A DNA stretch of 64,000 bases from Fragilariopsis cylindrus CCMP1102 (Eukaryota; Bacillariophyta; Bacillariophyceae; Bacillariales; Bacillariaceae): positions 1,116,001-1,180,000 of the forward strand of contig FMBT01000291.1 of NCBI GenBank assembly GCA_900095095.1. The letters are read 5' to 3'. Each line of letters begins with the position of its first letter. The first letter of the stretch is position 1. Under the pieces are notes generated by a model, which ran no database searches, was not told the DNA's origin, and saw only the letters and a list, made by a program, of their open reading frames with translations. A program made the translations under genes and the position numbers. Positions 1 through 64,000 of this stretch are shown piece after piece.

Positions 1-311
1 ATCTAATAATAAGGATCAATAGCTAATACTATAACATGCTATGTGTTTGTATGAATATGATAAATGCTTTTATATGGATCTTTTCTTGTGTTTCGCCTTA
101 CCAATTCATTGCCGTACACCACATGGGATCGTATGTGTTAATAGTAGACTCTATATTTGTATCGTAAGAAACACACAAAACTATCCAGAACTATTATTGT
201 TGCAGTTACCATAATGATTAAATTTCCCAACAGAAGAGTTATGTTCCTAGTAATGATGACCATTGTATGGTTGCTGTTGCTGTTGATGAATATGATGTTA
301 GCTCTATAATC
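1..311. other. Intergenic, downstream of MutY
   Basis: AT-rich sequence downstream of the minus-strand MutY gene. It presumably holds that gene's 3' UTR and polyadenylation signals. I see no gene, RNA or repeat beyond short trinucleotide runs near 270-290. Confidence 0.5.
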
Positions 312-3086
312 CTATCTCTTTTGTTTTTTTCTTTTGCATTTTGTGGGACTATCCAAACTGGAAGAATCGACAGCTTGTAAGATCTTTTTCACCCCAGACG
401 TGATACCCACCTCTTTCATATCATTTTTGTTCATCCATCGCATTTGTTTTCCCGAAATAGTAGTCCATTCTAAGTCGCTTCCAAGATCTACATAAAGATT
501 TCCGACTTCTATCCACATATGGTGTCGAACATGACTAAAAATATGTTCTAATGGGTCCTTCTTGGCATGACGCGACAAGTCGGAGATGGTCGTGGTAATG
601 TCATCATTCGGATGATCCAAAAACAAGTCCTTGACGAGCAACTTGGACAGGGATCGATCGCGGTCTGCTTTACTCGGTATCTTTATTAAACCTGATTGAT
701 TCTTCTTCTTGTCTTTGATTCGTACGGTGCATACATTGGGGAACTCCCATTGTCCAGCCAGTAATCCTTTACTGGGTCGTTTTATCATAAGATAACGGAC
801 GCTATAGTCGTCTTCGATGTCATTACTTTCGCCATCGATGTTAGACATACGATTCAGAAGGACCGCAACGGCAAGATCTTCTTCTCGTTTTTCTTTTTTG
901 GGCGGATCAGTTGGAAATACTGAGTGACCGAGTTTTGCGGCTTCTTCTTGCGTACTATCGGAACAAATCGATTCTCGGAATTGATCTATGATATTTTGGG
1001 TCGCATCGTGGTCACAAAACTCGCATTTTGAAGTATTGTTCTTTTGTGACGTAGTAGTAGTAAATAATTCTGCTTCGTTCTTTCCATCGTCGTCATCTTG
1101 TAGAGCAGCGAGATAGGAACGACCGAGTAGCGTACTTAAGTAATATTCTGTAAGCGGATCTCGATCGTCGATACCTGAACCTGATGGTGCACAATATGTG
1201 GCGCCAAGTTCCATAAGAGCTTGATTGACCATACCAGGTGAACTTCCATCTCCAGCCTCAACAATTTGACCAGCTAATTTCCAACCCAGCTTATCCTTAA
1301 GAATGGGGTGCTTAATATGATTAGCAATCCCTCTTAATCGTGATAAGACTCTACAAACATTCCCATCCACAACAGGGACACAAACATCAAAAGCAATTGA
1401 TGCAATAGCTGCAGCAGTGTATGGACCTATCCCCTGAATCTTAGACAGCCCTTGAGGTGTCGTAGGCAATTTCCCATCTAACTCTTTAACAACATATTTA
1501 GCACCCTGATGTAGATATCGTGCCCGTCTATAAAATCCTAACCCTATTATATACACAATTAATTGATTAGAATGAATGAATGAATGAATGATATCGACAG
1601 GATTAAAAAGAATTAAGAAAGAACAGAACAGAACAGAACAGAACACAACATAACATACTACGACTGACCTGCCCAATGTGCGTTAACTTCATCTTCGGTA
1701 GCTGCTGCTAATTCGTATACGGTAGGAAAAGATTTCATCCCTATTTGTTATTGTTATTGTAATTGTTGTTGCAATTTGTGTTATTGGTGTTGTTGTTGTT
1801 GTTGTTGTTTCGGAGGCGTTTTTTGTTTTGTTTGGTTTCGAATCGAAATATAGAAAGTTAGAAACATTGAGAAAAACGCTGATTAAGTCAATCATTATCT
1901 TGGAATATTAATATACGTGCGAAGAAACGAATTACGGTATATAACCTCTATAGTAACTTCTCTGATGTATATAAGTTAAGTTTATTGCTGGATTGGTTGT
2001 ATTCCAAACAAACAAACAAACAAACAAACGAAACATTAACATCCATACATTTTATATATAAAACTTACATTTGATCCAATAAGGGATAACAGCTTCTACT
2101 CTTGTTTGTTGACACATAATTTCACTAACCCATACACCATAAGCAGTAATTGGTATAGCTTCGCCGATATCAACTTCTTCTTCTTCTTGTTCTTCTTGAT
2201 CTTCTTGATCTATAATGATATTTTGTTGTTCTACTGCTACCATTCCCTCTTCTTCTTTTTTCACGTTCGTCGATTTTATTTTGGTGGAGTTTGATTTTTT
2301 TGGTTTATTATCAAAAAAAGAAGTAATTGACTTCTGATTTTTGTTGTTGTCGACCATCTTTTTATTATTATCCTTGCTCTTATTCTTTTTATTACTTTTG
2401 TTATTATTATTAATCCCTGATGTACTACCATCAAATGGTGGTGGATCACCCCTCCATGGTAATTTTCTTCTATTTTTGTTATACCATTCTAATAATGCAG
2501 ATCTAATTTCTATTGCATCCTTTTCTGTAAAATCATGATAATCAGCATGTGAATGATCAATCCATGTATGGAATAATAACAAACTATTAACATCGTTCTC
2601 CGGTGGTTCTTGTACTTCCGATTGTAACTGTAATTCGTTATTACTCTTGATTGTGGTCGGAATTATTGGCGTTGACATTATCATTGGTGGTAATTTCGAT
2701 GGTTTTTCCGATTTATTGTCATTGTCATTGTCATTGCCATTGTCATAATCATTGTCGTTTTTTGTGTGTAGTGAGACGGAAACCCTCGACGACGACGATG
2801 ACCGCAATGATCGTCTTGTCGTTGGCATTGTTATTATTATACTGTTGATAGTGTTATGCAGCTGCCAAGCACGAATTGAAGGAATCAACCGTATTGATGA
2901 TGATAAAGATAAAATTGTGATTATTGTTGTCATTATTTTTGACTTTAACGTTGACGTTATTCTTGTTGACGTTAATGATGATGATGATGATGATGATGAT
3001 GAAGAAGAAGAAGTGGGAGAGAATAAGCATACGATGCCAAAGGTTATGATGACGTAGTAAGGAATATTATGCATTCGCCAATGCAT
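312..3086 (-). CDS. MUTYH: A/G-specific adenine DNA glycosylase (MutY/MUTYH)
   Basis: Base-excision-repair enzyme that removes adenine mispaired with 8-oxoguanine. It has three exons, 3086-2069, 1740-1669 and 1543-312, joined by GT-AG introns. The exons sum to 2322 nt with no frame break (773 aa). Exon 1 begins with about 190 residues of Ser- and Asn-rich low complexity, possibly containing a targeting peptide, and then enters the glycosylase fold with the catalytic-Glu motif SEIMCQQT. Exon 2 restores FPTVYELA...HWAG. Exon 3 gives GLGFYRRAR, the helix-hairpin-helix (GIGPYTAAAIAS) and the catalytic Asp in VDGNVCR. A C-terminal MutT-like domain carries GQWEFPNVC and FSHVRHHMW. Oddity: the Fe-S cysteine loop is greatly stretched (see findings). 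The intron at 1544-1668 holds GAATG and AACAG simple repeats. The start at 3086 is the first ATG, but a later Met is possible. It is divergent from the RHL1-like gene. Confidence 0.9.
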
Positions 3087-3581
3087 TAGATTAGAGTGCA
3101 GCTTAGCCGTTGGAGTGTTTGGCGAGACTAGATAGATACTATAGTTGTTATTGAGTATTGGGGTTTTTTACTTGAACCTCTCGTCTCTATGCTGTCTCCA
3201 AGAGAATCTAACAATCTCGTCGGCTTATTTGCTTGTGTGGTTGTGTAAACTACGAATTGAAAAATGCGCCAACAAAAATGAGGCGCGCCAAAGATATGGA
3301 TCGCACGCTAAATGTAATGTGGCAGTAAACAAAACAGTAATAGAGTCAAAGCACGACGCCGCATTGACAGCAATGACAGCAATGACATGATATGATATGA
3401 TATATGATATGATCACTCATCGTAAAACGTTATCAAATCATTTTATTTAAACCTACTATATTCATACTTGTACAAGTAGTCTATTGAATTATACCCCAAG
3501 TTGGTATCATATTGAATACGAGTAGTATATAGTCCATTGTTCCGTTGTGTTTCTTTTTGCTTTTTGCTTTTTTTTTTCACC
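3087..3581. promoter_or_regulatory. Divergent intergenic region MutY / RHL1-like
   Basis: About 495 bases separate two divergently transcribed genes, so both promoters must lie here. It holds short repeats of the ATGATAT type near 3385-3415 and a run of pyrimidines just before the RHL1-like ATG. No TATA box or initiator can be assigned with confidence. Confidence 0.4.
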
Positions 3582-6245
3582 ATGGCACCGACTTCTACTA
3601 CCAAAAAGTCGACTACAAGTAAAAGTAAGGCGTCGTCGTCGTCGTCGTCGGCGGCGGCGGCAACTAAACGAACTGTTGTTAAATCAACATCGTCTACATC
3701 AACGGCGAAAAAGAAAATCATCAAAGTCCAACGAAAACCCAAAACAACAACAACCACCAATAATAATAAGAAAAAGCAACCACCAAAACCAAAATCAAAA
3801 TCAAAATCAAAATCAAATATAAATCCTGCAATTATATTATCTAAAAATTTACCTGTAACGTCCAAACCACCAATTCTACCTACTAATGCATCAGCATTAC
3901 GTCCTGGTTCATTATTACAACAAATATGTAATGGACGAGATATACAATTATCACGATCTGCTGTTGTTACACCAAATATTGAAAAAGAAAAAGGAAAATA
4001 TTTATTAATTTTCCCTGGTATGTTTTCATTCAATAATAATAATAATAATACGACAACGACGACGACGAAAAAAGCAGCAGCAGCAACAAAAGAAGAAGAA
4101 GAAGAAAGAGAGGTAGAATCCGACGATGGTGATCTCAAATCAAAGAGTGTTAATAATGATAATGATGACGACGACGACGATGGCGATGAAGATGATAAGA
4201 TGAGGATTCACCTCTAAAGGAGACAACAACAAAGAATAGGAAGATTTCTGCTACTATTGCTACTACTCCTACTCAGATACATTCATTAGGGAGAATAGAA
4301 GGTTTACGAACAGATATACCAACATTTAAAATTCCATTTCCAAATATTCAAAAAGATTTAATATTTCCAGGGAAAAAAGTACAAACTACATCAAAATATT
4401 TGATTATGTCCTGTTCAAATAAAAAAAATGGAACAGTACAATGCAAGGTACGTTCCATCATCTTGCATATATACTGTACTGTACTGTACTGTACAACATT
4501 ACTGTACGCATTTTTGTTGAATAAAATCTTTTTAGTCTCCATATTGGTACTAACTACAATTCACGATATTATATTGTCATTCCATAACAATATGTATATG
4601 TGTGTATATATATTCAATGTGGTTGGGATGTAATAATCTACCTAAATCTCACTTTATTTCCTCTTTTTTTCCTTTAATTCTACTCTACTAGAGTATTTTT
4701 TCTTCTGCAATAGTATTTGAAACTCCTAAGTGGGTATCTTGGGAGGGAGGGGTTTCAACAACAATTGTATCAGCATCGGTGAAAGCCGAAGCAGCAGCAG
4801 CAACGACTAATAAGAATAGTAATAGTAATAATAAAACTTTCCTGCATTATGGTGGATCAGAAAGAACTGTTGATGGTACAAAACGGGGAAGTAAAAGGAT
4901 ATCTCAACAAGGCAACATCAGGACCAGGAACTATAAATGGGGATGATGATGACATGAAAAACAACAACAACAACACTGTTCCGATCTGGACCAAGCAAAG
5001 TTGTACTGATTCATTACATGATTTCGGTTTTCCGGTTGCAACATCAACAACTAAAACAAATACAGCTCAAGCGAACAATTCTTTGGACAGTAGTCCTTCT
5101 GACAACAACGATTCTGATTCTTCTGACTCTGATGGTTCCTTTGAAATTAGTACATCTAGTAAAAGAAGAAAGAAAAATGCCACGACAACTACAGCAACAA
5201 GTAATGCTACCGTTGCTGCTACTGTGTCGGCCACAAAAAAGCGACTACCTCCTAAACGACAAGCATCTTTAAAGAAAAAGAAGTATGCAGAGGAGGAAGA
5301 GATAGTGATCTCATCTGATAGTTCTACTGCTGGTAATAGTAGTGACAACGAAGATTCCGTAGGAAAAAAGAGAGATGTTGATAATAGTGATAACAAGAAC
5401 AGCAGCAGCAGCAACAAAAAAAGAAAATCTCTGACAAAGAAAAAAGTGACGACGACGAGACCGTCTTCGTCTCAGGTACGAAAAAGTAGAGGGGCAAATA
5501 ATGGGACGACAGAAGGTAAAAAAACGAAGGCGAAAAAAGATCTTACTGAGAACGACGATGATAATTACAGTAATGAGACGACGATGATGATGATGATGAT
5601 GATAATGATGATTCGTCTGTTACGCCAACAAGAGATAATAAAATGAAGTCTTCTAATAGGAGGGGAAGTGGTGCATCTAGAAGTACAGCTAGTACCAAAA
5701 AGACTAATTATAAGGATATCGAAGAGTCCGATTTAGAAGATACTGAGAAGGAAGACAGTCAAGGTGAGGAAGAGAACAACAGTGATGATACTGGAGATGA
5801 TGATGATGATGATGGTGATGATTATATTGAAGAAAAGGGCGGGAAATCAATTGTTGGGCAAGCGAAGAAGAAGCAGAAGAAGAAAGACAATCCATCGTCA
5901 ACGACAGCACGAGGACGAACGACGAAATCTGTTACAGCAGCATCCAAACGTAAGGCTACTACCAGTGATTCAAAATCCAGCAAAAAGACGCCTACCACCA
6001 AAAAATCTACGAAATCAAAGTTACCTAGTAAGAAACGTGAAAGAAAGTCGACCATTCTAAAAAAAGATGATGATGCGAAATATGCAACAACAACAACAAC
6101 AAAAACAACCGCGAATTCCCCATCAGTTGTAAGAAGTCCTTTTCGTAGACGCCGTAAATCTCCTGCTAATAAAAAGGCTTCACCATCATCTGGGAAAAAG
6201 ATACTTGATCTAACTCAGGATGATGAATTCTCATTTGGTGGCTAA
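3582..6245 (+). CDS. RHL1: RHL1-like DNA topoisomerase VI accessory subunit
   Basis: By homology to plant ROOT HAIRLESS 1, this is a DNA-binding component of the topoisomerase VI complex (with SPO11/TOP6A, TOP6B and BIN4). The start is the ATG at 3582 in a CACCATGG context. The core matches RHL1 in order: LLQQICNGRDI, KYLLIFPGMF, then GRIEGLRTDIPTFKIPFP, DLIFPGKKV, SKYLIMSCSNK and, after an intron at 4448-4691, IFSSAIVFETPKWVSW. The rest is a long acidic/basic, Ser- and Lys-rich tail ending in DLTQDDEFSFGG at 6245. The frame is broken three times: near 4198 and 5580 (both at GAT-type repeats, each read as one base missing), and between 4850 and 4930 (a shift the other way, or an unrecognised short intron). 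The intron carries a TACTG repeat. The RHL1 assignment rests on recalled family similarity and is good but not certain; a decayed allele is possible. Confidence 0.65.
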
Positions 6246-6530
6246 AATTTCATCCTTCCTACTTTTATCTCAAATAAGAAAAGAAAAGTGTAAAGAATAA
6301 AGAATAAAGAGGACATCCAAAATAAATTACAATCTTATTATTCTTACGTCCAACTGTGTGTTGTAACAAATTAGAAACTGCTGGTCCTCTGCTTGTACCG
6401 GTAGTAAATATTCTCGTCTTCCAAAAGAATAACTGCATATAAATAGTCAACATTAAAAGGATTAGATTGTATCTAAGATAAATAACAAAAAAATGCTGCA
6501 ACATAATTTCTGCTAGTTATCAGATATTAA
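6246..6530. other. Intergenic, downstream of RHL1-like gene
   Basis: AT-rich sequence following the stop codon. It holds no convincing ORF or RNA; the antisense frame at 6265-6504 is not supported. Confidence 0.4.
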
Positions 6531-6590
6531 AACCGGGGTCGAAAAACACTTCTCCGTGTGAAGGAGATATCATAACCACTACAAATGCAG
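6531..6590 (-). pseudogene. Degenerate tRNA-Val copy
   Basis: On the minus strand this segment repeats the anticodon arm (17 identical bases) and part of the D arm of the tRNA at 6686-6758. The T arm and acceptor stem are lost. It lies about 100 bases downstream of the intact copy in tRNA orientation. It looks like a decayed duplicate or a fragment of a tRNA-derived element. Confidence 0.55.
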
Positions 6591-6685
6591 ACCACATTTT
6601 AGTACTATAAAGTACAGTTGTAAAACAAAAAAAGCATAGGAAGTATCAGCCATTCCTGCTTCAAACCAATGGTAATAGTAAAAAG

Positions 6686-6758
6686 TACACGAGCCCGGAG
6701 TCGAACCGGGGACCTTCTCCGTGTGAAGGAGACGTTATAACCACTAAACCACAAGTGC
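6686..6758 (-). tRNA. tRNA-Val (CAC anticodon)
   Basis: A 73-nt cloverleaf on the minus strand. The anticodon stem TCTCC/GGAGA closes a TTCACAC loop, giving anticodon CAC (Val, GTG codons). The D arm is of the GTTTAGTGGTTATAAC type. The T stem CCCGG/CCGGG encloses TTCGACT. The acceptor stem pairs at five of seven positions (one is G-T) and has two mismatches at positions 5 and 6, so a functional tRNA is likely but not certain. No CCA is encoded, as expected in eukaryotes. Confidence 0.75.
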
Positions 6759-6799
6759 GCAATTGCTAGGTTACAATTTCACCCAATTTTATTAAATAT

Positions 6800-8821
6800 A
6801 AAGTACAGAAATGTACCACTTTTTACTACCTGTACAGACCCGGTTGGAACATGCCAACAGCAGCTTGGAATACCGGTATAAGTAGATATTACATAGGCAA
6901 AGATATCAATCCCTTTAACATTTTTCCATTCAATTAACAGTCCGCAAGAGCAAACAGCTCAACATCAATCATTTCATTGCAAAAGCATTGAATGAAAGGA
7001 AACCAACAATACAACTAGACATCCTCATAGTCTAAGAATAATACAGTTAATAACAGAACTCAGATCTCTATCTTCATTGTTGTAGAGTAGCGATGTCTTG
7101 GTAATCTTTTATGTGTTCTATAACTGGAGATAGCACCCTTGGAAAAATAATTGATACCTCTTTAGAAGTTAACTGCGCATTCTGTTCATTGGAGTCTTGG
7201 TTTAATGAACCAACTCGAACAATGTGTGTACTGAATGGAGGACTTATTATAATGAGCTTGAACTTTAATCAGTTAACATGTTCAAGGCATTTGGGACTAC
7301 AAACCCTGGTAATTTAATTTATTATGCTCTTCCAGCCAGATATCGCCCTTGACATTACCTGGATGGCTGGAATTTGTGTGAGATTTGGGGAGTAGACAAA
7401 GAGCTCAATAGTACAGAACTAGCGTTCTCTCCATTGCCTGTGGTTTTGCCGTTAAAGGTTCTGTTAAATTTGTCAAACTCATGGAAGAGATCTTGTCCTA
7501 GGCAGGGCATGCAGAGTTTTGGAATGTAGTGAAGACAATTGCCTCTGATGATAGGAACAAAGATGAATATGAGAAGTTCAGTCATTTTCCACTCAGTTTG
7601 TTGATGCAGGCCCCAGACCAAAGGAAGGGGCTGATGATAATGGACGTATTACCTTCTTTCGATATTGAAAACCTCAGATGATTCATCAATTGGTACAGAT
7701 GAAGATATCAAGCTAATTGCAAATGGTGAAACCTTTGATTTTGATTACATGAATGGAAAAGGCTTTCATACAGCCTACAATGACGTGGTCCATTTATTGG
7801 TTTTCATTTTTCATTACAGATTAGGAGCAATATCTAAAGTTCTTGCCATGCCATTGTAGACATTTTTACTTGTCTTGGTGTAGGTTTGACTGAGAAAAAA
7901 TTCAGGAATAACGCAGACTTAGTTGGAACATGATCTTTTGTGATGGATCCAACCTTTTTCATCCAGATTGAAGTTGGATCAACCGAGATTGAAGTTGGAT
8001 CAACCAGAGAGCTTGGTATATCCATTGATCAATGTAGTAGGGGCAGCTATGAAATTTTTTCAGAGTCAGTCGTGAGGATCAAGCAACTTGTGAGGTGGAG
8101 GTCTTTTGTCTCATATGTTATGACAAAAGTCAGGAATGGAGTGGAAGTGAAGAGCCATGGGTGCTGACTAGACCGGACTTATACCCATATACAGTCTCAC
8201 GTAACTCCCATTTTTGATGATGTTGATAGAATAGCAGGCGAAACAAGGGACATCTTTATTTCTGATGTTCTTGAAGGCTAGCTAGATTCATATACAAAGC
8301 CCGACCAGTCTATCTACTGAGAATGCAGGACGCGGATTGTTATTCTAGTTAATAACATAGAAATTTTGACCTATTTAAACTCACTTTTTGTTATAGTATT
8401 TATGAATGAAGTAACCTCTATTTTTAACCGATCGATGGAACATATTTTACTCTCAGTCCTGTGACGTAATCGTGACTTAATAACCATCAGACATCAAAAA
8501 AACTGCATCCACAACAAAAATCAAAATCATATCTTGACCATGGCGGTCTAATTTTGAACCCCTTACACTTCTTGCTCGTCGACAAAGATACCAACATTCA
8601 ATCAAACAAGCATATCAAGCGCTAGTATCAATCTGTTCTTACGTTTCCATATCCTCGATTTTAAAGCTGTAATATCAATTCTTGACCCATCTACGACCAA
8701 TGACGACAATTTTCTCAGTTCCCATCAAATCTATCTTCGAATCAACTAATCAACTGTAAACGACCTTCCATTGCTCTACTAATCACAATCGACGAAACCT
8801 CCGTGATAGCTATCCAAAAGA
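6800..8821. other. Gene-poor region with decayed coding-like fragments
   Basis: About 2 kb without an intact gene. Short open frames at 7111-7317, 7665-7859 and 7940-8167 on the plus strand read like ordinary protein but are cut by stops and frame changes. They are suggestive of a decayed mobile element or pseudogene, but I recognise no domain. A 21-base unit (AGATTGAAGTTGGATCAACC type) is tandemly doubled at about 7965-8006. The last 300 bases should hold the promoter of the NDUFAF7-like gene. Confidence 0.35.
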
Positions 8822-10410
8822 ATGACTACTAAATGCAGTACATTGGTTCGTAAGGTGTTAAGCCGAAGGTTAGCAGAGTATTATTCACAACCATCTGAAA
8901 TGGTCGTTGGACGTTCTACGTTGCCTAAAGATTCAAAATTACTTTCGTCTTTATTGGGTGAATGGCATTGGAAAAGAGTTTTTCAGAAGATATACGATGA
9001 AAGAAAAGGACATTGGCTAACTCCCGTGGAGCTATTCGCACCGCATTATTCATTTGTGATGGGGAATTTTTGTGCAAAATACTTTGATGAGCAAATGAAG
9101 ATTCACAATAATAAAAACAACTGTAGCAACAACAATAGTCACGAAAACGAAAACGAAAACAGTAACGACAACCGTAATAGTAATAGTAACTCTCAATCAT
9201 TGGAAATCATGGAAGTCGGTGGGGGGCAAGGAACGAACGCAAATTTGATTTTATCATACTTGAAAGAAAATAGACCGGATTTATATTCATCGTTGACTTA
9301 TACATTAGTTGATTCCAGCCGATCATTACACAAGACACAAATAGAAACATTCATAGATGGACCACATGCCGAGAAGATGCGATTTGTACTAAAGGATCTT
9401 GTTAACGTCGCCGAGGGAACGTGAGTTACTTGTACTTATATTTATCGTGTTTTATCTTATGAAGAATTCTCAAGATTCATTGATCTTCTTGTTGTTCCAT
9501 TGTGTTTTCTGTTCTTATTTATCTATCCAATGTGAAATGTAGTCAGTAGATTCACTGTCACTCACCTAAATGTTTCTCTAATGAATTTAATATAATATAA
9601 TTCCATTCCATTCAAAACAATTTGTATTAGAGTATCACTACTCTCAAAATCTAATATTCCGACTGTATTAATGGGAATGGAAGTACTTGACAATCTACCT
9701 CATGATAAGATAAGACGCAGAACGAGACAAAAAATTGAACAGGCTGAGGTGATTACTACGAAAAGGAATCTTGAAGAACATGAAACGTTTGTAAAATTGT
9801 CGGACCCATTGTTGAAAATGATAATCGAAACTGTCCCAAACTACATCCAATCATCTTCTACAAGTACCACTACAGCATGTTGGATTCCATCTGTTGCGTG
9901 TGGTGTACTCCATCATGTAATTAATCAACGTCCTAATATAGGAGTAGTATTGGCTGACTTTGACTATCTTCCCCCTCCAGATCTAGACTGCTTTCACCAT
10001 TCAGCAACTGCAAAATCAAAAGTTGTTCCAACAGAATGGGCCGAAGGTTCACCAATTGTTACCGATATGGAAGGAAAAGACCACGAAAGTTATCTTGGTG
10101 CTCCTCACCATTGTGATATCTTATTCCCAACCGACTTTTACAAATTAGCATCTTTTGTGAAACGTCATCTTTCCACTAAATAATGCATCCACCTGATAGT
10201 ATTCATAATCATTCTCAATCGTCTTCTATTCCGAAATCGGTAGTACGAGTTGAAAAGCAATCTCAATTTTTGAAACGATGGGGACCCGAACACGTTCAGG
10301 CTACTAGAAGTTGGCTCACAGGTACAACCCCATTGCTTTATGATTTTGCAAATTGTTCCGTGTTGTCGATATCACCAGAAGCGCATGCACATACCGATAC
10401 AACGATATAA
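8822..10410 (+). CDS. NDUFAF7: NDUFAF7/MidA-like SAM-dependent methyltransferase
   Basis: Mitochondrial protein-arginine methyltransferase of the DUF185/MidA family, needed in other eukaryotes for early complex I assembly. Exon 1 is 8822-9420, the intron 9421-9630 (GTGAGT...TTAG), and exon 2 starts at 9631 with VSLLSKSNIPTVLMGMEVLDNLPHD. Visible motifs are the SAM-binding loop EVGGGQGTNANLIL and TLVDSS, and in exon 2 DNLPHD and VLADFDYLP. An Asn/Glu-rich insertion (about residues 95-125) precedes the SAM loop. A stop at 10181 overlaps an ATG at 10183. The frame opened there (to 10410) encodes FLKRWG...GTTPLLYDFANCSVLSIS, which matches the C-terminal tail of plant homologues, so the two pieces are one gene with one base missing near 10180. 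It converges on the nucleoporin gene, 205 bases apart. Confidence 0.8.
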
Positions 10411-10615
10411 TAAATAATAGACTCTCATTATTTTTCTATATATTAATTTTCTCGTTACGAAGATGACTCTCGCATATTACTGAAAAAATCTCATCTATTT
10501 TAGTTAATTATATATTTTTAAAGGTATAACTAAAAATCGTGGCGAGAAAGAAATCAATACGTCATCCGTGGATACAAATAATTATCATTGTTATGCACTG
10601 TCCCTAGTATACAAT

Positions 10616-13600
10616 CTAACGTCTTGCAGCTCCAAATGGAGGACTTCCAAATGCAGGAGCGTTGCTAGATTGCCCTCCAAACGGCGAAGGAGATGATTGT
10701 GACAAAGAGCCAAAGTTAGACGATCCACCAAAGCCTGCTGTCGATCCAGAACCAAAGGAATGTCCTGCAGGAGAAGAACCCGACATTCCACTCCCCCCTC
10801 CAATTGACGAAGGTTGACCAAACCCCCTGGACTTTGACCAAATGGACTCGATCCTCCACCCATTGCTGATGCTTGACCAAACGCCGGATTAGCGACTGGT
10901 GGTGAGCCGAAGCCAGGATTAGGAGCGGACGAAGATATACCAAAGACAGAACAATCCAGCTGGTATTTCTTTGCTAAGTTTCTAACATTTGTTCTTCGTT
11001 ACCATGATATTTTGTCAAAAGCTTATCAACTTCGGCAACTTTACTAGGATTCTTCTCTTGGTAAAACTGAAGCAACAAATCCCGTGCAGTTCTCCCATTG
11101 AACATTTGCTGCGAATTGGATTGCATGGGTAATGGCGATGGAGCACCAAATGGGGCCGGTGTTGTGGTACCCCCAAAAGGCGATGCCGACGACAATCCTC
11201 CTGTTGTTGTTGCTGCGCCAAAAGGAGAACTCGATGCTACATTTCCTCCTCCGAACGGTGATTGCGCTGGAGCTGAGCATTTGTAGCTGACGAGGACATT
11301 CCAAAAGCTGAGATATTCGTCGACGGGGTAGAAGAACCGAACGGTGATTGAGCTGGTGCTTGTTGGAATCCACCTGGATTTGATGAGAACATCCCGGTAT
11401 TCGAGGTAGGGTGGGACTTTTACCGATGGTCGCACCAGAAGAAGAAGACGTTGCGGCAGAACTTCCAAAAGGTGAAGAAGTAACGCCTGGATTCTGTTGG
11501 TTAGTGGTACCAGAGGAAGAAGCAAAAGGGGAAGGAGCCGATGCCAATCCAGTGGTAGTACCAAACCCGGACGAGTGAGGCTGTGCTGATGGTGCTGAAT
11601 TTGATCCAAGATTTCCAAATCCCGACAAGGTTGACGAACCACCAGATGCTGCTGTCTTTGTAGTTCCTTCCAAAGGATTTGATACCTTGTACTTGTTTGC
11701 TAACTTCTCAAACAAAACTGATTCGCGACCCTGGAATTTCTCAAGCGTTTTCTTTACCTCTCCAATCTTGGCGGGATTGTGTTTTTGGTAAAAAGAAGTT
11801 AGAATAGATTCGTAGGAATTCGTTTTTCCTGCTTCAGTAGTATTCGACGACGATGATATTGGCTGTACGGCTCCAAACGAGGGCGCAGGGTTTGCGCCCG
11901 TTTTGTCAGATCCTGATGAAAATAGAGAACTTCCAAGAGCATTCATATTACCGAAAGCTGCTGCCGATGATGCTTCACTCTTCTTCGAAGCAAGTGGCTT
12001 TCCTTCTGTAACTTTATCCTGTTGTTCCTCCGAAGGTGGTTTTGGAGCAGAGAGAGCAAATGCAGAAGTGCTAGTGCTTTTGTCCTTTAATTTGGTGGGC
12101 AAGTCTTTCGAGAAGGGATTTTTGGGTGCCTGTTTAGGCATAGGCGGCAATGGCGCTGATGAGGAGGCATTTGACTTCGCGGTAGGATTTTTCTTTGAAG
12201 GCAGCGAAGTTACAGTTTCTCTTTTCTTGCCGTTGGAAAATGGATTAGTTGGGGCTTTGTTTGACATAGGCGGGAAGGCAGCTTTCGATGCGCCCATACT
12301 ACGCTTTGTCTGCCCCACACTTGAGTGAGCTTGACCTTGAGCTGACGAAGTCGATTCTTTCTTCTTCATTTCCGTAGTAGCTTGCAGTTTCTCGGGAGTT
12401 GTACCAAAACTAGCAAGAGTTTCTCGCGAAGCATTTGACAATGTTGTTTGGTTCAGATCCCGTGGAGCGGCCAATGATAGCTGCTTCATTCGATTTTGAT
12501 CAATGGTCGATGGCTGGTCCCAACCATTTCTGGCTTTCGTTTTCGAGGGGGGAGAGAACATACTGGCTCTTTTGGACAAAATTAGAGAATTTTCGTGTCT
12601 TGGATTTCCGGATGGTTTCTCTGATGCTGGTGGACTCATGAGTAGACTATGCGTCATAGGCTTTTGTACCCCAGCTTCGTTTCTACCATCACGTAACTGC
12701 TGGTTATTAGTGGCACCTTTGGCCGTTAAAGTGTTGAATCGGTCAATCTTTATATTTTCGTTTCCTATCTGCTGGAGTGCTGACTCGATATCTTTCCAGT
12801 GAGAAGCCAGCGATTTGGATGGTTTAGTCTGTTGTTGCTTCTTCGATATTCTCTACACTTTCAAGGGGAATAGGCCGTAGCTTATCACGATGTCTTGGTG
12901 ATTTGAAAGACAGACTTTCTAAGCCATATGTTGACCGTCCAGTACCCGCACGCTTTATTCTGTGATTAAATGGTACCCTTTTGGATGCAGCATTAATCTT
13001 TCCCTGAATCCGTGAAGAAACTTCCTCAAAATTTTTTGATCTTCTATATAGATTCATAACTCCTTGAAGTAGTTTGATCTTTCCGTAACCATGATCATCA
13101 TCGCTGGTTGCTTCCAATAAGTCCACTCTCTCTCTAACCAATGTCATCTGCCTGACTATAGATCGAGATGATGCCGCAAATATCCTACGTTTCGTTTCTG
13201 ATTCTTGGTCTAAGCCTTGAGTATCGACAATGCTTTCGGTCCCCGTATTCGGTAGGTTGATTTCTTGGATCATTTTGCGTGCCTCATCGATCTGACGAGA
13301 TGAATCCGTCTTCCTAGACAACAAGAATGCTGTCTCGCCACGATTATTCCGAATAGAATCGTCGAGATTCAATATGTTCGATCTTTCTTGTTCTATCTGC
13401 ATCGCTAAGTCTTCGATTTCTTGTTGGAGTTCATTATCGTCTAAACTGGCTTCTGCTCTCATCTGTGATACTTCTGCAACGGTGCGACTAAAGCTACTGA
13501 TGACTGAATCAAGCTGTATTTGTATTTTCGTTTTCTTTCTTCCAGTTTGTCCAGCGGAGTTCTGGGGTATAGTTGCACCAGATAGGGTAGAATTTGCTGT

Positions 13601-16600
13601 GCCCAGTGAGGTTGCGTTCTGAGATGAAGCGACCTTTCCAGTGGAGACAGCGGCTTTTTCTGCGGGCTTGGGTATATCTCCTCCGAAAGGAGATGGTGCC
13701 CTGCTTGACATTGGCGGAAGAGCAGCGAATGTACTAGGTCCTTTCTCTACAGGCTTCGATGGTTTGGCTCCAAATGGAGAAGGTGCTTTGCTTGACATTG
13801 GAGGTAGTGCAGCGAAAGTACTAGCCGAAGCTTTTTCTGCGGGCTTCGATGGTTTTGCTTCTCCGAAAGGAGATGGCGCCTTGCTGGACATTGGAGGTAG
13901 AGCAGCGAAATTACTAGTAGGGGCTTTTTCTACAGGCTTGGATGGTTTTGCTCCAAATGCTCCGAAAGGAGATGGCGCCTTGCTTGACATTGGAGGTAGA
14001 GCAGCGAAATTACTAGTAGGGGCTTTTTCTACAGGCTTGGATGGTTTTGCTCCAAATGCTCCGAAAGGAGATGGCGCCTTGCTTGACATTGGAGGTAGAG
14101 CAGCGAAATTACTAGTAGGGGCTTTTTCTACAGGCTTGGATGGTTTTGCTCCAAATGCTCCAAAAGGAGACGGTGCCTTGCTTGGCATTGGAGGTAATGC
14201 AGCGAAAGTACTAGCAGGGACTTTTTCTGCTGGCTTAGATGGTTTTGCTCCAAATGCTCCAAAAGGAGATGGTGCCTTGCTGGACATTGGCGGTAGTGCA
14301 GCGAAAGTACTTGCAGGGGCTTTTTCTGCTGGCTTGATGCCCCCAAATGGAGTCGGTGCCTTGGTTGGCATTGGCGGGAGAGCAGCGAAAGTACTAGCAG
14401 GGGCTTGTTCCGCAGGCTTGGGTGTCTTTGCTCCTCCGAAAGGAGACGGTGCCTTGCTTGGCATTGGTGGGAGAGCAGCGAAAGTACTAGCAGGGGCTTT
14501 TCCTGCTGGCTTGATGCCCCCAAATGGAGTCGGTGCCTTGCTTGGCATTGGAGGAAGTGCAGCAAAAGTACTGCTGCTAGCAGAAACCTTCTTAGTTGGG
14601 GTTGCAGCATCCGATTTAAACGAGAATCCACTGGCGGAGGCTGATGCCTTCGTATCATCAGAGGTAACGTTACTTGTGGTTCCAAACTTGAAACCGCCAC
14701 TTGACGAAGTTGAAGTTGTATTAGATTTCCCTCCGAAAGAGAAGCCTCCAGCTCCAATCGCTGAAGTTTTAGTACCTGTAGTAGTACTTCCTCCAAAAGA
14801 AAAGCCTCCCGCCCCGATGGAAGCAGATGACCCGGAATCAACTTTGGCTGCATTATCTACAGTAACAACTTCAGCACCTGGACGCGAAGTTTCACATGCA
14901 ACACATTGATTAGCACTGTCATTGTTCCGAACTGAACAAATATCACACCTCCAACTATTTACATCAATCTTGAAAATATCTCCCAGACCCGATGATTCAT
15001 CCTTTCCTTCATTATTACTGACAATAGTAGTGCCCTCATCATCACTGTCATCATCACTACTGTCCTCATCTCCAAATAACCAATCAATATACCATACAAG
15101 AAAGTCTGATTGATAAATGCGATTTGTGTCTTTCTTCAGTCTCTTGAGAGTTTTCTTGTGCTCTTCTTCACAATACGTGGATCCCATAGATTCAAACAGA
15201 TCACCAAACTGATCAATAGTGATATACGATTCCCCCCCTTCTACCTCAGATAGTTTTCCAAAGGCATCCTTGGCCTTTTCTTCTTCTTCTGCTCTTTCTT
15301 CTTTATCTGCAGAATCTAATGAGGCATCGTCATCTGAACCCTCTACAAGAGACTTGTACCAAGTAAGAAAAGCACTTCTGGTTATTTTTCCTGATTTTGA
15401 AGGGTCAACCAAATCTACTTGAGCATCATATTCATCTCCATGGAATCCCTCTCCAAGTGCTTCTGACATATCTTCAAATGATGAGACAGGAACAGATCCA
15501 GAACTTGTGGAATCAAATTCATCAAAAACACGAGTAGCCTTTTCGTTATCAGAGTTAATTACCTCCTGCTGGACATGTGCATCACCACTCATTCCGCTAT
15601 TCGACGTACCGGATCCTCCTGAAGGTGTAACAGTTTTACTGTCTACCGGAAGTCCATCATCATTACTTTTATCTGCTATCCCAAACTTGAGACCACTGCT
15701 CGAAATTGCGCCAGTTGCTTCCCCAAAAGAAAAGCCCCCCGCTCCAATCGCTGAAGTTGTAGATTTATTATCGGCAACAGTTGTTCCTCCAAAGGAAAAA
15801 CCTCCAGCTCCAATCGCTGAAGTTTTAGTATCTGTAGCAGTTGTTCCTCCAAAAGAAAAGCCTCCAGCTCCGATCGCAGAAGCTGTAGCAGTTGTTCCTC
15901 CAAATGAAAAGCCTCCCGCCCCGATGGAAGCAGATGACCCGGAATCAACTTTGGCTGCATTATCTACAGTAACAACTTCAGCACCTGGACGCGAAGTTTC
16001 ACATGCAACACATTGATTAGCACTGTCATTGTTCCGAACTGAACAAATATCACACCTCCAACTATTTACATCAATCTTGAAAATATCTCCTAGACCTTCA
16101 CTATTATTGACAATATTAGTGCCCTCATCATCACTGATGTTATCCTCATCACTGTCATCATCGCTACTGTCCTCATCTCCAAATAACCAATCAATATACC
16201 ATACAAGAAAGTCTGATTGATAAATGCGATTTGTGTCTTTCTTCAGTCTCTTGAGAGTTTTCTTGTGCTCTTCTTCACAATACGTGGATCCCATAGATTC
16301 AAACAGATCACCAAACTGATCAATAGTGATATACGATTCCCCCCCTTCTACCTCAGATAGTTTTCCAAAGGCATCCTTGGCCTTTTCTTCTTCTTCTGCT
16401 CTTTCTTCTTTATCTGCAGAATCTAATGAGGCATCGTCATCTGAACCCTCTACAAGAGACTTGTACCAAGTAAGAAAAGCACTTCTGGTTATTTTTCCTG
16501 ATTTTGAAGGGTCAACCAGATCTACTTGAGCATCATATTCATCTCCATGGAATCCCTCTCCAAGTGCTTCTGACATATCTTCAAATGATGAGACAGGAAC

Positions 16601-18823
16601 AGATCCAGAACTTGTGGAATCAAATTCATCAAAAACAAGAGCAGCAGCCTTTTCGGTACGAGACAACTCTTCCGTTTTCGTAGATGACGATATACCGTCC
16701 TCCTTTCTTGTTGGTTCCGTTGCTGTTAAGTCTGATGCTTTCGTTGGAGGAAAACTAATCGGTGTAACCGGTTGAACATCTGTTGTTGTTGTCGTTGTTG
16801 TTAATGACTTTAAAGATGGTGAGGGAACTGAGACCGTGGTTGGTTCGCTTGTACTCGTTGGTGGCGCGGAAGCCTGACCAAAAAGTGGCTTCACTGAGAA
16901 CCCTCCTACTGTCGATACTGGTATCGATGACTTTGAAAAAGCATTAAATGGGCTTGAGCCACCCGGGGATGGAGTATTACTGGAACCAAACGCACCACCT
17001 CCAGAAGAAAGTCCCGCGAAGCCACCGATTGACGACGGTGTACTAGATCCAAACGTTCCAGTTGATCCAAATGCATTGGTAGGTTTAACAGGAGTAGATG
17101 TTACCGGAGAAGCCGTCGCACTTAGTGATGAAACCGCACCAAACACCGACGTTTCATCTACCTTTCTTCCAAATGAGGCAAACGACGAGCCACCGCTATT
17201 AGGACTTCCAAATGTCAACCCACTGACATTTCCGGACCCGAAGCTCGAGGGCTTGAAACCAGATTCAAATAAGCCCGAGTTCGTTGTGTTTGCTGATTGC
17301 ACCACTTCGTTTGTAGACTCGATAGTCGTAGTCAGCACCGGGGTTACACTTTTTTCAAGGTCATCGTCCTTGTTTTCGTCGACTACCACCCACGAGGCAG
17401 TTTCCGGTGTTTGGGGTGGAGATATACTATTCGATGTTGCTGATGGAGACTTGGTCGTAGTCACAAGAGGCTCGCTTGGCAGATCCGCAGTTGATCCTAA
17501 TACAGGTGAAGAGAAGTATTTTGGATCATTTATGTGCTGGTATTCGAATATAGATAACGAACCATCTGTCGCTGCCAATAGAAGTCGAAATGACGAAGAT
17601 GACAGTTGAAGAATAGAGATACCGAGAGGAAAAGCGAATTCATCGTCTTCGTTGGTAGGTGTCGTGGCGGTTGCTCCCTCTTGAAATTCCACTGGTTGCC
17701 AACATACGTCATTGATACCATCAGAATCATTTTTGGAAGAAACTGCTCCAATATCGGTACCTACATTAGTTCCAACAGCGATCAGTTTACCTCCTGTGTG
17801 TGGTAGAAAGGAGGTGAAAAAGACGTGTCGCCCAAATTTCGGTACTGTAAAAAAGGGAACGACATCACCTTGTTCCATCCAGTCGGCACATCGATTGAGT
17901 GAATCGTCTATGGTTGTAACATATAGGCAAGCCTCGTGGTCTGCATTGTCAACTTCGTCGTCTTCGTCAGGATCTTCGTCGTCTTCGGGAGGGAAAACCC
18001 GACAAATACCTGCTACGAAGGTGTCCGAAGTCCAGTTCAAATGAGTACAGACGGACCCATCTTCTTCAGATGGGCAACCGAGCTCGGAAATAGGTTCCAG
18101 TACATCGGGGTACGAGTTAGAGTTGCACGATAGAATAGCAATAGAACCGTCAAATCGTCCAATGGCTATTGGAATTGCTGCTCCGTCGCATTCTTTTGTT
18201 GCAATTGATCCGCACCAAGCAGCACTCGAAATATTTTCAATCATTTGTTGTTGTGTGGAGGGAATTAGATTGATTGGATCGGCAACACCCGCATCATAAA
18301 TAGCCATACCCTTGGTAGCGTCTACCAATACAAGGTTGTAATCATATGAAGAAAAATCAAGCGCCAGTATAGGTCCCGAACCACAGGCCGCATGAGATCG
18401 ATCGGCAGACACCGGACTGGAAATACTTGGTGTTACATGAGAATGAGCATCAGAAATTGACCATCTTAATGATATACTGGTGGCGGTTGAGTCGTAACAC
18501 TGCAGTGATCCGTCAATACAAGCAACGGCCACCAAACGTCCATCCGGAGAAGCTTTTAAATGGACAGCACCGACAGCACCCCCCGAAAGAATACAACTGC
18601 CAACCACTTTGATACTGGAAGCACTATCTTCGTCCTCTGTTACTAAAATACGTTCAAGATTGCACCCATTAATTCGATATGCTAGACCATTAGCGACGCC
18701 GTTCGGTGCATCGATCATTTTTAAACCCACCGTTGTGGGTTTTATTGGGGAATCCAGTAGTGTTGATCCTTCTACTTCCTCAACAAGTCCCCCCTTCGGT
18801 TCGAGAATGATAAGGGAATCCAT
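10616..18823 (-). CDS. NUP214: Nup214-like FG nucleoporin with EF-hand and RanBP2 zinc-finger modules
   Basis: Giant nuclear-pore protein. The start is taken at the Met at 18823 (MDSLIILEPKGG), although the frame is open to 19003. From there: residues 1-430, a beta-propeller-like domain of the Nup214/Nup159 type; 460-720, FG repeats; 720-975 and 1093-1342, two nearly identical blocks of degenerate EF-hands, an acidic stretch and a RanBP2 zinc finger (WRCDICS...NQCVACETSRPG) followed by GGFSFGG repeats; 1410-1730, ten FAALPPM-SKAPSPFG repeats; 1754-1924, a coiled coil. The frame stops at 12824, but one base away it resumes as QTKPSKSLASHWK and runs on with more FG repeats and two YESILTSFYQKHNPAK-type motifs to FGAARR and a stop at 10616. 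Breaks lie near 12830 (extra base) and 11400, 11285, 10985 and 10825 (missing base). An FG nucleoporin is certain; the Nup214 assignment is probable. Confidence 0.8.
13640..14590 (-). repeat. Ten-copy FAALPPM/PSPFG coding repeat array
   Basis: Within the nucleoporin exon, ten units of about 84-99 bases encode (S/T)xFAALPPM(P/S)SKAP(S/T)PFG followed by a KPxKPxEKAP linker. Three adjacent units around 13900-14160 are almost identical in DNA, indicating recent unequal exchange. Confidence 0.9.
14798..15543 (-). repeat. Coding tandem duplication, copy B (EF-hand + zinc finger)
   Basis: This is a near-identical DNA copy of 15905-16657, offset by 1107 bases. Differences cluster in the short acidic Asp/Ser stretch (around 14990-15060), where copy B has KDESSGLG in place of a shorter linker. 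It encodes two EF-hand-like pairs and one RanBP2 zinc finger. Confidence 0.9.
15905..16657 (-). repeat. Coding tandem duplication, copy A (EF-hand + zinc finger)
   Basis: The N-terminal-proximal copy of the module repeated at 14798-15543. Long runs of identical bases, including synonymous positions, show that the duplication or its homogenisation is recent. Confidence 0.9.
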
Positions 18824-19625
18824 GACACTGTTGATAACTTTGGGAACAAATATAAAGACACTCAAAAAGGTGCAAGTACTTGTATTGTAGTATTTATTCG
18901 TAAAGCGGACCCGCTTTGTTTGTGTTGTTGTTGTTGTTGTTTCAAAATTTATGATTTCCGGTTTTGTTTCGTTAGACGCTACAACACGGGTACAGTGCGG
19001 CATAAGTATGGTAGTAATTTTGAATTTGGAGGGAGGGGGAGGGGAAATTCAAAATATAGTAGTCAGATTTAGAGGCGTACTTGAAGTAGTTGGGGATTCA
19101 AAATCAATAATTGATGAGATGACAATTGACATTCAACAGTACTGTACAATAGTTTGTGCTTGGATGCAGTGGGTAGTAGTAAGTGTAATCCAGAAAAAAT
19201 GTAACTATTGCTGAACAAGCCACATCTACTATATATAATGAATAACAAGCTACTATATACAAAATATATATCTGATTTTGTCAAGGAAATAATTTGATTT
19301 GTTCAAGCAGACATGAAGTATAATGTATAAGATACTACCAAAAACGTTTGCAAGTGCACCAACTTGTATCCTGATGTCCTTCCATCAAAATTGGAAATTA
19401 TTGATACGCTGTACCTTGGCATGTTGAATATATGGCATGTTCTAATCTATATCCCTTTACATTTTGCTTTTATCTCTAATCTAATAGACTAGTGGCACAG
19501 CTATATCAACTTCATCTTGTTTTCTGAGATAGATATGCTAACAGGTTGATATGAAACAATTCTACGGTAGTGCAGTTTATAGACATCCTATTGTACTGGA
19601 ATAGCTCCAAATGAATGAATTTGCG

Positions 19626-19697
<72 letters not shown>

Positions 19698-19730
19698 TTT
19701 TTCGTTTGTTGTATTTCAAAAGATTTTTAG
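18824..19730. other. Intergenic: nucleoporin promoter side and ATPAF1 3' side
   Basis: About 900 bases between the likely nucleoporin start and the ATPAF1 stop. The first 180 bases are open in the nucleoporin frame but look untranslated. The region ends in the T68 tract listed separately. No other gene is seen. Confidence 0.4.
19627..19694. repeat. T68 homopolymer (A68 in the ATPAF1 sense direction)
   Basis: Sixty-eight uninterrupted T on the plus strand. It begins 36 bases beyond the ATPAF1 stop codon and in that gene's transcript orientation reads as A68, like a poly(A) tail. The exact length in an assembly is unreliable. Confidence 0.95.
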
Positions 19731-20517
19731 TTACTTTTCCACATCGACTGTTTTTTCTGTAACTATGTCTTCAACGTCTCCACTATTCCACTTAGCACTT
19801 TGCAGCGATATGTAATCATCAATGTCAAATGAATCTTGTTGTTTATTAAAGGCCCTAACCGTGAGAAATTCGTCGTCGTCTTTGTAGTTACCTAGCATCG
19901 ACCTTACCACTTTCAGGCCTTCGCCGTCATCGATTCCATTATTTAATATGTCTACTCGAACTAAAGTTAAATTCTTTTCTTCGGCATAATCGTCAAAAAT
20001 CGAAAAAGTCAAAAGCGGCTGAGCAGCTGAGGGATCCATCTTATAATCTTCCAAGTACGCCATGATAAAATGAGAAGGTTCAAAAAATTGCGACACCAAC
20101 ATGAAGTGACCATCATCACGAAAGATTGGTTGGACAAAGAATGGATTGGATGTGGCTCGTGGTAAGATATTCTCTCCTTCCTTCTTATCTAATACAAGAC
20201 CTATAACATTATCCTATTTATGGAAAAAAAAGTAAAATATAAAATAACATTTGGTTAGAAATCGAGCTGCGATCATCTAATTTTCGTTTTCTTTTTTAGT
20301 GTACAGTATTAGTCGTGTAAATTACCTTGCTCTCATGATAAGTGTACCACATATCAGATATCTCCGTTCGTGTTTTATCTTCAACCAAATCTTTCTTCAA
20401 AATTTCATGCAACGTCTTCGGTCCAACAAAGCTAAAGCTAAATTGTCGTCTGAGTGCGGCAGTTGGTGAAAACAGCTGGCGTTTTACAAGCCTTCTTGTT
20501 AATGTCTGCATCATCAT
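19731..20517 (-). CDS. ATPAF1: ATP synthase F1 assembly factor 1 (ATP11/ATPAF1)
   Basis: Mitochondrial chaperone that binds the F1 beta subunit during ATP synthase assembly. Exon 1 is 20517-20326 and encodes an MMMQTLTRRLVKRQLF presequence rich in Arg, then the family signature PKTLHEILKKDLVEDKTRTEISDMWYTYH. The intron is 20325-20214. Exon 2, 20213-19731, encodes DNVIGLVLDKKEG, NPFFVQP, a MLVSQFFEP strand and TLVRVDILN. The protein is 224 aa with intact frame, shorter than the roughly 300 aa usual in animals and yeast. Any of three consecutive ATGs could be the start. A long homopolymer lies immediately downstream. Confidence 0.85.
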
Positions 20518-20970
20518 TGTACCGTTTTACAATCGTTATTGTAGTATGGAATAGCAAGGAAAACAAATATTGGTGTATTTATTCTCGATGATGTCAACAA
20601 CATCAAACTCTGAGATCTGAGACAAATAAGGTGATGTGATTTGGAAATATTGTACTGTAGACTCAAGCGAAAATTTTAATTTATTTTGTTTCTTCTTGTT
20701 GATTGTCTTACTCGATCTTCATGTTCGTGACTCAAATCGACTGACTCGACTCGATTCACTAGCTAAATGTTTATGACAGCTCTAAAATCAAATCAAATCA
20801 ATTATCTTCATCAGAGTTGCTACAACTCCAGTGTATTGAGAAAAGCACACTTAGCACACAATCAAAAGCATATAAGGTTCAATGGAATATTTATAAATGC
20901 AAGTTGGTACAAATTTTTCAAAAGGAAAATAGAAAAGAATTATTTAATATTTTTCTTAAAAAAAGAAATT
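20518..20970. other. Intergenic between ATPAF1 and PCF11
   Basis: About 450 bases between two minus-strand genes, holding the ATPAF1 promoter and the PCF11 3' UTR. Short GACTC-type repeats occur near 20735-20755. No gene is seen. Confidence 0.4.
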
Positions 20971-23126
20971 CTATTGTAATGTTTGGTCAGCGGTCATCAG
21001 TTCTGGAGATCCTAAATTTCTCCAACACGTTACATGGACTAGCATATGATCTGATTCTTTGGCTGCTGCTTCATCATTCAAAACTTCAATTTCTCGGCAG
21101 TTGCTATACTTGTAAATACCATCATCATTATCGAAAAACATTTTGAAGTTGATTCCACAAATGACACAACGATCTCGTGATTCGTCGGCCGGCATAGTAA
21201 TTTCGTCGGGGCTAGTATCATCGTCCCCAGCTTGTAGTCCACTTGCATCGCCGTCGTCAAGTTCAGTCGAGGTAGCATCGTTTTGTGTCTTGTCTCCCCC
21301 GCTCCATATAGGATCGTTGTCGTACCATCCCCGTTCCTGAGTTGTTGCCATACTCTTTTCAAGTTGCCCCTTTTTGAACAAGGCATCTAGATGATTGGAT
21401 AATTCTAGCTGAGTTGCAAACCTCCGTCCATCACCCGAACTTATGAAGGGCAATCCAACCCCATACAGGAGTTCAATAATTGCTTCGTTCAATTCTTTGA
21501 TCCCGTCGTTTGTGAAAAGTGACTTGTCGATTGCATAAAAATTCGGAACTAAAGATCGAGACATCCCATTTCGGCCGACATTTCCCGTTTTTGACATTTT
21601 GGATTTTTTATTCTTGTTATCTGATGCATCCTTAATTAGCTGTAAGGTGCTTGTCAAGATACTAGCAGTCACAGATGCTGTAGCCAGCGCTCCAGTCATT
21701 TCAATAGCTTCTGTTTGTGTGTAACGATTTTCGATATTTGAAGATTCCCGTACCAAATGGTGAAGGGATGCGATAACATCGCGAGCGTCTTTCATGTTCT
21801 GGCTTATGCTTATTTTCTCCCAATTGCTACTACGCTGTAATGTTTCTGGAGTTCTAGTCTCAATAAAAAATGAAAGCTCATCACCTATTCCTCCATCCGT
21901 TGGTTTTGATGAAGATGATGACAATGCATTGGCTCCGCCAGAAGAATTGGCTTTCAACGAGCTTTCTGCCATTTCCTTTATTTGTATCAACAAGTTAACA
22001 TTGATAACTGCTAATCGTTCTAACGAGACCTTTTCCATTTCGCTTTCTTCTTGTTGCATTTCGTCTAGTATTATTTGCATTGTATCGCGTAGGGCTGGGA
22101 TCAACGCGAGTCTTCCATCCTTCTGTGAGAAAAAAAATGGAAAAAATTGTGCAGTATCATTGAGTGAGAATGATGGAAGCACACAAACCAAATGGAAATT
22201 CAATACAAGCCATATTGGGGACAGATTTTTTGTATATAGTAAATATCATGTGTATAAGGAATAATTATTATATCAATAATTGAATTACTACTAAAGCAAA
22301 CAATAATATGAAATAATTGACGTACCCCAAGGCTCAGTCCTGCATTTTCTAAGTCGGAATCAACCACTATAATCTCGCTGCCGTTTCCATTATTCACCGT
22401 CGATGAAGCTATCTCAGAGAAGCATTTTCCCATTTCTTCCCACTTTTCTTTCTCAAATGTATTCTTCCAAAGTTTCCAAACCTTTTCAAGTTTCGCACGT
22501 TTATCTGTCGGTAAGGCTTGATACACCACAGGAAGCCAATCCGAGGCGTCCTTTTCAACAATGGGTATAAACTGACCCTTTACATTTTTCAGAATAGAAT
22601 CTACAACATAAACTAAAGGTAATTTTCGATCGCAATGAACATTGTCCGAAACAAGTGATTTACGAATTATATTGTAAATAGCTGCTGCATTCCTCGATGA
22701 TTCTGCGTGATCTTCTGCCACCATTGAAAGACTATTGATCTTTACTTTATCCTTTAAAAATATGAGTGAAGTCAGTTGGAAATTCAGAATAAAGCATAGG
22801 AACAAACAAACAAACAAAGCAAATAATTAGGATGGATGAAATTTGAATGAGAGAGAGAGAAATACAAGTTCGCAAGTTAAAATTAATTATTTCATTTCCT
22901 CCAGGTTATTATCAAATCTTTATCTGATTGATGTACACGTACAGGGAAAGTCCCGAGATCGTTCACCATTTCTTTGTATTCTTCAAGTTGTTCGTCATCG
23001 ATTTCTTCTTCTTCCTCCTCCTCCATCTTCTTCCTCCTCCTCAGAACAATTATCGCCGGGTATAAGTGTATCCTTCTTTTTCTGATCATCATCATCTTCT
23101 GTTGTTGTGTTGGGAGTAGTACTCAT
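20971..23126 (-). CDS. PCF11: PCF11-like pre-mRNA cleavage/termination factor
   Basis: Couples the RNA polymerase II C-terminal domain to 3'-end cleavage and termination. Exon 1 is 23126-22943 (acidic leader ending EEYKEMVNDLGTFP), exon 2 22751-22326 (CTD-interaction domain: INSLSMVAEDH, LPLVYVVDSILKNVKGQF, KLEKVWKLW), exon 3 22122-20971. Introns are GTACGT...AAAG and GTACGT...ACAG. The C-terminus carries a zinc-binding motif CVICGINFKMFF...HVTCWRNL, as in the C-terminal fingers of Pcf11. The middle of exon 3 has a helical stretch starting at LALIPALRDTMQ. One extra base interrupts exon 1 in a GGA/GAA run near 23030. At about 580 aa it is shorter than animal PCF11 and close to the yeast protein. 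Confidence 0.75.
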
Positions 23127-24263
23127 ACTGGAAAAAATAGTCGCTAATGTGTATGATTTCTTATAGAGATGTGTGTTGAAGATTCTGGTTTCGATCTTGC
23201 TTCGGCCCCGTATTGAAGGTATGGTGGTTATTGTCTGGAATCGATACAGTACAAGCTACTAATAATTGTTTTCTGTTGTCGTTCTTGTCATGTCATTATG
23301 AGAGATTTGAAGATATCGGTTAACATAAAATTGTTTAAACAAGTTCGAACATAGCTCCCAGAAATTATGCTCCGTTGTGCGAAATCTCCACAGATACAAT
23401 TTTGGCCACTGATGGGGAGGGGATATGACATGCATTTGATTAGAAAAAGGGGGGAATACAGTTTCTACCCACAGCAGTAGGCGGCCAGACCAAAACTACT
23501 GACCTCTCAGAACCGCAAAAGCTCCACGAGAGATGTAATGCTGTACAATGCACCCGCGAAATTCAATGGACTTGCGCCTCCCAACTAAGCAACACGAGAA
23601 AGTTCGCGTTTACCGCACGATTTGCCTTTGGAAGACGCGTTTGATTGCGACCAGCGCTAGCTACGGTAGCTAGCTGGACCATGATAACAAGTAGTTGTAA
23701 CAACATTCCCACACGAAAGAAAAAGAACAGTAGAAGGTGAGACAAGACAGGACTAAATTGATGCCGAAAGAAGGAAGGCAAAAGTATATAATAGATGAAC
23801 AGCAAGGAAGGGTCTTTACTATTGGATTGATTGTTGGGGATGATCAAAGTTGAGGAGAGGAAAAGGAACATTTCCTCGTGATTACTGTGTATTTCACTCA
23901 TCTGAAGTGCTTCCGATACTAGCTAGTAGTACGGGATTCTATGAATTGAATCGAACTAGGACGATCACCTTTCCCAATCAACGACAATAAATGAAAGAAA
24001 ATTGCCCACCACAACTTCTAGACGTGCATGCTGTTTTTTGTTTATTGAATCGATTTCTTTATCATCCAATGATGGAATACTGTATATTTTTCTCACTTCA
24101 TCTCTCCCATTTTTTTTTTGTGTCTATCTCTGAACACTACGAACGTTATTATCGTCCACGTTGTTGTATTGCATTTTTATGATATAAAACAACTTGTATG
24201 TAGCTTCACCAATCGTTACCACTGTATTAATATTTAAATAATTTTAAAACTTAATAATACAAT
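23127..24263. other. Divergent intergenic region PCF11 / NAC-beta
   Basis: About 1.1 kb between divergent genes. It contains the 19-base quasi-palindrome at 23656-23674, which recurs at 25289-25307. I see no gene; the open frames at 23563-23901 and 23991-24182 show no protein-like features. Confidence 0.4.
23656..23674. repeat. 19-base quasi-palindrome, copy 1
   Basis: GCTAGCTACGGTAGCTAGC is self-complementary except at the central base. An identical copy lies at 25289-25307, on the other side of the NAC-beta gene. Confidence 0.8.
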
Positions 24264-24761
24264 ATGGCAGAAGCAGATGCAATGGCAGCAGCCCGAGCGA
24301 AAATGATCGCCAAACGATTCGGTGGAGCCACGGCATCTACTGGAGGAAAGGGAACCGTTCGTAGAAAGAAAAAGGTCGCTCAAAAGGGTGCTGCTCAATC
24401 AGATGCTAAGCTAGGTACAACACTCAAGAAACTTGGTGCTACTAACATTCCAGGAATTGAAGAAGTCAATCTTTTCAAGGAGGATGGAAATGTCATTCAT
24501 TTCGTTAATCCTAAGGTCCAAGCTGCAATTGCTGCCAATACGTATGTCATTTCTGGTCCATCCGACACGAAACCATTGCAAGATCTTCTACCGTCCATTG
24601 TTTCGCAACTGGGTATGGATAACCTATCTCAACTTCAAAGCATGGCTGCCGCCGGTGCTGCAGGTGCTGCTGCCCCCGCCGCTGCCGCTGATGACGATGA
24701 TGACGACGATGATGTTCCTGACCTTGTAGAAGGTAACTTCGAAGAAGTTTCCGAAAAGTAA
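24264..24761 (+). CDS. BTF3: Nascent polypeptide-associated complex beta subunit (BTF3-like)
   Basis: Cytosolic ribosome-associated chaperone subunit that pairs with NAC-alpha and shields nascent chains. It is a single exon of 165 aa. The N-terminus has the ribosome-binding basic motif VRRKKKVAQK (about residues 30-40). The NAC domain follows (about 50-115: TTLKKLGATNIPGIEEVNLF, VIHFVNPKVQAA, LPSIVSQLG). The tail is Ala-rich and then acidic (a run of Asp, PDLVEGNFEE), the usual end of this family. The frame is intact and the length typical. Confidence 0.95.
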   Translation: MAEADAMAAARAKMIAKRFGGATASTGGKGTVRRKKKVAQKGAAQSDAKLGTTLKKLGATNIPGIEEVNLFKEDGNVIHFVNPKVQAAIAANTYVISGPSDTKPLQDLLPSIVSQLGMDNLSQLQSMAAAGAAGAAAPAAAADDDDDDDDVPDLVEGNFEEVSEK

Positions 24762-25950
24762 AAAAAAAAGAATATAGATCAAGTTAAGAGTCATTATTTT
24801 ATATTTCACCAAAGATACATACCACCGCATGCATGCATACACACGAGGGACTGAACGACAAGGCTTTATCTGTTATACTAGTATAGTGGACAAACTTAAA
24901 AAACTCGCATTATTTATACTAATATATCACATAAAATTATTAAATGATAACGATAAACAAAGTAAAATATTTTACGACGTGCCGTACCACCAAGGAGGAA
25001 CGAGAGAAGGACAACAATAACCAGAACAGCTTGTGAATATTGGATTTCCAAGAACATTTTTTGTTTGCTGATATTGCATTATCATTATCACTAGCTAGCT
25101 TGTTTTCACCATTATAAATTGTAGCTTTGTGCGTGTGTGTGTGTATGTGTGTGTTCCTTTTACATTTATCTGGAAGTATACACTTCAGGGAATATGCGAA
25201 TAATTCAGTACAAGTAGTAATAATACACTGTACTCTATTAGAGAGAGAGTTTCAGCTTTGCATTTTGGCAATGGATTAGCATATTGCAGCTAGCTACGGT
25301 AGCTAGCAAGATTCATCACAGTTTAATCATACAAATTATTTAGAATGGGAATTTTTCTAAACTTTTTGTGTGTTGTGGTGGGTGGGTTGGGTCAGGTTAT
25401 GTTATATTATGTTATATTATGTTATGTTATGTTATGTTATGTTATGTATCAATCAAAGTAGCCATTAATCTGTTCACCATTTTAGCTCATACAAATACAC
25501 TCTACTCTTTTTGATCAGCATACATTATATTATTTATAATACTTCAATGTCCATATCTTTACTTGATGATAATATATACTACAACAACAACAACAACAAC
25601 TACTACTACTACTACAGTCAACAATAACTGTTGAAGTAGTAGTACACACTTCACTCAAACACACACACATATTATGCATACAATATTTTAGCATAGATTG
25701 GAGGACAAAGCATGAGAAACAATGGTATGTTGCATATGGCTGATTTTTGTTCCACCCACTGTTACATCCACAGAGGGGTATTCTGCGGTGAGATGAACAA
25801 GGATGAAAAAAGTAGAAAATAACCAATTTTTTTGGTCTGACATTATTTTGTGAGGTGCAACATAAGGTAGGCGGCAAATCAAATATAACAGAAACTAATA
25901 AATGAAACATATCAATGCATATATTTATTGCATATATATACATATATATA
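24762..25950. other. Intergenic with microsatellites
   Basis: A GT run sits near 25130-25152, an ATGTT-type pentanucleotide array at about 25397-25446, and CAA/CTA runs near 25580-25615. The second copy of the 19-base quasi-palindrome is at 25289-25307. I find no supported gene; the antisense frame at 25530-25943 is Cys/Ser repeat translation. Confidence 0.4.
25289..25307. repeat. 19-base quasi-palindrome, copy 2
   Basis: Identical to 23656-23674, same orientation, about 530 bases downstream of the NAC-beta stop. Confidence 0.8.
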
Positions 25951-26188
25951 GGAGGGAACTTCGGGGGGAACGGGAATTTTGTTAAGAGAAACAGGAATTT
26001 TGCGTTTTTCCAAAACGCAAATTTGCGCGAGCGAATTCACGTGTTCTTCACCAAAATGATTCGCACGCGCTATCGTGAGGAATTATTACAGCGCAATCTT
26101 CGTGTAAGAATTTTATTTTTGCGTTTTGGTAAAAACGCAAAATTCCTGTTTCGCTTGACAAAATTCCCGTTCCCCCGAAGTTCCCTCC
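25951..26188. mobile_element. Hairpin MITE (238 bp) with ~67-bp terminal inverted repeats
   Basis: The left end GGAGGGAACTTCGGGG and the inverted right end match for about 67 bases with a few mismatches. The arms carry GGGAATTTTGT and ACAGGAATTTTGCG. The centre is also partly inverted (GCGCGAGCGAATT against GCGCGTGCGAAT), so the whole element can fold into one hairpin. It sits in a TA repeat, with TATATATA on both sides, consistent with a TA-rich target duplication. It has no coding capacity, so it would be a non-autonomous element mobilised in trans. Confidence 0.8.
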
Positions 26189-26246
26189 TATATATATATA
26201 GGACTATGTACATATATGTATAGGACTATATAGGACCTATCCTAGG

Positions 26247-26286
<40 letters not shown>

Positions 26287-26635
26287 TTATAGATTAATGT
26301 CGTTTTGATTGGTCGGGGTGTGAATTACTATTCCATGCATTATTTATTTCCTTACCGGTACTATACTATTATCTACGTTATTGAATAAAAATGCGGGAAG
26401 ACGGCAAGACGGTAGGATACGCATTTTCTTTGTTGCACTGTGGCGCGCTATGTCTGAAGCGACGGTACAGTAGGGGCCACCGTTACCGTACAGTTGTACA
26501 ACATAAACATTCATATACACGGTATGTAAGAAGTAAAGTTGGTATCATTCTTATATCTCACACCCAGCACCAATTAGTCCACGACCATCATCTCTTTCGT
26601 CGCAAAAAACGCTATCAACTCCAATTCATACGACC
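26189..26635. other. Intergenic, upstream of the Tudor-like gene
   Basis: Begins with TA-rich repeats (26189-26290) and then sequence of more even composition leading to the next gene. The open frame at 26391-26639 is not supported by any motif. Confidence 0.35.
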
Positions 26636-28267
26636 ATGAATAGCAAAGGCAAGGCTATTAAGGCCAGTTACGATTGATTGTCGAATCATTTCCATCAGGG
26701 CGCGGACGTCACTCCGGAGAGATCCTCGACGACGAATATATAGAAGCATGTACTACTCGTCGCACCATTGGCTCGTACAGTACTGAGGCGGATGCAATCC
26801 AGGCTGCTAAAGTTCAGCGAAAAGCGACATGTCAGTTTGTTGGCTGGGCTGACGATTTGTATAAAGATGATTCTCCGCCCTACCATTCAGCTGGGTGCGT
26901 CGATCCAGATCTAGATGAGGATGAGGATGTTTCTATTTTCATCGAGGATATTAGCGCGATAGACAAGGCAAAGGCAAAGGAAATGAGAATTGCCAAGGCG
27001 GACCCACCACCTAAAAAGAAGGCCAAACTTTCATTGTATGCAATTGGAACGAAGATAATTAAACCCTTTGATGGGGAGCCATACAAAGGGGAAGTCATTT
27101 CTTACGATACCAAGTCTAAATTCTACCAAGTACAATATGAGGACGGAGACGAGAGGAGCTGGATAGCAACGAGGTCAAGAGTTATCTCGCCGAAGAGCCG
27201 AAGAAAAAGAAAAAAAGAAAGAACCGAGGACTACGGAACGAAGATTTGGAACAGTCACTGGCCCCATCACTAACGTCGCCGTGATCGATGAGAATATTTT
27301 CCTTCGAAACCCGTGCCGCGTTGCTGGGGGCAAACAGCATCTACCGAGAGAATATGGAAATTCAGGTACATGCAAACCAATTAATTCGTATTACTATCTG
27401 CTCCAGCGTTTATCTGACCGCAATTACGCTATGAGAGGACTGTGCATTGACGGTGATGGCGCACAATACACTAGCTTTAAAAAGGCCAGTATTCTCAACA
27501 AATGCGTTGTGTTCCTACCAGAGACCGATCTGAATGACCATGCCGATGATCCTACCATAGTGGATGCTTGTCATTTGGATCTTATTTGTCCTAGTAGCGG
27601 AGAATGCTTCTTAACAGCTGAGAATCTGCTGAAGGCTGTCACACCACGTACCGAATGTATATTCATTAACGGATACCAAGCGGGGGGAGTCGGAGGGACA
27701 AGCCAAAGGAAGGTGAATCCCAATGTTATCGTTGATGCTATAGATATCTGCAGAGAAAATCTTCAGTGTTTTTCTTTCACTGAAAGTGTACTGACCAATG
27801 AAATTTTATTCGCATTGGCAAAATGTAAGAAACTCAAAGGGGTTATGTTATCCATGACACAAAAATATACTTGTGACAAGAACAAATATACTGGTGACAA
27901 GAACAATTCCACACAAGCCAGTGACAAAGGAATCGAATCGATCCTTTTGTCATGTGCTGACCTGTCCTGGTTATTCGTAGAAGAGGCTGCCATGTTATTT
28001 CGTGAAGCTAGCTGGAAGGCCCTTGATAGCACGGATGTCTGCTCCAAGCTCGAAGTATTATGGATCAGCAGCTACCATAAGAAGGATGATCGCCATCATG
28101 TAACACGAGGAGATCACAGTGTCATCCGTAGGGTCTTGTCCAATCGATACGCAACTCTCAAGCTTTGCATGATAAATCCAGATGAGAAGCTTAAATCTCG
28201 CTACACCATTGGAGGATCAAATAAGACGGATCGATTAGAGGGTGATAAGAAACGTATTCCTTACTAG
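26636..28267 (+). CDS. Tudor-like and LRR-like protein, function unknown
   Basis: I do not recognise the family. The first half has RRTIGSYSTEADAIQAA and, near 27030-27180, a Tudor/PWWP-like strand pattern (GTKIIKPFDGEPYKGEVISY...YQVQYEDGDERSW) followed by a Lys/Arg-rich stretch that could be a nuclear signal. The second half (27281-28267) has a leucine-rich pattern reminiscent of F-box/LRR proteins (LAKCKKLKGVMLS, ILLSCADLSWLFV, CSKLEVLWIS). The halves are in different frames, and an A7 run near 27211 appears to hold one extra base; shifting gives a smooth join through PRTTERRFGTVTGP. The first half has no usable ATG in frame. The ATG at 26636 would need one base added near 26672. It may be a real gene with consensus errors or a young pseudogene. 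Confidence 0.5.
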
Positions 28268-29451
28268 TACCTTTTCCTGAATTAAATAAAAGCTCTTTTG
28301 TCTACAGGTGTAGACCTAGTTTACAAGATGATACTCTTTCGTCACATTTAAAAGTGGTGTGGTTTGACAAATGAATTAAGAGGCCTTCTTTAAAACTTTG
28401 AATATTATTCATTAACTATTAGGAAATTTAATATAGTATTATAATATCTAGTGTGGTGTCTTCCTAGAATATTTTATACTTATTTCTATTAATTGTTATT
28501 GAAATGGCAACCAATACTACAGCTTGCTTGTATCAGTAATGATTGAATGCATCTTCATTGTTATAAAATAAAAAATAAATTAATACTGAAGATAAATACT
28601 GTAGCAATTATTAAATATGTACTATTTTATGCTGCAGAGACAATAGTAATTACTAGCAATGTAATGCAGTCTTACTTTACAATGCTTAAAGAGAGAGTCA
28701 CATCTCCAGGAAATAGTATGCAATCATTCTTTAATGATTGATATAGCACAGTGTTGACCTTGCAGTTTATTGTTGTTGTGAGGTGAGGTAGCGTAGGTAG
28801 GTGCTACTCTGCTATTGTATTAACATCTTTGTTGCTCATAAGTATGTGTATAAATTGATTGACTCCATAGTGCTATATTTACAGAGAAATTGTGTCAGTC
28901 AGCTACAGGCTGTAAATTGCAACAAAGATAGATTCCTTGGAAAAAATAAGATCTGTAATAAAATCTTTCTCTCTCTCTATTTCTCTTCACTCTCTCTCTC
29001 TCTCTCTGCAACACATGCATGTTCTATTCATGTGCATGCATGTTGGTAAAAAATTACACCAACTAAAAGCTCAAAGATACACTACTGATGATGATGATGA
29101 TGATGATGATGTTGAATACGGCCAGTTGATTGTATTCAAAGAAGAAAGATGAAACTAGTTCTACCAGGTAATACACTGACTATTAATAACAGTAGTTAGT
29201 AGTATGAAAAAGGGGACGAATTTTGGGTGCTCTGAGCTTTTTCGGTCACGAACAGGCGCTGTCGTGACGGCATCCTCTTTTTGAATTTTTTGTGTTAGCT
29301 TCATTGACTGAACCTGCATCCTGCATGATTTATTTGACAGAAAACATTATTACAAATAATGAACAAACAAAAAGCAAACAAAACAACAAAAGAATAGAAA
29401 GAAAGAGCTTTTTCCTTAGTAGGAATCATCAAAGGTGACGACTCTAATAAA
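28268..29451. other. Intergenic, AT-rich
   Basis: About 1.2 kb with a CT run (about 28968-29009), two CATGCATG-type palindromes and a GAT run near 29085. Small frames exist but none is protein-like. The last 250 bases should include the PICH promoter. Confidence 0.4.
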
Positions 29452-32400
29452 ATGAAAGGAACGAATCGCCGTTACATTATAGAATCGGATTCAGATTCCG
29501 ATTCTGATGAATTCGAGGATTACGATTGTAATGAAACGGCAAGCAGTCCAGTGAAAATACTCAATTCAGAACAAAGTCAGCTCGGTGATGATGATAATGT
29601 TGATAAGTTGTCTAAGTCCATGAACAAAGTGAAGCTGAACGATGATGATGATGATGATGATGATGGCAGCGATATCGATGATGATAGCGACGATGATGAC
29701 AACAAAAATGATATAGATGATGATGATGTTGATGTTGATTCTTTCGATCCCAATGATAGGAAAATCTCGTCGTCTACTGTACGAGAGATTGGAAAACAGT
29801 ATAGAAGAAAACCACCACCAGGAGGAAAAAACCGACAACTTGAGGACCTTTCGTGGTCGTCGTCTGATGACGAGAGTGATGGAAGCGATTCTACTGTGTG
29901 CTCATTAAGAAAGGACGGAAGGAAAACATCACCAATTAAGCCGATCAGATCAATAAAGAAGAGCGGCAACTTTACTGGTGTTGGTTCTTCTTCTTCTTCC
30001 TACCCAAATGCTAATTCTTCTATGATCAAGTCGAACGATCTAATCAAGAAAGCGAAATCAAATACTTTGTATGGCAGAAATAATAAGCCCACGCCAAAAA
30101 AATATGCATCTTCTCTCGTGAAAAGGACATATAGTTCTGATTCGTCATTGTCGTCCTCCTCGTCCTCGTCCTCCTCTTCTTCAAGCTCAGATGACGAATG
30201 TCCTCTTATAGCACCCAAAAAGAGTTCAAAGAAGAAGAACTTCCTGTGGTCATTCAATAAAAATCGAAAGAGTATACCATCGGTGGAAATGACAAGATGC
30301 CCGCCTTTTCTATTCCTTCTGATCTATTCGATAAATTATACGACTTTCAAAAGGAGGGAGTGGCATGGATGGCTGGATTATACGTGGGCAAGATAGGAGG
30401 TGTTCTTGCCGATGATATGGGTATGGGGAAAACGTATATGACGTTGTCATTACTAGGTGGTCTCATGAAGGCTAAGACTATTCAAAAAGTTCTTATTGTT
30501 GCACCCGTCTCCGTCTTGCGGAATTGGGCCAATGAAGCTATAAAGATACTACGGAATTGCATTAATCTTAAAATCAATATCGAAGTGATCGCTTCAGATG
30601 TTTCAATACAAAAACGAAAAAAGAAATTACATCAGGCATTAGAAGCACAAATCCCACAACTAATAATAACAACTTTTGGTTTGGTTTCAAATAATCCTGA
30701 TCACTTTACACAACGTGTAGCTGGAAGCGGAGTCTGGGATTATGTTGTTTTAGACGAAGCGGTAAGTATTTAATATCACGAGGAAATATAAAGATCGTTG
30801 TTTTTATTCAGTATAATATTGACTAACGAAATTTCGTTGTACTTATTTTGGATTCTTAGCACAAGATAAAGGTGAGTTCACTTGATTTATAATATGCAAT
30901 ATAATATGAAGTTTTTCTTTCTGTTTGTTGCTGTAAATTGAGTATCGATCACGGGAAACTTTTCGAAGGATAGTCTTCCAGCAGTGGAACGTTTGAAACG
31001 ACATGGATTATCAGACTTTCAGTACCATTATACTAACCCATGTCTGTGTTCACCGTCTCGTTCTACACTATTAAAGAATCCAAACACAATCATTAGTACA
31101 AATATGAAAGTAATTGCACACAGTGCAAGGACTCGTCGGTTAATTTTAACAGGTAAAGTAGGAAAGCGGAGTCATGACGGTATTAGATTCATACATCAAG
31201 CCGTGTAATATACTCACTTACTATTCTAACTTTATATCTTTCATTTTAAGGTACTCCGATCATGAACAATTTAAATGAGCTCCATTCACTTTTCACCTTC
31301 GCAACATCCGGTAAGATTCTTGGACCATACAAAGAATTTCAGACGAATTTTGGTCGACCGATTGAGGCTGCGAGAAGCGCAGATGCCGAAGATTTCGTAG
31401 TTAAAAGTGGAGAAAAAGCAATGCAAGAACTGCGAAGACTGATTCATCCATACTTTCTTCAGCGTACGAAGAGTGAATATCTCTCAGATAACTTCCTCCT
31501 AAAAAGGAATACGTACTCTGGACAAATCTATCGTCTTTACAAAGAAAAAGGTATTCCGAATACGCTCAGTCGGAAAATGTTTCTGATTATTTTAAAGGTG
31601 TTGTTACTTCACCATTGTTTGCTATCACCTGGCTTCAGAAGCTATGTGGTCATCCCTTACTCGTGGAAGAGGAGTCCGTAGACTCAATTGAATGTTTCGA
31701 TGAACATGATATAGACGAATTATTAGAAGCATCCGCAAAGCTCAAAGTACTGTCTGACCTTGTTGATAGGTTGATCGGAAAAGGTCGTCGAATTTTAATC
31801 TTCTCTCAGTCCACAAAAGTACTAGATATCATTGAGCGGGTGCTCAAACAAAAATTTAAGCTTCAACGAATTGATGGTAAGACTAAGGAAAAGGATAGAC
31901 AGATCCGAGTCGATCAATTCAACGAAGAAGCGTCCGACATAGATATCATGTTGATTTCTACGAAAGCCGGAGGTCAGGGACTGACACTGACAGGAGCAGA
32001 CACTTGCATTGTATACGATCCTTCTTGGAATCCAGCCGAGGACGCCCAAGCAGTTGATCGTTGTTACCGAATCGGTCAACGAAAAGCAGTACAGGTCTTT
32101 CGTCTTATTACCGCAGGGACTGTGGAAGAGAAACGATACGAGAAACAAATACATAAAGGTGAGTTTTATAGAATAATATTGATTCAAAAAATTTACCACA
32201 TTGCACTAACACGGTGTCGGGTTTTCGTGGTTCTTTTACAGATGGTTTACGGAGAACCCTACTTACGAATACCGGGAATCAGACTGCCAAGTATTTCACG
32301 AAAGAGGAGCTACAAAGAAGGAGAGTATTTGTCCTTGGAGAGGAAGGAGAATGCGAATTCTTGGACAAGTTAAAAAGGCGAGGTTTTGCGTATAACAAGA

Positions 32401-32861
32401 ATGCAAATCCAGAACATTCGTGTACTTCTCTTCAAGGAGTAGTTGGACAAAGCTCCCACGATATTGTTTATTCCCTGCCAGAGGATTTTTATCTCGATGT
32501 TCAGACGATCACTTCGCCCTCAAAACACCCGTTCAGTAGTCCACCAACAGAAGCAAAGTGGATTACTAAGAAGACTCAACCAAAGATTATGGGTCGGTCT
32601 CAAGCTGTGCTTTCGAGGAGAACAAGCGCAGAAAACAAAGAAAATGAAAAGAAAAATAGTACAGAGAAGATGTCATTCGTAGATGAAACTCTTTCACGGG
32701 CTGAACATTTTCGTATCTGTGGCAAAGGAGAAAAGGCGGTCGACCTACTGATGGATTTAAAGGACGAAAGGTATGGGACTCTTACGAAAGTGGACAAACT
32801 CAAAATGCATGATACTTTTTCTTCAATCACAACCGAACTAGGCTGGCTTTCTGAGAAGTAG
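29452..32861 (+). CDS. ERCC6L: SNF2-family helicase, PICH/ERCC6L-like
   Basis: DNA translocase of the PICH branch, known in animals for acting on ultrafine anaphase bridges. Residues 1-280 are acidic and Ser-rich. The helicase core then begins: DKLYDFQKEGVAWM, motif I ADDMGMGKT, motif Ia LIVAPVSVLRNW, and motif II DEAH split by an intron. Exons are 29452-30761, a 12-base microexon 30860-30871 (HKIK), 31077-31152 (...RRLILTG), 31251-32158 and 32242-32861. After TPIMNNLNEL come YFLQRTKSEY, ILIFSQSTKVLDIIE, STKAGGQGLTLTGADT and RCYRIGQRKAVQVFRL. Then VEEKRYEKQIHKDGLRRTL and YFTKEELQ, the PICH-type post-helicase segment. Two frame breaks each read as one missing base, near 30290 and near 31492 (restoring PPKKEYVLWTNLSSLQRKRY). 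It is convergent with the CBS gene. Confidence 0.85.
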
Positions 32862-33236
32862 TTTTTGTCTTTGTGCAATTTTCGAGCAATAATATTCGTA
32901 TTTGCGTTGGCAAGTATCATCCCCAATTTAATGTCTGTACTATACATCTGTTCTAAAGCAAAAACACTATGCATTGTACATGACATAATGAAGTCCGAAA
33001 TCGTTCAATCGATTATCTTATAAAACGAAAATAAAAATAAACGATTTTTTCTTTTTGTTACAACAACTTTTAGAAATCTACTGGTAGACATGCATCATTG
33101 GATATTGAACACATTTGTATGAGAGAAATTACATCCTAGAGCAACCTCTATTATTTTTTGTTTGTTTTAAATTTATGTATCGAATATCAACCCTATTTTT
33201 TTAGGGCTGTTTTTGAATATTGAGTATATGATACGT
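32862..33236. other. Convergent intergenic PICH / CBS protein
   Basis: About 375 AT-rich bases between two gene ends. Both 3' UTRs must lie here. Nothing else is visible. Confidence 0.4.
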
Positions 33237-34094
33237 CTATTCAGATCCGAAGTGTCCTCCCTTACCTAAGGCAAAGTCACTGAGAACCTTGATAGCGTCT
33301 TCCTTTTCCTTAATGGTTGTCTTGACTAAATCTTTGATGGATAACATACCTTTCAATTCACCATTGTCCACGAGAGGAAGATGACGAATATCAGATGCAA
33401 GCATTTTTTCCATACAAGCTTGGACCGTATCATCTGGTTTGACTGTAACTAGCTTACTGCTTTGAGTGGCAATTTCCTTCACCATTGTATCCTTTGAGGT
33501 ACGACCAAGTAATGCAATTTTTGAAATGTAATCACGTTCACTAATAATTCCAGTCAAATCACCTATTATAATAAATATGATAATAATAATATTAAAAACA
33601 AAACCAAAAACACAAGTAAGTATTTATTATGACACAAAAAATATTTAAGTATAATTACGATGAAAGTAAAAATACCAGCACGAATCGTTCAATAACCAAC
33701 AGTAACAACAACAAAATAAATAATAGTAATTATTATATCGGTTATCTTAGTGAATAATCCAATATCAGCACAACCCGTACGTATGATACAATAATGTTTC
33801 AACATAACGCATTGCATATCATAATAAAGAGACCACATAGGAGTAGTTAGGTGCCGGTAGCCTAAACTTACCAGCATCATTTACAGTCACAAGACAACCA
33901 ATGTTGTGGGCTGCAAATTGTTGTACGGCATCAATAACCATAGCACCTTCGTTGATTCGATACTCGATGTTACTGTATCCACTCAACTTTGCAGCATCAC
34001 CGGCAGTAAGCGTCTCACCGGCGGTAGCGAATCCTCTGACGGCTGTGGAGCGTGCAGCACTTCGTGCAACGATTGGAGCAATTTTTGACAACAT
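33237..34094 (-). CDS. Mitochondrial CBS-domain pair protein
   Basis: A small protein consisting of one CBS pair, a module that binds adenosine nucleotides. It resembles the plant CBSX class that regulates mitochondrial thioredoxin, but the role here is inferred. Exon 1 is 34094-33872, the intron 33871-33563, exon 2 33562-33237 (182 aa, frame intact). The N-terminus (MLSKIAPIVARSAARSTAVRG) is a typical mitochondrial presequence: Arg, Ser and Ala, no acids. CBS1 covers about residues 40-95 (VIDAVQQFAAHNIGCLVTV...GIISERDYISK). CBS2 covers about 110-165 (TVKPDDTVQACMEKM...IRHLPLVDNGELKGMLSIKD). The intron falls inside CBS1. Confidence 0.88.
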
Positions 34095-34735
34095 ATTGTT
34101 TTAAGGAGTTTGGTTTTGATTTAGTAAATTATTATTATTATAAAAATCTTTTGCGAATGATTATTTATTTGTGGAAGGAAAGTGTGCAGTAGTGACCGAA
34201 TAAAATAGAGCAGAAAATACCGTTGAGACGAAGCAAAAATGAATTTGTGAATGAGAAAATGAATGAACATCGACGACCGTAGAGCGAAAATGCCGGAACG
34301 CTTTTTTTATCATGCGCGACATGAATCATATTGAAAAAAGTACAGCGCATCGCTCATTATTATTAATTTAATAATAAACCTACTAGAGTAACTTATCTAC
34401 TCTACGGTAAACAATAATGTATGTATGAACGGATAGATGCGTGGCAAAAAATGAAAACGGATGGATAGCTGCTACACTAATTGGCAAAGAGAGCTTTCCT
34501 CAGATAAGTCCCACCAGCTTTTTAACTGACATGATGTAACAATATATTTGCAGGACTATATAAATATAGGTCCTATATCTACGTATACAGTACATGCCAA
34601 AATAAAACCACGATTCATTATATTAATTGATTGGACATTGAATATTAAATGAATCTAACAACTAATTAAGAAAGTAGTATTACCTTAAGATTTGATTTAC
34701 TCGCATCGAAAAAATGATGTACTTGTAGTCTTTTT
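34095..34735. other. Intergenic between CBS protein and SF1
   Basis: About 640 AT-rich bases between two minus-strand genes. It carries the CBS-gene promoter and the SF1 3' UTR. No gene is seen. Confidence 0.4.
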
Positions 34736-36935
34736 TTAATTTTCCCACCAATTGAAACCACCTGCTCCACCTGCTGCACCATTACCATTACCATTTCCTT
34801 GCCCGTAATATGCGGTATAGTCCCAGGTTTGGGGTTGCTGTGGCTGATTTGGCTGTTGCTGCTGATTTGGTGGTTGCTGCTTTTGTTGATTTGGCTGTTG
34901 CTGCTGTTGATTGTGCATCGAATACTGCTGCTGCTGCTGATTTGACTGTTGCCCATGACCTTCATGACCTCCATGACCTCCATAGTAATTACCGCTACCA
35001 CCACCATCATGTCGTGGGCCACCGTGATTGGGATTGCCGTACTGCTGATTTGGCTGTTGTTGTTGATAGTGATTTGAATTTCCATATTGGTGATTGGTGT
35101 TACCCGGTGGCGGTGGCATTGGGGGAGGAACTCCAGAGATACCAGATGGAGGTGGTGGTGGCAAAAGAGCACCACCAACAACATTTGGAGGAGGTGGGGG
35201 CAATCCAGTAGTCCCAACATTTGGTGGCGGCGGTGGCGGAGGAATTCCAGATGGAATAGGAAGATTCGTGCGGGGTGGAACTCCAACAGTACTTGGCGGG
35301 GGAGGAGGAAGGTTGGGACGATTCGCTGGTGGAGGAGGGAGACTCCCTACACCACGACTTGGTAGTGTTGGTGCCCCAGGAGGAGCTTGTGAAGTGGCTT
35401 TCTCCACCTTTTTCCCGTCTAGTTCTGCCATGAATGACATGTAATCCGAATCCATTTCTTTTGTATTCGCCGGTCTTTCAGCAGGTTTTTGTGTACAATC
35501 CCTAGTCGGGTGACTCGTATCGCCACAAATTGCGCACTTAATTTGAACAGTATTTTTCTTGTTCATGCTGAATCGTTTAGGACATTCAAAGGATCTGTGA
35601 CCCTTTTCACCACAGATTTGACAATACTCATCGTCTTTCAATGTACCATTCAAAAGTGCCAATTCTCGGAGTTGCAGTTGCTTGTGAACATTCTTTTCAT
35701 CATCGATAACTACCAACATTTGATTAATCATATCCGTCGCTGCATCGACCGATCGTTGGTCATCCCCAGTAACAACAACATGAAGGGGTTCATCGTCGCT
35801 ATCCATGACCTTGCCATCTCGTCGTCCTCTTGCTCCTTGCTTAACCGAACCGCGCCCGCGGATCGCGATCTTGCATCCCGTTTTGGACTCTAATTCTTTT
35901 TGTGTCTTTCCACGCGGTCCGATGATTAATCCAATAAAGTTGTATTGTGGATGTAACTCGACAGGAATTCGTATTTTATTGCTTCGTTTGCGTTTAAATA
36001 GTCCTGATTGACGTGTGGCTGGATTCATACTCATGAGTTTTTCAAGGACGTCGTGACGTTCTGCTGTGTATCGTTGACGCCAGCGAACGGCCCTAGTATT
36101 TTTACGTTTACCATCCGCACCGTACACTAAGTGTGTTTGTGATGAGTACATCATGAATTAATCAGATGCAAAACAGAAAAATGAAACAAGAATATTAAAA
36201 AAATTCAAAAGTTAGTTGGGAAAAATCAAATACGTCTCTCAACTGTTACAATTTCAAAAGGATGTACTTACCTGGTGGTGGAGAAGGCGATCTTTCTCGA
36301 TGACCTCTAGGTAAGGAGTCCACCCGAATGGCTTCAATTTCAAGACCGTCTAGTTTCTGGTTTGTTTCTCGTAATCGACCTTGTAAGGTCCTCATTTCTT
36401 GTTGCTGCTGGGGTGTCAAATTAGTTGGCATGCCTGGAAGTCCCAAGCCAGGAATTGGTTGCATTGCTGCACCACCGCCGCCTCCTCCTCCAGATGGTCC
36501 ATAATGGCCGGGGATAGATGATCCCGTTGGAGCAGCATTTGTTGATGTTGTCGTGTTTGTTTCATCTCTTCCCCATCGAGACCGACGTTTGTTTGCACTA
36601 TTATCCTGTGTGTCGTTCTTATCCGCGTTACCCCAACGCGAAGAACGTTTCTTACGAGGAGCGGCGTCATCTTTTACTTCATCAGTTTTCGATTCTTGTT
36701 TCACTATTGCGGGAGATGACGCTCCTTGGGTATGTCTTAGATAAGTTTTACGAGCTTCCTTCCATCCAGCCCAATTCAAGACTTCTTTCCATAAACCTGG
36801 ATACGACCCAAACTTATTCCGTAATGCCTCGGCGGAGGGACTGTCACTGTCGTTAAACCATTTCTTCATTACAACATGCTCTCCACGAATAGTAGCAACC
36901 AATTCGGCGGCTTCTTCTGACGATGAGCTACCCAT
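34736..36935 (-). CDS. SF1: Splicing factor 1 / branchpoint-binding protein
   Basis: Recognises the intron branch point during early spliceosome assembly. Exon 1 is 36935-36272, the intron 36271-36127, exon 2 36126-34736 (684 aa, frame intact). Exon 1 opens with an extra domain (about residues 10-75: VMKKWFNDSDSPS, LWKEVLNWAGWKEARKTY) and two RRSRWG/RSSRWG U2AF65-binding-like motifs. It ends at the conserved RERSPSPPP. The join gives VYGADGKRKNTR, the family's linker. Exon 2 has the KH-QUA2 domain (IGLIIGPRGKTQKELE, IAIRGRGSVKQG), two CCHC zinc knuckles (CQICGEKGHRSFEC, CAICGDTSHPTRDC) and a Pro-, Gly- and Gln-rich tail ending FNWWEN. The Met at 36935 is preferred; the frame stays open to 36998. 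Confidence 0.92.
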
Positions 36936-37484
36936 CTTACTTGCGTGTAAGCCTCTTGCTTCTGCTTTATAGTAGTAGAGTTGGAATACACTACACAATG
37001 GCCGAAGAATAAATTGTAGGTAGTTTTGCGTCTGGTATGATCACAATGAAACAAACAAACAAAACAACAAAGAAAGACAACGACTTTACGAATCACACTC
37101 ACGGTGCTTTTGTACGTACAGGAATTCTATGGGATTGATTTGAGTGGTTATTCTTTTAAGACGAACCGATGTACTTATACCCGTGATCAAATCCAGTCAC
37201 GTATAATATATCAATGAAAGCATGAAAGACTACTATAAATTGTATTCAGGGCAAAGTACAGCAAGAGTAAGAGAGTCTTCAGCTACGAAAAGGTTCAGTT
37301 TCAACAAAGAATGAGAAGATAGGAAACGTACACCAAGCTAGACAGTGGAATGAATCACTTGCTAGTCATACGTACTCCTCTAAGACGAACGAACTAAATC
37401 TCATTCAATATAGAAAGTAGGTCCTGTTATTTTAAAATTTTAGTTAAGTAATAGTTTTACATTTCTTGTAGGTTTATAAGATAT
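36936..37484. other. Intergenic between SF1 and TPI-GAPDH
   Basis: About 550 bases holding the SF1 promoter or 5' UTR and the 3' UTR of the fusion gene. No gene is seen. Confidence 0.4.
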
Positions 37485-39569
<2,085 letters not shown>

Positions 39570-40322
39570 TTTGGATACGAGTTTAATTTATTAATTTAAT
39601 ATAATAGAGCAGAGTGGATAGTATGAGAGCAAGATCGCTGTCGATAAAATTTTTTGTTAGCGACGCCAACCAAAGTCGAATGAAATCGACGAGATTGATT
39701 CTGTCATTTACTGCCGCGAGCACAAGGGTCATTAATTAACCTAGCTGCTACTAGCACTTGTGCATATACACATTAAAAAATTGCATTCTAAATTTCCGGA
39801 ATTTAATTTTTTTTCTGAACAGGCGATTAACGGCTACTTTGTTATTTGCGATGTGAAATAGACGGCTGCAAATGATACAAATCAAACACGTCATCTAAAT
39901 ACTCGAGTGAAAAAGGCAAAAAATATTAAATATGAAATTAAGAGATTCCTTTTTAATGCTAAATATACGCAGCTTCTGTATTTTGATAGAATTTGAAATA
40001 ATTTATCAAAAAATATGAAACATACCGTTTTTTACTATCACAGAAGTACGACATACACGCGAACCGCAAAGCTTCGCCAATAAATAAACAAATCTTTGAA
40101 TACGTCTGCCTCGTCATCGCTGACTTGAAAATCTAAGAAGAATGATGTCGCAAATAACGACAAACTACTAGTAGAACGGTAGCCGTTGCTTAGCACTGTA
40201 CTAGTAGCTTAGCCAGTCATTTGTGCGTACTATCATTGAGAGATTCATTCGACCAAATTCGACGGACGACAGGAACACAAATTAAAAATCATTTCAAAAG
40301 TTTCTCAAATAAATAAATAAAT
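39570..40322. promoter_or_regulatory. Divergent promoter region of the two GAPDH genes
   Basis: About 750 bases separating the TPI-GAPDH fusion and the cytosolic GAPDH, transcribed away from each other. Both promoters lie here, so the two glycolytic genes could share control elements. It is AT-rich; I cannot assign specific sites. Confidence 0.5.
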
Positions 40323-41583
<1,261 letters not shown>

Positions 41584-42077
41584 AGAAATAAAATGACATT
41601 ACTCTAGTAGATATAATTTGTACATTCTATTCTATTCTCTCTCAATCTATCTACTATTTGATAAATGCATACACGTAAATAGGATCACAAGCTCAAATAT
41701 TGTAACTCGTTGGTATATTTCAATTTTTCCCTGTCAAACAGAACTAATTTGGCAAATAATTCCCATTTCTTTCTGCCAATTATTGTTGTTGATAGAATTC
41801 AAACATTTAAGAAATGCCTCAATCTACGGCGGGTCTAATAATTATTATTGTGCGTATAATAACTCGCAACGAACACATTCGTGGCAACTTTCCTTTCCTT
41901 TTGAAAATGGCTAACTAAGATAAAGGAGAAAAAAATATATATAGTATCGGTAGGACATGCTATAAGTATACATATTATCTTGTCGTAGCAAACCTAGTAG
42001 TTTAATATAACATTCCACACCTAACTCTAGAATGATGGCGTGGATTTCAAAGATCATTAATACGTCAAAATAACTAA
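41584..42077. other. Convergent intergenic GAPDH / SNF5-like gene
   Basis: About 490 bases between two gene ends. A small open frame at 41618-41914 has no protein-like features. Both 3' UTRs are expected here. Confidence 0.4.
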
Positions 42078-45000
42078 CTATACAGTGACAACGGAAAAAC
42101 GTGCTTCTTTGCCAGTTTGCTGCAAGTCCTCCATTTCTTCATCTTCTAGGCACTTCCTCTTTCGAGAGACAGATTCATCTACCGGTAGATCGGCTGCAGG
42201 GTTCGATGTTATTCGTTGATCATCAATCATACAAATGGCAGATTCGTTCGCAGACGACACGTTTCTTGATTCTTCGGTTCTTGCTGATAGATTTCCGTCA
42301 TTTCTTCAGGATTAACGTTCTGAGTTGCCTTATCTTGGATTTCCGTCGCATGAGGCAAGTTGTCAATTTTTGTAGCTTCCTTTGCTTTTTCTTCTTCCAA
42401 TAGATTGCTACAGTCTACTGTTTCCCAAATGATACCGTCTACATTTCGATCTCCATCCAGATAAAACTTTTTGAAATTCTCGAGTGTTCGGGCCTCGGAC
42501 TCGGGAAAACTTGGAGAACAAAGTATAGTCTGCATCCAGTCTTCGTGGGCGAAAGATATATCTTCAAAACCGACTAAATTTCTATCCGTCACCAGATCTT
42601 TCTTTAATATGGTGCAATTTCTCCAGGAAGGTAAAATACTGCTATGGGTATCAGAATCGGTGACGAAGGCAGTTTGTGATTTCGTTGATATTGTTTCGAC
42701 TTTTATCAAATCTTCTTCTTTCTCGGGTAATATAGGCCGACGCCACTTCATTCCGTCAATTCCATTCCAATCACCGTTTCGAGGAAGGTCGGTCAGTTTA
42801 TTTCGTAATTCATCAATATTAACAGTTTTTGACAAATCTGACGATGATAGTGCTTCTTCAATCGATCGAAATACGAATGTGCATTGTTTGTGTTGCATAT
42901 CGATCATATCACAAACAGGTTTTACAAAGGTGACGTTTCCTTCACTCAAATCCTCTAAAAAGAGCCAACGATAGCCAAACAGAAGCGATGATGGGTCGCT
43001 TGCACTCTTCAGTGCAATCAACTTCAGGTTCAGACCAGAGGGACCCCCGTTCCATTCGCAACGGTGTCCCAACTTTAGTAGTATCTGAGCAGCTTGTGAG
43101 GCACTTTTGACTGTGGAGTACGTCTTCACGACCCGCCCGCTCACAGTATCCAGAATCGCAATCGGTTTGCCGCTGCCCGTGCTCTTGAGATTGATCTTCG
43201 ACTTCGATTTCGGTTTCTTCTTCTTAATAGCATTCTCCTTCCATCGCATTGACTTATCAACACATTCCTTGGACGGTGTTTCATTCATACGGCTACCCCA
43301 TGCATTTTCAAATTCTTGAGAGTAAACATAAACGCCTTTTTTCACTTTTTCACTAAGTCTATGATCGATACAATGTCTTCGAATCATGATAACCCGTCTA
43401 CGGAGCACAGCTGCCATACGAGAAACAGTGCTTCTTATAACATTGAACTTGATGCAATTACGCCAAATTAACTCGATATCAGTTAGTATTATTACTATTA
43501 GATCATCCATCGAAAAGTTTCCATCAAGCAGTTCGGTATAGTCTCCGTTGATTAATTTAGAAGATATTGTACTAAGATCCATAGGACGTTTGACGATATC
43601 TTTATAACCAGGAAATTCAGAAGTGTCGACTGGTGTACTGAAGATTTCCCCGAATTCTTTGTAGTCCATAAGATTTTGGAGCATCTGATGGATGACACTG
43701 AGAACTTCCAAATCTTTGATAGATCGTCCATCAGTTATATCTAAATTCAAAAAGGCTGCACTGATCGCATCTATCGATTCCTTCCCATCCATAAAATATT
43801 CGTCTGAATCAGTCTCTTCCTTCTTACAAACATAGCACACCCATTGATCATCCCATTGATTCGATTGGTGATAATTTGCCATGCACTCTTTATGAAAGGA
43901 GCGCGGACAAAAGTCACAGCATATCAGATCTCCACCGGTCGTACAAACATGACAGTGGCTGACATTGCCATCTTCTTCATCTTGTAGCTTTGCATTATCT
44001 GTTGCCAGTAGAGACGACCCTGGTTTCACTCCTCTGTCGTTTTGCAGCCAGGCATCTGGTAAATCATTGACTTGTTTCTGTCCCTCTGCAGAAAACACTG
44101 TGAAGTATACATCGATTGTTCCAGCTTCCAATTCTTTACCGTTACTGCAAACTTCCCTAGCAAAATCAGTCAATGGAGGTCTAGGTACCATCGTTTGTCC
44201 TGCAAGCTGAACAGTCCGCGTCTTCTTAATATATGTTGGTGATTTTTGATCTTCTTCCTCGAATGTGTCCTCCTGATTTTGTTGTTCCTCAATTTGACGA
44301 CGTAGATTCTCTTCTCTTTTCTGTTTTGTTATCATATCTACAGCGTGATTCAGTTCTGTAGGAACGATACTATTAATGCACGGAGATAAGATATCGGGGA
44401 AATAGACTTCCGATATTCCTTCTCCTGCTGTATAGATTTCGCCTTTAAAAGTGTTGCTACGTTTTTAAGTTTCCGTTGACATCTAGCGCACTCGCATGTC
44501 AAACAACAAATAGGACAATAATGATAGGCGAAAATCCCGGATTCCCCTGTGACCCCTAATCTCGTCTAATGATATATGCAAAAGAAGGAGAAAAGAAAAA
44601 ATATAAACATGAGTCGTCACGTCGCACCAAATGTCATGAATACAAAAGACAGAGTAGCAAAAACTTCGATACAATCCGGAACTCACCTCCATATGCTGTT
44701 TACAGTACAGATGATTTTTACGGCTACATGCAAAGCTGTAACAAAATTCATGCCGTTTTTTACAAATATGACAGAGACCATTTGGCTCCATAACCCCTCT
44801 TATCCCAATTTTGCAATTTCGACTGATATCTAGAATCGATTCCTCCCGAGATCGTCTTTTAACCTCGTCGGTTAGTTCCTTCCCGATATGATCGACAGTC
44901 CACACAGCAGTTGGTTCCAGATTATTATCCTGTCGTCTTCCATTACTACCTGGATTGGTCCCGCTCGGATCCGATACTAGACTGCTGTTATTTCTGGTTT

Positions 45001-47383
45001 GTCCAGGACTAGCAGCAGAACGAGATTTTGTAGCCGTCCGGTCTTTCTTTAGTTTAAAAGTACCGCTCTGACCTGTCTTGATGACTTCGTCATATCGGTA
45101 GGCTTGCATGGTCGGTCCGGCATGTCGAGGTCTCTCCGTGTGTTGCTGTGGGTTCTCAACTGTAATAGGCTCACGGAATTGCGTTGTTGCTGTAACATGA
45201 GTTTCAACTTGTTGGTCTATAGACGCGGCCAAATCCATGGTTTGCCCAAAAGATAGCCCGTACTCTCTAGCTATCGATGCAGCAAAAGTGAGCGGCGTAG
45301 GTGTACTTTTATCTGATAGGTCCCAAGTAATGACTTCTCTATAAATTGCTTTCTGCGAAGATCTTATTGTTGATTTTGGTGCTTCGTTGGAGTCCCCTAT
45401 TTCTCCATACATAGCTTTATTATTCTGATCGTTTCTGCCATAGCCGTTAGAATTGTTGTAGTTATGGCATTTTTCGTTGTTGTCGATGCTTTCATCGTCG
45501 TCGTCGTCATCGTCATCGTCATAATCATCCTCTTCGTTATCTTCTTCCAAAGGAAATTCTATTACAATAGAAACGATCGATTTCGGTGCATCTAAGTCAT
45601 GGTTGGTATCTGTAACTTCTTGAGTAATCAGCAATCCCCAGTCTCTGCATCTCGTGGTTCCATCCCTTCTCTACCTAGATGATAGGTATACATATCCAAA
45701 ATCTTTTCATTGCTACGACTATTATCCACTTCGCCACCTTGAGTATCAGAATCAATGACAGTAGTAGCAGTATTAGTATCATAGCCAAGACACTGTACGT
45801 GACAATCGTATTTAGGCACAACACCTCCCGACCGTCTCAATAATTTGCTATTTTTGTTGTATTTATTCTGTTTACGGTTGTTGCTTGAATTGTTTTCTAG
45901 ATCGTGATTGTTGCTACCTTGTATTGATGATTTATCCGTTCTTTCTATTTTCATTCCTAAAATATTTAACGGTATACCCATCACTTTCACTCCTATATCA
46001 ATTTCCGCCGGTTGTTGTGGTTGTGGTTGTTTTGCCGGTGGCTGTATTAGTGGTGGTATCGGACAACAAGAAATCGCTTTTTCTCCTGTTCCCTCCGAAG
46101 AATCTACCAGAATTAACGATCCCGGTGTAAGCTGATCGTCTATCTTATTCTGAGTTTGGTCACATGATCCATCATTATTTTCATTCCTACAGGCATCAAC
46201 TTCTTTCTGCTGTTGAACGGAAGTAGAAGAAGGTGTATTTGTTGTAACGACATCTGTTGTTTGTATCGATATCGATTCTGCTGCTGTCGCTATCGGCGCC
46301 GCTACCGCTACCGCTACCATTGTCGTTTTTGTTTCCGCCGTATCGGTCAGATGTTGTGGTTGCTGCAGGTCTTTGGATAATGATTGTGAAGAAGGTGTAG
46401 GTGAAGATTGAGAAGTTGATTGATTTTCTAATATTGTGGATTGTCTTGCTACAGGTATGGGCGAAGACAAAGCTGATGTTGATGATTCTATTGAGTACGC
46501 CGGTGGATCTTTAAGTTGTGCAGTAATCGTCGTATTCGTATTCGTCGTCGTGTTTGAATCTAAATCGTTTTTCTGCTGCTGCTGCTGCTGCTGCTGATTG
46601 GAAGGAGGAGGGATTGGTATTATTATATTTGTCGATTTAGTACTATCAGCAATTCTTCCTGGAGTTTCTATTCCTGTTGCAGTGGCTAAAAGTGATAGTG
46701 TTATTGATTTATTACCGATCCGTCTCATTCTTTGGGCTTTCTTTTTGTACGCAATACATGTACTACGTCTCCGTGATCGCTGCAAACAAAACGAAACAAG
46801 GGGGGTAAATAAATGATAAGATAAAATAAAATAAAACAGAACAAGAACGTTAGGAAAGGGAAAAGCTGTTTCGTTTCTCCTATTTCTTGTGGGAGAAATA
46901 ACACTGGGCAAAATATATATTGTAGTATAATATAATATAATATAATATAACGTCGACATCGACATAAACATCTTCGTTATTATAGTACAATTTTTGTGCA
47001 CGTACTTCGTGTGGAGATAAGAGATCAGCTACACCCCCTACAGCAGTCCATCCCCATCGAGGAGGATCAAAAAGACTCATATTCATAACCCTTTCTGCGT
47101 ATTCGCAATCGAAATCTTGAGGTGGTTGTAGTGACGGAGGTAGAGGTGAAGGTGGTGGCGGTGGCAATGGAGGAGGAAGGCTTTGTTGTGGAAGCGTTAC
47201 AGTATTATTATTTTCTTCTTGTCGTTCCTGTTGTTGCTGCTGCTGCTGTTCCTTCTGTTGCTGCTGGGCAGTGCCAGAGCCAGAGCCATTGTCGGTGCCA
47301 GCGCCGGGGCCAGTGCCGTTGCTAGTGCCAGTGCCGTTGCTAGTAGTATCAGTTGATTCAGGGCATTCGTTAATAGCAATCAT
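42078..47383 (-). CDS. SNF5-like / R1 zinc finger / PHD / bromodomain chromatin protein
   Basis: Probable chromatin-remodelling subunit. Exon 1 is 47383-47006 (Gln- and Pro-rich, then FDPPRWGWTAVGG), exon 2 46779-44687, exon 3 44565-42078. Introns are GTACGT...GCAG and GTGAGT...TTAG. Exon 2 has low complexity, then CLGYDTNT and MYTYHLGREGMEPRD, then a SNF5-type repeat (VSIVIEFPLEE; acidic insert; VITWDLSDKSTPTPLTFA...GLSFGQTMDLAASIDQQVE). A zf-4CXXC_R1-type finger follows (CHICKKRHEFC, CSRKNHLYC, then in exon 3 YCPICCLTCECARCQRKL). Next come a PHD finger (CHVCTTGGDLICCDFC...FHKEC...WVCYVC) and a bromodomain (FPGYKDIVKRPMDLSTISSKL, NCIKFN). The frame is broken near 45655, 44450 and 42262, each read as one missing base; correcting the last extends the protein to 42078. 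The segment joining finger and PHD has no alternative start, which favours one gene. Confidence 0.65.
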
Positions 47384-48028
47384 CGTGATACTATAATATG
47401 CATATATTGCATGTAACCAAGAGATGATCCGGAAGAAAGGCTATTTGCCATGATACGACGACGGTCTCGGAAAAGCGAAATAAATAGAATAGGCAATGTT
47501 TGTTTGTTTGGATGTTGAATGCGGATAAATCTCTCTAGCTATTCTAGGTTAACACACTGTAGCTTGTAGCTGGATTTTTTTAAACTACTAGTACACTAGT
47601 ACTAGTTGCTAGCTAGCTAGTACTACAGTAGCAGTACTAACTAGCAGTCGTAGTGGCGTTACTGTAACGCTGTTTTCAAGCACAAAAAACAGATTTCAAT
47701 ATGTTGTCGTGCGTCTGTCCGTCACTCCTAAAAATTAATCTTTTTAGTATATATAATATTTTACCTATTTTTTGGCGTGCTTCCCGGTCTAGTAAATTCA
47801 TGCTTCAAAGGAAGAAATCACACTATTCATAGTGGATATTGGTAGTCAATATTACATTAGAGTAAAGGTATAAATAAAGATCCCGTCTTTACTGTATGGA
47901 GCTACCATTTCTCCACCTATATATATATATATATGGTAGTTTCCTGATCCCATGTAATGTGTAATATCCAGTACATGTTTTTAAAATCTAGTTGTTATTA
48001 TACAAAGAAATGCTATGTCAAAGGAATA

Positions 48029-48071
<43 letters not shown>

Positions 48072-48505
48072 CTATCTATCAATCATACACACACACAAAC
48101 ACACACACACACACACATTTGGAGTAAAAACTAGGTCTGGGTGGCTCAAGATGGTCTATATTTTTTGGAGTGAGTGGCAGCAGTAACATAGTCTCCACAG
48201 AACATCAACAATCAATATGTATTGTGTTGAATTGTTATTTTCCCAGTCCTGTTTTAAGCATTATTATGCTATACAGAGGGACAGAATCATATTTCCAATA
48301 CAGTGTGTTGATAGCTAAAGAGTATTTTCCTTTACACAACATACCAAATGTAATGTACATATGATAGACTAGGACTACATAATGTATTTAGCCTATATAA
48401 TATATAATACAATATGCATTATGTGTAATTAACTAGCAGCTATCTGGTTCAATTTATAATAAATTTCTCAAAATCACAAAGCAGCCCCTACGATTAATAT
48501 AGTTA
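47384..48505. other. Intergenic with compound microsatellite
   Basis: About 1.1 kb between two minus-strand genes. It contains a cluster of CTAGT/GCTAGC palindromes (47580-47665) and a compound microsatellite (48029-48117). No gene is supported. Confidence 0.4.
48029..48117. repeat. Compound microsatellite (TC)n(TATC)n(AC)n
   Basis: A TC dinucleotide run (about 48029-48052) passes into a TATC tetranucleotide run (to about 48080) and then an AC run with one interruption (to 48117). Confidence 0.95.
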
Positions 48506-51500
48506 CTAAGAGGTTGAAAGAATAACAGCCATTAACTCCTTCAAACTCCGTTTCACAGCAGTGGAAGGCATCCATGGCTGGAATAATTCACCGTTCAATA
48601 TTGATTGCTGGTAATGCGTGTTTGATGACTTGGCGTATACATTGACGACATTTTGATTCTTCTTAATTTTTGAAGGAGAAAGAATTTCTTCGAAGTCTAC
48701 CAGCATTCGGTCCCAGGAGTCCAAATTTTTAGGCTGCTCCAAATTTAGTATCTCTTCGTTATCCATATCCAGACTCGATGCATTGTGTCTCTTGCCACTG
48801 CTTGCGCAATGGCGTGAGATCATCGTCACGACATAAGACAATTTCCCTAGAGTCTGAAGCCACTGGAAGAAACTCCATACATAACAAGCCTGTTCCTCCA
48901 AATTCGACAAGTCCAACACAACCTTTTCTTTAGTCCCTAAAATCTTGGTGCGGCTCCAACTCAACAGATTTTGATGCTCTCCTTCCACAGAAAGGACCAC
49001 GTCTGCTAAGTGCATTGAGCAGACAAAAAGAATACATGCAATGTCATTGTCCACAGACAATTGCATCAGACACAGGTGCACATTCGATCTTATTGCCTTG
49101 ATAATGGCACAAACAACGCGGATGTCAATAGAGTCTCTCACTTCATCGTCAGGAGAAGGAACACAATTGGTGTACTCCAAGATATAGCTCAAAAGTCTTA
49201 GTGCTCTTCGTTTCATATTTATACTTATAGCGGAATTCAACTTAGGAACCAATTGATCTATCAAAAATGATCTCTTCATTTCAGCCACGATATTCCACCA
49301 TCATTGCTATTTCTTGAGGCGACTTTCTCCTCAACAAATTGTAAATATTCGTCAATTTTCTTCTGAATCGGACTACTGTAAGGCCACATAACTTTGTTTA
49401 CGATTAATCGATTTTTACCGATGGGAAATGATGTCCCAACTTTCCAAGATACAGCTTCCTCAATATTATTGCTAGATCCTATCACCGCTTCCAAGATAGC
49501 ATACCGAAGACTAATATTCTTCCGATTTAACGCGGTCGTCGCTACTAAAAATTGTTTGCTTCGACGAATAATACTATTAAAGAAATATCCAACAAGATAT
49601 TTGGAACATCCAACAAGACCCATGCATTTAATTGTTGGTAGCGACACTCCTTGACTGTAAGGACCACCGAGGAGGAATTTAGAAGCCGCTATGATTTCTT
49701 GTAGAACTAGTGCTGAGTTAATTGATTGGTTTTTCAAAATCGGAGAGATCAGTCGGTCTCTGAGATATGTCTCAAGAAAGCACCATGGTTTTGATGTATT
49801 ATTTGCACCTTCTCGAAGAATCCATGCCGTAGATGCTATGAAAAGTTCAACAAACGACGAAAGCAGCTCAGATAATCTAGCTTTCTTGTACTCTCTGTCA
49901 TTACTTCCAGATGAGGCGCTGCAAGTCTGATCGTGATATTTCAAACTTTGTACAATCCGTAGTATGTGGTTTGCAAGTAGCATCAGTGAACAGGAAGAAA
50001 TCCTCTCAAACATAACATAGCTTGCATCATTCGTCACAGCACTAGTTATGATATTACGGAGGAGTCGAAAGATTTTGAAGGTTTCATTTTCCAACGATAT
50101 AGTACTATCAATAGAGGAAATTCTTGCAATAAGTCACTGTCAAGTTTAGTAGTGCGCCTCCTATGATTGCAGTGGATAGAGTGTGCGGTGCATCGTTCTT
50201 CGCGAATGCAGTCCCAAGCTCATGGCAAAACTTCCAAATCCCTGTCACGCTCTCCCGGCGCTTTGTCTGTAGTTTACGTAACCTTGTTCCGTGACGATCT
50301 TCCATATCTTGAAAGGAATGGTCGTTGAAAAGATCGAGCATTAGTAATGCTTGTTTCGTACCAGATTGTCCGGTACTTTCTCCAATTCTCTCCAAATTAC
50401 ATGAAGGAAGTTTTTCAAGTCGACTTGAATCCATTAGCATCTTTAAAAGGGTAGACATTATAGCATCGGCATGTTCAAGGACAAATTTTTGACACACTGG
50501 ATATTTTGCTGCGAGTAAACATAGTTCAGAGGAAAACTTTTCTCCTGCTCTTGAAAAGAATTCAGAGTCTTCGTCATCTTCATACGAAGGGTGGATCCAT
50601 TTCGAAACCAACTTAGACAATCCACTTCCTTCGATCTCTGTCGATGCAATCGCAGTAGAAAAGCAATCACAGACTTCGTTAATTTCTTTGGAAATTAGAA
50701 ATTTCCCTATTGAACTCATCTGGAGAGTCGATGTAGATCCTATAGTAGAAGTGCCGCCAAGGATAGCAAATCTTTTGGAAGGCTGCGGGAAATCGTGATA
50801 TGATATTGTCAGTAAAGATTGATCATAATCACATCACAGTCACAATCACAATCACATTGTTTCATACTAATATTCTTACCTTCGATTGCTGAAGTGCATC
50901 GGACAGAACTTCCCAAAGGTGAGTCTGTACCGAGCTTTTACTATGACGTTTCGATGTGACATCCTCTAAGTCATAAGCCGCCAGCACAGAGTCATCAAGA
51001 TCACCCCACATATCATCATCATCATCATTACTGCTATCTTTTGTGACTGTAATCTGACACCGATCAGCGGTAGATAATCTCTCCGTTGTTGAAGGCGGTG
51101 CGGTAGCTAGACTTTGTGCTGCTACGAAAGTGTAAATTGCTCGGACCGAAGAGAGGCATAAGCGGAGGTGATAGCTTTCATGCCAGCCCTTGGACGAGGT
51201 AAGATGCATTTTGATGCATCTAATCAACACTGGAATAAAACATTGAACGCAGTTAGATTTGAGATGGTCGTTGGCCAGGGATCGTTCTCCTGCTCCAATT
51301 GTTGCAGTGAGGTTGTGAAAAGCAAGGACAACGATCTCATACAACTGCGCATAAACTTGCGGCCCGACTTCAAGATCACAGAGACAGTCAAGACATGAAA
51401 AAATACAAGACATTGTAAATGAAAAGCAATTACTTCCAGGCTTCGTATTGTCGACAAATAATTGTGTGACTCTGTTGCCAAGACTGAGATGCCATGGTGA

Positions 51501-54500
51501 CACATTCATCTGCAAAAACAACACCGTCGTCATTACCTTTGCTGCTGTAAGCAAGCGGTAGGCGTCTCCCGTATAGCTATGGGTTTGATTTCGAAGGTCA
51601 AGGATGTCAATTTGTCTCTTCTTCATATCATTGTCAGACATGTTTTTCCAAACTGCCACAGGTAGTTCAGGGGGAAATTTATTGTGTATACTTATGGACC
51701 CGAAAATTTGAAGATACGATGCTGCTTCCTGCTTGAAGATGGATACTCGCTCTGGACCAATTCCTACTTCAATAGAAGGTTTTATAGAAAAGGCATCTTC
51801 AAATGATATGTCTGTTTTGTCAGCAGGAGGCTCTTGTGATGGATTAATTGCTTCTTTCAGGAGAGAATCTTGCAATGCCTTGAGTGACTTTGTCAATCGA
51901 CTTTGACGAACCTTTTTAAGAGGGATATGTTTAATCCATTTAACGAGGAGTGATAGGCAACTCAATAATAGCTTCGACGACGGGTAGAGAAGCACTTTGT
52001 AATTCATACCGCTTTCATCATTAAAGTGCGGAAAGGGGAAATCAGAAACTGACACATGATAAAAATCAATGTTTTCTGAGTCCAAACACAGTGGATGAGA
52101 TATCCTCCAGAACATAGATGATGTTTTCTTCACCACCATCCCATCACTAGCACTTGGAAAACAAGAAGCACGACTGCGCTCATCGAACTCATACGAATCT
52201 GATTGCAACTGCAATGAACGCTGAATCAATTTGACAAGAATCGAATCACTTGTTGGCAAAGAATCTAGAGCACCTGAACTCATCAGAGCAGAAAAATAAC
52301 CAATTTCTAGTTGACAAGAAAAAAGCTGCGCCTCACTGGGAGCCAATTTGGCTTTATATCATCATCATCCGCTGTCAGCACTCCGCTAGAAAATAATCTG
52401 GAAATAATTTGCCAACGGAATAACGATTTTTCTGCTGAATTGGAATGAGCCGCCCCTATGAAAGCAAGAATTCTCCACAGCGCATCGGTCTCAATTCTTG
52501 GCCAAACTCTGCCTAAATTTTGATAGCGAGAGACTAAATTTGAATTTTTTTAGTTAACGCTACTACAAATAGCAACGATTGCGTCTAACATTTTTTCGGT
52601 TGGAACAATTCACGTACCTTGGGACTTTCGGGGTATTCTCCTGATTGTAGGAAATCTCTCCAACCGCTTGGATCTACTGCTGAAACAAATAAATGATTAT
52701 TCTGGTTATTTTTCCTCCATTGCTGACATCCAAAGCTTTGAACGACACACCGAGAAACCGCTTCAACTAATGGGATACTCTCGGCGAGTGCATTACGAAG
52801 TGTGGTTAGTTCATGCATGACGCGTTGTCTGTCTTGAATTTTGAGATCCCATGCCGAAGGTACATTTATTGAATATAGAGCATCTACCATTTGAAGCACC
52901 AAGAAATCCAAGAAATTGTCACGTCTTCTCTCTGTAAAGATTACAGGTAAATCATCGTTCGACACAAAATTTAGTGAACGAACACACAAAGAAAGCAATC
53001 GGATATGTGGCGATAATTCAGCATCATTAGAAGCAACCATGTCTTGAATTATTCTGCTTCCACGACTTACTAGCATATATATGCTTTATGCAGGAACGAG
53101 TTCATGTACCCTTTTTTTGATAATTCAAGTTCCATACCACACAATAAATTACAATACTCTGATAAGGAAGTTGGGATGTTTCGTTCCAAATTATTAGCAC
53201 CCTCAGGTGAATCCCCACCAACACCAGTTCCCCCGGATTCCCCTGATATGCGTGGGGTCTGGTCAATAATTGCGCGAACAGAGCATCTGTTTTAGATGAT
53301 GTAAATTGTGTTTCTTGCTCTCGTATCATCAGACCGCTGTCTTCCTGTTGGTCTCCTAGCTCTTTATTTCTTCCTTGAGTATTACCTTGTGATCTCTTCC
53401 TCCGACCACGGCTTCCATTACTTAAAGACTTGGGGTCTGAAACCAAAATATTTCGTCGATGTCTCGTAATGCCTGCCGACTTTCGTCGATATTTGACTTG
53501 CTCCCTTTCTTCTCCATCTTTAAAATACATCGATATTCCATTTCCTGTATTTGCATTAAGAAAAGCTTGCATTCGGTCTGATATAGATCGTGCGGAGGGA
53601 CGAGGGATAGGCAAATCAGCTTGGTTTGAAGGCGACCTTCCTTTCAATTTGTTAGGGCGTTTTTGTCTAACATTTTTATGCGATGGATTTAGGTGTCGAA
53701 GATCACCACCATTAGCTGACTCAAATAGCGTTGTTTCGGATGGATTCCCATGAGAATCCTGGAGGAGTGATCTTGGTTTTTCGGTTTCCATCCCAATATT
53801 TTTGCTGTTGCTCGCCGAAGCGGCTGTGTCATTTTCAAATATCTCATCTATATCGTCAGCAGCTATTTCTTCAGCATTCGAGGATGTTTCTGCTGAAGTG
53901 GTACTTCCCACATTCCGCTTTCGTTTAGAATTGTTGCCGATCCGGACGGCAAAACGACCGCTATCTTTCATCCGATTTTTGTTGTCGTAAATAAAAGCCG
54001 ATTCATTTGTCTCATCCGCTGTCGAATTAATTCTTGGTTTCTTCCTCGAAGCGTTACAATTTCGTGACGATTTTGGCATATGTGAGTATGTACCATGCTT
54101 TTTTGATCTATCTTTTCTTACAAGGCGTGCATGTGAATGCGGATTAAATGTCGAAAGTAACCGTTCAGATGGATCTATCGTTGTCGATTCGTTTTTGCTT
54201 TCCCTGGCCATTTCTGAGACTGGGAGCAGGTCTAAGGCGCTGTCATCCCCAGAAGACTCGGACGCACCACCATATATATCACTGTTATCATCGTCATCGT
54301 TATCGTCAACTTCACCAATTTCTGATAGATTATTTTGCACACATTCCTCTTCGCAAAGTACGACAGCTTCTTTGAGCTTTCGAACAAAAGCCTCAACAGT
54401 GTCGTCCATAGCATCCATGCGCAAGTTGCGTGCATCCATAATGCTACCACCCCTGCATCGCTTACGCTGCTCTGGTGTAAGTTTTTTTCTATGTTTTCGG

Positions 54501-56242
54501 TAGAGTCGATCATCCATTAGGCGGCGTAGTGTTGCACGGCATTGGTCGGTCCCGCCCTGAATCAGTGAGACGCGTACTTCGTCCCATATTTGATTGTATT
54601 TTTCAAGCAATCGCTTAAGCGAAAGATTAGAATCACTGATACTTTTGTTGTTGTTAGATCCGACATTTTTCAGGGTTCGTAGTTGACGATGTAGTTCAGC
54701 TACCTTAAGTTTGAAGTCCGGAAGTGTTTCGTCCTCAATTTTATTCGCCATTGAATCGTAAAAGGCTCCAAGGTCAGGATACGGTACCGTCTTGCTCATA
54801 TCGAGCATATCTTCTGGTAAGTTTTCTACAGCCTGTTCACCCTCGGGTTGAATGAAGTCTACATCCGTGGCAACATTACCATCTTGTTGACGATTCTCCA
54901 TCTGAAACCTTGCCCGAGCCTCCAACGCCAATAATTGGTGGTCATAGGAAGGTTGTAACGCCGTCGCGATCCTTCTAGCAGTAGTAGCATCCAGTGGGAT
55001 GCTACGTCTATCTATATCTGACTCTGAGCTGTCGTCACTTGCTTTTCTTCTACTATGGCGTGGATGATGATGCGCTATCTTTGAATGCCGAATTCGTGAT
55101 TTATGGGGAATTGTTTCCGGAGAAGAGCTATTAGATACATCACTTTCCGAACCTGAAGATATTGATAATTCTGTATTGGATTTTGGTCGTATTGATAGAG
55201 GATCATAGGTAAATTCAGATGACGTCGTAGTAGTGACCTTTGATTTATCACTAGACGGTAAAGATTCTAATACTGACTTTCCTTTAGATATTCTCGTTCG
55301 CAGAGACAATGCTGATCTTTTCGTGTTCCGTTTTACACTCTTCGATCCCTCCATTTCTGAAGAAGAAGAAGTTGAGGAAGGAGGCGACGATGATGATGAC
55401 GACGATGAAGAGTATAGTATACGGGGATAATTTCGATGTGAGTTGTTGTTTATCTTCTTCTTCATTTTTGAATTCTTTCTAAGTCTTCTTTGAGCTTGCC
55501 GGACCAATTCTTGCAATTCTATCGTATCATCACTGTCATCACTATCGTTGTCATTCTCTTCATCCTGGAGAGGAGTGCCTTCAGAATGACGTAGATTTTT
55601 ATTGTTTTTCCTTTTTCTCGAAGATGATCTTTGTGTCATCTTGGTGCTGTTGTTAGTGTTAGCCGATACATGTTCCTCTTCTATAGCCCAATCGCATGAG
55701 CCACAATCAGTTCGTAGACTACCACATTTTAGACATCGCCCCAACAACATACTACGATCACGTAATGAAGAGGCTGATGCACTATTAGTACGACTACTAG
55801 GAACTTCGTATTCAGGAGCTAACTTGACGTATTCAATAGGAACTCGTTTTTCTTTGGAACCTCCAACCATGTATTGAACGTTCACATGGGTCGGACTCTT
55901 CCTCTTTCTTCCTTCTTCTTCAGTTGCTGTTACTGTTGTCGTCGTAGTAGCATTATTGTCATTATAATTATCTTTATCTTCGTCGTCATCAAAATGAACA
56001 ACCTTCACTTTTGCTACTCCTCCAGGTTTGTTTATCCCTGGCCAGGTACGACTCGCCACTTCGACGAGTCGACCGACCGTGATAAATTCAACAACTTCAT
56101 TATTGTCTTGAACTTCATTGTCATTGCCGTTACCATTACCATTGTCATTACCATTACCATTACCATCGACAGTGTTGGAGACCGAAGATGAACCATTTCT
56201 GCTGGTACCGCCTCTCAACGAGGAGGATAAAACAGTTGTCAT
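48506..56242 (-). CDS. Large Tudor-like, helical protein; MMS22-family candidate
   Basis: A very large protein, more than 2400 residues after correction. The first 120 residues hold a Tudor/PWWP-like module (GRLVEVASRTWPGINKPGGVAKVKVV...VQYMVGGSKEKRV). A four-Cys motif (CLKCGSLRTDCGSC) and about 700 residues of Ser- and Lys-rich disorder follow. From about 53280 it is mostly helical (YCNLLCGMELEL, RYQNLGRVWPRIE, YLQIFGSISI, LLRNIITSAV) with an acidic MWGDLDDSVLAAYDLEDV. Size and pattern suggest the Mus7/MMS22 DNA-repair scaffold family, but no decisive motif is seen. Introns are 52617-52534 (one base short at the join) and 50879-50783. Breaks lie near 53235 (G5 run), 52357, 50130 and 49285. 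The N-terminal module is not a known part of MMS22, so the name is tentative. Confidence 0.45.
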
Positions 56243-56544
56243 AGCGATTTTGTGTCTATGTATTAGATGATCATTCTCACGTCATTGGTATGATTGTTAT
56301 CAAAATGTTCATACTTTTTGAATCCAAATGCATCAATGCATGCATCGTGCAAATATAAATTGGCGCGCTAGATTCAGTCACGTCTGCCCTTTCATTCCGG
56401 ATTTTTTGATGATATTACATAAAATATAATTTAATAAGTTTACACAACATCAACATAATATACACAACAATAGATAACATAATAATACTAACTAGGTAGT
56501 AAGGATATTCATAATACACCGTTAACGGATAGTAGATTATAATC
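56243..56544. promoter_or_regulatory. Divergent intergenic region before MED7
   Basis: About 300 bases between two divergent gene starts. A CATGCATCATGC-type palindrome lies near 56330-56350. No other feature is seen. Confidence 0.4.
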
Positions 56545-57461
56545 ATGTCGTCTTCTTCAAAAACACTTGATGCATCGTCAGGCGCTGTCGAAGGGGAAAC
56601 ACCAGGAGAAGCAACTTTGTTGGTATCCGAATTTCCCCCTCCTCCTTTCTACTACACAGAAGCATCGACATTAAAGCCACCTGAAATACCGATGGAGGCA
56701 TTAAAACGAGGGACAAGAAAGGCGCATGCAGCTAATGCTAAAGTTCGTGCTGAAGCCGAAGCTGAGAGGTTGCGACTGGCGAAGGATGAAGGAGATCAAA
56801 CGGCGGATGTGTTGGGTGGTGTTTTGGCTGGTAATACAACGAGTGAATTAGAAGAGGAGGAAGGTGATGTGGTAGGAGTTTTTGGTGAGATTGTAGAGGA
56901 TCCGTTGACTGTTCAACCGTTAGATACATGTGAAGACCCGGCAGTTATTCGAGATGAAGTGAAACGACTGAATCGAGAAGTTGTTCAAGGATTTGTTAAT
57001 TTGGTAAGCGACCTAGTGAATCGACCAGCGGAAAATAAGTAAGTAAAAATAAATGATTGCTTTGGCACTAGCACTGCTGAAGGGTTGCCGTCTGTGACGT
57101 TTTTACCTTCTACAATAGTGTATAATTCGTGTTGTATATATACATTAAATTGGTCAGCTAACGCTATCACCACATTCTTAAACCTTACTCGATTTAATTC
57201 AATTCAACTCAACTCAACTCAACTCAACAATGAATGAAAATAGGAGAAGACGAGACGAAATGTCCCACAATGTTTTTCTTATGCTACAGAAACAAATAAA
57301 TTCGTGAACATCAATCTAGAGAGCTGTTGATTGAAATTTTAGAAAAACAATTAGAGAAACGCGAAAAGTTCATCGATGAATTAGAAGATAAAATATCAAA
57401 AGCTGATGCACTCCTACTAGACGAAGATTCGTTGGAAACGATAGAGATAGATGAATCTTGA
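56545..57461 (+). CDS. MED7: Mediator complex subunit 7
   Basis: Middle-module subunit of Mediator, which links transcription factors to RNA polymerase II. Exon 1 is 56545-57038, the intron 57039-57243 (GTAAGT...ATAG), exon 2 57244-57461. Exon 1 has the family's ATLLVSEFPPPPFYY opening and ends VQGFVNLVSDLVNRPAEN. The join gives KRRRDEMSHNVFLMLQKQIN, then REHQSRELLIEILEKQLEKREK, the MED7 hinge and coiled coil (LINEYRPHQARE in animals). One base is out of place near 57301 between QIN and REHQ. About 236 aa in all, the normal size. The 3' intron ends with CAACT-type repeats just before exon 2. Confidence 0.85.
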
Positions 57462-58365
57462 CTATGAAAGCTTAGATCAGGAATCATGTATAATACCACA
57501 AAAGAAGATATAGTGTATCCTACATTTTCAATCAACAAAATTTCTAACTCTAGAAAGTAGTTGCTCTTGTTTCATGGTATTTGCCGATGGCTATTATATA
57601 TTGGCAGTATAATAGCTGCAGAAACAATGCGGGACTACCAGCCAAATACTATCACCAAGTGATGAAGTGGTATGCTGATGAAACACTTCACGAACTGTCA
57701 TTACGATTTCTTTAACAAAATTTCTAATTCTTTAAATCAATAGATTTGCTGGCTTTGTAATAGGAAATAATAATCAGTTTATCCCGCCTAGCTTTATACC
57801 AACTCTTTATCTACCACGACCTTTAATGCCATCCACAATTTGTACCCATATTGTACTACTTTTAACTCTAGACCTTGTTGTTTTAGTAGCAAGAATAAAT
57901 TAGTTATTGTTTGTTATACCAGATAATTTGTGACCGGAAATGTTATATTATTGCAGTGCATGTACTGCAGTAAGACTGAAATTTTTATCCAATCCTGAAA
58001 GGAAGGTTGATGTACTGTACTTGTACATATTCCATATTCCTACATCGAGATTTTTCTTCTTTTGCTTATTGTAATTATTTATTACCGTTTATTCTAGCAT
58101 TCACAGGGCCAGTTTTTTGTGTACTCGTGAATGAATGGATCGAATCAATCATGATCCATCAATCAAGTAGGTTCCGCGTGTATGTCGATATGTGATATGG
58201 TTGACGGCTCATCATGTCTTCCGATCCCTTCAACACTCCTCATGCACTTCTTCGTGCCGGTAATAAAAAGTCAATCTTACTGATTTTCTCTTCGGTATCA
58301 CAACAGAAAACGTATAACTCTTCTATCATAACAAACAATACGTACATTTACAACATACATCTACC
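57462..58365. other. Intergenic between MED7 and ALAD
   Basis: About 900 AT-rich bases; no supported gene, RNA or notable repeat. It carries the MED7 3' UTR and the ALAD promoter. Confidence 0.4.
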
Positions 58366-59713
58366 ATGAAGATTATCGCTTTCGCTCTATTCCTGGCCTC
58401 TTCGGCTTGCACTGCTTCTGCTTTTTCGGTCGTCGCTCCGCCCTCGGTTGGATCTACTACCGCTTTAAGTGATAGTTTAAATCCCGATTCGATTGACAAA
58501 ACTATGCGAGGAATCGATGACGAATCAGGCTTTGATTTTGATCCTGTTGCCGGAGAAAACCCTGCTCTAACACGAAACAACAAAGGTGAAGTATGGGTGC
58601 AACAGGTAAGAACAAATGAAGTACTAAAAATAATGTTATAAAGTTTCTATCATCAAATCCAACTTTGTTATCTTACCTCATTGTTCTTTGATGGAATTAT
58701 TTTCGTCGTAACTTAACTATATCCCTGTACAAAAGAGAGCACGTCCTCGACGCAACCGAAAATCAGCCACAATGAGAGGGATGGTCCGTGAGAATATCGT
58801 TACTCCTTCCAACTTTATCTATCCACTTTTCATTCACGACGAAGATTTCAATCAAAAAATTGAATCTATGCCTGGATGTGAACGTCATTCCCTTGATTCT
58901 ATGTTGAAAGAAGTAGGAGAATCCTACGACTTAGGTGTCAAAACTTTTGTATTGTTCCCAAAAATTCCTGATGAACTGAAAACAAATATGGGAGTGGAGG
59001 CATACAATCCTGAAGGTATTATACCGCGTGCTGTGCGTATGATCAAAGAGGCTTATCCAGATTCGCTTGTTTGTACCGACGTCGCATTAGATCCTTATTC
59101 TGACCAGGGACATGATGGTATTGTAGTAGACGGTAAAATTATCAATGATGAAACCATCAATCAACTTTGCAAACAGGTCGTCTGTCAGGCACGAGCTGGA
59201 GCTGATATTGTCGCTCCCAGTGATATGATGGATGGCAGAGTCAAAGCCATCCGTGATGCTCTAGATTCAGAAGGTTTTACTAATGTCTCAATTTTGGCGT
59301 ACACTGCCAAATACGCGAGTGCATATTACGGACCTTTCAGAGATGCATTGGACAGCCATCCAGGCTTTGGAGATAAGAAAACTTACCAACAGGATCCTGC
59401 CAATGGTAGAGAAGCATTAATTGAAGCTGCCTTGGATGCAGCCGAAGGTGCAGATATGCTCATGGTGAAACCAGGTATGCCGTATTTGGATGTCGTTCGT
59501 CGTCTTAAGGATAATTCTCCTTTACCAATTGCCGCATACCATGTTTCGGGAGAGTATGCCATGATCAAAGCAGCGTGTGAGCGGGGATGGTTAGATGAAA
59601 AGGCTGTAGTTATGGAGACTCTGACATGTTTCAAACGTGCTGGAGCTGATATCATTCTAACATATTACGCCAAGCAAGCGGCTCAATGGATTAAAGATGA
59701 TGGTCTATACTAA
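58366..59713 (+). CDS. HEMB: Delta-aminolevulinate dehydratase (porphobilinogen synthase), plastid-targeted
   Basis: Condenses two 5-aminolevulinate molecules into porphobilinogen for heme and chlorophyll. Exon 1 is 58366-58605, the intron 58606-58735, exon 2 58736-59713 (405 aa, intact). The N-terminus is a signal peptide (MKIIAFALFLASSACTASA) followed by Phe in the ASA|F context, then a Ser/Thr-rich transit-like stretch: the bipartite plastid leader of diatoms. The enzyme starts at about residue 85 (RPRRNRKSATMRGMVREN). It has the two active-site lysine regions (AYTAKYAS and MVKPGMPYLD), the metal-region stretch CTDVALDPYSDQGHDG (Asp-rich, plant-like and Mg-dependent rather than Cys-rich and Zn-dependent), and PSDMMDGRV. 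Confidence 0.95.
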
Positions 59714-60182
59714 AATATCTTACTTTAAAGATGGAAGACTTGATATACTTTTAACTCAAAAACATATCCGGTTTTTTATCCCCTTTTATTATCATGTATT
59801 ATAGTTCAATAGTTTTTCGCTCCTACATGGCGGATCTTCTGGAACTGGGATCCAAAATAAATAGGCAAATGCAGAAGCTTTTAAAGTAAACAATATAAAA
59901 GCAGTATATACATTACACTAACTAGTCACTAGTCCTAGTTTTTCCTAGCATTCAAAGATAAATTAGATACTAGTAGTTTCCTACTTCCTCCGACTGACGA
60001 CGTACGTACGTGACGAAAATAAGCGCGCCATTCTCCAAAGCAAGCAAATTCTATTTTTCTATTTCAATTACAATTCTACATTTTTAAATTTACCTTCTTT
60101 TTTACATACACAAAACAATCACCTGAACATTGATTTCATGATTGTATGATTGACAGCTAACAAAAGAAGGAAAATTATCATA
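59714..60182. other. Intergenic between ALAD and PhyH-like gene
   Basis: About 470 bases with short CTAGT repeats near 59920-59975 and a CGTACGTACGTGACG stretch near 60001-60015. No gene is seen. It includes the promoter of the next gene. Confidence 0.4.
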
Positions 60183-61727
60183 ATGGACGAAACGTTAGAA
60201 TCGACATGCCATCAGAAGGAAGTCTTTGACCTTGCATCGCTTTTAGCAAATCCCCGAAGACGAATCGATCCCGTAACATGGAAAGAAATTTGTCCAGGGC
60301 TATCTCTTACATCCGCTGTACACAAAAAAGACGTTCAGAATGGAAAGATAGAAGTAACACCGAATACGCAGATCAAAGTTAAGAGGAGACAAGAAAAATT
60401 GACACACGATGGATACGCTCTTGTAGATGATTCTTTGGACGTTAAATTGATTCGTGAAGGTATCGAAGCCTTGTACCATCGAAAGCTCCCGGCAACATTT
60501 ATCCTGATGTTCGATGAGACGTGGAAACTAGCTCTTGAATCAAAACGCATACTGGAAAAATCGTCGCACAAGAAAAACATATTCAACTACGACCTCCTCG
60601 CTTGGTATATTCCACCAGGTAGTGCTGGATTCTCACCACACCGCGATAGGCAACCTGATGATGCGAGCACAACATTTCATTCTGACAACCAACCGAAATT
60701 TATTACACAATGGATTGCTCTATCAGACGCAACACCTGCAAATTCATGTCTGTATGTGATTCCAAAGCCGTACGATCCTGGCTACACAACCGGTGATATT
60801 ACCGAAGAATCTACTACTACTACTACTAGTATCAATGACAATCCTTTATATCGAGCCTTATCAACAAAGGAATCCTTCCAGCATATACGATGCCTTCCCA
60901 GGAAAGCTGGTCAATCGATTCTCTTTACACATCGCATTATTCATTGGGGCTCACAAAGTGATGATGTGGAACAAAGCGGTGATAATAGTGACGATGATAC
61001 CAGCTCGACAATCTCACCGCGAATTGCAATTTCATTTGTTTGTTCCGATCCTGATTTCGAATCTCCTCTATTGGTTAATCACGCAAAATACTTCGCCGAT
61101 ACCGAGAACAGTGAAACTAATGATTCACTTATAATATTACCACCCTTACACATAAGACTGTTGTTGATTTGTGCACAACTCTTGATCTATTATCAACGAT
61201 TTGATATTGACAAATCAGTCATAAAGGTATGTTATAACTATTGTAAGTATCATGAACAAGAACTAACAGAAACTTACCGCCGTAAAGTTTATGTGGAGTT
61301 CGTCAAGGCTATGAGAGAACAAGTCGGAAGCAATCAAGACAACAGCATCGGTACCACTAATGTTTTTGATAATGCTTCATGCAACGTGGAAACTACTGAT
61401 GATACATCAAGCCCAGATGATAGGCTTAGAAATGATGACGACGACGAATGTGACGACGACGACGACGACGACGAAGAGGATGCTATGATGGAAGAAATGT
61501 TAAATGCAGAAGCAGGTGGATATGGTGAGTTTGAAGATGACTACGATGATATCGAGCAAGAAGATGGGATGGATCAAAAGGAAAATAACAGTTCTGAGGA
61601 CGAAGATGATTTGGTGGACGCTGAAGAAGATCTCGATCTCTTCGGAAAGAGGAAGAAAGAAATCACCTCTCACGCAGAGACAAAGTTGCCATTCAAGAAA
61701 GCTAAGACTACGAACACTTATATCTAA
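60183..61727 (+). CDS. Phytanoyl-CoA dioxygenase-like Fe(II)/2-oxoglutarate enzyme
   Basis: Predicted non-heme iron oxygenase; the substrate is unknown. It is a single exon, with the ATG at 60183 as first good start (514 aa). The jelly-roll core shows the iron-binding HxD motif in GFSPHRDRQ (about residue 155). It continues with QWIALSDATPANSCLYVIPKPYDPGY, typical of the PhyH family, then the distal histidine region HRIIHWGSQS (about 250) and a following Arg in SPRIAISF. The N-terminal 90 residues are not recognised. The last 110 residues are strongly acidic (Asp and Glu runs) with a short basic end KKRKKE...KLPFKKAKT that could be a nuclear signal. The acidic tail and possible nuclear location argue against a peroxisomal lipid role. 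Confidence 0.7.
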   Translation: MDETLESTCHQKEVFDLASLLANPRRRIDPVTWKEICPGLSLTSAVHKKDVQNGKIEVTPNTQIKVKRRQEKLTHDGYALVDDSLDVKLIREGIEALYHRKLPATFILMFDETWKLALESKRILEKSSHKKNIFNYDLLAWYIPPGSAGFSPHRDRQPDDASTTFHSDNQPKFITQWIALSDATPANSCLYVIPKPYDPGYTTGDITEESTTTTTSINDNPLYRALSTKESFQHIRCLPRKAGQSILFTHRIIHWGSQSDDVEQSGDNSDDDTSSTISPRIAISFVCSDPDFESPLLVNHAKYFADTENSETNDSLIILPPLHIRLLLICAQLLIYYQRFDIDKSVIKVCYNYCKYHEQELTETYRRKVYVEFVKAMREQVGSNQDNSIGTTNVFDNASCNVETTDDTSSPDDRLRNDDDDECDDDDDDDEEDAMMEEMLNAEAGGYGEFEDDYDDIEQEDGMDQKENNSSEDEDDLVDAEEDLDLFGKRKKEITSHAETKLPFKKAKTTNTYI

Positions 61728-62211
61728 AATTGCTATTTTTCTCGCTATAAGAGTGAGAGTGATTGTGACGGTATATGCTTTTATTATTAGAATATAAGAC
61801 TATCATCATATTAGCAAACTATCATACTTAAGACTTGATTAAGTTTAGAATCTTTGTAAGTTAAATTAACAATTCATTAATGCTGTATTCTTCTTTCTTT
61901 AACAAAACCAGATCAACATAACTTCCTGTGCCGAATACTAATAGTACTGGGACGCCCCAATAGGTGTTTGTTTATTCAGTGTGTGTGTGACTCCACCTAC
62001 TGTCCGTCGTCCGCATAAATTAGCCACGACTTAAATGCACAAACCGCCAATCGTCGTGATGAACTCTGAAATAAAATTATTATTATTTTTCTTTTACAAG
62101 GAACAAAAGCACATCTCACATCATCCTTAATAAACAATAGACACGACATTAAACATTGACAGGACAAAGCTACTATTAAAAAAAAGGAGAAATAACTTAG
62201 TAGCATTCAAT
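61728..62211. other. Intergenic before DDX49
   Basis: About 480 AT-rich bases between two plus-strand genes. No gene is seen. Confidence 0.4.
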
Positions 62212-63999
62212 ATGTCATCGCTTTTTGGAAAGAAGAGGAAGAAGTCTCTCAATAGCGAGCGTCACAATACTGATTTGAAGAGAAAACAAGATGAAATAGA
62301 AATATCATCATCACCGATAGAAAATAATAGTCAAAAGGAAACGAAAAATCCTATTCAATTATCGCCGTGGGCAGACTTTAATGATCTGGGTTTAGCCGAG
62401 CCACTCGTGGAGACGTGCAGAGCATTGGGGTTCAAGCGACCAACACCCGTCCAACGAAATATAATCCCATACCTTCTACAAGAAGAGTCGGCTCATGTAT
62501 TGGCCCTGGCATCTACGGGTTCAGGTAAAACAGCTGCTTTTGTTTTGCCTATTCTACATCGTCTATCAGCTGATCCATACGGCATTTATGCCGTTATTGT
62601 CTCTCCTACACGGGAGCTTGCGAAGCAAATCCATCAACAAGTTTTGGCACTTGGTAGTTCATACAACGTCGAATCGACGTTGGTCGTTGGTGGTATGGAC
62701 ATGACAAAACAATCAACGACCTTAGAACATCGGAAACCACACTTTGTCGTCGCTACGCCTGGACGATTGGCTGAGTTACTTCGTGGACCTAGTCCACCAA
62801 AGCTTCAACATGTTCGTTTTCTGGTATTAGATGAGGCAGATCGTCTGTTGACTGCAAATTCAGGATTTGAAAGGGACGTGGCAGAATTGCTACTACATTG
62901 TAATCGGAATAAACGGACGCAATGTCAAACATTACTCTTTAGTGCGACGATGACACGAAGTTTGGAGAGTGTTGAAAAAATTGCGGGAGCGGGACAAGGA
63001 CGATTACCTTTGAAGAAATTTGTCATTAGAGATGATCAATATAGTAATAGTGACGATAAGGCTAAGCGACAGAAACTCAGTGCAGCAGAAGATGATGATG
63101 GGGTTATTGGAAACTGTGATGATCCTGGAAATGATGATGACGAGGAGAAAAAAATTAGTGTACAAGATATGACGCCACGAATTCCAGCTGGATTGAAACA
63201 AGAATACATATTTATGCCATCTAGAGTTAGAGATGCGTACCTGCTTACTACGATTCGAACTTTATTGTCGAATGGAGGACGAGCGAGGGATAGTAATGGT
63301 CGTCATGCTTGGAGAGGAAAGAATCGTCATAACGGGAATGAATCGGAAGATAATGATGACGACGAAGAGGAGGAAGGAAAATCCCGTTCGGCAATTGTCT
63401 TTGTCGCAACCTGTGAACGTGCAGCATTGGTATCGGAGATATTTTCCCACGTTGGTGTAGAGAACGTGGCATTACACTCGTTACTCACACAGAATAGACG
63501 GCTAGCGGCACTTGCCAAGTTTAAATCTCAACAGGTTCGAGTCTTGGTGGCCACTGATATTGCTAGTAGAGGTCTTGATGTACCCTCTGTGGACCTAGTT
63601 ATTAATTCGGAATTGCCAAGAAATCCTGTCTCCTACATCCATCGAATTGGTAGAACTGCTCGAGCCGGTCGTCGTGGTCGTGCTATTAGTTTAGTATCCG
63701 AAACAGATGTTTCGTTAGTCCATGCAGCCGAAGAGATAACTGGAAGACCTCTTGGAAAATGCTCCGAGGTTACCGACGAAGCTGCAATAAAGATGTTAGG
63801 GCCGGTGACCAAAGCTGCTCGTCTTGCTAAAATGAAATTAATGGATATTGGTTTTGACGATTTAGTTAAGAAATTCAAGGAACGAAAAGTACGTGATCGG
63901 AAGGATCGTCAACGAATAGAAAAAGCACTTCGAAAACAGGCGAAGAAACAAGCCAAAGGGAAGGAAGGAGAGAAATCGGATATTAAAAATTCGTTGTAG
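62212..63999 (+). CDS. DDX49: DEAD-box RNA helicase DDX49/Dbp8-like
   Basis: ATP-dependent RNA helicase of the Dbp8/DDX49 group, which acts in small-subunit ribosome biogenesis in the nucleolus. It is a single exon of 595 aa, complete, with its stop at the very end of the window. Motifs in order: Q (GFKRPTPVQ), I (ASTGSGKT), Ia (PTRELAKQ), Ib (TPGR), II (VLDEADRLL), III (SAT), IV region (SAIVFVATCERAALV), V (VLVATDIASRGLDVPSVDLVIN) and VI (HRIGRTARAGRRGRA). Two acidic insertions interrupt the second RecA-like domain, one before QEYIFMPSRVRDAYL and one after it. The basic tail (KKFKERKVRDRKDRQR) is as in DDX49. Confidence 0.93.
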   Translation: MSSLFGKKRKKSLNSERHNTDLKRKQDEIEISSSPIENNSQKETKNPIQLSPWADFNDLGLAEPLVETCRALGFKRPTPVQRNIIPYLLQEESAHVLALASTGSGKTAAFVLPILHRLSADPYGIYAVIVSPTRELAKQIHQQVLALGSSYNVESTLVVGGMDMTKQSTTLEHRKPHFVVATPGRLAELLRGPSPPKLQHVRFLVLDEADRLLTANSGFERDVAELLLHCNRNKRTQCQTLLFSATMTRSLESVEKIAGAGQGRLPLKKFVIRDDQYSNSDDKAKRQKLSAAEDDDGVIGNCDDPGNDDDEEKKISVQDMTPRIPAGLKQEYIFMPSRVRDAYLLTTIRTLLSNGGRARDSNGRHAWRGKNRHNGNESEDNDDDEEEEGKSRSAIVFVATCERAALVSEIFSHVGVENVALHSLLTQNRRLAALAKFKSQQVRVLVATDIASRGLDVPSVDLVINSELPRNPVSYIHRIGRTARAGRRGRAISLVSETDVSLVHAAEEITGRPLGKCSEVTDEAAIKMLGPVTKAARLAKMKLMDIGFDDLVKKFKERKVRDRKDRQRIEKALRKQAKKQAKGKEGEKSDIKNSL

Positions 64000-64000
64000 A

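What the first reader, a model, noticed from the sequence alone, without database searches (positions are those of the whole stretch)
42078..47383. SNF5 repeat, R1 zinc finger, PHD and bromodomain on one predicted protein
Seen: a SNF5-type repeat (WDLSDK...LAASIDQQVE), a CxxC-rich finger of the CDCA7 R1 type, a PHD finger and a bromodomain follow each other on one strand with splice junctions that keep the family motifs in register. Established: SNF5/SMARCB1 is a core SWI/SNF subunit and normally lacks PHD and bromodomain, which sit on other subunits. The R1 finger is otherwise known from DNA-methylation-linked proteins. Inference: one subunit may combine remodeller assembly with histone-tail and DNA recognition, which I do not know from other groups.
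Basis: partly seen in the sequence, partly recalled or inferred. Interest (0 to 1): 0.75.

Follow-up and report, generated by a model that had tools for sequence, protein, structure and literature searches.

The report
Diatom SNF5-repeat chromatin reader protein
A diatom gene seems to join a docking module of a chromatin-remodelling machine to three chromatin-reading or DNA-binding fingers, a combination I did not find described, but the join in the middle of the gene still needs RNA evidence.

Summary
The four domains lie in the stated order on the minus strand of a diatom genome. The bromodomain is certain (Pfam 5.4e-17). The PHD beside it is sound: the pair matches TRIM33 at 7.7e-16. The SNF5 repeat and R1 finger score just below Pfam's cut-offs. 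The repeat is nevertheless convincing: it aligns to SMARCB1 repeat 2 at z 10.9 (0 of 2000 shuffles), and 19 of the first 20 fold matches come from SNF5 or SWI/SNF-family entries, though at weak E-values. It is ONE repeat, not SMARCB1's two; the genome has a separate SNF5, a SWI3 and a BRM. R1 keeps 10 of 11 CDCA7 cysteines and 1 of 3 ICF residues, so hemimethylated-DNA reading is not expected. 'Splice junctions in register' holds for the introns at 47.0-46.8 and 44.69-44.57 kb. It fails at 44.46 kb, between R1 and PHD, where the frame changes without a good splice pair; a weak intron or one-base assembly error would explain it. Two tandem genes would leave 14 bases between stop and start. Best reading: an accessory SWI/SNF reader that docks on SWI3 by its repeat. 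Conservation in other diatoms is untested.

The parts
47006..47383 (-). exon 1: start Met, Gly/Ser-, Gln- and Pro-rich N-terminus ending in FDPPRWGWTAVGGVADLLSPHE
   Evidence: open frame from ATG at 47383; donor GAA|GTACGT; no Pfam family
46780..47005 (-). intron 1, 226 nt, GTACGT...TTTGCAG
   Evidence: strong splice sites, frame kept
45675..46779 (-). exon 2: low-complexity, Gln/Ser/Thr/Asn-rich
   Evidence: open frame; no Pfam family in 46779-45691
45610..45674 (-). putative intron 2, 65 nt, GTAGAG...TTACAG; moderate sites, a frame change is needed here either way
   Evidence: own reading of the sequence printed; frame kept in the joined translation
44687..45609 (-). exon 3: SNF5-type repeat with acidic insertion, basic linker, first half of R1 finger
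   Evidence: open frame
45194..45583 (-). single SNF5 repeat (RPT): first strand 45583-45554, acidic insertion, core 45343-45194
   Evidence: Pfam SNF5 17.8-19.3 bits; alignment to SMARCB1 RPT2 z 10.9; fold and Foldseek; coordinates
44687..44776 (-). R1-type zinc finger, first half (cysteines 1-5 and the His at the place of the sixth)
44566..44686 (-). intron 3, 121 nt, GAG|GTGAGT...T-rich...ATTAG, splits the R1 finger
44464..44565 (-). R1-type zinc finger, second half (CPICCLTCECARCQRK)
44321..44463 (-). unresolved junction between R1 and PHD: frame 1 to frame 0; weak intron (44460-44321 or 44370-44321) or one-base assembly error
42227..44320 (-). exon with PHD, bromodomain and C-terminal region to the frame-0 stop
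   Evidence: 745-aa open frame 44464-42227
43826..43954 (-). PHD finger
   Evidence: Pfam 23.1 bits, cut-off 24; TRIM33/TIF1-alpha, AIRE, CHD4 PHD chains
43391..43711 (-). bromodomain with the acetyl-lysine Asn (CIKFN; role of the Asn recalled) and PMDL motif
   Evidence: Pfam 62 bits, E 5.4e-17

Best explanation
One minus-strand diatom gene (47383 to about 42227) encodes a chromatin-reader protein of roughly 1,550 residues (1534 or 1564 for two intron choices): disordered N-terminus, one SNF5 repeat, a variant R1 zinc finger, then a TIF1-like PHD-bromodomain pair. Most likely mechanism: the repeat docks on the SWIRM domain of the cell's SWI3/SMARCC subunit, as each SMARCB1 repeat does on SMARCC2, beside or instead of the separate SNF5. 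The PHD-bromodomain pair then anchors that remodeller to an H3 tail carrying acetyl-lysine, and the R1 finger adds a DNA or protein contact. Shown: the domains, their order, the presence in the genome of SWI3, SNF5 and BRM homologues, and acidic residues at two positions that matter for SWIRM binding in SMARCB1. Inferred: that one mRNA spans 44.46 kb, the docking, and the histone and DNA contacts.
For: Repeat: its core aligns to SMARCB1 RPT2 (z 10.9, 0 of 2000 shuffles), RPT1 (z 8.1, 1 of 2000) and the genome's own SNF5 repeat (z 7.6, 0 of 2000), but not to a WNK CCT-like stretch that the Pfam SNF5 profile wrongly picks up (z 1.2, 241 of 2000). Its single-sequence model is strand-strand-helix-helix; 19 of the first 20 Foldseek matches are chains from SNF5 entries or SWI/SNF-family complexes (SWI/SNF, RSC, BAF, PBAF; for complexes the call does not name the subunit), the human SNF5/INI1 crystal structure at probability 0.94. 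Paper passages (PMC7506551): each SMARCB1 repeat binds a separate SWIRM; D202A with E210A lowers binding by about 42%. The window has Glu and Asp at those places (alignment, numbering from the 169-385 construct). Partners in the genome: SWI3 (SWIRM 45.3 bits plus SWIRM-assoc_1), BRM (SNF2, SnAC, bromodomain), SNF5 (29.1 bits). PHD-bromodomain: TRIM33 7.7e-16 across both domains. One gene: the first frame-0 Met is at 44335, 14 bases after the frame-1 stop at 44352-44350, and frame 0 upstream of that Met scores 3.1 bits, which 5.3% of 1121 stop-free wrong-frame stretches reach.
Against: SNF5 and R1 are below Pfam cut-offs, and lower still in the whole model. All 55 Foldseek matches have E of 0.095 or more, on a model of mean pLDDT 58. 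The R1-PHD junction has no good splice pair. Coding scores are weak there: the frame-0 stretch upstream of the Met is reached by 11% of 163 out-of-frame, 17% of 421 noncoding and 47% of 401 antisense stop-free stretches; frames 0 and 1 tie over 44463-44352 (0.9 against 1.3 bits). The second R1 exon itself scores poorly in its frame (-11.0; 0.2% of 1625 in-frame windows are as low; frame 2 gets 3.3 but holds a stop), probably because it is cysteine-rich. No orthologue was found or could be searched in other diatoms. The acid before the first PHD cysteines in TRIM33 (NED) is missing here (NVS), so H3K4 reading is uncertain.
Confidence: 0.5

Rival explanations
1. Two genes: an SNF5-repeat/R1 protein that ends just after 44.46 kb, and a separate PHD-bromodomain protein that starts at the Met at 44335 or further down.
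For: The frame changes at 44.46 kb with no good splice pair; frame 1 stays open to a stop at 44352-44350 with coding scores no worse than frame 0 there; a Met in frame 0 follows at 44335.
Against: Stop and start would be 14 bases apart on one strand, leaving no room for a 3' end and a promoter; frame 0 is somewhat coding-like upstream of that Met (3.1 bits over 44463-44336; 5.3% of 1121 stop-free wrong-frame stretches reach it), though the older scores separate it less well (11% of 163 out-of-frame, 47% of 401 antisense).
Confidence: 0.17
2. The gene is one protein, but it works outside SWI/SNF, like DDR or BAZ-type accessory proteins of ISWI or a TIF1-like corepressor; the repeat binds another partner.
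For: R1 proteins with other modules (DDR1, DDR3) are reported to interact with ISWI orthologues (PMC10538959 passages); the PHD-bromodomain pair is closest to TIF1 proteins.
Against: No DDT, WHIM, RING or B-box family in the joined protein; the repeat has acids at both tested SWIRM-binding positions and a SWI3 is present.
Confidence: 0.25
3. The SNF5-like or R1-like stretches are chance resemblances inside a plain PHD-bromodomain protein.
For: Both are below Pfam cut-offs; the SNF5 profile gives a false positive of 25 bits on a WNK-like kinase in this genome.
Against: Direct alignment separates SNF5 (z 7.6-10.9) from the WNK stretch (z 1.2); the fold search favours SNF5 and SWI/SNF-family entries; R1 cysteine order is kept across a well-marked intron.
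Confidence: 0.08

Closest known systems
SMARCB1/Snf5/Sfh1 (SMARCB), Pfam PF04855
   Same: one strand-strand-helix-helix repeat with the W-[DN]-x-[SN]-[DE]-K core and acids at positions that matter for SWIRM binding
   Different: only one repeat, broken by an acidic insertion; R1, PHD and bromodomain added; the genome has another SNF5
TRIM33/TRIM24 (TIF1) PHD-bromodomain cassette
   Same: adjacent PHD and bromodomain, matched across both
   Different: no RING or B-box; PHD lacks the acid just before its first cysteines; SNF5 repeat and R1 precede it
CDCA7 and other zf-4CXXC_R1 proteins (DDR1-3, IBM1 type)
   Same: 10 of 11 finger cysteines in order
   Different: sixth Cys is His; R274 to Lys, G294 to His; neither a stand-alone finger nor joined to DDT/WHIM or JmjC
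SMARCG (DPF/PHF10, Rsc7, TPF) PHD subunits of SWI/SNF
   Same: PHD-bearing protein that would add histone reading to SWI/SNF
   Different: one PHD, no Req or CRC family found; carries a bromodomain and a SNF5 repeat

Membership tests
SMARCB (SNF5/SMARCB1) | sequence and fold of the SNF5 repeat | tested here: met
   Pfam itself is below its cut-off
SMARCB (SNF5/SMARCB1) | two tandem repeats | tested here: not met
   only profile positions 22-82 (22-89 in the trimmed piece) of 225 matched, one stretch
SMARCB (SNF5/SMARCB1) | acids at D202 and E210 of SMARCB1 (SWIRM binding) | tested here: met
   Glu and Asp at the aligned places (mutants in PMC7506551)
SMARCB (SNF5/SMARCB1) | physical membership of SWI/SNF | not testable with these tools
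   needs pull-down; SWI3, BRM and another SNF5 exist in the genome
CDCA7 (class I zf-4CXXC_R1) | eleven cysteines | tested here: not met
   10 of 11; sixth is His
CDCA7 (class I zf-4CXXC_R1) | ICF residues R274, G294, R304 | tested here: not met
   1 of 3 kept (R304); definition from PMC10538959 passages, letters, places assigned by me on the alignment from their spacing
zf-4CXXC_R1 in the wide sense (PF10497) | Pfam cut-off 22.7 bits | tested here: inconclusive
   20.7 bits trimmed, 8.2 bits in the whole protein
TIF1 (TRIM24/28/33) | PHD-bromodomain cassette | tested here: met
TIF1 (TRIM24/28/33) | RING, B-box, coiled-coil N-terminus | tested here: not met
   no RING or B-box family in the joined protein; coiled coil not tested
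DDR1-3 (R1 with DDT and WHIM1) | DDT and WHIM domains | tested here: not met
SMARCG | Req, CRC or tandem PHD | tested here: not met
   one PHD, no Req or CRC family; SAY is not in Pfam (PMC9170682 passage) and was not tested

The most novel reading that the evidence does not exclude
Diatoms have a second, single-repeat SNF5-type subunit that competes with SNF5 for SWI3's SWIRM domain and so defines an alternative SWI/SNF complex, one subunit of which carries assembly, histone-tail reading and a DNA-contact finger together.
Probability: 0.3. Interest if true: 0.65.

Novelty: new variant of a known kind. Interest (0 to 1): 0.45.

Why it matters
SWI/SNF composition in diatoms seems hardly described; the subunit survey I read passages of covered animals, fungi, plants and two protozoa (PMC9170682). 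A protein that joins the SWIRM-docking repeat to a PHD-bromodomain reader would show that a docking module usually confined to a core subunit can be moved onto a reader. It would also offer a directly testable alternative remodeller in an ecologically central group. It would show too that an R1-type finger is used in yet another protein context.

Tried and rejected
Relatives elsewhere: viral contigs and genome contigs gave none, from exact short peptide patterns of single exons. A second copy of the junction: a 10-kb stretch of a duplicate contig (C518) is 99.92% identical, but ends at window 43628, and the DNA search found the junction at one place only. That duplicate differs by 2 substitutions and 6 single-base gaps in 10,005 columns, so single-base errors probably exist in this assembly; two of the six gaps lie within 20 bases of the contig end.

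Rejected: the idea that this protein makes up for a BRM without bromodomain, because BRM here has one. Other R1 genes in the genome: two weak hits (20.1 bits with three stops, 14.7 bits). By my reading the first is an out-of-frame stretch over an ATPase-like gene and the second the RING of a helicase. The search also misses exon-split fingers, including the one in this window, and rang in none of its 14 control genomes, so absence is not shown. Rejected: L027 as a SNF5 gene; it is a WNK-like kinase by my reading. A 702-aa fold of the PHD-bromodomain exon was too poor to use (pLDDT 35). Coding scores at the junction were only mildly informative. R1 against PDB sequences gave no CDCA7 chain.

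Literature: searches (full text, open-access part of PubMed Central only; one search found no paper; some searches listed 20 of 42, 15 of 298, 9 of 10 and 8 of 23) showed no title or abstract start describing this domain order. I read passages of three papers (PMC10538959, PMC9170682, PMC7506551) and only listings of the rest.
Full report
Where it is. The window is G000:C90:1116001-1180000 of a 67.9-Mb assembly in 818 contigs. The gene lies on the minus strand.

Gene model. Exon 1 47383-47006, intron with strong sites to 46780, exon 2 46779-45675 (low complexity), a moderate 65-nt intron, exon 3 45609-44687, a strong 121-nt intron to 44566 that splits the R1 finger, then the second R1 half 44565-44464. 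The PHD and bromodomain are in a 745-aa open frame 44464-42227. Introns were called from GT-AG, frame and domain register only; no transcript was available.

The weak point. R1 ends in frame 1 and the PHD exon is in frame 0. One search lists the GT-AG pairs of at least 30 and under 250 nt within 44500-44150 (donor at or above 44350) that would restore the frame; to my eye none has both a good donor and a good acceptor. Candidates are 44460-44321 and 44370-44321. Alternatively the assembly has a one-base error. A duplicate contig differs from the window at 8 places in 10,005 columns, 6 of them single-base gaps, but it does not reach this spot. Coding scores (73 training ORFs, 34,253 codons): over 44463-44336 frame 0 gets 3.1 bits, which 5.3% of 1121 stop-free wrong-frame stretches reach; frame 1 gets -1.1. 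Over 44463-44352 the two frames tie (0.9 and 1.3). An earlier, smaller training (6,923 codons) gave frame 0 6.1 bits, reached by 11% of 163 out-of-frame, 17% of 421 noncoding and 47% of 401 antisense stop-free stretches. So the scores lean to frame 0 but do not settle it. Two separate genes would have the stop at 44352-44350 and the first Met at 44335, which leaves no room for gene ends. I put one gene at about 0.8.

The SNF5 repeat. Pfam gives 17.8 bits on exon 3 and 19.3 on the trimmed piece, cut-off 21.8, and 14.6 in the whole model. That profile is not clean: in this genome it also gives 25 bits to a stretch of a WNK-like kinase. I therefore aligned directly: SMARCB1 RPT2 z 10.9, RPT1 z 8.1, the genome's own SNF5 repeat z 7.6, the WNK stretch z 1.2, and a stretch upstream of the own SNF5 repeat z 0.0. 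A fold from the single sequence has mean pLDDT 58 with strands at 4-12 and 81-89 and helices at 98-109 and 113-129, the same order as the published SMARCB1 Rpt1 (PMC7506551 passage). Of the first 20 Foldseek matches 19 are chains of SNF5 entries or SWI/SNF-family complexes; 55 matches have E up to 10, none below 0.09, probability up to 0.94. WNK, OSR1 and SPAK CCT domains come lower (probability 0.18-0.33). The two strands are separated by an insertion of 70 residues, rich in acid at its start. No second repeat was found.

Docking. In SMARCB1 each repeat binds one SWIRM domain, and D202A with E210A lowers SMARCC2 binding by about 42% (PMC7506551 passages). One search aligns RDAFTWNMNEK of SMARCB1 with REVITWDLSDK here: D202 is Glu, E210 is Asp. 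The genome has a SWI3 (SWIRM 45.3 bits and SWIRM-assoc_1), a BRM with SNF2, SnAC and bromodomain and a separate SNF5 with a repeat of 29.1 bits. The exon before that SNF5 repeat looks by eye like a first repeat, but Pfam gave nothing for it.

The R1 finger. Joined across the intron it scores 20.7 bits (E 4.9e-4, cut-off 22.7), but only 8.2 bits (E 3.8) inside the whole model. Against CDCA7 letters (PDB 8tlk/8tle) it keeps 10 of 11 cysteines, the sixth being His. Of the ICF residues, R304 is kept, R274 is Lys and G294 is His (alignment and my reading). By the definitions in PMC10538959 (passages) this is not class I, so it is not predicted to be a CDCA7 orthologue or a hemimethylated-DNA reader. 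What it binds is unknown.

PHD and bromodomain. Pfam: bromodomain 62 bits, PHD 23.1 bits against a cut-off of 24. Sequence search of solved structures puts TRIM33, TRIM24 and TRIM66 PHD-bromodomain pairs in its first ten rows, TRIM33 at 7.7e-16 across both domains. The Asn that holds acetyl-lysine (recalled knowledge) is present (CIKFN). The acid before the first PHD cysteines, which in such PHDs helps to choose unmethylated H3K4 (recalled), is absent (NVS in place of NED), so histone reading by the PHD is plausible but not specified.

Comparison and novelty. Each module is known. The combination was not visible in the listings of eight full-text searches of the open part of PubMed Central (several listings capped); this does not cover subscription journals or protein databases. 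Relatives could not be sought in eukaryote genomes; virus and prokaryote collections gave none. I rate it a new variant of a known kind, a domain combination rather than a new system, and would raise it if orthologues keep the order.

Noticed in passing
window 39388-37485 (-) and 40609-41583 (+): A triosephosphate isomerase frame that by eye runs on into the start of GAPDH, followed by a GAPDH frame on the same strand (fused TPI-GAPDH, recalled as typical of diatoms), beside a second GAPDH on the other strand about 88-89% identical in DNA.
   Followed up: partly
window 19048-12824 (-): A 2074-aa open frame with many FG-type and SAPSPFG-like repeats, RanBP-type zinc finger and EF-hand pairs, the EF-hand plus finger block present twice almost identically by eye; looks like a nucleoporin with EF-hands.
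   Followed up: no
G000:C518:60102-70101 (L036) against window 33625-43628: Duplicate contig 99.92% identical; 6 of 8 differences are single-base gaps, so single-base assembly errors are likely here, one difference at window 40105, about 500 bases upstream of the second GAPDH frame.
   Followed up: yes
L027 (G000:C109:42160-42456): A WNK-like kinase whose CCT-like stretch scores above Pfam's SNF5 cut-off (25 bits, cut-off 21.8): a false positive, or a hint that the two folds are related (Foldseek also lists WNK and OSR1 CCT domains).
   Followed up: partly
L003 and L004 (G000:C134 and C490): A 684-aa (C134) or 582-aa (C490) frame with two bromodomain-like stretches; in C134 it follows, by eye, the end of an SNF2-type helicase, perhaps a CHD-like remodeller with bromodomains.
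   Followed up: no
Whether the gene ends at 42227 or is spliced or shifted into this frame is open; the duplicate contig has the same letters here.
   Followed up: partly
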